Of a stretch of 64,000 nucleotides of DNA, positions 1-64,000 are shown in pieces. Origin of the DNA: Diphasiastrum complanatum (taxonomy: Eukaryota > Streptophyta > Lycopodiopsida > Lycopodiales > Lycopodiaceae). The notes below the pieces were generated by a model, which saw only the letters and a program-made list of their open reading frames with translations, was not told the DNA's origin and ran no database searches. How positions within the stretch are numbered: position 1 is the stretch's first letter; each line of letters begins with the position of its first letter. Position numbers and translations under genes: made by a program. The stretch is taken from NCBI GenBank assembly GCA_029204225.1, contig CM055102.1:29919632-29983631 (forward strand), written 5' to 3'.

Positions 1-905
1 TAGATATGCGTCTAATTCAATGAAACTTAAACCTGGAGGAATATCATCCGCACATTCAAATTCGAACAAATTCAAACTATCTAAAATAGGATCGACAACT
101 CGTCTCAAAACTTTCTTATTCATCCTCAGTCTTGAGAGCTGAGATACCAAAAAAAGAGGACAGATGAGATACGAAAAAAAGAAGGTGACTCGCGAGAAGA
201 AGGTGGGGTTGGCAAAGAAGCCTATCTACAAAGATCTAGCCTCTACTTTTCTTGATTTTCAAACAATCACCTTTCAATTGGAAATGTTAGAATTGAAATG
301 CATTTCTTTGAAGGGAATATCATATCGGTTGTCAAGGGTTGGGAAGCAAGCCAACATGCAAGTGGCAAACTCAACATGCCAAGACATTGCTTGAATCAAA
401 AAATAGGTTTGAGTTGCTCCTACGTGGCACATATCCTCGGCCACTGTGTGAAAATTGCATGTTAATGTAAAAGGGGGAGGTGCATTTTTTTAGGTGGACC
501 ATTAATGGGATAGCTCTATTTAAAATTTAGACTTGCCAAGTGAAATGGCCCTGAATTTTGATGTTCTCCAAACTCAATTTCAAAGGCAAGATTTATTGCC
601 AGCTTCCTAATCATTGAACAAGGTTATGGACTAGGTATTCGTCCTGCAGAGGTGGGCTACCTGCTGGCGAGGATGGCTACAACGCGTAGCCCATCGTTGG
701 ATGACAAATACTAGACATAGCAGTTGCAGATCTACGGTGGAGATTAAAAACGTTTTAGAATCCCTGCTATGGCTAAAATTTGCTTGCTCTTAACCAACTG
801 GATGATGCCATGTGTCCGATCACTCCTCACAAGTGCTATGAAGATTTAAAATGTGAGAAGATCACAAATGCTATGAAGATTTAAAATGTGAGAAGATGAG
901 AATAT
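1..905. other. No gene seen
   Basis: AT-rich sequence. The only open frame of note (164-394, 76 codons) has no recognisable motif and looks like chance. A 33-base stretch ending in 'tttaaaatgtgagaagat' is directly repeated near 829-899. Confidence 0.5.
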
Positions 906-907
906 TT

Positions 908-981
908 TGGGAATGAGAGAGAGAGAGACAACACCCCCCCCCCCCCTCCCCACCCACACCCACACCCACACCCACACCCAT
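908..981. repeat. GA, C-run and CACCCA microsatellite cluster
   Basis: A GA run, then an uninterrupted C tract, then CACCCA units. An apparent ORF through it (907-1095) reads only the repeat. Confidence 0.85.
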
Positions 982-2150
982 ATAGCAAGCTATGGCGATC
1001 CGGCATTTATACGTCAGAGCTTATTTCCAAGTTGCGGTATTGATCCTGCTGGAGCTTGCAGTCTCTGCGGACGCTACTCTCGTCATGACGGTTAGCTCAT
1101 CATTCTTCAATCCTCGCTCGTCGTGAATTTGTGCGTGTATGTTGTAGATGACAGAGTGATGAGCCTCTATTGGGATGGCCTTGTGCGTAGGCAATTTAGG
1201 TAGCAGAGGCTTCTCGTCAAACCTAGGGAAGCTTTGTGCATTGCTAAGAAACGCAGATGTAGTTTCTTCTTGCATAACCCGATTGTTATGAATAGCGGGG
1301 CAATAATACAGATACCGTTCATTTGCTATTGGCTTTTGCAGGAGAAAGATTTGACTATGAAGAAACATGCTTGCTACACTGATATTGACAGGTATTGAAT
1401 GCTTTCTCTAACGAAAATGTTTTTTATAAAATTTCAGCACATATGGTCACACGAATATCTTAGCAGTAATTTTGGTGGACGGTTTCCAGAATTCTTCTTT
1501 GCTCTTGTGAGATTTTATGGGGAATCTGGCCTCTAATCAGCTCAATGACATTGATTTGCGCATGATACGTGACTTTCTTGTTCGGTATCAAATTTAGAGT
1601 GTTTGACCTAACCTTGTCTTGAGCGTGTGATAGTTATGTTTGACCTAATTAGTGGATTGCTCCTTTGTAGTCCGGGTCAGGATTGAACTATGAATTATGG
1701 TGGTTCCAGAAACTACAATGGCCAAAGCCCATAATTTTGAACTTGACAATTTATAACCTACCGCGTTTTGGTTTTGAGTCTACACATCTCGTGACTTCAA
1801 GGATAAAGTACAAATTTTGGATCGTCAGATGATGGGAATGACTTGGAAAACTGTTCAGCTAAACTGCAAATTATTTTCCTCATACTTTCCTAATCAGCAT
1901 TCAATCCACTGGCTTACATTTTGATGGTTGTGCTGCCACTTGTGGCTTGTTTATCAGCTAGATCCTACTCGGGATGAGATGTAGTTATCTTCTCCTGTGC
2001 TGCGTGAGAAGGAGACTACAAAGTTTACCTTAGTTCTTAGAAGACCAGAGAGAGCTATAGTTATTGTTGTAAATTGTGTCTCAGGAAGAGGAAGATTGTT
2101 ATAGTATTGCAGGTTCAAGTCATTGACTCTCTACAAAATATACTTGCACG
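982..2150. other. No gene seen
   Basis: A minus-strand open frame of 115 codons (1021-1368) has no motif I recognise and no supporting context. The rest is AT-rich and stop-rich. Confidence 0.45.
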
Positions 2151-2154
2151 AATC

Positions 2155-2250
2155 GGCGATTCGGAACCGAATCGGAATCAGCCAATTCGAATCGGCTGGG
2201 GACCTGAATCGGTTCCAGGCTATTTTCCAGCGAGGGCCTGATTCCGGTTC
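2155..2250. repeat. Iterated GAATCGG/GATTCGG motif cluster, likely hAT subterminal region
   Basis: At least five copies of GAATCGG or its inverse GATTCGG/ATTCCGG lie within about 90 bp. They sit upstream of a BED-finger reading frame, the layout expected of a hAT 5' end, where the transposase binds many short subterminal repeats. I could not place a target duplication or terminal inverted repeat with certainty. Confidence 0.5.
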
Positions 2251-2596
2251 ATTTCAGGTTTAGGGAGAGAGAGAGAAGTGCGTCTTTGCTCTTGAGGGAC
2301 GTTTGAACTTTGAATGAGGTGAAAAGAAAGGTAGAAGAGTGAGGCTTGAGCTTAATAGAGTGGAGAGAGGAGTGAATGGCTGAAAGAGGAGAGAAGGGAG
2401 AGAGAGAATGATGGGCGTTGGAGAGTTAGTTTATAGTTAGAGCTTTGGAGTTGGTAGTTAGTGTAATAGTGTATGAGGTTTTAGAACTTTTAGGTTAGAA
2501 TTTAGTTAGAAGTTGGAAGTTAGCTTAGTTAGGAGAGATTCATTTGCAATTTTGATTTGAAACTTAGGCTTTAGGGTATAATCAAGATTCGAGGTC

Positions 2597-2850
2597 ATGG
2601 TGAAGGCAAGAGATCCCGCTTGGGAGCATGTGACGGTTGCAAGAGTATATGGCAGTACTTGCAGGTATTGCAACCTCGCCTACACAGGCGGTCCTTTGCG
2701 TATTCGAGCACGCCTCATGGTAGTGCGTGGCTACGACATAGCTGCTTGCACACAGGCACCACAAGACATTGGGTTGCCGAGACCGGCCGCACTGTAGCTG
2801 CAAAGGATGCCGATGCACCCTGTGCACACGCAGAAGTAGGTGAACTTTGA
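2597..2850 (+). pseudogene. hAT transposase N-terminal BED zinc-finger remnant
   Basis: The frame starts at an ATG and reads DPAWEHV, then CRYC, then an RIR-x-R-L segment and a run ending AACTQAPQDI. This matches the BED-type zinc finger that opens many plant hAT transposases (W..V, CxxC, RIKxHL, VAAC..AP.DV). The zinc-ligand His of the usual HL pair reads as Arg here, so the finger is probably dead. The frame stops at 2797, and a second frame carries on with similar composition. Known of the family: BED fingers bind the element's own DNA. Inferred: this is the 5' exon of a decayed hAT gene whose middle part reappears at 3310-3440. Confidence 0.6.
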
Positions 2851-3309
2851 AATCTGAAATTTGACTGTTTTTGTTAGCTTTCAACTTGTAACTTGTTAGG
2901 TAATATGCTAATTGTAATATTCAAAAATGATAATTGATTGCTCGAGCCTCATAATTCATTAAACAATTGCCTTTGAAAATTGCTCTTTGCCAATGATTGC
3001 AATTTGCCATTTTGCACATGACATTGTGAATCTTGATTCCTGATTCATCATTCCAACTTCCAATTTCATGATTCTTGATTCGTGAAGTTTGAACAATGAA
3101 CATTGAATCATGTCATCATTAGCTTCAGTGTCTATGGGCATGCCCTCTTCCTCAACTCATCACGGTCGCCCATCATTGGATGTTGAGCTCTCCAGGGACC
3201 AGTGGATGCAGGTGCAGGCGCTATAGCTAGTGGAGGTGCATCATCCAAGGTTAGGGTATGTTTCTGTCCCAGAGGCAGGGGCCTTTATGTGTCATCGTAC
3301 AGGCAAGAT

Positions 3310-3445
3310 AACACGGACCTTGCGCACATTGCTATCAGGAGGCTCTTCTTTGTGTGACCTCCCCTTCCACTTAGCGGTGACACCTGAATGGGAGAAGGCG
3401 ATGTTAGCTATTTCCCGGGGTGCAAAGAGCTAGAGCCCATCATGT
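3310..3445 (+). pseudogene. hAT transposase fragment between BED finger and DUF659
   Basis: Two adjoining frames give DLAHIAIRRLFFV and then CDLPFHLAVTPEWEKAM followed by LAISRG. This matches the plant hAT block of the form (A)IARFFY..xIPFxVAxSPxFxxMxxAIS. A one-base frameshift lies near 3352, and stops follow at 3431. It is in the same orientation as the BED remnant about 500 bp upstream, so it is probably the same element, cut off by the gypsy remnant that begins near 3480. Confidence 0.5.
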
Positions 3446-3484
3446 GAGTCGTGAGTCGTGACTATTGCAAGTTGCAACTTGGCT

Positions 3485-3935
3485 TAACAGTCTTCTATGC
3501 CAATGCTTAGAAGACCAAGTTGTGTAATACTTGTGTCGGGTATTTGGGTCATGTAGTGACGGCAGAGGGTATTTCTGTTGACCCCGCTAAGGTGGTTGTG
3601 GTCAAGAAGTGGCCAAGACCGGCCGATATTCGTCAGTTATAGTCTTTCCTAGGCTTTTGCAAGTCCTACCGACGGTTCGATATGAACTATTCCAGGGTAG
3701 ATGCTCCTTTAACAGATCAATTACGGAATAACATCATTGTGGTTTGCTGGGATGTTGAGCCTCAACATTATTTTGACAGGTTGAAGGAGGCTGTTGCCAC
3801 AGCCCCAGTACTCAAGATTGTTGATACCCAGAAACCTTTTGACCTAGAGACGGATGTTAATGGCATTGCCGTGGGTGCAGTGTTGAGTCAGGAAGATAGA
3901 CCAGTTGTTATGTCCATGTCCTGTATATAGGATTC
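3485..3935 (+). pseudogene. Ty3/gypsy RT C-terminus and RNase H start (remnant)
   Basis: Reads GYLGHVV, then VDPAKV, then a W.RP segment, then a degraded SFLGFCKSYRRF, then PLTDQLR and the RNase H entry KPFDLETDVNGIAVGAVLSQ. This is the conserved order at the RT/RNase H join of gypsy pol. Stops at about 3640 and frame slips show it is dead. The frame is lost abruptly after 'DRPVV', where foreign sequence begins. Confidence 0.75.
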
Positions 3936-4419
3936 GGCATAATCCTAGACTTGGATATCCGGTACTCTAGTGTATGAGATTATTAGTTACGCCACATCAT
4001 TCCGGACTAGGCCAGAAATGTAATTAATAACCTTGTGAGGGCCCAAGCCCAAGTGCTCTAATTGGACCTATGGAGCTTTTGTGCAAGAACAGGAGGTCAA
4101 ATGCTTTTGATAAGATTGGAGATCCTAGAGGGAATATTCTCTAGCTTTTGGAGAGTATATAACCTATTGAAACTCGGCGCTCGCCCTACTCCTCATTCCA
4201 ATTTCCTGTTTCCAAGAGCCAGGATCCTCTCCTCTCTTGCATTCAGTCACCATGGCTTGGGGGTGAAGCGGTTAGGGATTTGACCACCAGTTTCCTGCTG
4301 GTTGGGTGGTTTGGCTCCACAGGTGTCCTTTTTTTGGTTGCATGCAACATGATTTAGGTAGATCTTCACTTGGTGATCCTTATACCAATAGCCGCCAGCA
4401 CAACAGAAATATCCCACAC
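3922..4419. mobile_element. Possible solo LTR inserted in the gypsy remnant
   Basis: About 500 bp interrupts an otherwise continuous gypsy RNase H. It starts TGTATATAGG, carries a TATA-like 'gtatataacc' near 4155 followed by a C/T-rich leader, and ends in CACA. No target duplication is visible and about 55 codons of RNase H are missing at the site, so a simple insertion is not proven. Confidence 0.3.
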
Positions 4420-4424
4420 ATGAG

Positions 4425-4645
4425 CAATGCACTCAGCCAGAATCCAGATTTGAAGGCCGCCAGGCTCGGTGGGCCGAGTTGATGCAGGAATTTTATTTGG
4501 AAATTTGCATTCGAAGAGGAAAGGAAAATGTGGTCGCTAATGCACTATCTCAGATACTGCATTAGATGAGTTTTATTGTAGTTGACAGTGATCTTATGGA
4601 GGAGATCAAGAGAGCTCAACAGAGCGACGCACATAAGGAATACAA
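4425..4645 (+). pseudogene. Ty3/gypsy RNase H C-terminus and connection region (remnant)
   Basis: Reads TQPESRF, then GRQARWAELMQEF, then a degraded GKENVVANALSQI and VDSDLMEEIKRAQQ. This is the end of gypsy RNase H plus the start of the linker before integrase. It continues the domain that breaks off near 3930, and the active-site Asp of the usual VADALSR reads Asn. It stops near 4645, beyond which the similarity is lost. Confidence 0.7.
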
Positions 4646-4649
4646 CCAC

Positions 4650-4844
4650 TGTTTCTATTCTCTTCTCGTTAGGGATGTTATGAAGATTGAAGTAACTGTT
4701 CCACTTAACTAGCCAATTCTGTGCCACTTCTGGTTTCTTATCCCGTTTTTCCCCAGTATACAACTCGGGTTGAAAACCTAAGTTGGGAGAGGCCAAGGAT
4801 TTCATTTCCGCAAGCAACATTTCTATTTGTTGATCTATTAACAC
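4650..4844 (-). pseudogene. Possible retrotransposon gag fragment, opposite strand
   Basis: The minus frame contains PxLGFQPELYTGEK, then NWLVKWNSYFNLHNIPNEKRI. It resembles the gag block where a Trp-containing helix and a YF..xxxIPxExRI segment recur in gypsy elements. It lies head to head with the gypsy remnant, so it would be a separate insertion. Similarity is modest. Confidence 0.3.
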
Positions 4845-4986
4845 TAAGAGTTATAGGAGAGACAATTTTTTTTCCTAGGACGATTGATCGTCCTTTAAGA
4901 CAAGGTTTCTTTTATATACAATAAGAGTTTGAATAATAGTTCTAAGATGAAAACTTTAGTGATATTGCCCAACCGCATGCTCTATA

Positions 4987-5222
4987 CCAGGGATGCGTGT
5001 CCGGGCCGGACACGGGCAATCCGCGTCCGGTGTCCGGACCCGGACGCGTCCTCGGATGTGTCCCCTTTTTTTTTTAAATTTTTTTTACACTAAATAACAG
5101 TAAAAAAACTTTTAAAAAAAAGAGAGCACGCGTCCGGACCCCCGGACACACCCCTGGCGCGTCCGCGCCCGGACGCGGACGCAGACGCGGACGCGTGTTC
5201 GGACGCAGCGTCCGCCACCTTA
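4987..5222. mobile_element. Short non-autonomous hAT-like element (236 bp)
   Basis: The element starts CCAGGGATGCG and ends CCGCCACCTTA, giving a degenerate CAGGG-like inverted terminus typical of hAT. An 8-bp flank, GCTCTATA (4979-4986) against GCTCTACA (5223-5230), matches at 7 of 8. Both ends are packed with GTCCGG/GGACGCG iterations around an AT-rich core. No coding capacity. Confidence 0.6.
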
Positions 5223-5550
5223 GCTCTACATTATAAAGAGATGTAGACTTCCAAAAATGTTTTTGGTCAATCGCTATTCTTGGTCAAATTTAAGATAACA
5301 AGACAAAATGGGATAAAAAAATTCAAAAGAATATTGTACCTAATTTTTTTTTTCACCATAGCATAACCTAGTTATGATATATCATAACATCTTCTACCTT
5401 TTGAGACATTGAAGGACCAAAATTATGGTGCCAATTTATAGTTCAAAATCATCGAAGTTGAGGAATATTTTATAGAATGAAGGGATTTCTTAACTTTGAT
5501 TAGTTGAATCTAGGTCATAAAATGCTTATTTTCAAAAATTAAATTCTATC

Positions 5551-6038
5551 ATAGAACCCACGGTTCTCAGAACCGTGGGTCCTGGGAACCGAACCACGGT
5601 TCATGAACCGTGGTACGGTTCCTGTAGTTAATTAATTAATTAATTATTTTTTTTTCCCAATTTCCCCTCCCGAGGCATTTTTGGTCCTCATTTCATAAAT
5701 TCAGAGATTTCACAAATGGTCCTCTGATTTCACAAATGATTTCACAAATTTTTGGATCTGATTTCACAAATTGTTTTACAAATTGTTTTACAGATTGAAC
5801 ACGATTTCACAGATTTCACAAATGGTCCTCTGATTTCACAGATCAAACCAGATTTCACAGATGTCACAGATTTTTTTTGGCATTTTTTTGGGCTATTTTT
5901 GGGGTTGGGAAACAAAAAAAAATTAATTGATTAATTAATTGATTAACTGTACGGTTCACCACGGTTCCAGGCAAAAAAATTTGTGAACCGTACGGTTCTC
6001 AGAACCGTGGAACCGTGGACGGTTCATTAATTCGAATC
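5551..6038. mobile_element. Non-autonomous hAT-like element with ACGGTTC repeats (488 bp)
   Basis: Both ends are filled with alternating ACGGTTC and GAACCGT motifs that can form strong hairpins (for example 5560-5580 and 5990-6010). The flanks ATTCTATC (5543-5550) and ATTCTATG (6039-6046) match at 7 of 8, a hAT-sized duplication. The core has TTAA runs and about ten tandem ATTTCACA(A/G)AT units (5705-5872). Terminal inverted repeats are weak, so the class is inferred from the subterminal pattern and duplication size. Confidence 0.5.
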
Positions 6039-6046
6039 ATTCTATG

Positions 6047-8486
6047 TTGTAGTATAGCATAGTAAAATATGCACCCATAATATTTTGTAAACTATGATTT
6101 TTTAAAGTGCTCAAAGTATTTCTCAAAAGGACCCAGGATCGTCCCAATTTGCTACAACTCTAGTGTAAAGCTATCCCGATTATTCATCTCGTTAAGTGCA
6201 ATGTTTAATTGTTGACAAATCTGAAGGTACATGGGCATGCCACCAGTAGCAACACCACTTGACATTGTTGGAGGTAGTCAGTCATTCTTAATTACCTAAT
6301 CACAGGAAATTGCTTAAATGTAGTTGATAGATACCTTTGTAGGTCCGATTGTGTCATGATTGTAAATGGGTGTAACTCATTTGGACTGGATGTGAAGCAT
6401 GACCATCAAACTTCATTTCTCTCCTATGTGTATCATTTTGATTATACACACAACATAATGGAAGAGCAGTTCATGTTCTCTCTCTTTCTCTAATGCGTGT
6501 GTACTTCCTACAATGTGATGATTGATGTTTGCAATGATAATAATCAGAAAGGGATTCCAAATTCCCAGCAGAAAACTGTATCTTTCCTAGTTAAAAATTA
6601 GTTCTTTTGAGATGATTGTTAAATTGTCTCTCTTGCGATTAGATTATTCTAGGGCCTAGGTTTTAAGAGCTGGAACTAACTCAGGTAGGAACATAACCTG
6701 TTTTGCAGAGATTATATTACAAAGTTTATAAGGCAACCGCCAAAGCACAAGAAAACCAGATTGACAAACAAAAAGAGAAACTATGTTATCTTTAAAGTAC
6801 GGGAATGGGTTCTGCTCAGATTTAATAAGAGGAGATAAAAAGTAAGTCACGAGTATGGCATTCAAACATGACAACTTCACAGATTTGATTGACATTTTGA
6901 AATGCTTGAGCTTCATGTGAAGAAAAGCCAAGTGCTTGATAATCGTCCACCAACACGTTTAGGCAGATAGACAAACAATAACAGAATGGACATGGGAGAC
7001 AAATAGGTCCAAACCATGGCAAAAGGTCAACCTGAAGTTGAGCACATTTTTTGTGTCAAAGGGGGCATTCCAGCAGCCTATGGCTACTTTGTCTGAACCT
7101 GTTCACATCAGTGCTGAATAGGGTCATCATGCATTCTGAGCACTTCTACTTGTACAACATCCAGCACTGGAAAACCTGTATTTTCATGATTACATGGCTC
7201 ATTACAGTGACTGGTCACAGTATATGAGGTAACAAGCTAATGAGCTAGCAATGACCAACTGCCTGCGTTTGTAGTCATATTTACGAGAATGCAAGATAAT
7301 CCCTTTTACTTGGATGTCACCTTGAAAACCACACAATCTCTTTGTGATATGACTCAGTTCGACTAGCCCTTGTAAGACGAGCATTTCAATTTTGTCCACT
7401 CTCTGTGGTCGGATACTTTGCCTTACTTTTTATACAACCCCTTTCGAGTGTTTCCCTAATCAAGAACTTAATTCCTCCCAAGCCTGGAGGATGGATGTTG
7501 GAATATTCTGCCATTTGGGACTTTTCCTGTTATGAGCAAAGATGTGAACCATACAGTTGCGTACTAAAAAGAATGTGATAAATTTGAGTTCAAAAGGATA
7601 ATAGTAAGTTCCAGGTATTAGATGACTTCTGGGGGGTGCAAGATGTTGGGAGACCAAAAAAATATATTGAAGATATTGATACGAACATGCCATGTTTTTA
7701 TCATACAGCCATGTAGCCTTCAAGATACTATTGCAGGTATATTTGGAGGAATTATCTTCCACTTGGATTTTGTGAAGACCTTCGTTCTATGTAGTCTTTT
7801 GTGCACTTTAGTGTTTTATGGTTAAATTCTTTAAAAACAGTGCAAGCTACGTGTTGGCTAAAAAGTATGAATAAACTTGTGCAAAGAAAGTTTGCTCTCA
7901 AGAATAAATCCTGATACGGTCTTGATAAACTTGTTTTTGTTTTCCTGTGGATAATAGTGGTCTTTGGGGACGGTTTTGCACATCATCCAGCGTTGAGAGG
8001 GAAAATTGTGCTCTTCGATGTATCTCACTAGCATGCTACAACCTGATTTATGCAGATGATCCAGTAAGCTTTAAACAAATATAGTACAAACAAATGCACT
8101 GCCTTTGTAGGTTTCAAAAGTTATTTCTCATAGTAGTAGATATTAAAATTTCATTACATATTGACAAAATGTGAAAATATAGTGTTAAGTTTGTCTAAGG
8201 TCTTCCAAAACAATCTGAGTAGAGTAACTCATAGTCATTTCATGGTTGATTGATTATCTTATTCGAGTTTTTGGTAAGACTCACATTTCCTTTGTACGAG
8301 GGCCTCCACACCAATGTGCTTTTCATTGTACTGACATCTTTTCAGACTATTTGATGATTATTGTCTACTTTTGTTGTGATGCTCTATGCAGATATTGTTC
8401 ATAAGAGTCTGCAGCTGAGATATTTACATATTCAAATGAGTCACTGTTTGTTACAACTTAGGATTAGTATCATCAGGCACATGCAA
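6047..8486. other. No gene seen
   Basis: About 2.4 kb of AT-rich DNA. Open frames on both strands reach at most 100 codons (for example 7460-7762 minus), overlap each other, and show no domain, splice logic or repeat structure that I can support. Confidence 0.5.
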
Positions 8487-8491
8487 TGTAT

Positions 8492-8934
8492 GTAGGAAAG
8501 CAAGAGTCAAGTCACCAAGATCTAGTTATCAATCAATCTCCACAGAAAACAAGAGAGAAGAGGCTGGGCGCCCAACTCTAAGAGAGAGAGAGAGAAAACA
8601 ACAACAAGAGCAATGGAGAGCAATGCTTAGCCAAATTGTTCAAAAATGGAATACACAATGAGCATCTAAGTACTCTATCTGGATGTGGCCAAATGCCACC
8701 AAACCCTAAGGTTAACCACTTACTAAATGTAGGGCACCCCCAAAAGTCAAGATAGGCCCCCTAAACAAAATTAGACCCCTAAGGACCCACGAGTCAGTAC
8801 ATGACCAAAATTGTGTCCAACTGAACTTAAGACAAACTTAAGAGCCTAAATAACTAAATACCCATGGTTACACAAATCTCGACCTTTTGGGTCAAAGTAA
8901 CCTATGGATTAACTTTAGCATAGTCATTTATTTC
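8492..8934 (-). repeat. Copia-1 3' LTR (left copy), truncated at its sense 5' edge
   Basis: Starts TGTAGGAAAGC like the right copy. It loses similarity at 8934, where the right copy continues with TAACA to its CA end. The RNase H reading frame runs straight into it with no polypurine tract between. Confidence 0.85.
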
Positions 8935-9470
8935 AAATCTGACTCTAGGCAATGCCTTAGTGAAGAGGTCCGCAATATTATCCTCCGTAGGACAATATGC
9001 AAGTAAAATGTCGCCATCATGAAGTCTCTCCCGAACAAAGTGATAATGGATCTCGATGTGCTTCGTCCTCACATGAAAAAACAGGATTCCGTGCAATGGC
9101 AATAACACTTTGACTATCACTCAAGATAAGAGTGGCTGAGGCTCGCCAAACTTCATGTGAACAAGTAGTCTTCTCAGCCATAAACACTCTGTTGTGGCTG
9201 AAAATATCGCTCTATATTCTGCCTCACTAGAAGAAGTAACAACAGTGGGCTGCTTTTTACTTGACCAAGAAATTGCAGAATTTCCATAGAAAAAGCAATG
9301 TCCACTTGTAGTTGATGTCCACCCCAATCCGAGTCACTAAAATCAACCAAACATGCATCATCACAAGCAGGAAAAACCAGTCCATGACTTCTTGTTCCTT
9401 GAAGATATCGAAAGATCCTCTTTGACGCTTTCCAATGTGATGTCATCGGGGCATGCATGAATTGACTCAT
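8902..9470 (-). pseudogene. Copia-1 RNase H
   Basis: Three short frames give SDWGG, FYGNSAISWSSKKQ, SSSEAEYRA and finally DIADLFTKALPR with one substitution. These are the signature blocks of copia RNase H (D, E and downstream tail). At least two frameshifts (near 9120 and 9300) split it. The last frame ends inside the left LTR at 8902. Confidence 0.85.
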
Positions 9471-10011
9471 GAGTGAGACACTATAAGAAATGTCCGGTCT
9501 TGAATTACATAGGTAAATGAGACAGCCAATAGCTTGACAATATAAAGTAGTGTCAAATGATTCACATCACCTTGACTACTTAATTTCAGACTTGTCTCCA
9601 TAGGTGTAGCAACCAGCTTGCAATCTCCCATCTTGAACCGCTTCAAAATCTGCCCAATGTAGCGTTCTTGAGAGATGAAAATTCTAGCCCCTTCTTGTAC
9701 AAATTCAAGACCAAGATAAATGTGCAATAGGCCTAAATTTGAGGTTTTAAAAACCATACCAAGATCAAGTATTACGACATCAATCTGCTGCTCATTACTT
9801 CCCGTAATAATAATATCATTAACATAAAGCAAAATAATGATGATATAATTTGAAGTATGCTTGACATAAAGGGTAGATTCGCTAGGACTATTAGTAAACT
9901 CTCGATCACAAAAGTAGGATGTATCTTTTGATACCACATCCTCGGAGCTTGCTTCAATCCATAAAGTGCCTTCTTAAGAAGACAAACTTTATCTTCTTGG
10001 CCTTCAATCAA
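9467..10011 (-). pseudogene. Copia-1 reverse transcriptase, catalytic half
   Basis: Reads KKALYGLKQAPRMWYQKI, then after a frame change SESTLYVKH, and the active-site block LLYVNDIIITGSN, followed by a degraded LGLxF..EGARIFISQERYI. The copia box is YVDD, but here the first catalytic Asp is Asn (codon at 9818-9820). That one change should abolish polymerase activity. Frameshift near 9930. Confidence 0.85.
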
Positions 10012-10139
10012 AAAACCAGCAGGTTGTTAAAGGTACACTTCCTCATTGAGATCACTATTGAGGAATGCTGTCTTTATGTCAAGTTGCCGCAAATGCCAAC
10101 CAAAGTGGGCAGCCAAAGAGGTTACTACCCTCACGGTAG

Positions 10140-10568
10140 TCATCCGAGCAGTAGGAGAAAAAGTCTCCTCATAATCAATCCCCTTTTGCTGAGCATAGCC
10201 TTTGGCAACGAGCCTTGCCTTGTACCTTTCAGTGGTACCATCTGCCTTATACTTGATTTTATATACCCATTTAGAACTGCCTTCTTCCCATGAGGAAGAT
10301 CAACAAGAACCCAAATCTGGTTCTTCATAAGTGAGTCATACTCATCTTGCATCGCATCCTTCCAACATTTTACTCCCTTGGTCTGCTCATAGAAAACAGG
10401 TTCTTTTGCAACATCTCCATGAGATGTAAGAACAAAATCTGAAAAATCAGCATAGTCCACTGATTTTGTAGAGGCACGTGTCTTTCCATCATAAAATGAA
10501 CTTACTTTGCTGTCCCGCAAAGTCGACAACAGCCACCGTGGGACTATCTTGGGCTGTCCAACAGCCAT
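10140..10568 (-). pseudogene. Copia-1 reverse transcriptase N-terminus
   Basis: Contains WKDAMQDEYDSLMKNQIW and a DLPHGKKAV segment, the opening block of copia RT. The frame then slips, with the expected KWV(Y/F)K..DG block read out of frame after about 10280. Confidence 0.8.
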
Positions 10569-10616
10569 GTCTCTTCTTACAATTTGTTGTCCAAGATCCT
10601 CCGATACCGCACTTGG

Positions 10617-11198
10617 CTATCCAAGATCTTCCAAAACTGGTCCTTGTTGTCCAAAAGTTCCTGTGGGCTGATTTTGAGCAACAACGGGCGGTTTTTTATG
10701 AACATTAGGCTCTAAACTTGATGAGGTGTTGGGCAGGTCGAAACTGGTTGATTGCTGCCCCTTATCTCTAGCAATAGAAGATGGTACCAAATTTGGAAAA
10801 ACTGCAACATTCACACTATGTGGGCTGTCCCCCTTCAAGATATGAGTTGGGGCCACATCCAATGAATTCTTTTCATCAAAATGCACATCACGACTAACAA
10901 TAATCTTGTTAGTGCTCAAATTGAACAGCCTATAGCCTTTGCTTTTACTACTATAGCCAACAAAAATGCATTTAACTCCTTTATCCTCAAGCTTTGTACA
11001 AAGTTTATCCGGAACAAAAGCATAAGCCGTACAACCAAAAATGCGAAAGTGAGAGATTGTAGGCTTCTTTCCATACCAAACTTCATAAGGAGTTAATACT
11101 TTCAATGCTTTAGTAGGACAACGATTGCTTATGTATGCTGCCGTTATAACCACTTCAGCCCAAAACTTGTGAGGCAGCCCCTTGCTTTGAGCATGCAA
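10617..11198 (-). pseudogene. Copia-1 integrase C-terminal part and linker
   Basis: Contains AQSKGLPHKFWAEVV, YISNRCPTKAL, TPYEVWYGKKP, RIFGCTAYAFVP and CIFVGYSSKSKGYRLF. These are the conserved blocks downstream of the copia integrase core, up to the GYS.xSKGYR motif. It follows the long gag-pol frame by a small frameshift near 11150-11198. Confidence 0.88.
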
Positions 11199-12811
11199 CG
11201 GGCCATCTCCATAAGTGTGTGATTCTTTCGCTCGGCAACACCATTTTGTTGAGGCGTATAGGGAGTTGTCATTTGATATAGAATTCCCTTTTCTAGAAGA
11301 AATGCACCGAACGTATTCTTAATGTATTCCCCTCCTCGATCAGTGCGTAGGGTCTTCAAAGAATGCCCAAACTGATTTTCCACCATTGCTAGAAAATCTT
11401 TGAAACGTTGAAAAACTTCGGATTTAGATGTCTTCAGCTTCTCCAAAATTGCAAAGTTGAGATGCCCAAACCTTGCGTGCCACAATTCAGCCAACTCCAA
11501 TGATTGTGATGTAGAAGCAACAAGACATGTAGAGGGAATTCGTCGCTCATAGGTATCCATAATGAATAAGCCAGCATGCATTGATCCCAAAACAATAATC
11601 AAGAGTGTTTTTTCAGGATTCTTGACAAGACACTTATCTTCTTTGAACTCAACAACTAGTCCTTGCTTCAACATAGTTGAAACCGAAAGAAGATTCTTCT
11701 TGATTCCCGGAACATAAAGCACATCCTTAATGTACTTTTCTTCACCATTAGGCAAATTGATGGCTACAATTCCAATTCCATGAATAGAATAAGATGCATC
11801 ATCCGCACATTGTACCTTACTTCCATTTTGCACTTTCACTAATTTAGTGAATGCTTCTTTGCGAGAAGTCTTATGATGAGTAGCACCACTATCAATCACC
11901 CATTCAATGGGCTGAAAATCAGCAACAGAATCTGAATTTCTCATAGATGTAGTAGTACTAGTAGGAAGCAATATTAGACACAAAAGCATAGTCTTGGTTG
12001 AAGAGATCACCACTAGCTTCAAGCTCTTGCTCCAAAGTAGCAAGTGAAGCACTAGTATCAATTCCTTTACGCTCCTCTTTCGCAAGCTTCTTCTTACAAT
12101 CATTGATGAAGTGCCCATACCTTTTGCAATAATGACACTTCCTTTTCTTCTTTTGAGTGTTGACATTTTGACCTCTAACGGGCTTTTGACTTGAAGAAGC
12201 AGCCCAACAAGTTCATCAAAGGAGAGTTGCTGTCCCCTAAGAGAGATACTCAAAGATGAAACAAATGGAAGATAAGATGAAGGTAATGAGTTGAGAGTAA
12301 TGGAAACAAATTGAGCATTCTCAATTATCTCATCAATATTGAGAAACTCCTCACGAAGATCCTTGATCTTCATCAAGTGAATGGTCACTTGATCCCCTTC
12401 TTGCATCTTCAACAAAGAAAGCTGATTTCTAAGATACACCACTCTTGCTGGATTTTTGACTCTATACATAGTATAAAGTGTATCCCACGCACTTTTAGAT
12501 GTCTTACAAGACCTAATATGAGGTAAGATAGATCTTTTCACAGCAAGAGCAACCATAGGATGTGCTTGTGCATCCTTTCTATCCCACTTCTTTTGTTCTT
12601 CCGAAGATGTAGAAGATGATGTTGATGATGATGATCCACGAGGTGTAGGAGGTGCCAAAGACGGAGGCCTTTCCTCATCACCATTGACCAAATTCCACGG
12701 CCCTTTCGCTATGAGAAGATTCTTCATCATGTAATTCCACAAGGAGTAGTTTGTGCCATCCAACCGATCTTCACTAAACAAAGAATCGATAGCTTCTAAT
12801 TCTTTAGCCAT
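11144..12811 (-). pseudogene. Copia-1 gag, protease and integrase core (deleted)
   Basis: Gag likely starts at Met 12811 (MAKELEAIDSLF), followed by the copia gag fold with GTNYSLWNYMMKNLL. A CCHC zinc knuckle (CHYCKRYGHFINDC, 12096-12137) lies in a different frame from the flanking ORF, so two compensating indels surround it. Protease has WVIDSGATHH (DSGAT 11879-11893). The pre-integrase block LWHARFGHLN is present, but the chain jumps from KLKT to SKSEVFQRFKDF. This drops roughly 90 residues, including the CxxC half of the zinc domain and the first catalytic Asp of DDE. The second Asp (RTDRGGEY) and Glu (NGVAERKN) remain. Confidence 0.88.
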
Positions 12812-13083
12812 TACCTCCAACAAAATTTCAGCTTGTAGTAGATAGGAAAGAGAGCCTTTCCACAACCAAATCTACTCAAAAATTTGCAGCAAACAAAGAG
12901 CTGAAAGTAGGAGCAAAGATGTCTTTCAATGTGCAACCAAAGTGCTCAAAAGATAATGGATAGATGGCTGTCTTTCTGCACAAAAAAACCAGCTTCTTGA
13001 AAATCAGGTTAGCTTCGATTGAAGCCTACACCGAAACCCAATTAGGAAGCCAAATAGTGTGATCAACACACACTCCAATAGGG

Positions 13084-13510
13084 CTATTGAAAGCGCCCTA
13101 CTGTTTGCTGAGAATCTACAAATTTCCAGCCACAAGTTGAACTAACCCTGAATAGGGTTTGCTGAATTTTGGGCGCCCTCCTACACAAATGCAGACCTGA
13201 AAACAAAAACAGCAAGATAAGGAGACACCACAACCAAAAATTAGTAGCAGATTTTTGGGCGCCCTCCTCCAAACAAAACTTGCTGAAAACTGGTTGCATA
13301 AAAATCAGAGTTGAGATTCTTATTTTTGGGTGCCAAAAATTGCTCCTCCAAGATCTCTGATGGCCGCCCTCCTTCAACCTGAAAAGAGACAAAAAAGCTG
13401 ATCCAAACTCCACTTGAAAAGATCAGGAAGATGCTGAAATTTCATAACAAAAAGCAGAGAAGCTCCTCTTCTGGTAGGGCGCCAACAAACAAGCTTGCTG
13501 CAGATCCGGT
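13084..13510 (-). other. Copia-1 5' leader with repeated GGGCGCCCTCCT boxes
   Basis: Between the primer site and gag, a G/C-rich motif recurs on the plus strand: TTTGGGCGCCCTCCT at about 13167 and 13254, with decayed forms near 13328, 13362 and 13477. It may reflect leader structure or packaging signals; that role is an inference. Confidence 0.45.
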
Positions 13511-13523
13511 AGCTCTGATACCA
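13511..13523 (-). other. Copia-1 primer binding site
   Basis: On the minus strand, directly after the LTR end, reads TGGTATCAGAGCT. This is complementary to the 3' end of initiator tRNA-Met and is the standard priming site of plant copia elements. Confidence 0.85.
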
Positions 13524-13978
13524 TGTAGGAAAGCAAGAGTCAAGTCACCAAGATCTAGTTATCAATCAATCTCCACAAAAAACAAGAGAAAAGAGGCTGG
13601 GTGCCCAACTCTAAGGGAGAGAGAGAGAGAGAAAACAACAACAAGAGCAATGGAGAGCAATGCTTAGCCAAACTTTACAAAAATGGAATACACAATGAGC
13701 ATCTAAGTGCTCTACCTGGATGTGGCCAAATGCCACCAAACCCTAAGGTTAACCACTTACTAAATGTAGGGCACCCCCAAAAGTCAAGATAGGGCCCCTG
13801 AACAAAATTAGACCCCTAAGGACCCACGAGTCAGTACATGACCAAAATTGGGTCCAACTGAACTTAAGACAAACTTAAGAGGGCCTAAATAACTAAATAC
13901 CCATGGTTACACAAATCTCGACCTTTTGGGTCAAAGTAACCTATGGATTAACTTTAGCATAGTCATTTATTTCTAACA
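13524..13978 (-). repeat. Copia-1 5' LTR (right copy, 455 bp)
   Basis: Plus-strand ends are TGTAGGAAAG and TTCTAACA, so in sense it runs TGTTAGAA to CTACA with canonical TG/CA. It contains an internal GA run. Confidence 0.9.
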
Positions 13979-13983
13979 ATGTA

Positions 13984-14540
13984 GAGGTGAGGCATATGCA
14001 TACATGCATCTGTAAGATTTGTCGGTTACTCTCACTCAAGCAGAGGCACAAGGCTCAAGCTCCCTTGGTGATTTATCTACATCATTGGGTTTCAGTAATT
14101 CTAGAATAGCTCTCAACTAACACGAGACTTAATCAAAACTGTCCTTTTAAACATGATATTGACTACTATCGCCCCTACAAATTTTGGAGGGCTGCATGGC
14201 TGCGATTGTTGATATTAATAGTTGCATCCAACTCTGTTCTTATATACGTAGCCAGGTCACAAGGCTCCCACTTTAGTGTTATATATGGAATTTCTACCAC
14301 TGCCATTGTATGTTATCATCGTCGATCCAATTCGGTGGACCACTATGTGCATTTTCCGAGGTATTGACATCCATGCTCCCTTTAGATAGCTCGAATATGT
14401 TTGCACCTACAGACTCATTTCTTCAAATTGTTATTTGGCACTCAAGGTTTCTACGATTGGTGCGGACTTCCTATGAGATTTATTTTTCTTTGTGAGTATT
14501 GTATCGTCTACTTTTACATTTGGGTGACAATCATGGTTTG
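13984..14540. other. No gene seen
   Basis: AT-rich flank of the Copia-1 insertion; a 61-codon frame at 14310-14495 has no motif. Confidence 0.45.
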
Positions 14541-14569
14541 TCAGAATAGGCATGGGATGTCATGTAGTG

Positions 14570-14950
14570 CACCATGATTCTATTCGTGATGTTCTTGTTG
14601 GTATTGCTCATGATAGCAGTTTTTATGTTGTTCGAGAGCAGACACATTTGACCAGGGCCATCTTCACAGTCATGTCATCGGCGTGTAGACTTTGTTCTTT
14701 CACATGAGAGGATTCACACTTTCGAAGATGTTTATTGTTGATCCCTCTTGACGAAACCTCCTTCGTCGTTCCTCCACCATGCAAGGGGTTGTTGCATCGC
14801 GCCTAGCTCAAGAGAAAGAGTGCAATTACAATGACCGTGCACCTAGTGAAAAGTTCACATATGGATTTCTTCACAAGAAAAAGTATGCTAAGTGTGCTTT
14901 GTATGACCCTTTTGATATTCGTCACTACGTCATATCCGATACGAATTTGT
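14570..14950 (+). pseudogene. Decayed protein-like stretch, family not named
   Basis: In slipping frames it reads HHDSIRDVLVGIAHDSSFYV, then VREQTHL, then a VDFVLSHERIHTFEDV segment, then MQGVVASRLAQEKECNYNDR. The block order (H-D-x-I-R-D, REQxH, VD.V....G/RI.T..DV, and an AxxAQxKExxYxDR helix) reminds me of an unnamed repeat-associated family in plants whose VD...DV spacing resembles a PD-(D/E)xK nuclease fold. That resemblance comes from memory and is unproven. Stops at about 14696 and 14746 show it is not functional. The 78-codon frame at 14779-15015 is its tail. Confidence 0.3.
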
Positions 14951-15424
14951 TAAAGTTCAGAATTTTTCAGGCGACTTCTACAAGGTTTTTTAATAACTCA
15001 TTACTCTACATGTAGACAGCTCAATGTGTACGATTGTAAACTATGACAATAAACTAGATTGTAAAAAAATCTACACTAGTATCAAATACCATGCATCACA
15101 ATAGTCCGATTCACAGTTTACAAATTTTTGCAATGTATTTTCAAATTTTTTACAGCCTTTAGGTGGTGTTTTTTTGACCCAACACCATTTTTTTGCTTAA
15201 AGTTTTCTGATCCAAAATGATTTTTTTTTACCAAACCGTTTCGGAATGAGATTTCTTATTTAGAAAAAAGGAAAATAAATGTATTTCAAGATATGCTGAA
15301 ATAGCAACTAATCACCAAACTAGTTCTTCACTAGTTTCTTTCAACATGCAATTTCTAACTTGAAAATTCTTAGTGAGAGTAATGAAAGGAAGTGTGAAAG
15401 GTTATATACAGTGAAATTAGCTTC

Positions 15425-15426
<2 letters not shown>

Positions 15427-15502
<76 letters not shown>
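15427..15502. repeat. GA microsatellite
   Basis: About 38 uninterrupted GA units. The ORF across it (Arg-Glu repeat) is an artefact. Confidence 0.95.
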
Positions 15503-15508
<6 letters not shown>

Positions 15509-15909
15509 TGCTACAGGGAAATCTAATGAGAGAAGGTGGCAAGTGAGTAGATTATGAGAGTAGGTTATGTGGGAGAGATAGTAAGGTAAGAGAGTGTGGG
15601 AGGTGGTAAGGAAGCGATGTGGGAGTAGGCCAAGTAGAGAGAGAAGGCAAAGAGATAATTTAAGTTGGAAAGGGCAACTAGAAAGAGAAGAACACTATGA
15701 GAGATAGCACAAGCTTGCAAGATCATTGCCATGAAAGTTCCTTAGTAGGGAACACTCGAGCATGAGTGCTCAAATTTAGTAGGGGGCACTTGTTCCGAGC
15801 CACAACTGCAATGAGATGTGTTAGAGAGCACATCTAGCGTTGTACCCTTGTTGAGTGAACATGGGAGAGCGAGTAACTCTTTTGAATTTATTGTGCCATT
15901 AGCATATCT

Positions 15910-16003
15910 ATGAGAAATAATAATTCATGATGAAGTTGCTACTAGGCAAAAATGCAAATGAGAAATAATAATTCATGATGAAATCACATGCTACTAGGCA
16001 AAA
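15910..16003. repeat. Tandem duplication, about 47 bp
   Basis: The segment 'gagaaataataattcatgat ... ctactaggcaaaaat' occurs twice in a row, with a 4-bp indel between copies. Confidence 0.8.
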
Positions 16004-16158
16004 ATTTCATTTCCTTTGTGGTTTATGGTGGACAATCTTGTTAGTTGAGTCGAGCATTTATTCTAGTACATAGTCTCTAATTGACTCATTCTATGTCATA
16101 AATATTCAGGTGCATTTTTGTAATTTATCACCTTTCTATTGGAATGTTGGTATGATAC

Positions 16159-16228
16159 TCTTTTTAAAGAAATGCACCTGAATATTCATGACATAGAATG
16201 AATATTCAGGTGCATTTCTTTAAAAAGA
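16159..16228. repeat. Perfect 31-bp inverted repeat, MITE-like hairpin
   Basis: Arms 16159-16189 and 16198-16228 are exact complements around an 8-base spacer. The inner motif ATTCAGGTGCAT also occurs at about 16107. Too small to assign to a family. Confidence 0.8.
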
Positions 16229-17400
16229 CTGTAAATTGTAATGTGTGCTTCACTACAGCAAGGATATAACAAAAGTTGACTATTATAAAGTATATAATCT
16301 ATTCTTTTGTAGCTTGAAGAAGGGGAGGTTGATTCTAGAAGGGGTCGAGAGTTCAAATATTGTGTTCGCAGGTAACTTTCTAGTGCATGCTTAGATCCTA
16401 TGTTTCCCCTGACAATTTGTTTATTTTGAATCAAGTTCTTGTTTGTGTTCAATTCTTTCTTGAACCTCCTATAGTTTTTCATTATTTTTTAGTATGTATC
16501 TTTTGCTAATTGGAAGCTTTTAGTTTTCAAATTGTTTGTGTATCTGAGAATTTTTAGTAATTGGGATTTGTGATATCAGAATGGTTTGGATCTTCATGTG
16601 TTCTCTAGGGAAGCAAGGGGTGAGGATGTCTCTGTACCAAGATCGTATGAGTGATATCTTACAAAATACAAGTTGCTTTAAGATATGCTTTCATTTCATA
16701 AAATTTAGCTAAGAGCTTTCTATGATTGACTAATATGAAGAAAACTCAAATTTTTAAGGCTTTCATTGTCAATTCAAATGACTAGATGGTGTCGTAGACC
16801 ATCTTTGGACATTATGTTTTTAGGATTGCTCAAATGACACCTTCATAGTTATTTGATTATTTGCTCATAAGGATTGCTTCAAATGACACCTTCATAATTA
16901 TTTGATTTATTTGCTCATATAGGAATAAAAAAAATACGTGTATGAGTTTTTTTTTAAAGTTTGGCTTTAAAACCTTGGTTTTCTTGGTCATTCAAGGAGC
17001 TACCCAAGTCACATAACTATTGGACTTTATCCTTCTGAAAGCAATCTCAACATGTTGTAAATTATTTGCAACCTGATCAATTTGAATGATTCAGTGTAAT
17101 ATTTGTTGCTGTCTCTGTCATTGACCGCAATCAACCAATCTGTAACTTGTGGATGTATCAAACAATTTTGAATGCAATAGTTAAATGATCTTTTGTTGTG
17201 GGCATAATGGTAGTGTTGCAATGTTGTACTTGTTGCTCCTTGCTTTTCAGTTAATTAAGGTGCAACTTAGATTTTTTTATAGATTGCTTCATTATTCATA
17301 GCCGTTTTATTACAATGATTAATTATTAAGCGTTGTCCTAGTTCATAAGTTAATTGTCTCACTTTGTTTATATTTATTCTGTTGTCACTTGTTGATTTTG
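16229..17400. other. No gene seen
   Basis: AT-rich; short minus-strand frames (64-98 codons) without motifs. Confidence 0.45.

Positions 17401-17404
<4 letters not shown>

Positions 17405-17443
<39 letters not shown>
17405..17443. repeat. AT microsatellite at hAT left edge
   Basis: Nearly pure AT dinucleotides directly before the GGATCC-rich hAT terminus. A similar run lies just outside the right edge (24923-24965). Confidence 0.9.
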
Positions 17444-17444
<1 letters not shown>

Positions 17445-17450
17445 TAGATC

Positions 17451-17530
17451 CAACAGTAGCGGGATCCATGGATCCCGGTACCGCGGATCCACTATGGTAT
17501 CGCGGATCCATACTGGTCCGTGATACCACA
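17451..17530. repeat. Iterated GCGGATCC subterminal motifs of the hAT element
   Basis: GGATCC or GCGGATCC appears five times within 60 bp, with GGTACC and GGTATC variants between. This is the expected binding array for a hAT transposase. Confidence 0.6.
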
Positions 17531-17801
17531 ATATTTAATATTTTTTAATATTTAAAATGCTAATTTTTTTTTTAAGCTAATCCCCCCCCCCTCGCTTCAT
17601 CTCTCTCCCTGCCCATCGCGTTGCTGTCCGCGCCCTCTGTGTTGTCCGCCCACTCCTCGCCAACATACTGTCTTCGCGTTGCACTGATCGCTTCCGCCCC
17701 CGCTATTGCTATTTCGGCCTTTGTTGTGGTTTTTCCAGCCGTCCGCCTCCTATCGCACTCACGATCATCTCTGCCTTCTTTCCCCAGTTCTTTCTACAGA
17801 A

Positions 17802-20800
17802 ATGGTGCATTCAAACCTTGCCGATCTGTGGGAAGAAGTGGACATTGTCAGGCGGGTTCCCGACAAGTCCAACAAGTCCGGTGCAAAGATCATGCTCTGT
17901 CGATATTGTCTGGCCGAGTTCATTGCCACCCTCACCCGCCTTAAAGGCCACCTACTCGGTGCACGCGCCAAAGATGGTGGCACACTAAATGCTGCCCCCT
18001 GTGCCAGCATGTCTGTTTCCGTCAGGCAGCCACTTCTGGACACCTACGGGCCACGTCTTGTGGCGGGGGAGAACACCATTTCGGAGGGTGTTCTTTGGTT
18101 TGCATCGCGCCTTACGTGGTTGACCCCGAGTTGCTGCCTGCTTGGCTGGGGAGTGCATCCTCGTCCAGTCCCTTTGCCCCTCACCCCCTCAGACAGTTCC
18201 GCCACACGCACCCCCATCTGCACCCATTCCGGTGGATCCCGTCCCATCGCGTCCACCAGGTGCCAGGGCATTTCCACCACCACCTACTATTGCTCGCACT
18301 CCCCCAGTTTACGACTTTCTCATGGACTCTCCACAGCTCGAGCAGGAGCAGACCCAAGATGCCAGTGACGAGGCCTTCCAAGATGTTGATGAGATCCCTT
18401 CCTCCCTCCCTTCCCATCCGGATGACCTTCCTAGCCAGTAGTTTTTGTATCCCATGTCAGATGTCCCCCCTCCACCAGTGTACCCCGCTTATGCTCTGCA
18501 CCCATCCCGACCAATGCATCCCACTCTCCCCATTCCACGTCTACAGCTGATGCATCCACTAGTGCCCAGCTTGCCGCGCCATCATCCATTCCCGTCACGT
18601 TTGGTGCACCGTGCTGGAAGTCCGCTACCCGTCGCCCAGCTGGGAGAGTTCTTAGACAGCAGAGCATTCGCGGCGCGCATCAGCCGCACATGGATAGAGA
18701 GGCCACACAGGCCGTGGCCAGTCTGATTTAAGAGTTGAACCTTCCATTTGCCATCACCGACTCTGAGCCCTTCAGAAGGGCTTTCCGTCTTGCACAGTCT
18801 GTCAGCCCTAGCTGAAGAGTCCCTAGTTCAGAGGTTGTCCGCACACACATGCCAAGGGATAGGGTCGAGTCATTGTCTAGAGAGATGGAGCCTCTACGTC
18901 GCCACTGGGCCACTTACGGTTGCAGCATCATGTCCGATGGCTGGACTGATGTTAGGAGGAGGCCGATCCTCAACATATTGGTCTCCAGCTGCATGGGCAC
19001 AGTTTTTGAGGGCCGTGGATTGCAGCAGGGAGAGTCATAGCTACAGAGTTCATGTTTGATGTCATCATGTCTTCCATCCTGTCCATAGGCCCACAACATG
19101 TCGTCACGGTGGTGACGGACAATGCCACGAACTGCATTCAGATGGGTGTACTGCTAGAGGCCGAGTTCCCTCACATTGTTCATACCCCCTGTGCAGCGCA
19201 CGACATAGACCTTCTGATGAGGGACATAGGTGCACTTCCCTGGGTTAGAGCCATCGTCCGTGAGGCCGTCTTCCTAGTGACTTTTGTCACCAGGAAGAGG
19301 CAAGTTCTTGCCATGTTCCGGGTGTTCAGCCAGTTGGACCTCAAGAATCCAGCCCCCACACGCTTTGCATTCGACTTAGTGGTCATCGACCGTTTGATCA
19401 GGTGCATGGCACAGCTTCTACAGAAGGTTGCCAGTGATCTTTGGTGTGCCAGTACGTTTCAGCACACTGAGGATGGGGAGCACTTTTCTTCCACGGTGAG
19501 GGGAGACCAGTTTTGGAGGGATGCACAGACATTGTCAGGACTCCTTCGAACACTCTACATTGTGCTCCGCATGGCTGACAGCGAGGGGTCGACACTTGGA
19601 CTGATATATGAGCTCATGGACCGGATCGGACAGTTCCTGCAGCTGCCCATCCTGCAACCAGAGAGGTAAGCGGTACAATAATGAATTGGTCTTTATCTTT
19701 TCAGTGGTTGCTAGCTTGTTTTTCTGTCAATGTTACGTTTTTTCGTAATGCCCAGGTTTTAACATGTCTCTCACCTGCAGGATGACCGAGCTGAAGTTCA
19801 TTTGGGAGACGCGGTGGAACTACTTCCACAGGAGTATCCACAGCGTTGCTCACATACTGCATTCCCTCTTCCTCTCTCCGACACAGATCGCAGACAGTGA
19901 GCTCGAGGCCGATTGGCTTCAGTACATTCACAGGGTGGGTCCACACATAGGTTTGGATCCTATCAGGCTCATGGAGGAGCTCGTTGCATTTTGTTTCTGC
20001 ATGGGCACGTTCGGCCACCCGGCTGCTCAGGATCTAGAGAGGAGGCAACTTCCCATTACCTGGTGGACCATGTTCGGTAGCACCTATCCATCTATACAAC
20101 GTCTTGTCAGGTATGCATCTCATTTTATCCTCCATTGCTATGTTTCGTTGACGTTCCACCCGTGCATATGTGCTGAAGCATTTCAATGCACGTACCACAG
20201 GACTGCGCTGTCTCCGTGTGTGAGCACAATTGGAGCACATGGGCACTCATTCACACGAGGAGAAGAAACAGGCTGTCAGTGAGTCAGTTGGAGCGGTTGG
20301 TGTTCTATAGCACCAACGCACGCCTCGCCAGGAGACTTTCGATCATTACGAGCGCATTGCAGGTGGTTAGCTATTCTCTCAGAGCATGTTGGTTGACGAC
20401 TTGTACGTTGGTTTCATTTCTTGATCAAATTGTCTCTCTGACATGCAAACTTTTAACCTTGCAGATGAAGATATCAGATTTGGAGCGCCAGGTTGACTTG
20501 CCTATAGACAGCACCCATCCCATGCCTGCAGATGACTTGGGCACACAGTTGATGGCAGAGAGAGAGAGGGAGCTTGCCGAGACGAGAGAGAGAGAGCTTG
20601 GGCTTGAGCACAGAGAGTCTCCATTGTACGAGGCAGATGAGCCAGTTTCAGAGGATGAGCATGATGAGGATGAGCCTATTCGGGTTGTATTTGCCAGATC
20701 AGAGAGGGATGAGGCAGATGGTACAGGTACAGGGCACACGCCACGGACAGGGGTCACAGGTGCATCACGTGGCAGAGGTGGGGCACATGGCATAGGTGTA

Positions 20801-22045
20801 CCGAGAGACAGGCAGGGCACACGGGGGGGGGGGGGGGGAGCAGTGGCATACCTACCTATGTCAACATGATGGAGGAGGCTCTTGATAGAGGGCAGAGTGA
20901 TTTAGATGCCGGTCCCGCAGCTGCTTGGATGCGTGCAGTACAGAGTCATGGCCGTTACTACGACAGCACACCAGAGGATGCACCAGATGACTTTGATTGC
21001 ACAGATTGCGAGGCCATGCAGGGTCTACAGAGTGCACATGATGAGGCACGGGTTGATTCAGGGGATGGTGCACAGGATGATTCAGGAGTTGGTGCACAGG
21101 ATGAGGCTTAGAGCCCAGTGCATTTGTATTCAGATGCCCAGCTAGACGACTTGATTGCCACATTGGATTCATCTCTTGCCAGCATGCCATACATAGAGTC
21201 CCAGCCAGAGCAACCGCATGAGGTGCCTACAGTTCCTCCAGTTCCTCAGAGGGTATATGTGCGCCGCACAGCTCCTCCAGTGCCACCGATGCCATTCAGG
21301 CCTGCAGCCCCTCCATCGCCGTCCACTTTTGCAGCACCAGGTCTCCATGGCAGGCCACCATCTGTGCCCAGGTTTTCTCTTGCAGCGCCCACATCCACAG
21401 TGGCTCCTCCAATGGCAGCACCCACGACACATCCTCCTCCCTTGGCAGCACCCACGACACCGGCTCCTCCTCTGACAGCACCCAGGATGTACCAGTACCG
21501 GCCACCGCATCGCCCCTTTCAGTACATATCACCGCTGTACTTGCCTCTTGCAGGGACGGCCCCTCCACAGCCAGTTCCTCCACCAGCAGCAGCCCCAAGG
21601 GCACACACACCACGGACCTATCCTCCATTATCAGCTGCACAAGGACACCCATCTTTGGCTTCTCTATCCCAGTCGGCCGCAGCTTGGGCCCAGCCTAGCC
21701 AGCCAGGTGATCTGCATGGGGGTGATGAGGCATTGACGGCTTCCCTCGTCCGCAAGAGGCCAGGAAGGCCCAACAAGAAAGGTAGAGCACAGAAACAGCC
21801 AAGGAAGAGGGGCTCCAATTACAGGTAGAGGCGCAGTATTACAACCAGCTGGAGCAGGTTTTGTTGGTTTAACTTGCTTGGGGGCTGATGCAGAGGCAGA
21901 TTGGGAGGATGAGGATGACGAGTCTTTTCCCTCGGATACACAGCCCATGCCAGTTCCAGACAGGCACAGATATCGGCTGCAAGTATCAGCTCGGGGCCCT
22001 GAGTTGTCTCCGGAGCATTCGTCTGAGTCAAAGCCAGAGCATTGA
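17802..22045 (+). pseudogene. hAT transposase, spliced, with long C-terminal tail
   Basis: Starts at ATG 17802 with a BED finger (LWEEV, CRYC, RLKGHLLGA). After a proline-rich linker with frame slips, DUF659 follows: CSIMSDGWTD (about 18926-18955) and VVTDNATN with TPCAAHDIDLL (19100-19215). An exon ends AG|GTAAGC at 19666. The next (19781-20110) carries WETRWNYFHRSI and WWTMFGSTYPSIQRL. The third (from 20201) holds CEHNWSTW and HTRRRNRLS, the dimerisation domain. The three acidic catalytic positions (D in DGWTD, D in TDNATN, E in CEHNW) all survive. Stops in the DUF659 entry (about 18729 and 18811), frameshifts near 19000-19050, and a phase mismatch at the third exon make it a pseudogene. 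Confidence 0.75.
20465..22045 (+). pseudogene. C-terminal extension of the hAT transposase gene
   Basis: After the dimerisation domain a splice acceptor (20464) opens an acidic Glu/Arg coiled-coil stretch (RERELAETRERELG), then an Asp/Glu tract. A 16-G run (20823-20838) shifts the frame. A proline/alanine-rich region of about 170 residues follows, with repeated TxPP(L/M)AAPT units. Near its end is an AT-hook-like core, KRPGRPNKKGR (about 21751-21783), then a final acidic tail DWEDEDDESF in another frame. Typical hAT proteins end soon after the dimerisation domain, so this tail is unusual. It may be a fused or second gene. Confidence 0.5.
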
Positions 22046-22542
22046 ATGTAGCTCTGTTATTTTATTTTCAACAGTTTGATGTCATGTTCCATGTTTGGCG
22101 GCCAGATGGTCGAACACTGTATTCAGACCATTTTCCATATTATATCCGGTGTTGGACATACTTTATTCGCTGCACATTTTGTATTTGTCGATTTGTAATT
22201 GCGATGCTCTGTTTCAATTTTATTTTGAATGGTATGTGCGTAATTTCAATTAGTTTCAACTACAGAGATTGATAGCAGATGCACAACACAGAAATACAAC
22301 CCCCTTTATAGCATTTCATGAACACATACATTACATTGCAATACACCAGGCACGCATTGCACAAAAAACACACCATACTTTAATTCATGAGATGTATCAA
22401 AATAACAATACGTATTCCCGTCGTATACGGCTGGGGCTGTTCTATACACTATGTTAGACACTAAATGTTGCTTCATCTACTGTCGAAATTTACATAACAA
22501 CAGTTAGCCACATAGGCTAGACGCCATTTATTCTAAACATTT

Positions 22543-22908
22543 CTATGGATCCTCCACTGACTCCTCGGCCTCGTCAGGTGCATTGTTCTGTCGCTCTCGC
22601 TCTGCCTCCCGATTAGCACGAGCTGCCTCCTGGTTAGCCCGACGGCGGGCAGCCCTTTCCCTGACCATGATGAGCTGCCGTCGTGTGAAGTTCATTCCGA
22701 TCTGCTCATCCAAATCCAGCTCGACAGCGGGGGCGGGGGGCACAGCGGGGGCTGGGTGCTTTGGCTCCGGATTTCTCTGCCGAGCCTGTCGCAGCATCTT
22801 TGCAATGTCTGCCTCTTGCTTCCGATGCCTTTCATTGTGCCTTCGGACATCTTCCTCGAGCTTCTTCTTGGCTTCGCCCTCAGGCCTTGGTGGTATGCAC
22901 TTCGCCAT
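22543..22908 (-). CDS. Unrecognised 121-residue basic coiled-coil ORF inside the hAT element
   Basis: I do not recognise it. The frame starts at ATG 22908 and ends at 22543, convergent with the transposase. The N-terminal third is a charged helix (KKKLEEDVRRHNERHRKQ), the middle is proline/alanine-rich, and the last 60 residues form another Arg/Glu/Ala helix (RERAARRRANQEAARANRE) ending in an acidic tail. This reads like a nucleic-acid-binding or adaptor protein and not random sequence. However, the GC-rich DNA has few stops in any frame, and a 130-codon frame overlaps on the plus strand. A TATA-like TTAAATA (minus, 23098-23104) lies 190 bp upstream. Function unknown. Confidence 0.4.
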   Translation of the reverse strand: MAKCIPPRPEGEAKKKLEEDVRRHNERHRKQEADIAKMLRQARQRNPEPKHPAPAVPPAPAVELDLDEQIGMNFTRRQLIMVRERAARRRANQEAARANREAERERQNNAPDEAEESVEDP

Positions 22909-22925
22909 CTCACGACACCTTGTTT

Positions 22926-23096
22926 CTCGAACTGGCTCTCACTGGCTCTCACAGCCTCTCAATGGCTCTCACTAGCTCTCTCACAGCCTCCCTCTCACAG
23001 CCTCTCACAATGCCTCTCTCTCACAGCTTCTCACTGGCTCTCTCTCACAACCTCTCACAATGCCACTCACTGGCTCTCTCACAGCCTCGTGAGTGC
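22926..23096. repeat. Short tandem repeats of TGGCTCTCACAGCCTCTC type
   Basis: About ten imperfect units built from GGCTCTCAC, CAGCCTCTC and CAATGCC blocks lie immediately upstream of the convergent ORF. Confidence 0.8.
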
Positions 23097-23274
23097 CTAT
23101 TTAACCCCACAGCCTGTTTTCCCATTTGTAGTTGTTGATGATCCCATGTGCTACTGTACCTGCCCCACATGTTGCACTCCGATTGGGTCCGTGGTCTGCT
23201 CCCCCACAGTGCCCATGTGACGGTGTACCTGTCCGGATTTGCTGCTCCCCCACATGCTGCACTCCCAGTGACCT

Positions 23275-24545
23275 TGAATCCGACCAATTCCTAGCTCGAT
23301 GGGCCTAGATTCCCAGGACTGCGTTTAGGGTTTCTGGTTCGGATGCACATTTTGCTGTGAGTATTGAACTGTTTGGAGCCTGGTTTAGTCATGTGGGTTT
23401 GTCTCGGCGTGCAGGATAGGACGGAACAGACTGTCTAAAAAACAAACTCCGTTCGACGACACTGGATCGGTTCTTGTGGATGCTGAAAAGCTGTCCATTT
23501 AGTGGCATTCCCCCTCGCAAAAAGGGCGTTGCCGGATAAACGACGTCGGAATTGAGCTGCAAATGGTCCTATGGGTTCGTGTCGAGCCCACGAACCTGTG
23601 GACACCTCCCGTTTGAGGTTCTGACTGTTTTTGACTGAATTCGACCAATTTCTGGCTCGACGGGCCTAGAATCCCAGAACTACGTTTAGGGTTTCTGGTT
23701 CGGGGACGCACATTTCGTTGTGAGTACTGAATCATTTGGAGTCCAGTTTAGTGCTATAAGTTCGTATCGACATGCAGCACAAGATGGAACAGATGGTCTG
23801 AAAAACGGACTTCGTTTGGCAACACTGAACCGGTTTTCAGGGATGCTAAAAAGTAGTCCATTTACTGGCATTTCCCTCCGCAGAAAGGGCATTTGTGAAC
23901 AAACGGCGTCGGAATCGAGCTACAAATGGTCCCATGGGTTCGTGTCGAGCCCACGAACCTGTGGACATCTCCCATCCGAGGTTCTGACTGTTTTTTACTG
24001 AATCCGACCAATTCTTGGCTCGATGGGCCTAGAATCCTAGAACTATGTTTAAGGTTTCTAGTTCGGACGCACGTTTCGTTATGAACTCTGAACCGTTTGG
24101 AGCCCGTTTTAGTCCTGTGGGTTCGTCTTGGCGTGCAACATAGGATGGAACAGACGGTCTGAAAAACGGATTTCGTTTGGCGACACTGGACCAGTTTTCG
24201 GGGATGTTGGAAAGTAGTCCATTTAGTGGCATTCTTCCTGACAGAAAGGGCATTTCCGGACAAACGGCGTTGGAATTGAGCTTCAAATAGTCTGGCGGAT
24301 TTGTGTCCAGCTCGCGAACCTATGGACACCTCCCGTTCGAAGTTCTGACCGTTTTTTACTGAATCCGTGGCTCGACGGGCCTAGAATCCCAGCACTACGT
24401 TTAGGGTTTCTGGTTCGGACGCACGTTTCGCTATGAGTACTGAACTATTTGGAGGCCAATTTAGTGTTGTAGGTTCCTATCGATGTGCAGCGCAGGACGA
24501 AACAGACGGTCTGAAAAACGGACTTTGTTCGGCGACACTAGACCG
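23275..24545. repeat. Tandem repeat, about 3.5 units of 352-363 bp
   Basis: The marker GGGCCTAG recurs at 23301, 23662, 24025 and 24377. Each unit carries the same series: TTTAGGGTTTCTGGTTCGGA, a CGGAACAGAC(G/T)GTCT block, CGACACTGGACC, GGCATT, and AACGGCGTCGGAATTGAGCT. The last unit is about half length. The open frames across it (for example 23862-24329) just follow the repeat. Confidence 0.9.
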
Positions 24546-24630
24546 AGACGGAACAGTTCTATGGAGGGCAGGGAGCGGTGGAGGGTGTGAGGGTGAGGGA
24601 GGGGTACGGAACGGGATTTAAAAAAATAAT

Positions 24631-24865
24631 AATTTCTTTTACCAAAATGTTTTTCTTTTAGTGATGATACCCCCTATCTAGCTCAAAACTGCACAAAAAT
24701 CTGTCTAGGGCCCCAAAAATCATGCCCTAATCTCAAGAAAAGGCGTATTACGCCTTTTCTTGAGATTAGGGCATGATTTTTGGGGCCCTAGACAGATTTT
24801 TGTGCAGTTTTGAGCTAGATAGGGGGTATCAACATTGAAAAGGAAACATTTTGGTAAAACAAATT
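24631..24865. repeat. Long near-perfect palindrome (foldback element)
   Basis: Arms 24666-24747 and 24749-24830 are exact reverse complements, 82 bp each, around a single base. Imperfect pairing extends the arms to 24631 and 24865. RNA from either strand would fold into a very stable hairpin. It lies within the right end of the hAT element. Confidence 0.92.
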
Positions 24866-24918
24866 AACCACGGAACCGTTTCGTGCTATAAAAAAGTACA
24901 GAACGTGTATTTTGTGCT

Positions 24919-24922
<4 letters not shown>

Positions 24923-24965
<43 letters not shown>
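24923..24965. repeat. AT microsatellite
   Basis: About 20 AT units directly outside the hAT right end. Confidence 0.95.
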
Positions 24966-24969
<4 letters not shown>

Positions 24970-26250
24970 CTAGTAAAGAGTGCCCGTCGTTGACGGGCAA
25001 TGGAGGCCGATCTAGGTGGCGGCCGATGATTTGGATGATGGCCGATCTCGCATCTTGAATATCTAACACTCCATTTAGAGAATCAAGCCAAGGTCTAGAG
25101 GGGATAGTAATCCACTTTAAAATATTTATCATAGAGGATTAATGCATAATCGTTCACATTTGTATAACTTATGCTTTGAGACATCTTAGCAAAGAACAAA
25201 AAGATGGAGGAAGATTTACATTCAAAGAATTCTTGAAAATACATTCTAAGCAATACACATCATTTGGATAAAGATAAAATTTTTGAATATCTGTAAATAA
25301 AAAGAGTTTCAAAACATCGTTGAAATGTCATCACTTAATTCTATTACCATTACCTGGCTATACATCAGGCTATCTAACATTGCCTAAAAGGCAGACGCAC
25401 TAATAGTGGTGCTATTCCTATATACATATCTTAAATTACTAAGTAGCAAATCTACATCTAAGAGCAAACAAAATCTTTGTGGAAATATACAGAATAACAA
25501 ATATACAGAACAACCACATATTTGTGCTGCAAAAGATATGCTCTCCATCAAATAACAAATATACAGAACAACCACATGGTTGTGCTGCAAAATATATGCT
25601 CTCCATCACCAAGCAGCTCCGTAAATTCCATGGAAAATCGACGATGATCCACCATCAAGTTCACCATCTGCACAAACACACAGGTGGCCAACTGTTATTA
25701 GATGAGACAAATCATAACATCAACATTGAACATTGTCAAAAATGATTTATGCAGGACCGAAACATTGTATCATGCTACATTCATAAACTCTAATCTATGC
25801 AATGTATTTGGTCAAAATAACAAGCGACTCACCAACATTATTGACATAAGAAATTGACATGCTTGTTGACTGGATTCAATGTTCAAAGTTTGTCGTCAAA
25901 TGATCTCGACAAACCTTCTTTGCAGATCGCTCCCAAACTACGATTGTTTGTTGTGTGACACGGGCTATGCTACAACTTCCACCTAGGAGGATGCAAAACC
26001 TTCGAATTGGGAGAGGCTCTAATTGGTTTATAGTTTTTATTGCAGGCCTCTACAATTGTACACAAATTTTAAACTTTGGCATTCACCAAGATTGTGTACA
26101 GTTGCAGATGCCTACATCTAAATGCTTGCAACAATAAGTGCCTTTCCAAATTTGAAGGTTACATTCTCCCAGGTGGAAGGTGTTGCAAAGCCTATGTCTC
26201 CTCATACAAACAATAATATTCACCAATTGCAAAAAAAAAACATTTACGTT
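24966..26250. other. No gene seen; small direct duplication
   Basis: The block 'aataacaaatatacagaacaaccacat' followed by 'tgtgctgcaaaa' is present twice (about 25494-25534 and 25553-25594). No coding signal is supported. Confidence 0.5.
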
Positions 26251-26259
26251 TATTTGAAT

Positions 26260-26535
26260 GTACATACATACATATATGCACACTCATACATATGTACATA
26301 CATACATATACACACCCATACATACATATACACACACATACACATACATATACACCTACACATACATATACACTCGTACATGCACATACATATATAGATA
26401 TACACATACATACAGATACATGTATGCAGATATACATACACACACAATGTACATATACACATAAAAACACTTTTATATATACATACATACATACACATAC
26501 ATGCATAGATATACACGCATACATATATAAAGGCA
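26260..26535. repeat. CATA/ACACATA microsatellite tract
   Basis: About 270 bp of CATA, CACACATA and TATA variants. Open frames of 68-114 codons in several phases, rich in Tyr/His/Thr or Cys/Val/Met, are translations of the repeat. Confidence 0.95.
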
Positions 26536-26589
26536 TGCTCTAAAAGTCCAAATATAATCTCCGACAATAATTCTAAAATCTACAAGCTA

Positions 26590-26935
26590 ACCTAACCTTC
26601 ACTCTTATCCTACAATACTTAACCTAACCCTTGATTACAATCATGTTTTTATGGGTAGCAACAATTTGTGTATCTTAACTCTAATCCTAAATTCTAATGT
26701 AACTCTAACCCTACTCTATCTATTACATAATGCCACTCTAACCCTAACTCTAACCCTAACCCTAATATAACTCTAACCCTGCTCTATTTAACACTAACTC
26801 TCATGTAACCCTAACCTTGCTCTATTTAACACCTTATGTCAGTGTAAATCCTAACTAAAACCATAACCCTAATCTAACTCTAACTGTACTCTAATTCTAA
26901 TCCTAACCCTAACACTAACCTTTACTCCAAAACAA
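26590..26935. repeat. Degenerate CCCTAAC / CTCTAAC repeats
   Basis: Clusters such as CTAACCCTAACTCTAACCC recur through about 340 bp, interspersed with CTCTATTTAAC blocks. The core unit CCCTAA(C) corresponds to TTAGGG and not to the common plant TTTAGGG. Too degenerate and internal to be a working telomere. Confidence 0.8.
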
Positions 26936-26969
26936 ATACTACAACACTTCAGAATACACAATGTTTTGA

Positions 26970-28330
26970 GTGCACCTTGCCACTTCTGCCACATTTGTAA
27001 ATCATCTCCCCTCACAGGAATCTTACCGCATACGATACGATCGTAATCTCCAACATTGATGGGTTTGCTCCGCTCCTCCAATATCATCAATAAATGGGCA
27101 TGGGACAATCCTCTCTTCTGAAACTCTACAACATGAAGCCTTCCTATAATGTGCCCAGATATCCCATTCTTCTTCAACTAATCAATCAAGTATTGAAGCT
27201 TTATGCTAAAAACCCTCGACACCAAATCGGGTCTATGTGCAGGTTTTTGTCGAAATTTCAACTCACTCCTCACTTCTGACGAATTTGGGTTCGTTGTCAT
27301 TGTGATAAACAAATCGGGAGAATCCAACTCCCTAACGACGACCATAACATCCTGGTACTGCTGATGCATATGACGCGGTGAACCGATATAAGATAATGGT
27401 AGGACTATTCGTTGCCCTATGTCCCTGGCAGAATGGGCTCCAAGGGCATTAACGATACCATTGCAAATCTCTCTACGAAATGTATCTCGATTGTTATAGA
27501 TGTAGTTCATGTTGTTGTGCACAATTTTTGCTACCATGTCACACACATACTCTTGCAACAACCTTCCACCCAAATGTATTAGTAAAACATGCTCTGCTCG
27601 TACCTGTAAATGGTAGCTGTAAAAGTGTCGAATGGTGACAACTTTGTGTCTGCCTTCTAATTGCTCTTCAGGAGCATCTGAATGTATACCATCACGCAAC
27701 ACCACCACGTGCAACATCTCTCATACACATATGTGGAATCCCCTGATACCACCCATCAGTACTGTAAGGAAAGAGGAGGACAAAATGCAAGGCATCATAC
27801 GATGAATGACTCTCTGTGATATGTTGCAAACCATCCTGAATGGAGTGCAATATGATGTCACACATTCCGTCGCTTGGGGCATCATCTATAGGCATAAGCA
27901 CTGCAATCTCATTGCTCGTAGGAGCATTGAACTGTCTATTCGCTCTACTCTGTGAACAACCAAACACTATGCGAAGTCAAATATCCTTTGTGAAGTTCTC
28001 TCGCATGATTCGAGCAACATTCTTAAAACGTTGCGCAAAGGCATTCACATCCATTATCATGCTTTGCAAAAGGGAAAGAACGTCACGCCTAAGATCGAGA
28101 TTCAGAGAGAATCTCTGATCTAATTGCAAATAATCACCATCCATGATGTAGTTTTTCGAAAATGAAGGTCTATCTAAAGGCAACAAACCACCAATATGAT
28201 GATACAACCGCCCAAACACTCTAAATGTATACGCGCCGCCTACGGAGTTGGCAGTGAATCTATCTAGATCACCTCAAGAGATGCAAAGGCCAATGAGTTA
28301 TTATAACTCGTGTACAAATTAAGGAGATGA
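26970..28330 (-). pseudogene. Helitron RepHel N-terminal part (truncated)
   Basis: Adjacent minus frames give, in order: NSLAFASL (about 28300); AYTFRVFGRLYHHIGGLLP; RDVLSLLQSM with VNAFAQRF; RQFNAPTSNEIAVLMP; GLQHITESHSSYDALHFVLL; LLQEYVCDMVAKI; LSYIGSPRHMHQQYQDVM; DLFITMTTNPNSSEV; HRPDLVSRVFSIKL; and VEFQKRGLSHAHLLMIL. These are the ordered blocks of the Helitron-like N-terminal domain and the Rep HUH motif (HAH, about 27094-27102). Similarity ends near 26970, before the Tyr motif and the whole helicase. The broken frames and missing half make it a relic. Rep normally nicks and joins DNA during rolling-circle transposition. Confidence 0.85.
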
Positions 28331-28620
28331 AGAGTCGGTGATGGCATCAAAGGCAAACACACCTTGTCTTTCATGCAATAGAGAGAGCTATTTCATTCTG
28401 CTTTCCATCTTAGGGCCGAACAATGATTCTGATGAAAAGATAGGACGAGTAGAGACTGCTAAATTTAGCAATAGTGCTCCTTTCAGGCCATTCGGGGTGT
28501 TTCTGGGGTATTTTTACAAGGAAAAAGAAAAAAGAAAGTTAGGTCGGGATTTTTACATGGAATTTTTACAAGGGCAAAGGCAGTTCGTACAAGGTGGGAT
28601 TTTCTACGCACCTTCCATAA
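28331..28620. other. No gene supported
   Basis: A 95-codon plus frame (28338-28625) has no motif I recognise. It lies between a Helitron and a gypsy relic. Confidence 0.4.
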
Positions 28621-28621
28621 C

Positions 28622-29345
28622 CTAGCTAACTAGATCTAGCTGCATAAAGCTTGTGTTCCCAATCCAATCGCGAAGCTTTAACCATCTTCGTGATAATTCT
28701 GTAGAGGATCTTGTTCGATGATTATGCTTGTCCGTTGCAACGTGGGTAATAGGGTGTGATCTTCCTACGGAGAACCAGATAAAAGGATAATAGGTGAGTG
28801 ATAGCCTCATTTAGAAAATGTGTTCCGCGATCACTCACGAGTTCTAGTGGGCACCCAAAACGTACTAAGATGTTCTCATACAAGAATGTAGCAATGGAGT
28901 TGGCGTCAGATTTTCTCACTGCTTTGGCTTCTACCCATTTGGTCAAGTAGTCATGATATATCGAGCATGGGAGCCACAGGCAGCTGGACAAATAGGGCCG
29001 ACATAGTCAATGCCCCATTTCTCAAATGGCATCTCATCCAAGATAGGTCGTAACGGCATTCTATCATTTTCTTGGGTTCGGTTGAACCGTTGGCACATGT
29101 CACACCTTTTTATCTAATAGTGAATATTCTTGAACATTGTGGGCCACCATAGGCCATGTTGTAGTACTTTTCTAGTGGTAGCTTCGGCAGCAAAATGCCT
29201 CCCTCCTATTCCTTTGTGGGCGATACTCACTACTTGAGACACTTCATGCGATAAGACACAATGGCGTATGATTCCATCATTACAGATGCGATAAAATATT
29301 CCTACTATCAATGTAAAAGAGGAAGATTTGATGATCAACCTGCGT
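28622..29345 (-). pseudogene. Ty3/gypsy integrase (relic)
   Basis: The zinc region reads HKGIGGRHFAAEATTRKVL and GLWWPTMFKNIHY, followed in another frame by CDMCQR-type residues. The core has DYVGP, then LTKWVEAKAVR, FLYENILVRFGCP and LVSDRGTHFLNEAI, and a degraded TPYYPRCNGQA where a stop replaces the usual catalytic Glu. A tail near 28660 matches the post-core block. At least four stops or frameshifts. Confidence 0.85.
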
Positions 29346-29479
29346 CATGTTCGATCTTGTTCATCTCAGGGGGAGGATGTCCTAACATAAGATATCCAAC
29401 GATGTTGGTAGCCCACTCAGGGATGGCATCAACGTGGAATAGGATTGTGTCAGGGAGTTTGTCATCAACCTTCTACTCT

Positions 29480-30235
29480 CAGAAACATTGCGGATCCGTG
29501 AGAGGTGATTGGCCAGATAGTGTTGTTTCTCCTTGCGAACAACTATTTAAAGTCGAACTCTTGGAGAAGCAGCAGCCATCGGGTGATCTATCCAGTTGTG
29601 CATGGCCTATTTACTAGACACAGTAGGGCTTGGTGATCTACAAAGAAGATGAATCTAGCAGGTAATGGCAAAATTTCTTCATGCTATATACCATGGCTAG
29701 TGTTTCTCACTCAGTGGTTGTATAGTTCATCTTTGTTGAATCAACTGCCTACTGGCAAAATATATCGGGTAATCCTTCTTGTACTCTCCAGCCTTATCTC
29801 CCTAGGCTATGTCAGAACACTCCCTATGGCATAATTAGAAGCGTATGTATGGATATGAAATTCTATAGTCCATATAGGGGGGGGGGGGGGTCGAAGTATT
29901 GGTGTAGTGACTAAGGCCTTCTTGAGTTTATGAAAAGCCTCAATGGCTTCAATTGTCCAGTCTAGTTGGATGGTCATTTGGTAGATCAAATGGGCCAGCT
30001 TAGCAAAGTTCAAAACAAATCTCTGATAACAGTTGCAATGTCCCATAAAGTTATATACTTCACGTACAGTTTTTGGCTCAGGAAAAACAAGTATTATGTG
30101 GATCTTGTCGACATTGGTAGCGATACCATGCCTCGAAACTACATGACCTAGCACTATACCACGCATGACCAAAAAATGGCATTTGGTTGGGTTTAGGATA
30201 ATCGACACTGGATGAATACTTTCTCTAAGCAAGCT
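29480..30235 (-). pseudogene. Ty3/gypsy RT end and RNase H (relic)
   Basis: Reads PTKCHFLVMRGIVLGHVVS, then VYNFMGHCNCYQRFVLNFA, the Tat/Athila-like form of the RT thumb. It continues into RNase H with a degraded YASNYAIGSVL, IYFASRQL, and near 29500 KQHYLANHLSRI. A G-run of about 14 bases (29878-29890) sits in a proline codon stretch. Confidence 0.8.
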
Positions 30236-30970
30236 AGGTGTTGGGCTCTAGAGGAGTGGACACACAAGTCGTCCATGAAAATTTCAAGGAATTTCCAAAG
30301 AAAATATTTGAAGGCATAACTCATCACTCATTGGAAGGTGCTGGGAGCGTTGCACAATCCAAATGGCATCACTCTATAGGTGTACGTTCTTCACTCCGTG
30401 GAGAAATCGGTTTTGTACTGCTCTTTTGGGGCTATCTACACCTGGTTGTAGCCACTAAACCCATCTAGAACGCTATAGGCTTTTGTTCCGACTATCATCT
30501 CTAACACATTTTCTGTGAATGGTAGGGCAAAATGGTCCTTGTTGGTTACTGAATTCAGCTTCTTGTAGTCCACACAGATTCTAAGTTTTCCGTTTTTCTT
30601 AGGTACTACCATGATAGGTGATACCCAGTCAGTGTGTTATATCACGTAGATGAATCCTACATCTAGAAGCTTTTTCAATTCTTTTTGGATTAGCTGGGTG
30701 TAGTGCGGATTAGACCTGTGAGGCCTACTAACGACGGGTTTCACTCCATCAACCAGTGGAATGGTGTGAACCACAACATCTGGTGATATGCCCTTCAGCT
30801 CAGCGTAATTCCAAGCAAGATAGTCGCGGTATTCACCTACGTAAAGAGAGCCGAATGATCCACTAGCAGGATCGATAGTGGTGGATTTGGTTGGTTCTTT
30901 CCTTTTTCGTTTCCGGGCTCTAATCTGGATGAATATCGACATCATAGTTTTCTGGGTTCTTGTACCACAC
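30236..30970 (-). pseudogene. Ty3/gypsy reverse transcriptase (relic)
   Basis: Order of blocks: EYRDYLAWNYAELKGI, VKPVVSRPHRSNP, LLDVGFIYVI, then PIMVVPKKNGKLRICVDYKK, LNSVTNKDHFALPF, LDGFSGYNQV, VMPFGLCNAPSTFQ and FMDD (30268-30279). The catalytic Asp in LDGFSGY and both Asp of FMDD are kept, but stops lie near 30637 and in the palm. VDYKKLNxVTxKDHF and FMDD fit the Tat/Athila-type lineage of gypsy. Confidence 0.85.
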
Positions 30971-31191
30971 TCATTAAGTGCAGCAGGGCATAGACCTCTC
31001 CTTGCTTCTCTTTCTCATTGGACACATAGGTATGGGTGTCTGTACCCGCAATCATGGCATAGTGGTACAAAATTGCCTTGTGGCTTGTTGGGGCACTCGG
31101 CAATCCTATGGTTTTTTCACATCTATAACATTTAATGGGAGCTCTAAATCATGTACCTCTAAGTTGGTTCACATAGATTCTGAAGATTTTA

Positions 31192-31815
31192 TGAATCACT
31201 AAGATCCAAAACTATCTCTTGATCTTTGGTTATGAATGACAACACAACTAGCACCATTGACAATTTAGAAAATAAACATCTACTTAATGAAGGAGATGGA
31301 AACTCAACAAGATATTGATCAAACATCATGTTTGATAAAATGAAGTTGTTGTCCATACCATAATGGTAAGGTACTGTATTTCACATGTGTGGATCCGAAT
31401 CACAACAATATGAGCATTCTACACACAAGATTGCAAGATATCATTACTATAATGCACCCATGGATAGATGAACCCAAGAGAACTCATGTATGAGCATGAA
31501 ATGAGATAAGAGAAAGAGAAGATTCATTCTCCCATGCTTGTACACTATTTATAACAAGTCCATGCCTTATTTTGAATCTTAGTTTTCCTCCATAGAAACT
31601 TTGAAATCAAAAACCCTATCAACAATATGACCAGATTCAATGTATCTATCATTCAAATTTGAATGTGTCCAAACTCAACCTACTACATTTCCCTCACTTT
31701 CTAAAAGTGGTAATTCAAAAATATTTAGACGAAAATAACTTTGATATGTCTATCTCTAAGTTTAAAATGCAAATTGGCCTCAATTGCCAAATACAAAAGA
31801 TTAAACTAGTGCCTC
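31192..31815 (-). repeat. Degraded LTR, sister of the one at 51117
   Basis: Aligns by eye along its length with 51117-51754, in the same orientation and from the same TGAATCACTAAGATCC edge. The sense 5' end is lost. No internal region is attached that I can recognise. Confidence 0.6.
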
Positions 31816-31829
31816 ACTAGATGACGATG

Positions 31830-33220
31830 AGATAGTGGCTTGTTTTATTGACATCCATGATATAGCTCCATCACCTATGAAAATACAATGTGCATGTTGG
31901 TAGATTCTCTACTAATATAACTAAAGGAATATTCATGAGGCCGGTTGATATAAGTTTTTTTTTTAATTCTTAACTTTTAACTAGACTTATAACTTAATGA
32001 CCCAACCACGGCATCTTGTTGTGTAGGACCAACTAGATAAAATAGTCATGATGAATACACCAAAAATGCCTTGAAATTTTTTGAATGGGATGAATCATAG
32101 TCCTATGTGCTTCCAATATGATATTGTGTCCAAAACTATGTCAAAACATTACAAAAACCCAAAAGAGATATAGTCTATGTAGTACCACCAACAATAATAC
32201 TATCAATTGTGCATATAACCCATAAGTGATTATTTCACCTAATTACTAGTGGCAATCAAAACAATAGAGTCAACAAACAATTGGATATAATTGACGAAAG
32301 TTAAAGCATAGCCACCAATAGCTATTATCCCTTCCTATCCCCAAGGTGCTATGTACAACCTAAATAATGAGGCACCTAGGGCCTCAAATGAATCTAAAAA
32401 TCATCTCAAGCAATCTAACCATTTTCAAACTCAAACTAAAGGTTGTAGATTGATACATGAGCATAGAGAAAGTAGCCTTTCATTATATTATGTAGATGAC
32501 ACTTAGGGCGAGACCTATCATAAGTTCTATGTTACCTGATCTTTCGACACTCAAAATTGGGATAGGAATGGATAAATTCTGTTAACAAAATTTTAAAACT
32601 GGCATGTAAAAGACCAAACATTATGATAATCAAATGACATAAAGTGCCTTTAAATAGCTAGGGGTCCTAGCCTACTTAGAAAGGAGCTAGAAATAAATAA
32701 TTACTAGGCCTTAGAATTGGCCACTTAACTTTTAAATTATTGTATCTCTTGACATAACTAAGTACATATTGCATCTACTCAATATTTTATAGCTAGTTAA
32801 AAAGCCAATTGTTTTAAGAAAAACATTGTCCTCTTGCATTGGGGAGAGCCTCAATTGCAGGCCACCAACAGTCAATACAGGAATACCTAGACATGCTCAA
32901 CAATGATCCCAATGGGCCTGAAACATGAAGGGCCTCATGGGAAGGAAAAAAAAATGTGAAACATATTTTAAATGGGAAATGAAACTTTTCTCATCATTTA
33001 ATTTCCTCACTATTCATGGTTGCACCTAAAAGGAGATGTGTTACATCCATGTCTAGTTATTGAGGATTTGGAATAATCTTAAAAAGGGAAACAAGGCCTT
33101 GAGTTGTTAAGATTATTAGTTGTGCCTCAAAATTTCATTCAAAGCACATGGTATATGTCATATTCCAATATTAGCATCCAAACATATTCTAATCTTAAAC
33201 ATCAAATTAGCATATCTTTT
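31830..33220. other. No gene seen
   Basis: AT-rich, stop-rich in all frames. Confidence 0.5.
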
Positions 33221-33225
33221 AGTGG

Positions 33226-33338
33226 GGGGAAGGCCCTGTCTGAGGGCCTTCCTTGCTGGGAGGGCCCTTGCCCGAGGGCGGGAGCCCGAGGGCAGGCCCC
33301 GACCAGCAAGGAAGGCCCGAGGGCTTCGAGCCTTCCCC
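33226..33338. repeat. GC-rich imperfect inverted repeat with AGGGCC iterations
   Basis: Arms 33226-33259 and 33303-33338 pair, with a 16-bp exact core GGGCCTTCCTTGCTGG and its complement. The loop contains GCCCGAGGGC repeats. About 50 bp downstream are two GGCCGTACG boxes (33387-33440). It has the look of the iterated termini elsewhere in this window. Confidence 0.75.
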
Positions 33339-33486
33339 TACATAATGTCATTGTGCGAAGGTTGATTTTTATTTTTTTCTGGTTGTACGGCCGTACGCGA
33401 GGTCCAGTTTTTTTTTTTCGGTATTTTCGGGCCGTACGACAAATTTTTTTACATTTGTGGTGGAATGTGGATGTGGACATCCAATG

Positions 33487-33637
33487 ACGGGTTGCCACAT
33501 AGCACATGCACATTCCACCGGAGAGAGGAGAGAGAACGTGCATTCCACCGGAGAGAACATGCATTCTGTAGAGAGAGAACGTGCATTCCACCGGAGAGAG
33601 GGGAGAGAACATGCATTCCGTAGAGAGAGAATGACAG
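33487..33637. repeat. Tandem repeats of CATTCCACCGGAGAGAG
   Basis: Five units of 26-46 bp, each beginning with a GCATTC(C/T) box followed by ACCGGAGAGAG or GTAGAGAGAGA and an ACATG/ACGTG spacer. Confidence 0.85.
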
Positions 33638-33644
33638 ATTCCTA

Positions 33645-36500
33645 GGAGAGAAAAAATTGGATGGACAGGAGGTGGTCCCAAAATACAAAGGACAACTGAG
33701 CACAAGGCATTACGTGCTTACAAAACATGCTAGTAATTGTCTTGATGGTTAACCATATGTAGTTTCATTTTGCTAGGAGAGTTGGCTCATGTAGTTAACA
33801 AAGTTGATCTCCTATGGGTTGATTAGAGTTTGAGCCTACCCACATACCCAATATCTACGTTTATCTTGTATTGCAAAGAAACAATGTGTAGCTTGTGACA
33901 TATATTCAGGACCCTAGAAGTTACTTATTCACCAAGAAAAGAATAATATTAAAAATGAAATATTGCCTAATATAGAACTTGTCAAACCAATTCTTCAAAA
34001 AGAGTGAAAATTAGGACGATAATATCAACCATAATAGAATAATAATAAGCTGATCATCGTTATCATGATTGGAGTGAGAAACTAATGGTATCGGTGATGT
34101 TAACTCTACTATTCACCATGTAAAATACATAGAATTTCTAAAGCTATTTACTGCAATATTTAAATGTACAATGTTAAGGCCGAACCTAACTTCAGAGCAC
34201 ACAAGCTACTAATATGTCCATGGTGTGGTTGGCAAGGTTCAAGCTTGCAGCTATGTAGCAACCTATTTTTCTCTCTTACGTTGAAACTCATCCGAGTGGC
34301 CTTGACTGACACAATATATCCGAAAGCCTATATTCAAGGATTTGTATAGGAACTTGGCTTGTGGGTTTGCTAACCCATATGTATGTGTGTGTCATGAATC
34401 ATGACGTTCTTGATGATGTGAAAGATACCCTTGGAAAACATATTGCTTCTTTGGGACCGTGAAAATCTTACAAGTTACTGCCTGGACTTTGGGGAAGTTG
34501 TACTCAGCCTAGTGCCTGGCCATTGTAAAATTGGTTATTGGATAAGTCTAGCTAAGTATCAAATTCTCAATAGAAAACTCAAATTTTCCGTCATAAACAA
34601 AAATCACAGTGTTATCACATATACAGGTGAATTTGACATGCACATTGAGTGATACCTAGCTAGACTAATCCGTGACCTTTGCTACATTCACACTTTATAG
34701 TTTGAGGTTGCTGCGCTATTGTCTGCTCCGTTGCTCATATCTTTTTATGTTTGTAGCTCTTTATTTGAGACTGATACTTCTAGCATCTGTTATGCACAGA
34801 TATACAATGTATATAGGAGTATAAGACTCAGCCTCAACAAGCAGCACAATGCTCAGGCATGTCAGTCTCGCAGCGGGGTGGGGCGGTGACAGGCGACGTT
34901 CAAGCTTGGGTCACCGTGACAGGAATTGTGCACTCAAGCCTTGGAAATTGTGACAGGAATTGTTGCAGAAATTTTCTTCTTGTTCAAATCAACCCACTGC
35001 TGGCCTTGAAAAGGATCATAATCATTAGTGGCTATGCTCTACGATCCTTTTCATTGCTGGAATCTGATAATATAATCAGGTTAGATACTTCATTCTAATT
35101 AATATACATATAGCTAATCGTTTCATGTACAGTGTGGTCTTCCTCACGAGATGTTGATAAGGAGGAGCGAAGTCGATGCTTGCTGCTTCTGTGACACATA
35201 CATCTTATGACCACTTGTGACTTGGCTAATTCGCTATCTACCAGTCAAGCATCTAAGTTGCTATGTGATTACAATACAGTACAAATTATACTAAATAGAA
35301 ACGCGGTCCCGCCCTGCAGTCAGCTGCTACTGATACAGAGGACGGTACAATATCACGTAAGATTTTCATCGATAACACTCAATCACACCGTACACCGTGC
35401 CGTTGAACCCAAAATTGGTAGAAAAATAAGACCAATTGCTCCTTCCCTGTTTGCTCTTCGCTGCAAACACACGGAGCAGCTGCTGCAGAAGCGTCGGGAC
35501 TTAGAAATCATTTTTGCTAAGGATGATGGGCCACAACCGTGGTCCACGAATTCTACTCGCCCACGAAAGAACCAACGCTACCATTGTAGTTTGTCACTAC
35601 AAGGAGAGATATCTCCTTAAAAAAGCGTGAAAGATATTGGCATTGGAGACGGCAGTGCTCACTGCTGGCACGAATTTGCCAAATTAATTTACTGGTGCAG
35701 CTGCAGTTTCGCTTCCAAGCACAGACTCCTCGCATGCTGCTCAAATGATTTCTCGTAGGAGGATAAAGGGTAAAAGCCACCATCACTCCCTTTAGAATCT
35801 TTCCATTGGCCCACTCTACAATTTCGATTTTATTCTGTCATCATGACCTTTCCTATATATACTTGCACGTTATTCCTTATCAACCCTTGTTTTTCGTTCA
35901 CTTTTGGTCACGTTGTCTATGATTGACTTGCAAATCAGTTTGACGTATGTCGACATTCATGTAGTGCACATCACAAATATAATTATACAAATGTCATGCA
36001 CCAATGCAAGAAAAAAACAAAATATCCACTCCCTATTTAAAATATTGTTAACGACAAAAGAAAATTGCATATGCTCCTGAGCTATCCCATAATTTCAACA
36101 ACCATTTATGTAGAGAGAGTGGTCTATCTAGTGACCCTTACTAGTGGTTGAGTACTTCCTTCTCAAAGTCACAACTCATCGATCAAGGTGACTAGAAACC
36201 ATTCTCCTACATAAAACTTGGCCAAATTCTTTGCTGACTAATATCTTAAATGAGTTTAAGATCAGACCTAAACAAGATATGGTGAGAGCACATGAAATAA
36301 AAGATATGTTGAATACTTAGGGTTGAGGCTTGTTTCATGGTAAGAAATCATTCAATGCAAGGCTTATTCTTAGTACATAATATGCAAATAATTATCATGA
36401 TTTTATTATGCCAATTACAAAAAAGGAAAATTGAAATATGTTTTTTTGTTGTGCAAATACTCATTATTATGTGTGAGGTTCATAAGTGAAAGCCCAAAAC
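33645..36500. other. No gene seen
   Basis: The 137-codon frame at 35207-35620 has no motif, no codon periodicity I can see, and no homologue I recognise. Otherwise AT-rich. Confidence 0.45.
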
Positions 36501-38914
36501 TCTCAATCAAGCAATGGAGCTTTTGCTTCAATTAATGACCACCATAGATTCAATGATAGATCAATGACATGAAATGGTGACTCCAAATCGTCCAAGGAAG
36601 ATTAGTCTAACAAGAAATTTTAGTTAGGTTTCCAATCCAAGAAAAGAACTTCAAAGAGAAGAGATATGTTTTGCCCATATGAGAGTAAAATGCTCTATAA
36701 AGGGGTCATAGTGTCATTATACCTTTGCTTCCAATATGCTGAAAAACATTCAACTAAGTGGGGATCGTCTAAGTATGAGTCTACAAGACATGATTATGAT
36801 AGAAGTAATTATGCCAAGTCTACATATAGGGATGATGGAGATAGACTCAAATATGTTCAGTTTTCCATAGTAAAAGAAGCCGACAAAAAGAATTCTACTA
36901 GGAGACAGTTTGTTATGATGGAGGCAAAGCCTGAAGTAAGGATAATTAGATCTAAATCTGAGATTGTTCATCTTCAACAAGTGGGTTAATGTTTCACATA
37001 CAAACAGAAGTATAACTTACTTGGGCATAAGTGTCACAACCAAGTCTCCCATACAATAATGGATAAGGGGAGTTTTCTATTAGAAGAGATAAGGAAGCGA
37101 AGTTATTAGGCATATCTATCTCTAAATGCTTTCAATGGATCCCATTCGAATCAAACATTTTGTATTGTAGTGTTGGTCACAACATAAGAAAAGTGTTTTG
37201 CCTAGTAGATAGTAGTAGTACATATAATTTCTTTAATAGTCGATCTCTTAAAAGTTGTGATTTGTATCTATAAGGGTCTTCAAATGAGATGAAAACCCAA
37301 ATAGCGAATAAATCAACTATTCCCTACAACAAAATTACAATATTGAAGTTGCAGATTGACAATTACACTCTCAAGACACAATTTCACATATAGTTGAAAT
37401 GGGTCCTATTGATATTATTCTAGAAGTGGAATGGCTTAAGGCTTTGGTAATGTGACAATGAACTTTGCACAAGGATTAATGAGCTTCAAGCAAGAAAAGA
37501 AATAATACAAAAGCCTATATATATAGTATTCAATCCATGCATCATAATTCAGCTTTGTAGCTGATTTTTGTAGAACACTATCCAGGGTCAAAAAGCAGGT
37601 GAAAGATCCAAGGATTTGAAAAATCTTGGGTAAATTCTTAGACATATTTGTGGGGCAATTGCCTAAGGGAGACCCATCAACTCGATTCATGGATCATACC
37701 ATTGAATTTGGGCCAGGATCTAAATCAATCAACTTATCACCTTACAGATTGTCAACAGAGAAAAAGGAGAAAAGTGCACAAACAAGTCCAAGAGCTACTT
37801 AGGAATTTTTTGTTTGAAATAAGTCACCTTTTGCCTCTTCAATGTTACTTGTTAAAAAAAAGAATGGAATGTTTTAGGTGTGTATTAATTATTTGGCTCT
37901 TAACAAGGTCACTTTTAAAAACAGATATCTTATTCCAAGGGTAGATAATTTATTGGATGCTTTATGCAAGTGGAGTATGATGCTCTCATGGAAAATCATA
38001 CTTGGGATCTTGTTGATCTTTTTCAAGGGAAGAAACCACTTTTCGAACTAACATGAAACATTATGAATTCAAGGTTATGCCATTTGGCTTAACTAATGCT
38101 CTTGCCATGTTTCAAGCCCTTATGAATAGGATCTTTAAACCAGCTTGTCTATACTTGTTTGTATTGGTGCTTTTGGATATCATCTTAATATATAGCAGAA
38201 ACATGGAGGAGCATGCAAAATATTTGGAATTGATTTTGAGTATGAGAAATTATCAATTATTTGCAAACTGCCCAAATGATAGTTTTCCCAGGATGAGGTG
38301 GAATACTTGGGACACATTGTTTCTAAGGAAAATCAAAGTGGATCAAAAGAAGATTGAAGTAATCAAGAATTGAAAGTCACTCAACAATGTAAGAGAACTG
38401 AGAGACTTTCTAGATTTGGCATCTTATTACAGAAGATTCATCCAAAACTTCTCAAAAGTTGTAGCACCCCTTACTCATATTTTGAGGAAGGATACGTTTG
38501 AGTGGAATAAAGAAGCTCAAATGAGTTTTGAAGCTTTGAAAAAAGTTCTAATAATAGCTCTCCTCTTGGTTCAACCAAATTTTAGCTTACCTTTCATGGC
38601 TACTATGAATGCTAGTGGGTCTAAATTAGGGGCTGTTTTAAGTCAGTTAGATGGAGTCATCGCTTATGAGAATAGGAAAATCATCAATTCTGAGGCATCC
38701 TATCCTATTCATGATAAGAAAATGATGACAATTGTGCATGCAATTAAGAAATGACAACATTCCTTATATGATTCCGAATTCTTGATTAAAAGTGATGACC
38801 ATAGTTTGAAATATTTCTTGAGCTAGAAGCAATTGAATGGCAAGCAAAAGAGATGGTTGTCACAAGTTCAGTCCTATGATTTTTATATTGAATATCTTAA
38901 CCGAAAGATAGACG
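36500..38914 (+). pseudogene. Ty3/gypsy gag-pol, 5' portion, interrupted by Copia-2
   Basis: A degraded gag ends with a zinc-knuckle-like CFTYKQKYNLLGHKC (second Cys is Tyr) near 36992. Protease shows DSSSTYNFF in place of DSGSTHNFL near 37210. RT has KKKNGMF, then NYLALNKVTFKNRYLIPRVD; a Copia patch then replaces the next palm block (37964-38040). It resumes with [14 protein letters not shown] and LLDIILIYS, where the second Asp of the FFDD box is Ile. The thumb and RNase H follow (YYRRFIQNFSKVVAPLTHIL; NASGSKLGAVLSQ). The frame ends at KID, exactly where Copia-2 is inserted. Confidence 0.85.
37964..38040 (+). pseudogene. Copia RT fragment embedded in gypsy RT
   Basis: One frame reads [19 protein letters not shown], then FQGKKPL, the opening block of copia RT (compare EYDSLMKNQIW and DLPHGKKAV in Copia-1). 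It sits between gypsy blocks LLDAL and TFRTN and takes the place of about 28 gypsy residues, including the first catalytic Asp. Confidence 0.75.
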
Positions 38915-39188
38915 ACTTAGAATTTGCTTCGCACAAAAACACAGATCATGCTACACAGTAACACAGACAGAAAACACTCTCCACTGCAAGCTCACATAGC
39001 AACTGTGTTTCTCAAAATGAAATTACACTGTATATATAGTTGCTCACTCAGGCAACCCATGCATGACCCAGGTTGCCGTTGGCGGGACGCATGTCCCATC
39101 GACTTGCCTCGTGGCTAGGCCAACTGATCCTTATCCACTGATAGGACCCATAGTACAGTAGCACAATGGTTCTACTTTAATTCTAACT
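38915..39188 (-). repeat. Copia-2 3' LTR
   Basis: Plus-strand ends ACTTAGAATTT and AATTCTAACT. In sense it runs from AGTTAGAATT to AAATTCTAAGT, with no TG/CA. Confidence 0.92.
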
Positions 39189-39202
39189 CTCTCCCTTAAA
39201 GT
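39189..39202 (-). other. Copia-2 polypurine tract
   Basis: On the minus strand TTTAAGGGAGAG lies directly before the LTR start, the expected primer for plus-strand synthesis. Confidence 0.7.
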
Positions 39203-39249
39203 AGAGTCTACTTTTTATACAGTCATATACATAGCTTTAAAGTCAATAA

Positions 39250-40021
39250 ACTTTAAGTACAGAAAACTTTGATCTAAACTTATCAAACTTTTCTCCAACA
39301 AGTGGCTTAGTGAAAATATCAGCTAGTTGTTCTTCTATGCTACAATGAACAACATGAATTTCATGACTCAGCAGCCTCTCACGTATAAAGTGATACTGAA
39401 TCTCAATCGCATTGAACACTAGATTCTTGCTAGCTGAATGCCACTCTGACTGTCGCTATGTAATGTCGTGGGATTTTTCTGCTTCATGCCAACTTCTTCC
39501 AAGATTTGTCTCAACCACATAGCTTCTTGTGCTGCTCTACACATTGCCTTATACTCTGCTTCTTTGGTGGAAAGAGCAATTGTACTCTGCTTCTCACTAG
39601 ACCAGAAAAAGCAACTACCACAAAGCTGGAATACATACCCTGTGGTGGATCTACGATCATCATAGTCACCTCCCCAATCCCCATCCACATAGCCACACAA
39701 CTCAGGTAAACCCTCATGCTTCCTGTAAATCAAGCCATAATCTGAAGTGCCTTTCACATAACGCAAAATGCGTTTAGCTGCCTTTCAATGCGTTTCCGTA
39801 GGTGCTGCCATAAACTGACTTATGATGCCAACAACATAGCATATATCTGGTCTAGTCATGGTAAGGTAAATCAAGCTCCCTACTAACTGTATATACAATG
39901 TAGCATCAAATGACTGTGACTCATCAAGCTTAGAAAGCTTTTTACCTGGTTCAATAGGAGTATTTACTGGTTTGCAATCTTGCAACCTAAACCTGTGCAG
40001 CAACTCTTTGACATACTTCAC
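39250..40021 (-). pseudogene. Copia-2 RNase H
   Basis: Frames 39785-40021 and 39419-39766 give LIYLTMTRPDICYVVG, then MRYVKGTSDYGL, GYVDGDWGGDYDDRRSTTGY, STKEAEYKAM and LHSDSQSGIQLA. The catalytic Asp, Glu and Asp are present. The tail runs on in another frame toward 39250 (ADIFTKPL-type). A frameshift near 39775 and one near 40024 split it from RT. Confidence 0.88.
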
Positions 40022-40026
40022 CTATG

Positions 40027-40851
40027 TTAAACCCACTTCGTGTCCTTTCTCCACACCTCTACTCCAAGGCAATAATGCATCAGGCTAAGATCTTTCATCT
40101 CGAATTGTTCCATGAGGTCTTTCTTGATCATGTCTATCATCTCTTGATTATTTCCCGTAATAATCAAGTCATCAACATAAAGAGCAATCAAAGCAACCAT
40201 ACCATCAAAGCATAAGACGTATAGATTTGAATCAGAATGTGTTCTCACCATCCCCTTTGAACGAAAGTAGGCATCAATCTTGGTATACCACGCACGTGGT
40301 GCCTGTTTAAGACCATAAAGCGCTTTCTTCAAGCGACATACTTTATTTTCTTGTCCCTTCACTACAAAGCCTTCAGGTTGATCCATGAACACTTCTTCTT
40401 CTAAATCACCACTTAGAAAAGTAGATTTCACATCCATCTGATGCAAAGGCCAACCAAAATGTGAAGCTAAAGCAACAAGTAGACGTAGAGTATTCCACCT
40501 ACAAACCGACGCAAAGGTCTCCTCATAGTCGATGCCTTTACTTTGTGCATACCCTTTGATCACCAATCTTGCCTTGTGCTTGGCTATACTTCCATCTGCA
40601 TGGTACTTAGTCCTGTATACCCATTTGCAACCAATGGGTTTCTTGCCAACTGGTGGTTCTACTAAGTCCCATGTGCTATGTTTAGCAATTGACTCCATCT
40701 CCTCTCCCATGGCCTTGACCCAAATGTCATCATCCTTCGCTTCACCATAAGTCGAAGGTTCTTTGCTTTGAATAATGCTAGATAAGAGAGCATAATTTGC
40801 TTCATACCTTTTAGGTTGTGTCTTCTCTCTTGTTGATCTTCGTAGCTCTCT
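40027..40851 (-). pseudogene. Copia-2 reverse transcriptase
   Basis: One long frame with MESIAKHSTWDLVEPP, GCKWVYRTKYHADGSIAKHK, YEETFASVCRWNTLR, LHQMDVKSTFLSGDL, KKALYGLKQAPRAWY and an intact YVDD in IALYVDDLIITGNN. The palm block reads MDVKSTFL where MDVKTAFL is usual, so the first catalytic Asp is kept. A TAG at about 40851 separates it from the integrase frame. It is the best preserved RT in the window. Confidence 0.9.
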
Positions 40852-41703
40852 CTAGCTAGATGATCCTGGAAAGTCATCCATGTCGCGGCTCTCCAACAAT
40901 CTCTCAAACCACTTAGGGAGCTTCCTGTCAGGTGATCGGCTTCTTGGTGAAAATGTATCCCACGGTACATCCTTCTCCTTGCGTTTGTCACCTGCAACTT
41001 CAATCCTTCTTGCACCAAAAGGTTTGTCCCTACCTCTCCAACCTATCTCTTGAGGTTGAGTAGTAGTATCTTGAGATGTATCCTCTTTTTCATCACTTGG
41101 AAGGTCAATGAATGGATCATCATCAGGTGGTATCCTCACTATACCATATTCCCCACTGTGTGTCTCTATCTTCTCAGCATCCTCGTCTTCATACATCTTG
41201 AATTCATCAAAGATAACATCACGGCTTATATGGACTTTGTTTTCCACTGGATCAAAACATCTATAGCCCTTCACACGGTCATCATATCCCAGGAATATAC
41301 ACTTGATAGCTTTTACATCAAGTTTACGTTTCTCTTTCTTAGGAATGTGTACAAAGGCCTTACATCCAAAGATTCGCAAGTGGTTCACCTTTGGCTTCTT
41401 CTTCGTGAATGCTTCCTCAGGTGTTATCTTTGGTATGGCAATGGTAGGACTTCTATTTTGAAGATAGATTGTCGTGTTGCATGCTTCTGACCCAAAATCT
41501 TTTGGTAGTTTCATCTTAGCTAGCATAGATCTGGCACTTTCCACAATCGTCCGATTCTTGTGCTCAGCTACACCAGTGAGAGCAGGAGTATGAGATTGCG
41601 TAAATTGTCTTTTAATCCCACATTGATCACAAAGATCATTGAAGTCACTAGACTTGTACTCACCTCCACTATCTGATCTTAGGACTTTGATCTTCCTACC
41701 TGT
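40852..41703 (-). pseudogene. Copia-2 integrase, C-terminal half and linker
   Basis: After a stop at 41704-41706 the frame continues with KVLRSDSGGEY, GVAEHKNRTI, ESARSMLAKMKLPKDF, NRSPTIAI, LRIFGCKAFVHIP and CIFLGYDDRVKGYRCF. The second catalytic Asp and the Glu (in VAEHKN) are kept. A charged, weakly conserved linker of about 100 residues leads to RT. Confidence 0.88.
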
Positions 41704-43365
41704 CTAATTTTCGACCAATGCTTTGAGGCTTTTGAAGTTGTCAAATGCATCTGATTTCTTCTTCAAGAAGTAGATCCACGTCTTACGTGACATATTATCA
41801 ATGATGGTCATGAAATAGAAGACTTTAACTAAGGACATGGTCCTCATAGGCCCGCATAAATCTGTGTGGATTAAATCCAGGATGTTCTTTGCTCTTGCAA
41901 CACCCCCTTTATTGAACTTCTCTCGATGCTGCTTCCCATATACACAAGATTCGCACATCGATTTCAAGTGATCTTCTATGGTAGGCGATCCTGTTACCAT
42001 CTCCAATTTTCTCAGCAAACTGAGGCTTCCCAAGTTCAAGTGACCAAGCCTCTTTTGCCACAACTCAGTTTGTGATGGAATGGACGATACAAGTCCATGT
42101 TTTCCCTTGATTGTAGCATTCAACCTGTACAGTTTTGTATTGGGCTCTCTTACTCCATCTGCAATAACTTTGAAATTTTGGTTCACATCCTTCACAAAGC
42201 AACGATCATGGGAGAATTCTACTTTCAACTTTTGATCAGTAATGACTCCAACAGAAAGTAGATTTTTCTTCAAACCTGGTACATAAAGTACCTCCCTGAT
42301 TATCCTGCTTTTGCCATCAGGTAGTTGGATTGAAACGGTGCCTATCCCCTTGATCTTGAACACCTCACCATTTGCTTGTGAAATGGGCGTTCCATTATCC
42401 AACACTTTCATGCTACTGAACCAATTCTTGTTACTTGTCATGTGTCTTGTGGCTTCCGAGTCAATATACCACGCTTGATCATCTTGATTAGATGACAATG
42501 CATATATGAAGATGCTAGAGTCTTCAATCTCACCCTCATCGACAAGGTTACCTGCTTGTTTTGGTTTCCCCTTGCCTTGTTCCACCAGGAATTTGCGACA
42601 TTCACTCTTCCAATGGCCCTTTTTACCACAATGGAAGCACTTGCCTTTCTTGTTGGTCTTACTGGAAGATCCCTCATCCTCCTGAGACTTGACAAATTGC
42701 TGCTTAGACTTCTTCTTGCCCTTGCCCTTGCCTTGTTTTTGGCGTGTCGCAAGTGCCTGATCGTCAGTATTTTGACGTCTAGCTTTCACCATTTCTCGTC
42801 GTTGCTCTTCTTGCATCAAGATTCATGTGAGCTCGTCAAAGGTTGGCAATCTTTCTCTTGATGCTATTCCACTCACAAACATCTGATAGGGTTCTGCAAT
42901 GCCACACAATGCATTGTGCACCAGCTCCACATCACGTATGCACTCACCAATAGAATGCAGTTCATCCCTCATTGTCTTGATTCTGGTCATGTATGTCTAA
43001 ATGTGCTCTCCTTGCTCCATTCGGGCACTATTCAGCTTTGACTTCAGAAACATGAATCTTGACGGATTTGACGTCTCGAACTGCTCCTTTAGCACATCCC
43101 ATGCCTGTCTGGATGTAACAACATCACAAATGTGGGTAATGATGTGATCCTTCACTGACAAGTTAATGAAGGTCAAAGCTTTCCTCATCTTTTTGTCGAA
43201 CACTTTGATATCCACTTCATTTGGTGGCCTTCTCCCACATGTGACGACTTCCCACACGCCTTTCTCCATTAGTATGTTTTTCATTTTGAATTTCCACACT
43301 GCATAGTTGGAAATCCCGTCCAATTTGCTACTTTCACTCAAAATGGACTCTCCCATGTTTGCCAT
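41704..43365 (-). pseudogene. Copia-2 gag, protease and integrase N-terminal half
   Basis: Gag starts at Met 43365 (MANMGESILSESSKLDGISN), with YAVWKFKMKNIL and WDVLKEQFE, a TAG at about 42996 and a TGA near 42822. The zinc knuckle is CFHCGKKGHWKSEC. Protease reads WYIDSEATRHMT: the DSG(A/S)T triad has Glu for Gly (42448-42462), which should inactivate it. Integrase has ELWQKRLGHLN, where the first zinc His is Gln, then CESCVYGK and the first catalytic Asp in IHTDLCGPM. Confidence 0.9.
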
Positions 43366-44692
43366 CGCAAAACTGCTTGAAACTTATGCCGTAGGCTAAA
43401 AACAGTATGCCGAGGCCAACAGTGATGTCAGAAGTTGGAAATAATGACTTGCACTTTTTTCTTTACCATGCCACTCATCGCTTTTCCACCAATTTGAAAG
43501 CCAAATCGGCGTCGCCTTCCAAAATGCACTCAGTCGTCAACTCCCAAGTTCGTGCCCAATGAAATGGTGAAATCACTTCTGGTGCATTCTGATCACTTCT
43601 CCGCTGCAATCACTGTATTTTGTGGTAGCTTACTTGCAAGTACAGTTCGGGTGCCCTTCCCTTGGGATTATAGACTTTCGTTTGGTCAAAATAGGCTAAA
43701 GGACTAAAAAAATAAGGGCTTTTTGAACTTTTGAACTATTTCTTCACCTTTTCACCTTTCACATGTGAAGGGACCCAAGTCCAATTTCAGTTTGAAAATT
43801 TTTAATGAAGTTGAATGGCCAATCTTCCTTCAATGGCCTTCAAGTCCTTTCAAAGCCCCTTTCACCTCAATCCAATGGCTACCTTGGATCCAATGGCCCA
43901 CAACTGTTCTTGGAGGCTCGATCTTTACCACAGATCTATGTGACTGGAGATCCGACGATCTTGGCGCTTTTGTGCGCTGATCCACGCGCTTGCAGACACG
44001 TCTCACTTTGGAACACTATGTGTTCTTTGGTTTTGAAGCGTGCGACCAGTCGTCACGGCCTTCACGACCTCTCCTCCTCTTTCCTGATTTCTTGCTTCTT
44101 TTCAAGCCAAATCAGCTTGTTCTTGTTTTTGGGGCATTTTTTATCCAATCTGAATCTGTAGCTGGCTGCGCCCTATCTCTGCGCCCTGGAGGAACTTTTC
44201 AGATATGTATTTGGCCTTGGAACGACTGAGAACAGCTGGGTTTTCCAACAGTTTTCTGATTTTTACCAAGAAACCCTTCTTCAGCTCTTTTCCAAGCAAT
44301 TCTCAGCTTTACTCTGAGTTTTTTTTTTCTTACAAATTCAACCTCCTTGAGGTTGTCCTAGTCCTACCAATCTGATTGGACTGACGACATACGATTTGGT
44401 AAGGATTTCACCACACACGATTCAACTTTGCAGAGAAAGCTTCAAAACCCCACCGAAGCTGAGAAATTCACATTTTTCTCAGTTTTTCACCAAATCCTGC
44501 CCTGTCAATTGCTATGGCCACTATCACTGCTCTTTGCAGCTCCTCTGCAAATCCCTTTACGCCTAACGACTGTCTATATAGTGACTTTTCTTTCTGTCTT
44601 CAGCCCGCCGTAAACCCCGAACTCTCAGAAGACTTCTCTTCTCCTAAAGCTCTCTTCGACGACAATGCTATACTGTGTACACTCCCTGTATG
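43366..44692 (-). other. Copia-2 long 5' leader
   Basis: About 1.3 kb between primer site and gag start, with no conserved coding blocks in either strand. Unusually long for a copia leader. Confidence 0.55.
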
Positions 44693-44705
44693 ACTCTGAT
44701 ACCAA
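44693..44705 (-). other. Copia-2 primer binding site
   Basis: Minus strand reads TGGTATCAGAGTC directly after the LTR end, the initiator tRNA-Met-type site. Confidence 0.85.
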
Positions 44706-44978
44706 CTTAGAATTTGCTTCGCACAGGAACATAGATCATGCTACACAGTAACACAGACAGAAAACACTCTCCACTGCAAGCTCACATAGCAACTATATTT
44801 CTCAAAATGAAATTACACTGTACATATAGTGGTTCACTCAGGCAACCCATGCATGACCTAGGTTGCCGTTGGCGGGACACGTGACCCGTCGACTTGCCTC
44901 GTGCCGAGGCCAACTGATCCTTATCCACTGATAGGACCCACAGTACATTAGCACAGTGATTCTACATAAATTCTAACT
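44706..44978 (-). repeat. Copia-2 5' LTR
   Basis: Same edges as the left copy; nearly identical along its length. Confidence 0.92.
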
Positions 44979-44983
44979 AGACG

Positions 44984-45030
44984 TAGTTGTTGATGCATTG
45001 TCAAGAATATGGCCTATATAGGATGTAGGC
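44984..45030 (+). pseudogene. Gypsy RNase H end, continued after Copia-2
   Basis: Joining 38914 to 44984 restores one frame: ...NRKID, then VVVDALSRIW, which is the conserved end of gypsy RNase H. A stop follows at once and no integrase blocks are recognised downstream. Confidence 0.85.
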
Positions 45031-46000
45031 ATTAATTGAAACTATAGAGGAATATCTAACCTATGTGGGTGAATATGAGAAGCAAATTCTAAACCATTCC
45101 AATGACGGAGGGACATAGAATGTTATGGTCAAAATTTAAGTTAGGTTCAATATCTACGCTAGAGGCATCAAAAGAAAACCGGCCGAGATTGTCCATGTGG
45201 ATGTTGAATTTCGATTTCCACTTGGACATCGGAATGCAATGTCCAAAAGCTTATGTGTTTTTCCATGTGGAATACATCGTCTGACATCTTTTTGGTTACA
45301 TGGACACCGGAATGTGATGGATAATACTAGTGTTGGATTCCAACGTCTGCTAAAATTTTTGACGAACATAAAATTGGCCAAAATCATAACAGATCATCGA
45401 CAAATGCCCAATGGACAAATATCTATGAAAATGTAATGAATATTTGTTTGTCAAAATTCAATGGCTCAAATCATATGTAAAAATAAAATAAAATGCATTA
45501 AAAACATTGTGCTATTTTCATAGCAAGTTGTATTTTGGAGCTAGTGGAGCAACATTCATGGTTTAAGGTTTGATTAAACGTTGCATCTTATGATTCCCTG
45601 AATGCAAAGCCCACTCATCTTTAGTGGGGAGCCATCCATAGTCCGCCATCTATCCATACAAAATTTAGGGTTTAAAGTTTATGGATTGGAGCCCTCCTTG
45701 AAAATCAAGATGCATATCAAAAAATCACAAATAATCTATTGAATATTTGAAGAACAAGCTGTTAGATCTTAAATAGGACTTACACTACATCCTACAACTC
45801 TAGCTACCCTCAAATTAGCAAGCAATTCTGTCATTGGATTTGAAGGTGCATTAAAGTGATTTTCTATCACAGTAGCTAGAAAAACCATCTACAAATATTT
45901 TTAATCATAAGCATGTTTGTAGAAAATAAGAGCTACCCCCTTTTGTTAGGATGACAACAATTTAGATTAGGTCATTCCATGGGGGATACCCCTACAGTAA
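45031..46000. other. No gene seen
   Basis: Probably decayed gypsy 3' sequence, but no conserved blocks are visible. Confidence 0.4.
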
Positions 46001-46189
46001 CTAGTGTACTGATCTTTGGGAAGAGAGACTCATCCTCCTTTTAATAAGAAAAATGTCCTCTAGTGAGTCAGATTCTAAGACTAGTAAAAAGTGAGTCAAA
46101 TCCCAAGGATATCATTGGGGTGAGATGGAATACCCTTGAAGAATAACTCTCAAAAGTACATGATGCAGATATCCCCATCTTAGCAAAGC

Positions 46190-46342
46190 AAAAAGAGCGT
46201 ATTTTTGAAAAACTTTGTCAAAAATACCAACGTGTCTTTCTATGGGATTATATCAATCTGATAGAAATACCCCCTAGACTAGTAATGCACTTCATAGCCC
46301 TTAAACTTAATGCCAAACATGTGCAACATAAGTAGAAGAAAT
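46190..46342 (+). pseudogene. Ty3/gypsy pol fragment upstream of RT
   Basis: Reads CQKYQRVFLWDYINLIEIPP, then RLVMHFIALKLNAKHVQHK. This matches the block 'YxDVFAWSY.D(L/M)..IP...V.H.I.LKP.AKPV.QK' that precedes RT in Tat/Athila-like gypsy elements. It is cut off by the LTR of Copia-3. Confidence 0.55.
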
Positions 46343-46920
46343 TGTTGGAAATTAAGCTCATAGTTTCCTCCTTGAACTTAGACGGTCGAATCATTTGAAG
46401 AAAGATTGCATTAGACTTCTGGCTGATCTTCATCCATGGATCAAAGCATAAAGGGTTACCAATCCCATCTTGTTTACATTCGAATGTCCAATCCACATTA
46501 TCTGAAAGACATTGAAGACCTGGCCATCTTCAACAACTTCAACAAAATCCATAGTTTCTAGTAGTCTGCATAAATGAACTATTTCTACAGACACAAAGGA
46601 AAGTTTAGCAAGCAAGGACAGCCAAACTATCGGTTATAAACGATGGCCAAAGCTACCGCCAAGGCACTGCAAGGAACTTTCTTAGGGACTGACCATCTAG
46701 AGCTGCCAAGGCACCGCAAAAGTCAACATCGCGGCTATCAGTAAAGACCAACGAACCGTCTAAGCTACCATCAGAAATTGCCTAGGCACCGTAGGGGTCA
46801 ACATTGTGGTTATAAACGAAGACCACTCACCGCAAGGAAATCGCAATATTGTGATTGTGGTCTGCATACGGTTGCAATAGACACCGTTATTTCACATTCT
46901 CATCAATTGGAGTCAAATAA
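46343..46920 (+). repeat. Copia-3 left LTR, 3' half missing
   Basis: Aligns with 48005-48600 (shared blocks such as CTTCTGGCTGATCTTCATCC and GACCTGGCCATCTTCAA), then diverges where it joins RT. Confidence 0.8.
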
Positions 46921-46944
46921 GCTGAGAGTCTTTTTATTTTAACG

Positions 46945-47993
46945 ACTGTAACGTTTATTCCAAATACATGGGTGTCAAATTAGTTCACATGGCTCTGTAC
47001 GTAGATGATGCATTTATTTTGTCTAGCGACACTTTCCTACTGCACAATAGCAAGAGTGATCTGTCAAAAGAATTTGACATGACTGATCTAGGCACCATTC
47101 ATTCTCTATTAGGAATACACATCACCAGAGATAGATCACATAAGAAAATATATCTCGGTCAACAGAAATATCTAGAAAACATTCTAGAAAAGTTTCATAT
47201 GTTTGATCGCAAACCGATTGATACACCAATGGATCCATCTATGGTATTGACCAGACCTTCCTTCCTATGCGGATTCTAAAAGTGAAGTACTCAACTTAGC
47301 GAAGTACCCTTATCATTCACTCATATCTTTAATGTATGCAATGCTCTGCACCAGACTTGATTTAGCATACATTGTCAGCACACTAAGTCAATACATGTCT
47401 AATCCTAGGATCTCACATTGGAAAGCATGAAAGAGAGTGATGAAGTACATTCAAGAAATTTTAGATCACATTTTATGCTATGATGGAAATGCTCTTAATT
47501 CACTGGTTCTTCAAGGCTACTCCGACTCAGATTGTGGAGGAAATGCCTCAACTAGAAAATCCACTTATGGGTTTTGTTTTTATCTGACAGGGGGACCAAT
47601 TTCATGGAACTCGAGAAAGCATAAATCAGCTCCACTTTCTTCAACGGAAGCAGAGTACATTGCAGCATGCCATGCTTCAAAAGAAGCTATATGGATCAGA
47701 TTTTTACTTTATCATTTACATCACACTCAACACAATGCTACTACCATTTTATGTGACAACATGAGTTGCATTTCACTATCTCTGAATCCCAGCTTTCATA
47801 GCCAGTCAAAGCACATCAAAATCCAATATTATCTCATTAGGGAAAAGGTTTTCTCAAGACAAGTGATTATACAATACTACTCCACACCCGAAATGGTAGC
47901 AAATATCTTCACTAAATCTCTTCCCAGGATCAAGCATAAAAAATTCTCCAACATGTTAAACCTGACAAAGATCACAAGGCACCAACTGTGACC
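46945..47993 (+). pseudogene. Copia-3 RT C-terminus and RNase H
   Basis: Reads MALYVDDAFILSSD (YVDD intact), FDMTDLGTIHSLLGIHITRD and QQKYLENILEKFHM. A frame change leads to YHSLISLMYAMLCTRLDLAY, then one good 184-codon frame (47437-47991) with GYSDSDCGGNASTRKSTYGF, GGPISWNSRKHK, SSTEAEYIAACHA, CDNMSCI and NIFTKSLPR. RNase H looks complete; RT has lost its N-terminal two thirds. Confidence 0.88.
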
Positions 47994-48004
47994 TTAAGGG
48001 GGAC
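47993..48004 (+). other. Copia-3 polypurine tract
   Basis: TTAAGGGGGAC directly before the right LTR. Confidence 0.7.
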
Positions 48005-49173
48005 TATTGAAAAATAAGCTCACAATTTCCTCCTTGAACTTAGACAGCCAAATCATTTGAAGAACGATTGCATCGGGCTTCTGGCTGATCTTCATCCATG
48101 GATCAAAGCATAAAGGGCAACCAATCTCATTTTCTTTACATTTGAATGTCAAATCTACATTATCTGAAGGCATTGAAGACCTGGCCATCTTCAATAACTT
48201 CAACAAAATCTGTCATTTCTAGCAGTCTATAGAAATGAACTATTTCTGTAGAGTCTGTAGAAATACAAACGAAAGTTTAGCAGGCAAGGACCGCCGGAAC
48301 TACCACATCAATGTTACGGTTATAAATGATGACCAAAGCTACCACCAAGGCACCACAAGGAACCGTCTTAGGGACTGACCATCCAAAATCGCCAAGACAT
48401 TGTAGAAGTCAACACTGCGGCTATCAACGAAGACCAACGAACTGTCTAAGCTACCATCAGGAACCGCCCAGGCGCCGTAGGGGTCAACGTTGCGGTTATA
48501 AACAAAGACCATTCACCGAAAGGAAATCTCAATAATGTGATTGCAGTGCATATGGTTGTGATAGGCACTGCTCTTTCATGCTCCCAAAGCAGAGTTCAAA
48601 TCAAAGTGATAAATGATTGTACAAACATCATTGTGCACTATCTCATGACCAAGTACATACTTAGAACTAAACTACTTAGTCTTGTAAATATAGATTAATT
48701 AATTACATTTCTTGTAATTACCAAGACGATTTGTATAAATACAGCTACAACTCACATCAACAGAGAGAGATGCTGTGTGATGCAAACTAAGTCATCTGAA
48801 TGGAAGTTATTTAGCATCCATGTTACGTCCCACTTAAGGGTGTAACTTACATTGTTGCTCTTGCTCCATTACAAGCATTCTGATGTAATATACAAGCAAC
48901 ACTTCATCATCATCTATGTTTAATATAGATGTCTATGTGTTGTGATTTGAATACATCTTTCGATTTGCTTGCTTCGCTCGTTCACTCAGTCTGACGCATG
49001 AGGAACAAGCGCAATTGTTCTGCACCATTGTCCTTTGTTCCGTATTGAATCTTCTCATTCAAACTGATTGACATTATCTCCAAACACTCTTTGGTGGATT
49101 CATTTTAACTGGTCCTACAAACTGATTTGGGAGCTGTTTCGCACCATTTCTTCCTCTCGTCTTGTTTCGAACA
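48005..49173 (+). repeat. Copia-3 right LTR (1169 bp), followed by a primer site
   Basis: Starts TATTGAAAAATAAGC (TA where the left copy has TG) and ends GAACA. Two bases later TGGTGTTAGAGC (49176-49187) matches a tRNA-Met primer site at 10 of 12 positions. An LTR with a polypurine tract on one side and a primer site on the other belongs to two units at once. Confidence 0.7.
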
Positions 49174-49189
49174 AGTGGTGTTAGAGCTG

Positions 49190-49680
49190 ATAGCCTAGCT
49201 TCTTCTCTTCCACCTTCCACCCCATTCCCATCAGAAATTACATTACCATCTAAGAGCAAGAGTGTACATTGAATTAGAGAGACTGAAAAATGTCAAGCTG
49301 ATAGACCCTATAGATAATTGTGAATGGTATTATCCTATCATGTCTAAACTATTGTTTGTTCCACTAGAGAGATAACTGAGGCAATAACCATAGATGGGGT
49401 AGCATCTAAAGAAGCGGTAATAGGAATAGGTAAAGAAACTATGAGTTGAACTATGGTGGTGGTGGGTAGAGTAGTAACAAGGAGAGACATGAGAACATAA
49501 GTGGTAGAAAGAGTAGCATGACAATGAGAAGTGGGTGGCAAGGAAGAGAAACAATCTCATTGTGCATGCATTGTTAGCTATGTAAAGAACTAGCTATTGT
49601 TAGAAATGTTTCGTGTCAGAAGCCCTTAACTATTTGGTGTTACATAACTATGTAACTAGCAGTCCTTTAATGACCCCTAT
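49190..49680. other. Possible start of a second Copia-3 unit; no gene supported
   Basis: Expected to be leader or gag if the shared-LTR reading is right. Only short frames without gag motifs are seen. Confidence 0.3.
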
Positions 49681-49709
49681 ATGTCCATTTTGTGTTTGGG
49701 GCTAAATGG

Positions 49710-49932
49710 CAAGTTACCCTTGGATAAGGGGTACCTTTAGGAATTAAGAGTAGGTGCCTTTGGATAAGGGCAGACAAGTGACTATACCTTGGTCGAAGGT
49801 ATGGAATCAAGTTACCCTTGGATAAGGTGTACCCTTAGAATTAAGGGTATGTGCCTTTATATTAAGGGACTGTTGTCCTTGGATAAGGGCAAGTAGGTGT
49901 CTATGCCTTGGACGGAGGTATGGAACCTAGTA
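49710..49932. repeat. Two tandem units of about 105-115 bp rich in CCTTGGATAAGG
   Basis: Both units begin AAGTTACCCTTGGATAAGG and end ATGGAA(T/C)C. The near-palindrome CCTTGGATAAGG or a close variant occurs four times. Confidence 0.8.
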
Positions 49933-51116
49933 AGGGTTAGAAAGTCATTACCATGGGTGTTTTGGCTATTTTTCTAAACCTTGGGCCTCAACCTTGAACC
50001 ATATCACTTTATTGGTCTTGGACCAAAGTATACAAGCACAACTTGGGCAATGGGACCTAGTAGGAGGGCGCACTTCCAAGGTGTCCATTGAGTTCCCAAC
50101 TCCCACAAGAAAGGCATTCAAAGAGTCATAGGTTATGGAAGAAGTCTCTTGACCTTCCATAAGCCTATGAAGGTTCTTTAACTCCCCTAGGCCTCTCTCT
50201 TTCTCATTGGTTGTGCATGGAACTCCATAGTGTATTGGAGGGTGCCATTTGCCATCTATATGAGGGGAGGAGGGTGCCCATAGGGAGGGGGGAGAGATCT
50301 CTTTTGTTTGCTATGCTTATGCTCTAGTGTGGCTACTAGTGTATAGAGTGTTTTCTTGTGTGTAGTATGCTTAGGGTTTGGATCTTGCCTATGGTATGGG
50401 ACATAAGTAGGGTTTGAATCTTGAGTATGCTATGGTTTGTGGTGGTATGCTTGTGATTAGTTATTGGTTAGCTAGGATTGCATGTGCTAGCTATGGTTGG
50501 GTGGTGATTTCTTGAGGCCACTTGTTATCTATCTTTGTGATTAAGATTAGGGACACAGGTGGAGGAGAGATCCACGGAGGCTTGAAGATCCTTACTTGCA
50601 GGTGGAGGCATCCTAGCTTGGAGTTGGGGAGCATCTTGGAGATTGCAGGTTATTTGGAGGACCTTTGGAGGAACTACCTTTGGATTAGGAGGACTTCCTG
50701 ACTTCATTTGTAAAAAATGGTCCCTGAGCAGTGTAATGGTCGATGCTAGTAGTAATGGTCCAACGACAAAATTTTGATGAACGTTGGATTTTATCACCTT
50801 CTTCAGCTCTGCAACCACTATTTCATGCCATTTGTATGGAATCACTATATTTGTAGCCAACTCTTAATGCAAAACCACAATCTTGTGCAGCAAAAAAGAT
50901 GCTATGTACACTTTTCGCAAATTTTCAATCGCTAAAAATTGGTTGAGAAGGTGGCTAGTGGCTTTAACGATTGGATCTTTGATAGCTGCTATAAGGTACA
51001 TGTCGTTAGTATGCTTTGCATGGGATGGATATATCTATGTATCATGCCTATGGGAAGGAGATTGTCTATCATTTGTGTTTAAGCTTAGTAATGCTACTAG
51101 TATTTGTGAAGAAATA
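49933..51116. other. No gene seen
   Basis: Frames up to 111 codons (50525-50860 minus) without recognisable motifs. Confidence 0.45.
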
Positions 51117-51754
51117 TGAATCACTAAGATCCAAATTCATCCTCTTGATCTTTGGTATGAAAGTCAACACAATCTACACCATTTGCATCATAGGAAAAAT
51201 CAGCATCTACTTAATGAAAGAGATACAAACTCAATAAGAACTTGATCAAACATCAACCATAAGATGAAATGAATTTGTTGTCCATACAAAACCAGTAAGC
51301 TACTGTATTTCACACCTGCAAATCCGAATATAGCATAATATGAGCATTCTACACACAAGATTGCAAGATATCGCCAACGGATATTAACCCAAGAGAGCTC
51401 ATGCATAAGCATGAAATGAGATGAGAGAGAGAGAGAGAGAGAGAGAATGCTTCTCTTTCCACATGTGTACAACTATATATATCATATCCATGTCTCATTA
51501 ATGATCTTGGTTTCCCTCCATATCAAAAACCCTACCAATAATGTGTACTAGATTCAATGTCTCCAACATTCAAATTTGAATATACCAAACTTGACCTCCT
51601 ACATTTCCCTCACTTTTTAAAAGTGGTAATTCAAAAACATTTGAACTTAAATAACTTTGAAATGACTATCTCTAAGTCTAAAGTGTAAATTGGCCTCAAT
51701 TGCCAAATAAACAAATATGACCAAATTTGACTAAACTAGTTGAAATCTCTCACA
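51117..51754 (-). repeat. LTR (638 bp) with adjacent polypurine tract
   Basis: Plus-strand edges TGAATCACTAAG and AAATCTCTCACA give canonical TG/CA. On the minus strand GAAGAGGGGG (51755-51764) lies directly before TGTGAGAG, so this is the 3' LTR of a minus-oriented element. A GA microsatellite (51423-51444) lies inside. A degraded sister copy is at 31192-31815. Confidence 0.65.
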
Positions 51755-51764
51755 CCCCCTCTTC

Positions 51765-53415
51765 AACTAGTTTTAGCATAGACTTTGAGAATACTCCAAG
51801 TGAAGTCCTATGCTTCACCTAGATTCACCTAGTCAAAGTTTGAAGGCCATTTATTCTATAGAGTATTCCTCAACTTACATGATTTTGAGGTACAAATTGG
51901 CATCATAAGTTTTGTCCTTCAATGTCTCAAAAGACAGGGGATGGTATGTGATATCATAACTAGGGTATGCATTGATGAAGAAAAATCTGTAAGATGGAAT
52001 ATTTTTCTAGATTCTTTCATTCTATTTTTTTCTTGTTGATATCATATTTGACCAACAATAACAGTTGACCAATTTTGATTGAGACTAGGGGTCATCTCCT
52101 ATGTGCTAGTTTAAGTGACACCTAGCCCATCTTTGAAGCTCGTGTCTAGGCCTACTAACTCTAGGGATACCCAACTAATGATCCTCATTATTGGTAATAT
52201 CTTTGGAGTTCAGACATATACAACATATTGGGGACTCTTGGCATGGGCTACAAGTTTGCCTCCAGCCATTATTAAGGACACCCTCCCCCCTTCCAGAAAT
52301 GGTTAACTATCCTAATTGTTATTTGTCTTGTCTAGGGAAATCCTACTAAATTGCTACATATTTTGTGGGCTCTTTAGGTAATGATGATGCACTACCCAAA
52401 GAGCCTGTTGATGGTAACTCTCTGTGTTGATCTAAATCAGAGGGTGTAATCTTTAGATTTGTGTAAGTTATTCTATTGGTGGTATTACATAGGTGAATTT
52501 TTCTCTGTCCCCATGTCTAAACCTCAAATCTCTTGGCTGGGTTATTTCGGTCCCAATTGGAAAAATATATTCTTCTCTCTTTAAGGTGTCGTCCATAGGC
52601 TTTAAGAGGAAGGTAACTTGTACTTTGCTTATCTAACCTCTAACTATCTAACCTCCTAGGAAAAGGTGTTTACATGTAGAAAAGAAGACAATAACACCAG
52701 AATTTCTCATTATCAAATGTCTTGGAGCTCCAACCAGCAAGTGCCAAAAATTAAGAATAATTCCAAAGGTATCCTTTTTCCTTCTATTTTTGGAATGCGC
52801 CAACTGAGTGTTGGTCAAAAGGAATGATTCATGTGGCTGCATATCTCTAAGCATCCTTCTTGTTCATGTCAAGATTTTCGATGGCAAAATAGAAGTGGAA
52901 AATTTTACATTGCATACAAATATATGTAGTTAGTCTAGTAAATTCTCATAATGTATGTTAGGGCTAGGCATGAACAACAATTGACCTCGATTCAGGAAGA
53001 GTGAACCTCTCTAGATTTTATACTAAACATGCTGCACATATCCATGTGAGTGAGTGAGTGCATCCTGTTTGGAGTCATTTTTTTTAGTGCACTTTCTAAG
53101 TTAGCCACAATGGTTTTAAGACTTCAATTTCGCAATGGATCAATATAAATCACCTTCCTAGTAAAACTTTCAGTCATGGTATTATGACCACTTTATTTTT
53201 TAATTTGAAGAAAAGTTCAATAACTATATGTGCAACTACCCATAGTTTTTAGGCCTGAATTTTTTTTTATGCACATCATTGCTAAACATTTTGTGAATTT
53301 TCTTGATCTAGTTTCAAGTTCGTATTGCTTAGGCTTTTTGTGAATACCCTACCACCATAACACATACTCAATACATATGGGTTTTTTTTTTAATCCTAAA
53401 CCCAAAAGGCCATAA
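51765..53415. other. No gene seen
   Basis: Should include the 3' interior of the element whose LTR ends at 51754, but no RNase H or other pol block is recognisable. Confidence 0.45.
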
Positions 53416-53418
53416 TGC

Positions 53419-53419
<1 letters not shown>

Positions 53420-53512
<93 letters not shown>
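53420..53512. repeat. GA microsatellite, about 46 units
   Basis: Pure GA dinucleotide tract. Confidence 0.95.
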
Positions 53513-53516
<4 letters not shown>

Positions 53517-54130
53517 CAAACTAAGTTTGAATTATAGTCAGATTGAAACTTAGTATTCAATACTCTTTAAAAACTCTACTTAAAAAAGTTGAACAAATTC
53601 AAAAACACAAATGAAGTTGTTGATTGTTAATGTTATTGAAGCATTGAACCATCGTAATTTGGTATCCTTCTTTTGATGGAAGATAATGAATATCTTGTGA
53701 CACCACTATGGTTCCTCCACTCCCATTGCACTTCTTTGGGTGTTTTTTTTTTTTAATACTTTTGTATGCTCCTTTTTGCAACTTGATATTCAACTAGATG
53801 AAATGTACATGTTCAACAACATTTGGTGGATGAAGGCATCTCATCCAAAATAGATTTTCCTTCTGAGAGGCACAGTCCTTGGGAAATACCACATGTCGGG
53901 GCCGCGCTTGCTTGACTTCACATGAGAAAACATTCCTTTTTCCACTAGAGACAACCCTCCTCCTCCTTGGTTCAACATGGTATCAAAAAGTTGAAGAAAT
54001 TCCAAAAGGGGTTTTTTCAATGTGAGTGGTGATGGCGCAATGTGGACCCGTCACCTACCAAAAAGACATCACAAATGCTTGGACGACACATTGTCGATTT
54101 AAAGCCCCCCTTCACATTTTCCTTGCATTT
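53513..54130. other. No gene seen; distal upstream region of the AHP gene
   Basis: AT-rich with a poly-T tract near 53743. No coding blocks. Confidence 0.5.
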
Positions 54131-54139
54131 CTTCCTGGA

Positions 54140-54207
54140 CACGTGGCTCGCTTCCATTGGCTGCTCTTTGCTCCCCACATCTAGCCTGGAGCAATAGCAC
54201 TATATCA
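54140..54207 (+). promoter_or_regulatory. Putative AHP gene core promoter
   Basis: A G-box CACGTG (54140-54145), an inverted CCAAT box ATTGG (54156-54160) and a TATA-like TATATCA (54201-54207) lie in that order and at typical spacing. The TATA-like box is about 230 bp before the start codon. Assignment is by motif only. Confidence 0.4.
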
Positions 54208-54326
54208 GCAGAAGCGCAGCAGAGAAGAAGGGGCAAAGAAATTTCAGCCATTTCTACTCTGCTGTCAGCCTCGATCGCGTGGAAATTCATCGGGAAAATC
54301 AAATCTTTGATCTGATCTGAGGAGTA

Positions 54327-54380
54327 ATGGTGTGGAATTCCCTGCCCATCCTTCAATTTGGGTTGTTTGTGAGCTATTAG
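54327..54380 (+). promoter_or_regulatory. Upstream ORF of 17 codons in the AHP leader
   Basis: ATG 54327 to TAG 54380, ending 51 bp before the main ATG. If transcription starts at the proposed promoter, this uORF is in the mRNA and could lower translation of the main frame. Confidence 0.4.
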
Positions 54381-54431
54381 CGGAGGGGGTATTGGGATCT
54401 GAGGCTACAATTGCTCAGGGGTTTATCAGAA

Positions 54432-57188
54432 ATGGACGTAGCCAAGCTGCAGCGGCAGCACGTGGACCTCACCCATGCTTTGTTCAAGGAGGTACTATGG
54501 CCGTTGTCGACTGGATCGGTAGCAATCCGTTTGTTGCTTGTAGTATAATCCGTTTGTTGCTTGTAGTATAATCGATCTGCTGTACTTATTGATTGTGGGT
54601 ATATGAGGGGCTTCAATGCAGGGGTTTTTGGATGATCAATTTACGCAGCTGCAGCAGTTGCAAGATTCTACTAATCCAGATTTTGTAGCTGAAGTAGTGG
54701 CTCTTTTCTTTGAGGACACGGACAGGCTCCTGTCAGAGTTAACAAGAGCCCTGTAAGTGCCATCTAATGCTCTCAACACCTTAATTTTTTATCTACTTTC
54801 GTTGCTTTCATGATCGTTTGCATATTGAGAGTTAGAAACGGATTATGGTCGTTGTCTAAGTCCTACAAGCAATTTGAGAAGTTTAGGATTTGAGATTGTA
54901 AATATTCCGAGAAATTAAGCTGCTTATGAGAAGCCATTGGAAATTCATTGTAAAGCAGAAATACTTATTGGAGCCACCTAGATTTTCGAAAGGGCTCCTG
55001 CTCCCTGGATTTTTCATACTAAACGGAAGTAATTTCACTTCCAGTTTCGTTTGCTTATAAGAGATTGTAACGTACTCTTAGTGGAGAATATGTCTGTTCT
55101 TGGTTCTCAACTATTTGAAGGCTTGTAGTGTTGCTAAGTCTATCAAGTCCCTTTCATCATTATAAATTAGTGGCAGGAATGGTAACAGTTCATAAACTCC
55201 GATGATGATCTTGATACTACAAGGCTTTAAGCCTAAGACTTTCTGTGTGAGGGTTTTGCTGGTTGTGAGCAATCTGTGAGGGATAGACACTAACTATTTC
55301 AGACTTCCTATCTTAGTCTGACTGTGAATTTAGAAAGTAAAATGTTCTTCTTTTCAATGACATCTGCTCCTTACTGCTGAATTATCAAATGCTTTTGTAA
55401 CACTTACATGAGGAATTTTGTGTGACAGTGAGCAAGATCCTGTTGACTATAAAAAAGTTGATGCTTATGTACACCAATTCAAAGGCAGCAGTTCAAGGTA
55501 AGGTGGAAATATTGTCCTGAACTAATCAATGGTTTCTTGTTCTAAGAAAATATCCAAGGTTAGGTTTTGAAAGTTTAAGCGTACAGTAATGCACATGGTG
55601 CATGTAAAACAACAGTTAGTTGTTTCTTTCTGGCTTGAAGTTGGCTTCAGTTTGAGTAGAAGCTTTTTAGAACAAGTGGAAGATACATGAAAATATAAGG
55701 TAAGCACTTCTTGAGCATCCATAGCTCAGCTGCTTTTTGAATATGAAGGTTTCACACCCAGCTGTATGAAGTCAATTTTTTTCATCTCCTGGACGATCTG
55801 AACTTGAAATTGACTGATGGAAAAATTCTGATAGCCTTGTTCACCTTGTTCTGGGGATCAGATGAAGTTGTCACTAGAAAAAGTACAATAAAGCAGGGCT
55901 CAAGAATCTGTGCACCAGTTGAGTCTTATTGGATTTATGCTTCTTGGCTTCAAGCAGCAATAATTTCAGATCAATTTCAAAACATCTTTGAAACTACAGA
56001 GTTGGTTGCTATTTAAACAGAGTGCTCTTGCTGAAAGGAAGAACTTGAGACGTGTGTTATGCTCACGAGGAAATTGAAAGAACATAGCATTTTCTCAAAC
56101 TCTCCAGCTCCTAACCTGCTGCTGCCTACTAAAGCATGAGCTAGATACTGATTGTTGATACCCTTTTTATTCCCTCTGATTTACTGTTATCATGAAATTG
56201 TAAGTTAATTGCACAAGTATCCTTAAATTCACATTTCCTTAAAATTTTCATGTACATGTGTGCATGAATTTAAGTTTGATCTTTCTGTGTTAAACATAAC
56301 TTTCATCCATGCCAAGTTTAGGTAATGTGCGTGCATTCTTTGCCTTTGTCATGATCAGCATTGGGGCTCATAGAGTGAAAGTTGTTTGCATTACCTTCCG
56401 AACATGTTGTGACGAGGGGAACAGACAAGGGTAAGTAAGGACAGGTTTGTACTGATTCCATCCTTTGATCAGGATTTATAATCTGCTCTGAGTGTACATC
56501 AAGTTAGTGGATTCTCATTGATAATGAGATAGAACTTTCTTATGAAAGTCCTTGCATAGCAATTCCTTTGTTGACTTGGTAGTCCTAGTGATTACAAGCA
56601 TAGGGATGCCACTGATATTTGCTATTCAACTGACAGGTGCTGGCAGGCTCTGCAGCAAGTGAAACATGAATTTATCCTAATCAAGAGTAGGCTTGAAGTT
56701 CTTCTTCAGGTAGATTTTGAGCCAATAAGAGAAGTTTTAGCCTTTTATCTCATGTCCATTAGGTTCAGAAAATCTCTGCACTTAGGCTTAGTTTTCTGTT
56801 CATGTAACATCATTCCTTCTCTTTTTCAGATTAGTGGTCTTATCCATGAGAATCGCCCCTTTCTAACTGCTGTTGTACTTTCTTTATCCTTTCATCAAAG
56901 AGCATTGTTTCTCATATGCATTACCATAATATCCAGCAGATTATTTTGAGGATATGCTGCCTTGTGTTCTTTTGTTCAAGCATATGCAAGTGTTGCACAC
57001 AGTGCCATACACCAACTTGCTGAATGGAGGATTTCTCCCAGATTTCTCCCAAGGTGGTAAAATAACAAGTTATATTTCAGGGATGGTTTATGAATTAAAT
57101 TCTCAATCAACTTGCTGGTTTCATGTGTTCTCTTCAGTTGGAGCAACAGATTCTTGCTGCTGGTGGAGAAATTCCATTCATGGAGTAA
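54432..57188 (+). CDS. AHP: Histidine-containing phosphotransfer protein (AHP type), six exons
   Basis: Exons at 54432-54491, 54622-54752, 55429-55497, 56359-56430, 56637-56709 and 57138-57188 join in frame to 151 residues ending TAA. All five introns are GT-AG, four with GTAAG- or GTAG-type donors. The HPt four-helix bundle includes [18 protein letters not shown] (helix before the active site), the phospho-acceptor motif [13 protein letters not shown] with His79 and Lys82, and a C-terminal helix pair ([21 protein letters not shown]-like end). Length and His position match canonical plant AHPs. Such proteins take phosphate from sensor histidine kinases and pass it to response regulators in the nucleus, as in cytokinin signalling. 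It has no transposon link and shows no damage. A candidate AATAAA lies at 57449. The paralogue number cannot be assigned. Confidence 0.93.
54525..54572. repeat. 24-bp tandem duplication in AHP intron 1
   Basis: AATCCGTTTGTTGCTTGTAGTATA-type unit occurs twice in succession. Confidence 0.8.
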
Positions 57189-59190
57189 ATGAACCTATTC
57201 TATTACACAATACAAATTCAATTGCCTGGTCCTTTTCGCCAAGCTGCATGAATGTTCTGAACCAACTTCATAGTGGGCACTACGTGCAGGGGTAGTTATG
57301 CAATTGGTGAAAATTTTGGACTGGGGGGATTGTGTAGTGTTATAAAAGTATATAAGATAAGCTTAAAGAGTGAGCAAACGTTAAAGTGATTTATCTTTGA
57401 TGATGGGATTATGCTTATGAGCCACATTGAAACAGCTAAGCTATTCCAAATAAACCTGGATGGCTCTGTAATCTCATTCAACTAGTTTGGACCATGAACG
57501 TTCTTGAGAAGGTGGTTTAAGAGCAAAGTGATAGGCTCTTTTGTAACTATTATTGTTAAAATATTATATGGTAGGCCCTTTTGTAAACTTTATCTCAAGT
57601 TTTTCAGCTCATTTCATTTGTTTTGAGCTTCCTTTGACAGTTTCATTTCACTAGAGGATCGGCCATTTTATTTGAAGGATTTTTAGATTAACTTTTTTTT
57701 TGTAGAGGTTGAGAAAATTAATATTGTAGCTTTCATTTCCAATATTAATGCATGTAACTTTGATAGAGAATAAGTTGTATTTTGGAAAATTTATGATGCA
57801 ATTCAAATTTTAAAAAACTATCCTCTTGAAGACGCTCCTCTTAGTCTTGTATAATGAAGCCCTTAACTTTATAGATCAATAAAAAACACCTAGTTTTGGA
57901 GGAAAGTGGAAAGGCTTAAACCACATATCTTTATATAAGACAATGTCTCATCGACATGGCTAGCTTTGTCCTATCTTCCATTCCCTAAACTCCTTGCTAA
58001 TTATGGACTCATCAAATGAAGTGCCGACAAGTCTCTATCAAAATATATAAAGGAGATTAGAGTTTTTATTACACTTTTGACTAGTAATATATCTAAAATA
58101 GTGGGCAAGATGATTGGTAGCAAATTAGTTCCTAACTTAATAACCCAATAGGTAATTAAAAAAAATATGTCATATTGAAGAGATGCATATTATGTACCTA
58201 ATACCTATTAGACCTTATTTTCATTGTATCTTGAATTTGTGTTAAAACCTTATTTTATTCTTTGTAGTAACCAACTATACCATTTTGCAACTTTTTTTGT
58301 GAAGTCATAGCTCAAGTCCACCAACTGTCATGGGAAAAGTCATTTTGAAGCCTTTGGGCTCAAATCTTGGCTAAGCCTTTTTTTGGTTAAACTGAGATGT
58401 ATATTACATATGTGATGATGCTTTTGCAAGCTGTAAGAAGAAAACCTTGGTTCCATAAACCTTTCCATTGTATTTTGTGAATTTCATCAATCAAATTAAA
58501 TTATACGAGGGTTAGATAATATTCGATGCCAGTATTTTTCTTTGACCATCTTTCTATGTTTCATGCGATGGACATGAAATTAGGAAACATTCTTCAACAC
58601 ATTATATCGCAATAGAAAAGTTCGAAAGAGGAATAGAGCATGTGGTTTTCAATCAATGTAAGAAATTTTTGACCAGTGAAGAGTAGATGTGAGAAAATTT
58701 GAAAACAAACATACTTTCAAAATGATAAATATTAGTAAAATGGAAGTTTGTCTACCATGGGTAGTTCTATAAAAGTATGCATATGTCTAGAATAATAAGC
58801 CACATGAGCAAGAGCTTCACATTGTCATGCACAAGGGTAGATGTGAGGGGCATAGTGACTAATTTGGGCTACTCACATAACCCATGTGAGGCCATGCATC
58901 GAGGAGCATTCAAAGGAAGAACAAGCAAACTCAATAAGCACAAGAAAATTGAGCTTGTGGGAACTTTTGACAAATAAAATCTGAGAAAATAAAAATGTCT
59001 TACAAGGGAGTGACATTTTGTGTATGATAGTAGGATATCAATGGGAAATTAAGTGAGATGTTATGATTTGAAGATATTCCCAATGGATGCCAACACAGTA
59101 GTGATATGCTTTCTTCATTGAGTTGGTCTTTTTTTTATCACAAAACGCTAACCCTCGAAAAACTTTTTTGGAAATCTGACTGAGGGCGCA
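57189..59190. other. AHP 3' flank and AT-rich DNA without a gene
   Basis: No further coding blocks. Frames are short and overlap each other. Confidence 0.5.
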
Positions 59191-59195
59191 CCTGT

Positions 59196-59477
59196 GGGCA
59201 TCATCAAATTCCTCCTCGGCGCCGAGGAGGCCTACATGGCATGCACTAATTGAAAACAACAAACAAAGTCTGCGATGTATGATCCTCCTACGGAAGACTA
59301 TGGATTTTCAAAACTTGTGATTGCTTGGGCATCATCAAATGCCTCCTCGACGTCGAGGAGGCCTACATGGCCTGCACTAATTGAAAACAACAAACAAAGT
59401 CTGCGGTGTATGATCCTCCTACTGAAGACTATGGGTTTTCAAAACTTGTGGTTGCGATGTATGATCCTACCTGTGGT
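59196..59477. repeat. Tandem duplication, unit 141 bp
   Basis: GGGCATCATCAAAT starts at 59196 and again at 59337. Each unit has the perfect or near-perfect palindrome CCTCCTCGGCGCCGAGGAGG (copy 2 reads CCTCCTCGACGTCGAGGAGG) and the phrase TGTATGATCCTCCTAC. A third, short echo of the unit tail (ATGTATGATCCTAC) follows at 59457. The ORFs at 59275-59654 read through it. Confidence 0.88.
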
Positions 59478-59894
59478 CTATGGGCCATCGCTGGCAGTAG
59501 ATGGCCGAGTTTGATCCTCCTTGGTCCGAAGCCGGACACCTTTGTGGCGTTAGAACATGATCATTTAGAGAGTTGTTTACTTGGTTTTGATCATCAGACT
59601 GTCTATCATGAAGACATGATTATTTGCAACAAAGTAAGGGGGGGAAATGAATGATGGTATATGACTTACGAAATTTTCAATGGAAGGTGTGGCTCTTACG
59701 TGATCCTCCTCCTTTAGCTCTCTTACGATCCGACAATAAGCTTGAATATAGGCTTCAGCTCTCCCAAGATCCTTCATTGAAATGAGAAATGATAAAGAGA
59801 AATGAACTATGCCATTGCTGGCTACTTTAGAATTTAGTGTTTAGGGTTACTCTGAAAATAATAATAATAATGTATTGTACTCTTCATCATCTAA

Positions 59895-59895
59895 T

Positions 59896-59975
<80 letters not shown>
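59895..59975. repeat. CATA then TA microsatellite
   Basis: Six ACAT units run into about 27 TA units. Confidence 0.95.
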
Positions 59976-59977
<2 letters not shown>

Positions 59978-60690
59978 AATTTGAAACTCTACATATTCTA
60001 ATGGGAGTGGACTAAGGCCTATGTTTTTTAGGGTAGGCATACACCTTTTGGTAAAAGGTATGAAATAAAAATGGCTTTCGTCACTTAGCATTTTGAAGGG
60101 TGCTAAATGCCATTAATCAGCAAGTTTATGGAAAGGCTAAAATGAAAATGAATTGTTGTGAAAGGATGATCGGGTGAGAAGGGTTGGGAAGGATTAAAAA
60201 CATAAGCTTGTGATTGGACAGACTTATTTTATTAGTTCCCACATGGGAGCCTGCTGGCAGAATAAAGAGGTGATTGTACTGAAATTAAATGGAGGCGTAT
60301 TGGTGCCAAGCATTTTTTTTCGTCACTTTTGTTAAAAAAAAACCTGTAAAGAGCTATTGTGAACTATTCACTACAATCAAGAAGTTAAAAACATGGAAGT
60401 TGCGGTCATGAAGCTAGGCCTACAATTTATGAAAGTCATTCACTTTTTTTGCTAGTAGTTTCTAGTAAGTACAATGTAACTAAAACTCAATCAAGCTAGA
60501 TTGACTAAAAATAGAACAAAAGTAGGGCACAAATTATCAACAGTGGCTTACAGTTAAAAGTAGATGGTTAGCTTTAGAACAACAGTTAGCTTTAGAAACT
60601 AGACAGACCATTTTCTTTAATAGTTGATAAGATCTACAATAATGTAGTTTACATCAAATAGTGGAGGCTTAAATAATAATCAAGAGACAT
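59976..60690. other. No gene seen
   Basis: AT-rich, stop-rich. Confidence 0.5.
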
Positions 60691-60693
60691 AAA

Positions 60694-61527
60694 TGTGAAA
60701 ATTCACACATGTGGGAATGTCCTAATGTGTGAAATTGATCTCCTAAGCTTGGCTCATGCACTATAGATCACCTATTGATTGAAATCCAAGATCAATGACA
60801 AGATCTAAGGCAAAAAGACCATTCTACATGCATTCATTCATTACCAAAAGGTGTTTCACACATGTGGAAGACTTCATGAAATAAACTAAGTCCCAAAAAG
60901 CTCATCTCCTCGGGTAGAGAGAGAAAATAGCACTTTTGGGCTCATCTAGAGAGAGAAGGCAATACAAGCAAAATTGGCAAATCTCCAAATTGACTCAAAA
61001 ACTCATAGATCTCTCATACATTAATGAAGGGAATGAAAGTACATATAGGAACTTGTGGAGATCCATGCTTGATTCTTATTGGACCCCTTAAACATAGCCT
61101 CTCTAATCCTATTGGATGTGTGATGCAACATCCCTCACTTTTGATTGGACCCTTCTAACACATCTCTCTAGATCTCTTATGATTGGACCCTTTGACTTTT
61201 GCCACCACATAGGGTGCATCACTCATCAACCCTAAACTTGACATGTGTAAGCAACCTAACTAGCTTGAGTTACATCACAATTGAATTTTGGCCTAATCAT
61301 GACAAAACACGTGAAGTTGACCATTTGACCTCTAAAGCCAAAATTGGCCCTATCACCTAGTGACACCAAGATGCTTGACTAGCAATCTTTATGATACCCC
61401 TAAAGTCAACATTATAAACTATTTCTAACTATTTTACACATGTGGGAACATGCTCCACACATGTGAAATGTACTCACAAATATAAAATCATAAAATAACC
61501 AAGATAGATTTTTGACAAATTTTCACA
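60694..61527 (-). repeat. LTR (834 bp), 3' LTR of a minus-oriented element
   Basis: Edges TGTGAAAATT and AATTTTCACA form a 10-bp perfect inverted terminus with TG/CA. On the minus strand TTTTTTGAGGAG (61528-61539) abuts it as a polypurine tract. Confidence 0.65.
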
Positions 61528-61628
61528 CTCCTCAAAAAACTAGCTTGGTAAGATCAAGGAGTTTGTGAAACTTTTTGAGCGGATCCTTTGGTATGCATAT
61601 GAAGTAAAAAAACCAGCAAAAGGATCCA

Positions 61629-62189
61629 TCATGGCAGCACCTCACCAGTAGAAATCTCTTGCCAATACCTTTGAAGAGTACTCCAGCAATTTGCCACTAT
61701 TTCAATGTGCCTCCTCCATGCTTGATGATGATCTTTGATTTGGAAGTACCATTTGAACGAATATGGCTGCACCATGATGAAAATCAGAGGCTTCCATGCC
61801 TCATAAAGATCACAAAGATCATAGAGATCAAGATCATAAGATGAGCAAAAGTGTTTATTGTCAAGATTAAGCATACTAGCTTGACTAGTCCACATACTAT
61901 GAACTTTATCCATGATGGATCTAATCTTGAAATCAAATGCAATCTTGATCTTCTTGAGGCTAAACACTTGCTCAAGGATGTAAGTGTCCTTTTTGGATGC
62001 TTCACTTAATCTTAAGAGAAGTTTACAAAATGCCTCAAACCATGTAAAAACATGTTTCACACATGTGGAAGACTTCATGAAATAAACTAAGTCCCAAAAA
62101 GCTCCTCTCCTCGGGTAGAGAGAAAAAACACCACTTTTGGGCTCATCTAGAGAGATATGGCAATACAAGCAAAATCGGCAAATCTCCAT
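61629..62189 (-). CDS. Unrecognised 186-codon ORF in the short LTR element
   Basis: I do not recognise it. The first 45 codons lie in LTR sequence. The remaining 140 cover the interior, with residues such as TWFEAFCKLLLRLSEASKKD, an acidic YDLDLYDLCDLYEAW stretch and WRRHIEIVANCWSTLQRYW. It is rich in Trp, Tyr and Cys, has no gag or pol signature, and may be only chance openness of AT-rich DNA. Confidence 0.2.
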   Translation of the reverse strand: MEICRFCLYCHISLDEPKSGVFSLYPRRGAFWDLVYFMKSSTCVKHVFTWFEAFCKLLLRLSEASKKDTYILEQVFSLKKIKIAFDFKIRSIMDKVHSMWTSQASMLNLDNKHFCSSYDLDLYDLCDLYEAWKPLIFIMVQPYSFKWYFQIKDHHQAWRRHIEIVANCWSTLQRYWQEISTGEVLP

Positions 62190-62624
62190 ATTGACTCAAA
62201 AACTCATAGATTTCTCGTACATTAATGAAGGGAATGAAAGTACATATAGGAACTTGTGGAGATCCATGCTTGATTCTTATTGGACCCCTTTTAAACATAG
62301 CCTCTCTAATCCTATTGGATATGTGATGCAACATCCCTTTGATTTCCAACACATCTCTCTCTTATGATTGGACCCTTTGACATTGCCACCACATAGGGTG
62401 CATCATTCATCAAACCTAAACTTGACATGTGTAAGCAACCTAACTAGCTTGAGTTACATCACAATTGAATTTTGGCCTAATCATGACAAAACACGTGTAG
62501 TTGACCATTTGACCTCTAAAGCCAAAATTGGCCCTATCACCTAGTGACATCAAGATGCTTGACTAGCAATCTTTATGTAACCCCTAAAGTCAACATTATA
62601 AACTATTTCTAACTATTTTACACA
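62053..62624 (-). repeat. Partial LTR copy (truncated both sides)
   Basis: Matches 60852-61440 with a few small deletions, for example around 62338. Confidence 0.8.
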
Positions 62625-63395
62625 AAGAGTAATACAACTTATGTAGTATCATTTATTTTTTGCAATATATTTAAAGGAAACCATATGGAAATTATACAAT
62701 AGATAGTTAATATAATACAGTATAATATCAACAAGAAATCTTATGAAATGAGAAATGGCACAAGCCCCAATTTTTTGTGTGAATTTATAATTTTTTGAAA
62801 TTTAAGTAGTTTTTTAACCCTAAATTTATAAATGATTTCATTATTTTGCAAAATTGTATATTTAGCAAATATTTAAAATTGGAAAGAAGTATTGCAAAAT
62901 ATTTCTAAAATTTTACACTAAAATGGCTCAAAAAATAAAAATATCATTAATTTGCAATTTGTTATTATGAAAAATAGTTGTTAAACTAAGCAAGTGATTG
63001 TAACATTTTTAAAATTAATTTTTTTACTAAAAAGCCAACAAAAAATACTTTGACATGAATTTGACAACAGGGACAACCTGTTTAAAATTTGATATTTGTA
63101 AGTTTTCAAGCAAGTAAACTAAACAAATATAGTATCCGAAAAAATATGCTACATTTATAACAAATATTATTTAACAACAAAATCATTTACCAGAAAGAAA
63201 ATAAAAAACATCTAAGAAATGAATATTTTGTACAAAAAATACAGTAATCTTTCGAATAAAAGAGATTTTTTTATAAATAAATGTTTTCAATTACACGGTC
63301 TTAAAAATTCTCAACCAATAAGGCCTATGATAGCACTGTCATTGGCTCGAGAAAAAGCACGCACAACCAAATGGCCCCGAAACTTTAAATGAAAA
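62625..63395. other. No gene seen; very AT-rich
   Basis: Poly-A and poly-T tracts throughout. Possibly the leader or LTR of the gypsy element that follows, but no LTR edge is visible. Confidence 0.4.
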
Positions 63396-63419
63396 AAATC
63401 AAAAAACAAGCGGAAGAAG

Positions 63420-64000
63420 CAGTTTTTTGACGAGCTGGAAGCTGAGGCGTACCAACAGTCTAAGAAGAAAAAGAACAAAAGGAAGTTAGTGGTAAAAGAC
63501 AAAGCACGGTTGGTAGCAATTAAAGAAAATTTGTGTTTTCTTTGCAATAAACCCGGGCACCATGCTAAGCAATGCCCCGAATGAAAAACTAAGTTGTCAA
63601 GTTTCATGGCAGTGGATTTATCGGCAGGTAAATTGGAAGTCAATTTATTGAATGATTGTAATTGTACTTGTAATTTTAGTACGCTTTTTTTTAAGCCTAA
63701 TCAATTTTTCATGTGAGAGGCAAAATTTTAGGGAAAGACGTAAATGTACTATTAGATTCCGGAAGTACTCACAATTTTTTGAATGCTCGACTTGTGCAGA
63801 AGCTTCGGGTCCCCACCATGGCTAGCAATCATCGATATGTGGTCCATCTTGCCTCGGGGTCGAACACGGAAATTTGGGATGTAAAAGTTTCAAATTTAGA
63901 GCTTCTGATGCAGGATCATGTTGAGCCGCTCGACTTCCACGTCATAAATCTAGATAGAACTGATGTAATCTTGGGTTATGATGAATCTGATTCATTAGCA
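63420..64000 (+). pseudogene. Ty3/gypsy gag end and protease, cut by the window end
   Basis: A basic linker (KKKKNKRKL) leads to a perfect CCHC zinc knuckle CFLCNKPGHHAKQC, then a stop at 63583. After a degraded spacer with stops comes the protease, with GKDVNVLLDSGSTHNFLNAR and DFHVINLDRTDVILGYD. The active-site DSG is intact (about 63753-63761). RT would lie beyond the window. The stop between gag and protease may be a decay mutation or a frame boundary. Confidence 0.85.

Follow-up and report, generated by a model that had tools for sequence, protein, structure and literature searches.

Background

To our knowledge, hAT transposons are usually thought of as single-gene elements. For Mutator and Harbinger elements, accessory proteins have been described, and in maize MuDR the genes mudrA and mudrB are arranged convergently. 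The function of mudrB is termed undetermined yet seemingly necessary in the available portion of one account (PMC2725143), and the accessible text of another describes the gene as apparently needed for integration (PMC6446971). Among hAT elements, fungal hAT7 carries an accessory gene, a TET/JBP dioxygenase, according to the part of its description available to us (PMC12730594). Meanwhile, the available sections of a further study ascribe an insertion bias towards (TA)n microsatellites to Micron, MuTAnT and Ac-mMITE (PMC8449440). In the literature covered, which was partial, we found neither a second, dedicated gene in any plant hAT nor a (TA)n-targeting hAT.

Here we describe a hAT family of the clubmoss Diphasiastrum complanatum, starting from a window of 64,000 nucleotides, to which all coordinates refer. 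This family resembles DUF659-type plant hATs in its DUF659 core, hAT C-terminal region, 8-bp target-site duplication and short termini starting with CA, and differs from them in a putative second convergent gene, a long C-terminal extension apparently under selection, and a strong (TA)n association. Its clustered subterminal repeats recall the STRs of Hermes as presented in the accessible part of PMC10368747. In contrast, the accessory gene of hAT7 encodes an enzyme, and that element makes 7-bp duplications and resides in rust fungi (PMC12730594, available part). Likewise, Ac-mMITE is reported as Mutator-related and MuTAnT is Mutator-like by the title of a reference (PMC8449440, available sections), whereas the present family is a hAT. 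The likeness to MuDR, a DNA transposon with a transposase gene and a second gene of its own, is an analogy only, since MuDR belongs to the Mutator superfamily and no sequence relation is claimed.

Results

A truncated hAT copy and its family

Judged by its sequence, the segment 17443-23273 is a dead copy, truncated on the right, from a high-copy family of DUF659-type hAT cut-and-paste transposons. The transposase gene occupies 17802-22045 on the plus strand and is interrupted by several stops and frameshifts. Its translation, with X at the breaks, matched Pfam DUF659 (about 18820-19267) at 3e-38 over positions 1-149 of the 152 in the model, and the unbroken piece 19010-19669 alone gave 4.5e-19. 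Together with the hAT-type coding pieces, among them a hAT C-terminal region at about 20201-20360 (plus strand), this bears out the initial annotation of a hAT transposase; the Pfam family Dimer_Tnp_hAT reached 0.013, below its cut-off. Membership of the Mutator superfamily was rejected, as Pfam returned DUF659 and no MULE family and the duplication is of 8 bp instead of 9 bp. A BED-like finger was seen by eye in the N-terminus, where Pfam zf-BED was absent and zf-C2HE scored 0.078, below its cut-off. The protein of the DUF659 piece had no relatives among viral contigs.

The transposase continues into a long, low-complexity, proline-rich C-terminal extension (20465-22045, plus strand) that includes RPGRPNKKG, AT-hook-like by eye. 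Among variants found in at least three copies, 21112-21780 displayed 25 synonymous and 17 non-synonymous changes (w 0.27, p 2.7e-5), and 20465-20815 displayed 11 and 10 (w 0.37, p 0.021); for the latter stretch, variants in at least four copies showed no synonymous bias (w 0.82).

On its left, the window copy adjoins an (AT)19 tract (17405-17442), the target-site microsatellite, and begins with the terminus CATAGATCC followed by GGTACCGCGG-like subterminal repeats (17443-17560, plus strand). On its right, family homology stops at the end of a leftover of the family's 85-bp subterminal tandem repeats (23160-23273, plus strand), and in the 20 loci compared hAT homology, AT tracts aside, never passed 23275. 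Other copies extend about 240-270 bp beyond the equivalent of 23273 to reach their right end. When this right arm from three copies was compared with the window, nothing was found but short matches of 15-40 bp elsewhere; thus, the window copy has kept its left end and lacks the canonical right one.

Intact-ended copies in the same genome have the layout (TA)n-CATAG...CTATG-(TA)n, with inverted repeats that are perfect over 5 bp only. The transposase, small open reading frame, 85-bp repeats and right end follow one another collinearly in complete copies, for example L015 (5984 bp). These sequences show two convergent frames between CATAG and CTATG, namely, from the left arm, a rightward predicted transposase gene and, from the right arm, a leftward frame of 121 codons. 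Motifs resembling GGTACCGCGG cluster at both element ends: in L015, allowing up to two mismatches on either strand, there are six in the left 150 bp, six in the right 150 bp and one in the 5684 interior bp. The complete copies sampled are likewise shown by their flanks to lie mostly within (TA)n microsatellites. Specifically, (AT)n adjoins the right end in 11 of 14 distinct cases (16 of 20 before merging), and an exact-pattern search yielded nine distinct left ends, that of the window copy included, each of them preceded by (AT)n; a tenth left end, fetched separately, had no (AT)n before it. The one copy examined outside a TA tract is flanked by the 8-bp duplication GCTGGAAT; such a duplication is unreadable in copies inserted in (TA)n. 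First-look searches gave 2798 candidates for the DUF659 stretch and 2460 for the small frame, of which 40 each were scored; the copies sampled are those nearest to the window copy, and all come from one assembly.

The array and palindrome beside the element

The initial annotation had placed within one element, inside a GC-rich island, a tandem repeat and a long palindrome that would form a structured subterminal arm. The GC-rich island is present in the composition of the window, as are 3.5 units of a tandem repeat, of 361 bp and not 360 (23275-24545), and a palindrome (24630-24866) with 118-nt arms, 94% complementary, a 1-nt loop and a folding z of -30, which belongs to a copy of a dispersed foldback (hairpin) repeat (24620-24867). 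However, these parts do not form one element. It is true that array, palindrome and hAT lie together between two AT tracts of the window, the second at 24923-24969. Against an arm of the element's own, both array and palindrome were missing from all 20 loci of the small frame, the 361-bp unit was not found in the sequence retrieved next to 12 transposase copies, and the family's true right end differs from the array and palindrome. Both repeats also occur elsewhere: the five array loci read were free of hAT sequence except for one 41-bp match at 83%, and among the foldback matches listed from elsewhere only positions 58-322 of the 377-position query were covered, never its outer flanks. We thus regard an element-borne arm as scarcely credible; going by their distribution, array and palindrome are independent repeat families and not parts of the hAT. 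The right end of the window copy may have been lost through a rearrangement that joined the hAT to the 361-bp array, beside which the foldback element would also have inserted.

Other features of the window were also noted. On the minus strand, a Helitron-like 3′ end seen by eye adjoins the second AT tract. An enrichment in AAACGG, which we take to be the Ac transposase site, was dropped, as the window holds 20 occurrences where 14.8 are expected, shuffling gave as many in 11 of 100 cases, and nine of the 20 fall inside the non-independent units of the 361-bp array. An Rfam scan of the window at gathering scores returned no matches.

A convergent small open reading frame

The 121-codon frame (hereafter sORF) is present at 22543-22908, on the strand opposite to the transposase as initially annotated, and is intact in the window copy. 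The upstream features claimed for it were also found, namely short CT/CA repeats (22931-23088) within an upstream region at 22909-23159 (minus strand) and a TATA-like TTAAATAG at 23104-23097 (minus strand), which with its flanks is unaltered in 21 of 26 aligned stretches. The predicted protein consists of two long charged helices with a proline-rich linker between them; single-sequence AlphaFold2 placed the helices at residues 11-45 and 66-108 (pLDDT 79, pTM 0.32). Searches with this protein gave nothing in Pfam up to E 10, one NCBIfam match at 0.02, below its cut-off, one PDB match at 0.51, and no relatives among viral contigs.

Among the 40 scored matches, the 39 other than the window copy were at 93-95%. 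Complete copies carry the sORF at the equivalent position, and hAT family sequence surrounds it at each of the 20 loci whose flanks were read. Copies selected by their transposase (n=12) gave a mixed answer on whether other copies carry it: the sORF was whole in three and about half present in one, in five it was gone by internal deletion with right-arm sequence retained, and three were left unassigned. We read the copies without the sORF as probable deletion derivatives, not as a one-gene ancestor.

Selection and alternative explanations

Substitutions were compared across 42 distinct sORF copies. Variants in one or two copies (39 synonymous, 115 non-synonymous, w 1.09) look neutral. Meanwhile, variants in at least three copies comprised 30 synonymous and 35 non-synonymous changes, five of the latter being stops each common to at least three copies (w 0.43, p 7.5e-4), and those in at least seven copies comprised nine and one (p 5.9e-5), with p-values that assume independent variants. 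This synonymous bias among shared variants is as in the transposase pieces, and was absent from two non-coding neighbour stretches, including all three minus-strand frames of 22909-23150. The controls are not flawless: rare variants were also biased in one transposase exon (p 2.2e-3) and in one wrong frame of the 20465 stretch (p 0.013). The differences fixed in a recent sub-family (eight synonymous, nine non-synonymous) add no evidence of selection. Taken together, these patterns suggest that the sORF carries a purifying-selection signature and seems to be kept as a protein-coding gene.

Such a signature could also arise if the conserved frame were the overlapping one on the plus strand (within 22508-22975) and the sORF its shadow, as the two have their third positions in common. 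The plus frame gave 31 synonymous and 34 non-synonymous variants in at least three copies (w 0.45) and eight versus two in at least seven, and of 29 ungapped copies it is uninterrupted in 18, the sORF in 13. However, the composition score, whose training set includes one 34-codon segment in the wrong frame, was -30.9 for the plus frame and -2.0 for the minus frame; the signal of the plus frame is diluted from 0.45 to 0.57 by its stretch beyond the sORF; and the TATA-like box is oriented in the minus direction. Changes shared by at least three copies also fell as 23, 11 and 31 on the three minus-frame positions, fewest at the second, which is the usual coding pattern, albeit by a small difference. 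The substitutions alone are compatible with the plus frame, while base composition and the conserved TATA-like box speak for the minus strand; we consider a plus-strand gene unlikely. A chance frame in a GC-rich repeat, with apparent selection as a sampling artefact, would agree with the length of the sORF, which is by itself unremarkable and within chance (shuffling 22060-23270 and 22500-23100 500 times each produced frames of at least 121 codons in 24% and 13.6% of cases, respectively), and with a tree-based parsimony test of internal versus terminal changes that was marginal (Fisher p 0.058). Yet only one of 401 chance frames of that length equalled its frame-specific base composition, the selection signal resembles that of the transposase pieces, and this signal is confined to the register common to the minus frame and its antisense frame, making such an artefact very unlikely. 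Only slightly more probable, and still quite unlikely, is a captured fragment of a host gene, passively amplified with the element through transduplication. Precedent exists in the grapevine hAT family Hatvine-6, which contains sequence in common with host genes according to the available part of its description (PMC2528002). Here, however, the copies display a selection signature, the 20 flanked loci remain within family sequence and Pfam offers no family; the search for a host parent covers the 40 scored sORF matches, and a single diverged host gene beyond these would escape it.

Discussion

Based on these findings, we think it probable that the window holds a truncated copy of a hAT lineage that has two convergent genes, resides mostly in (TA)n and encodes a putative two-helix accessory protein of 121 residues whose function we infer. 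The proposal of a two-gene lineage thus gains from a multicopy sORF that follows the transposase collinearly in complete copies and whose shared changes are mostly synonymous, whereas that of a structured subterminal arm is essentially refuted by repeats that are independent of the hAT. Active source copies would make both the transposase and the small protein. The transposase would bind the clustered subterminal repeats through its BED-like finger and then cut the ends, while the small charged protein may serve as an accessory factor that works with the transposase complex or upon it, possibly in assembly, target choice or relief of silencing, by analogy with MuDR and its mudrB.

More tentatively, and with a little less than even confidence, we suggest that this plant hAT lineage may use a selected convergent right-arm protein for (TA)n targeting or silencing escape, as a hAT counterpart of the MuDR/VANDAL accessory systems. 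A second gene under selection in a plant-type hAT of high copy number associated with (TA)n would offer a testable case of the gain of an accessory function, and the (TA)n association itself may be a testable case of a hAT acquiring a low-harm target.

The hAT copy in the window

The GC-rich island at 17443-24922, bounded by AT tracts (17405-17442 and 24923-24969), carries a fragmented hAT transposase gene in its left part. The transposase piece at 19010-19669 matched Pfam DUF659 at 4.5e-19, and a translation that bridges the breaks with X matched it at 3e-38 over model positions 1-149 of 152; against the Pfam hAT C-terminal region, the same bridged translation reached 0.013, under the cut-off. 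Several stops and shifts, part of them within the DUF659 core, interrupt the frame, so a normal transposase is unlikely to be made from this copy. The transposase C-terminal extension (20465-22045, ~500 residues) is of low complexity, displays a signature of purifying selection and includes an RPGRPNKKG stretch that is AT-hook-like by eye. The rest of the inventory in the initial annotation was also found: a 121-codon minus-strand ORF (22543-22908, hereafter sORF) convergent with the transposase gene, short repeats, a 361-bp array and a long palindrome.

Outside the island, a putative Helitron-like 3' end seen by eye on the minus strand (24970-25003; hairpin, then CTAG before T) adjoins the right AT tract, and a minus-strand ORF at 27178-27720 is, by its motifs, also putatively Helitron-like. 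Minus-strand reading frames assigned to Copia-type retrotransposons by motif only lie at 9467-12871 (broken) and 40027-42822.

Family copies and their ends

Searching the window's own assembly (1.745 Gb) with the sORF DNA gave 40 scored matches among 2460 candidates, of which the 39 besides the window's were 93-95% identical; for the DUF659 stretch, 40 of 2798 candidates were scored, with long non-self matches at 94-96%. Flanked sequence was read for 20 of the 39 non-window sORF loci. All 20 covered the sORF over 359-366 of 366 bases, and eight held the DUF659 stretch (one partially), the remainder being deletion derivatives or differently laid out. Three loci (L015, L016, L017) have identical sORFs and are possibly duplicates. 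The sORF was intact in 13 of 33 full-length fetched copies, the window's excluded, the level expected if copies decay after insertion.

Linkage was also read from the transposase side, in the 12 copies at rows 2-13 of the DUF659 match list. A whole sORF in the expected orientation was present in three (L078/L067, L083/L072 and L062, where the far stretch alone was read) and a partial one, corresponding to 22543-22714, in L074/L063. Five had lost the sORF by internal deletion and kept right-arm sequence (L073, L076, L079, L080, L081), with an inverted copy adjoining L076. As for the other three, L075 passes the end of the fetched stretch, no family sequence was seen in L077 and L082 stops after the hAT C-terminal piece.

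One sORF sub-family shows a recent burst, with L011:4860-5260 and 39 more places at 97-99% (2025 candidates, 40 of them scored). L011 and L018, the loci that were read, are much alike; both have lost the transposase core and retain an sORF with an apparent in-frame N-terminal deletion. Among six further copies, the sORF was open in five and had a stop in one. A non-autonomous burst has here retained the ORF.

AT tracts aside, homology to the window stopped at 23273 in 16 of the 20 sORF loci, at 23275 in L021 and earlier in L009, L014 and L028. In other copies, the right arm comprises between two and four repeats of 85 bp (23160-23273 in the window), then 240-270 bp more, terminating in ...GGTACCACGTGCCACTATG, usually followed by (AT)n; both termini of the family are CATAG. 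The complete copy in L015 measures 5984 bp and lacks the stretch equivalent to 21504-21866. It has six GGTACCGCGG-like repeats (at most 2 mismatches) in each terminal 150 bp and one in its 5684-bp interior. Right-arm sequence past 23273, taken from three copies, gave only short matches (15-40 bp) in the rest of the window, which indicates that the window copy has lost this part.

When ends were counted by exact patterns, with deviating ends left out, AT repeats 8 nt or longer directly followed 11 of 14 distinct right ends (16 of 20 before merging); a further right end, in L011, adjoins an imperfect AT run. Left ends, the window's included, were preceded by AT repeats in 9 of 9 distinct cases, or 9 of 10 once a copy outside an AT tract is counted (contig C17, ~11.97 Mb). 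That copy is flanked on both sides by GCTGGAAT, a duplication whose 8-bp length is the one expected of hAT elements. At L022 6619-6756, a 138-bp mini-element (CATAGATCC...CCATAG) between (TA)n tracts is perhaps a MITE of the family.

The proposed repeat arm

The initial annotation had counted the tandem repeats and palindrome as part of the element. At a threshold of half length or more, the window's array, its palindrome and its right end were each absent from all 20 sORF loci, and the 361-bp unit was not found in the stretches fetched for the 12 transposase-selected copies. Both repeats occur independently. For the 361-bp unit, 40 of 991 candidates were scored and yielded 180 rows, mostly tandem; the matches listed, the window's own unit apart, had 72-87% identity. 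Many further short arrays were observed across the genome. Five array loci that were read contained no hAT sequence except one 41-bp match at 83%; they share some similarity outside the arrays and none of the neighbours of the window's array. The palindrome, a near-perfect hairpin with a 1-nt loop (24620-24867), is one member of a dispersed family of foldback repeats, for which 94 rows came from 40 scored candidates out of 60. Neither the tandem array nor the palindrome thus belongs to the hAT element. Within the window's array (23275-24545), most differences between units are transitions (e.g. 56 vs 12 transversions), in keeping with methylation decay.

Signs of selection on the probable second gene

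The length of the sORF is within chance: among dinucleotide shuffles, 24% of those made from 22060-23270 held an ATG-started ORF of at least 121 codons, as did 13.6% of those from 22500-23100 and 79% of those from the whole element. Antisense ORFs about as long also overlie the transposase gene. What sets the sORF apart is codon-position composition. With transposase pieces as the training set, it was the top frame of six, and 1 of 401 chance ORFs of equal length scored as well.

Variants among 42 distinct sORF copies were compared by w (below 1, a synonymous bias), with p-values that assume independent variants. In the sORF frame, variants confined to one or two copies behave as if neutral (39 synonymous, 115 not; w 1.09, with the spectrum of these rare variants as reference). 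Variants in at least three copies were 30 synonymous versus 35 not, five of them stops (w 0.43, p 7.5e-4), and those in at least seven were 9 to 1 (p 5.9e-5; 10 to 1 with 40 distinct copies). At three or more copies, transposase pieces gave w 0.09-0.37: 5 to 3 for DUF659 (7 distinct copies only), 5 to 1 for 19782-20110, 5 to 2 for 20201-20359, 11 to 10 for 20465-20815 (bias gone at four or more, w 0.82) and 25 to 17 for 21112-21780. Non-coding sequence (22060-22500 and 22909-23150) showed no synonymous bias at this threshold in three frames (lowest p 0.28). The rare class was itself biased in exon 19782-20110 (p 2.2e-3) and in supposedly neutral frames (p 0.049 for 22060-22500; p 0.013 for a wrong frame of 20465-20815). 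Tree parsimony lent only marginal support for selection on the sORF, with 42 to 47 for internal changes against 91 to 167 for terminal ones (Fisher p 0.058).

The plus-strand frame sharing sORF third positions gave a near-equal signal (w 0.45; 8 to 2 at seven or more copies) and was open in 18 of 29 ungapped copies, versus 13 of 29 for the sORF, so other evidence was used to choose the strand. The minus strand is favoured, but not proved, by base composition (-2.0 vs -30.9 for the plus frame), by shared changes being least frequent at minus-frame position 2, by weakening of the plus signal to 0.57 at full ORF length, and by a TATA-like box identical with its flanks in 21 of 26 aligned stretches.

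A probable two-gene hAT lineage

In its family version, the 121-residue minus-strand product contains 24 Lys/Arg and 27 Asp/Glu. For the window's version, AlphaFold2 from a single sequence predicted one helix at 11-45 and another at 66-108, with a Pro/Ala linker between them (pLDDT 79, pTM 0.32). Comparison with protein families and solved structures gave no convincing match. Comparable accessory genes such as mudrB, together with the layout and the selection signature, suggest that the protein may act as an accessory to transposition.

The two-gene model of the initial annotation thus loses its repeat and palindrome arm and retains its second convergent gene, which is multicopy, holds a collinear place beside the transposase in complete copies and bears a selection signature. 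Collectively, a two-gene hAT lineage in the D. complanatum genome is well supported.
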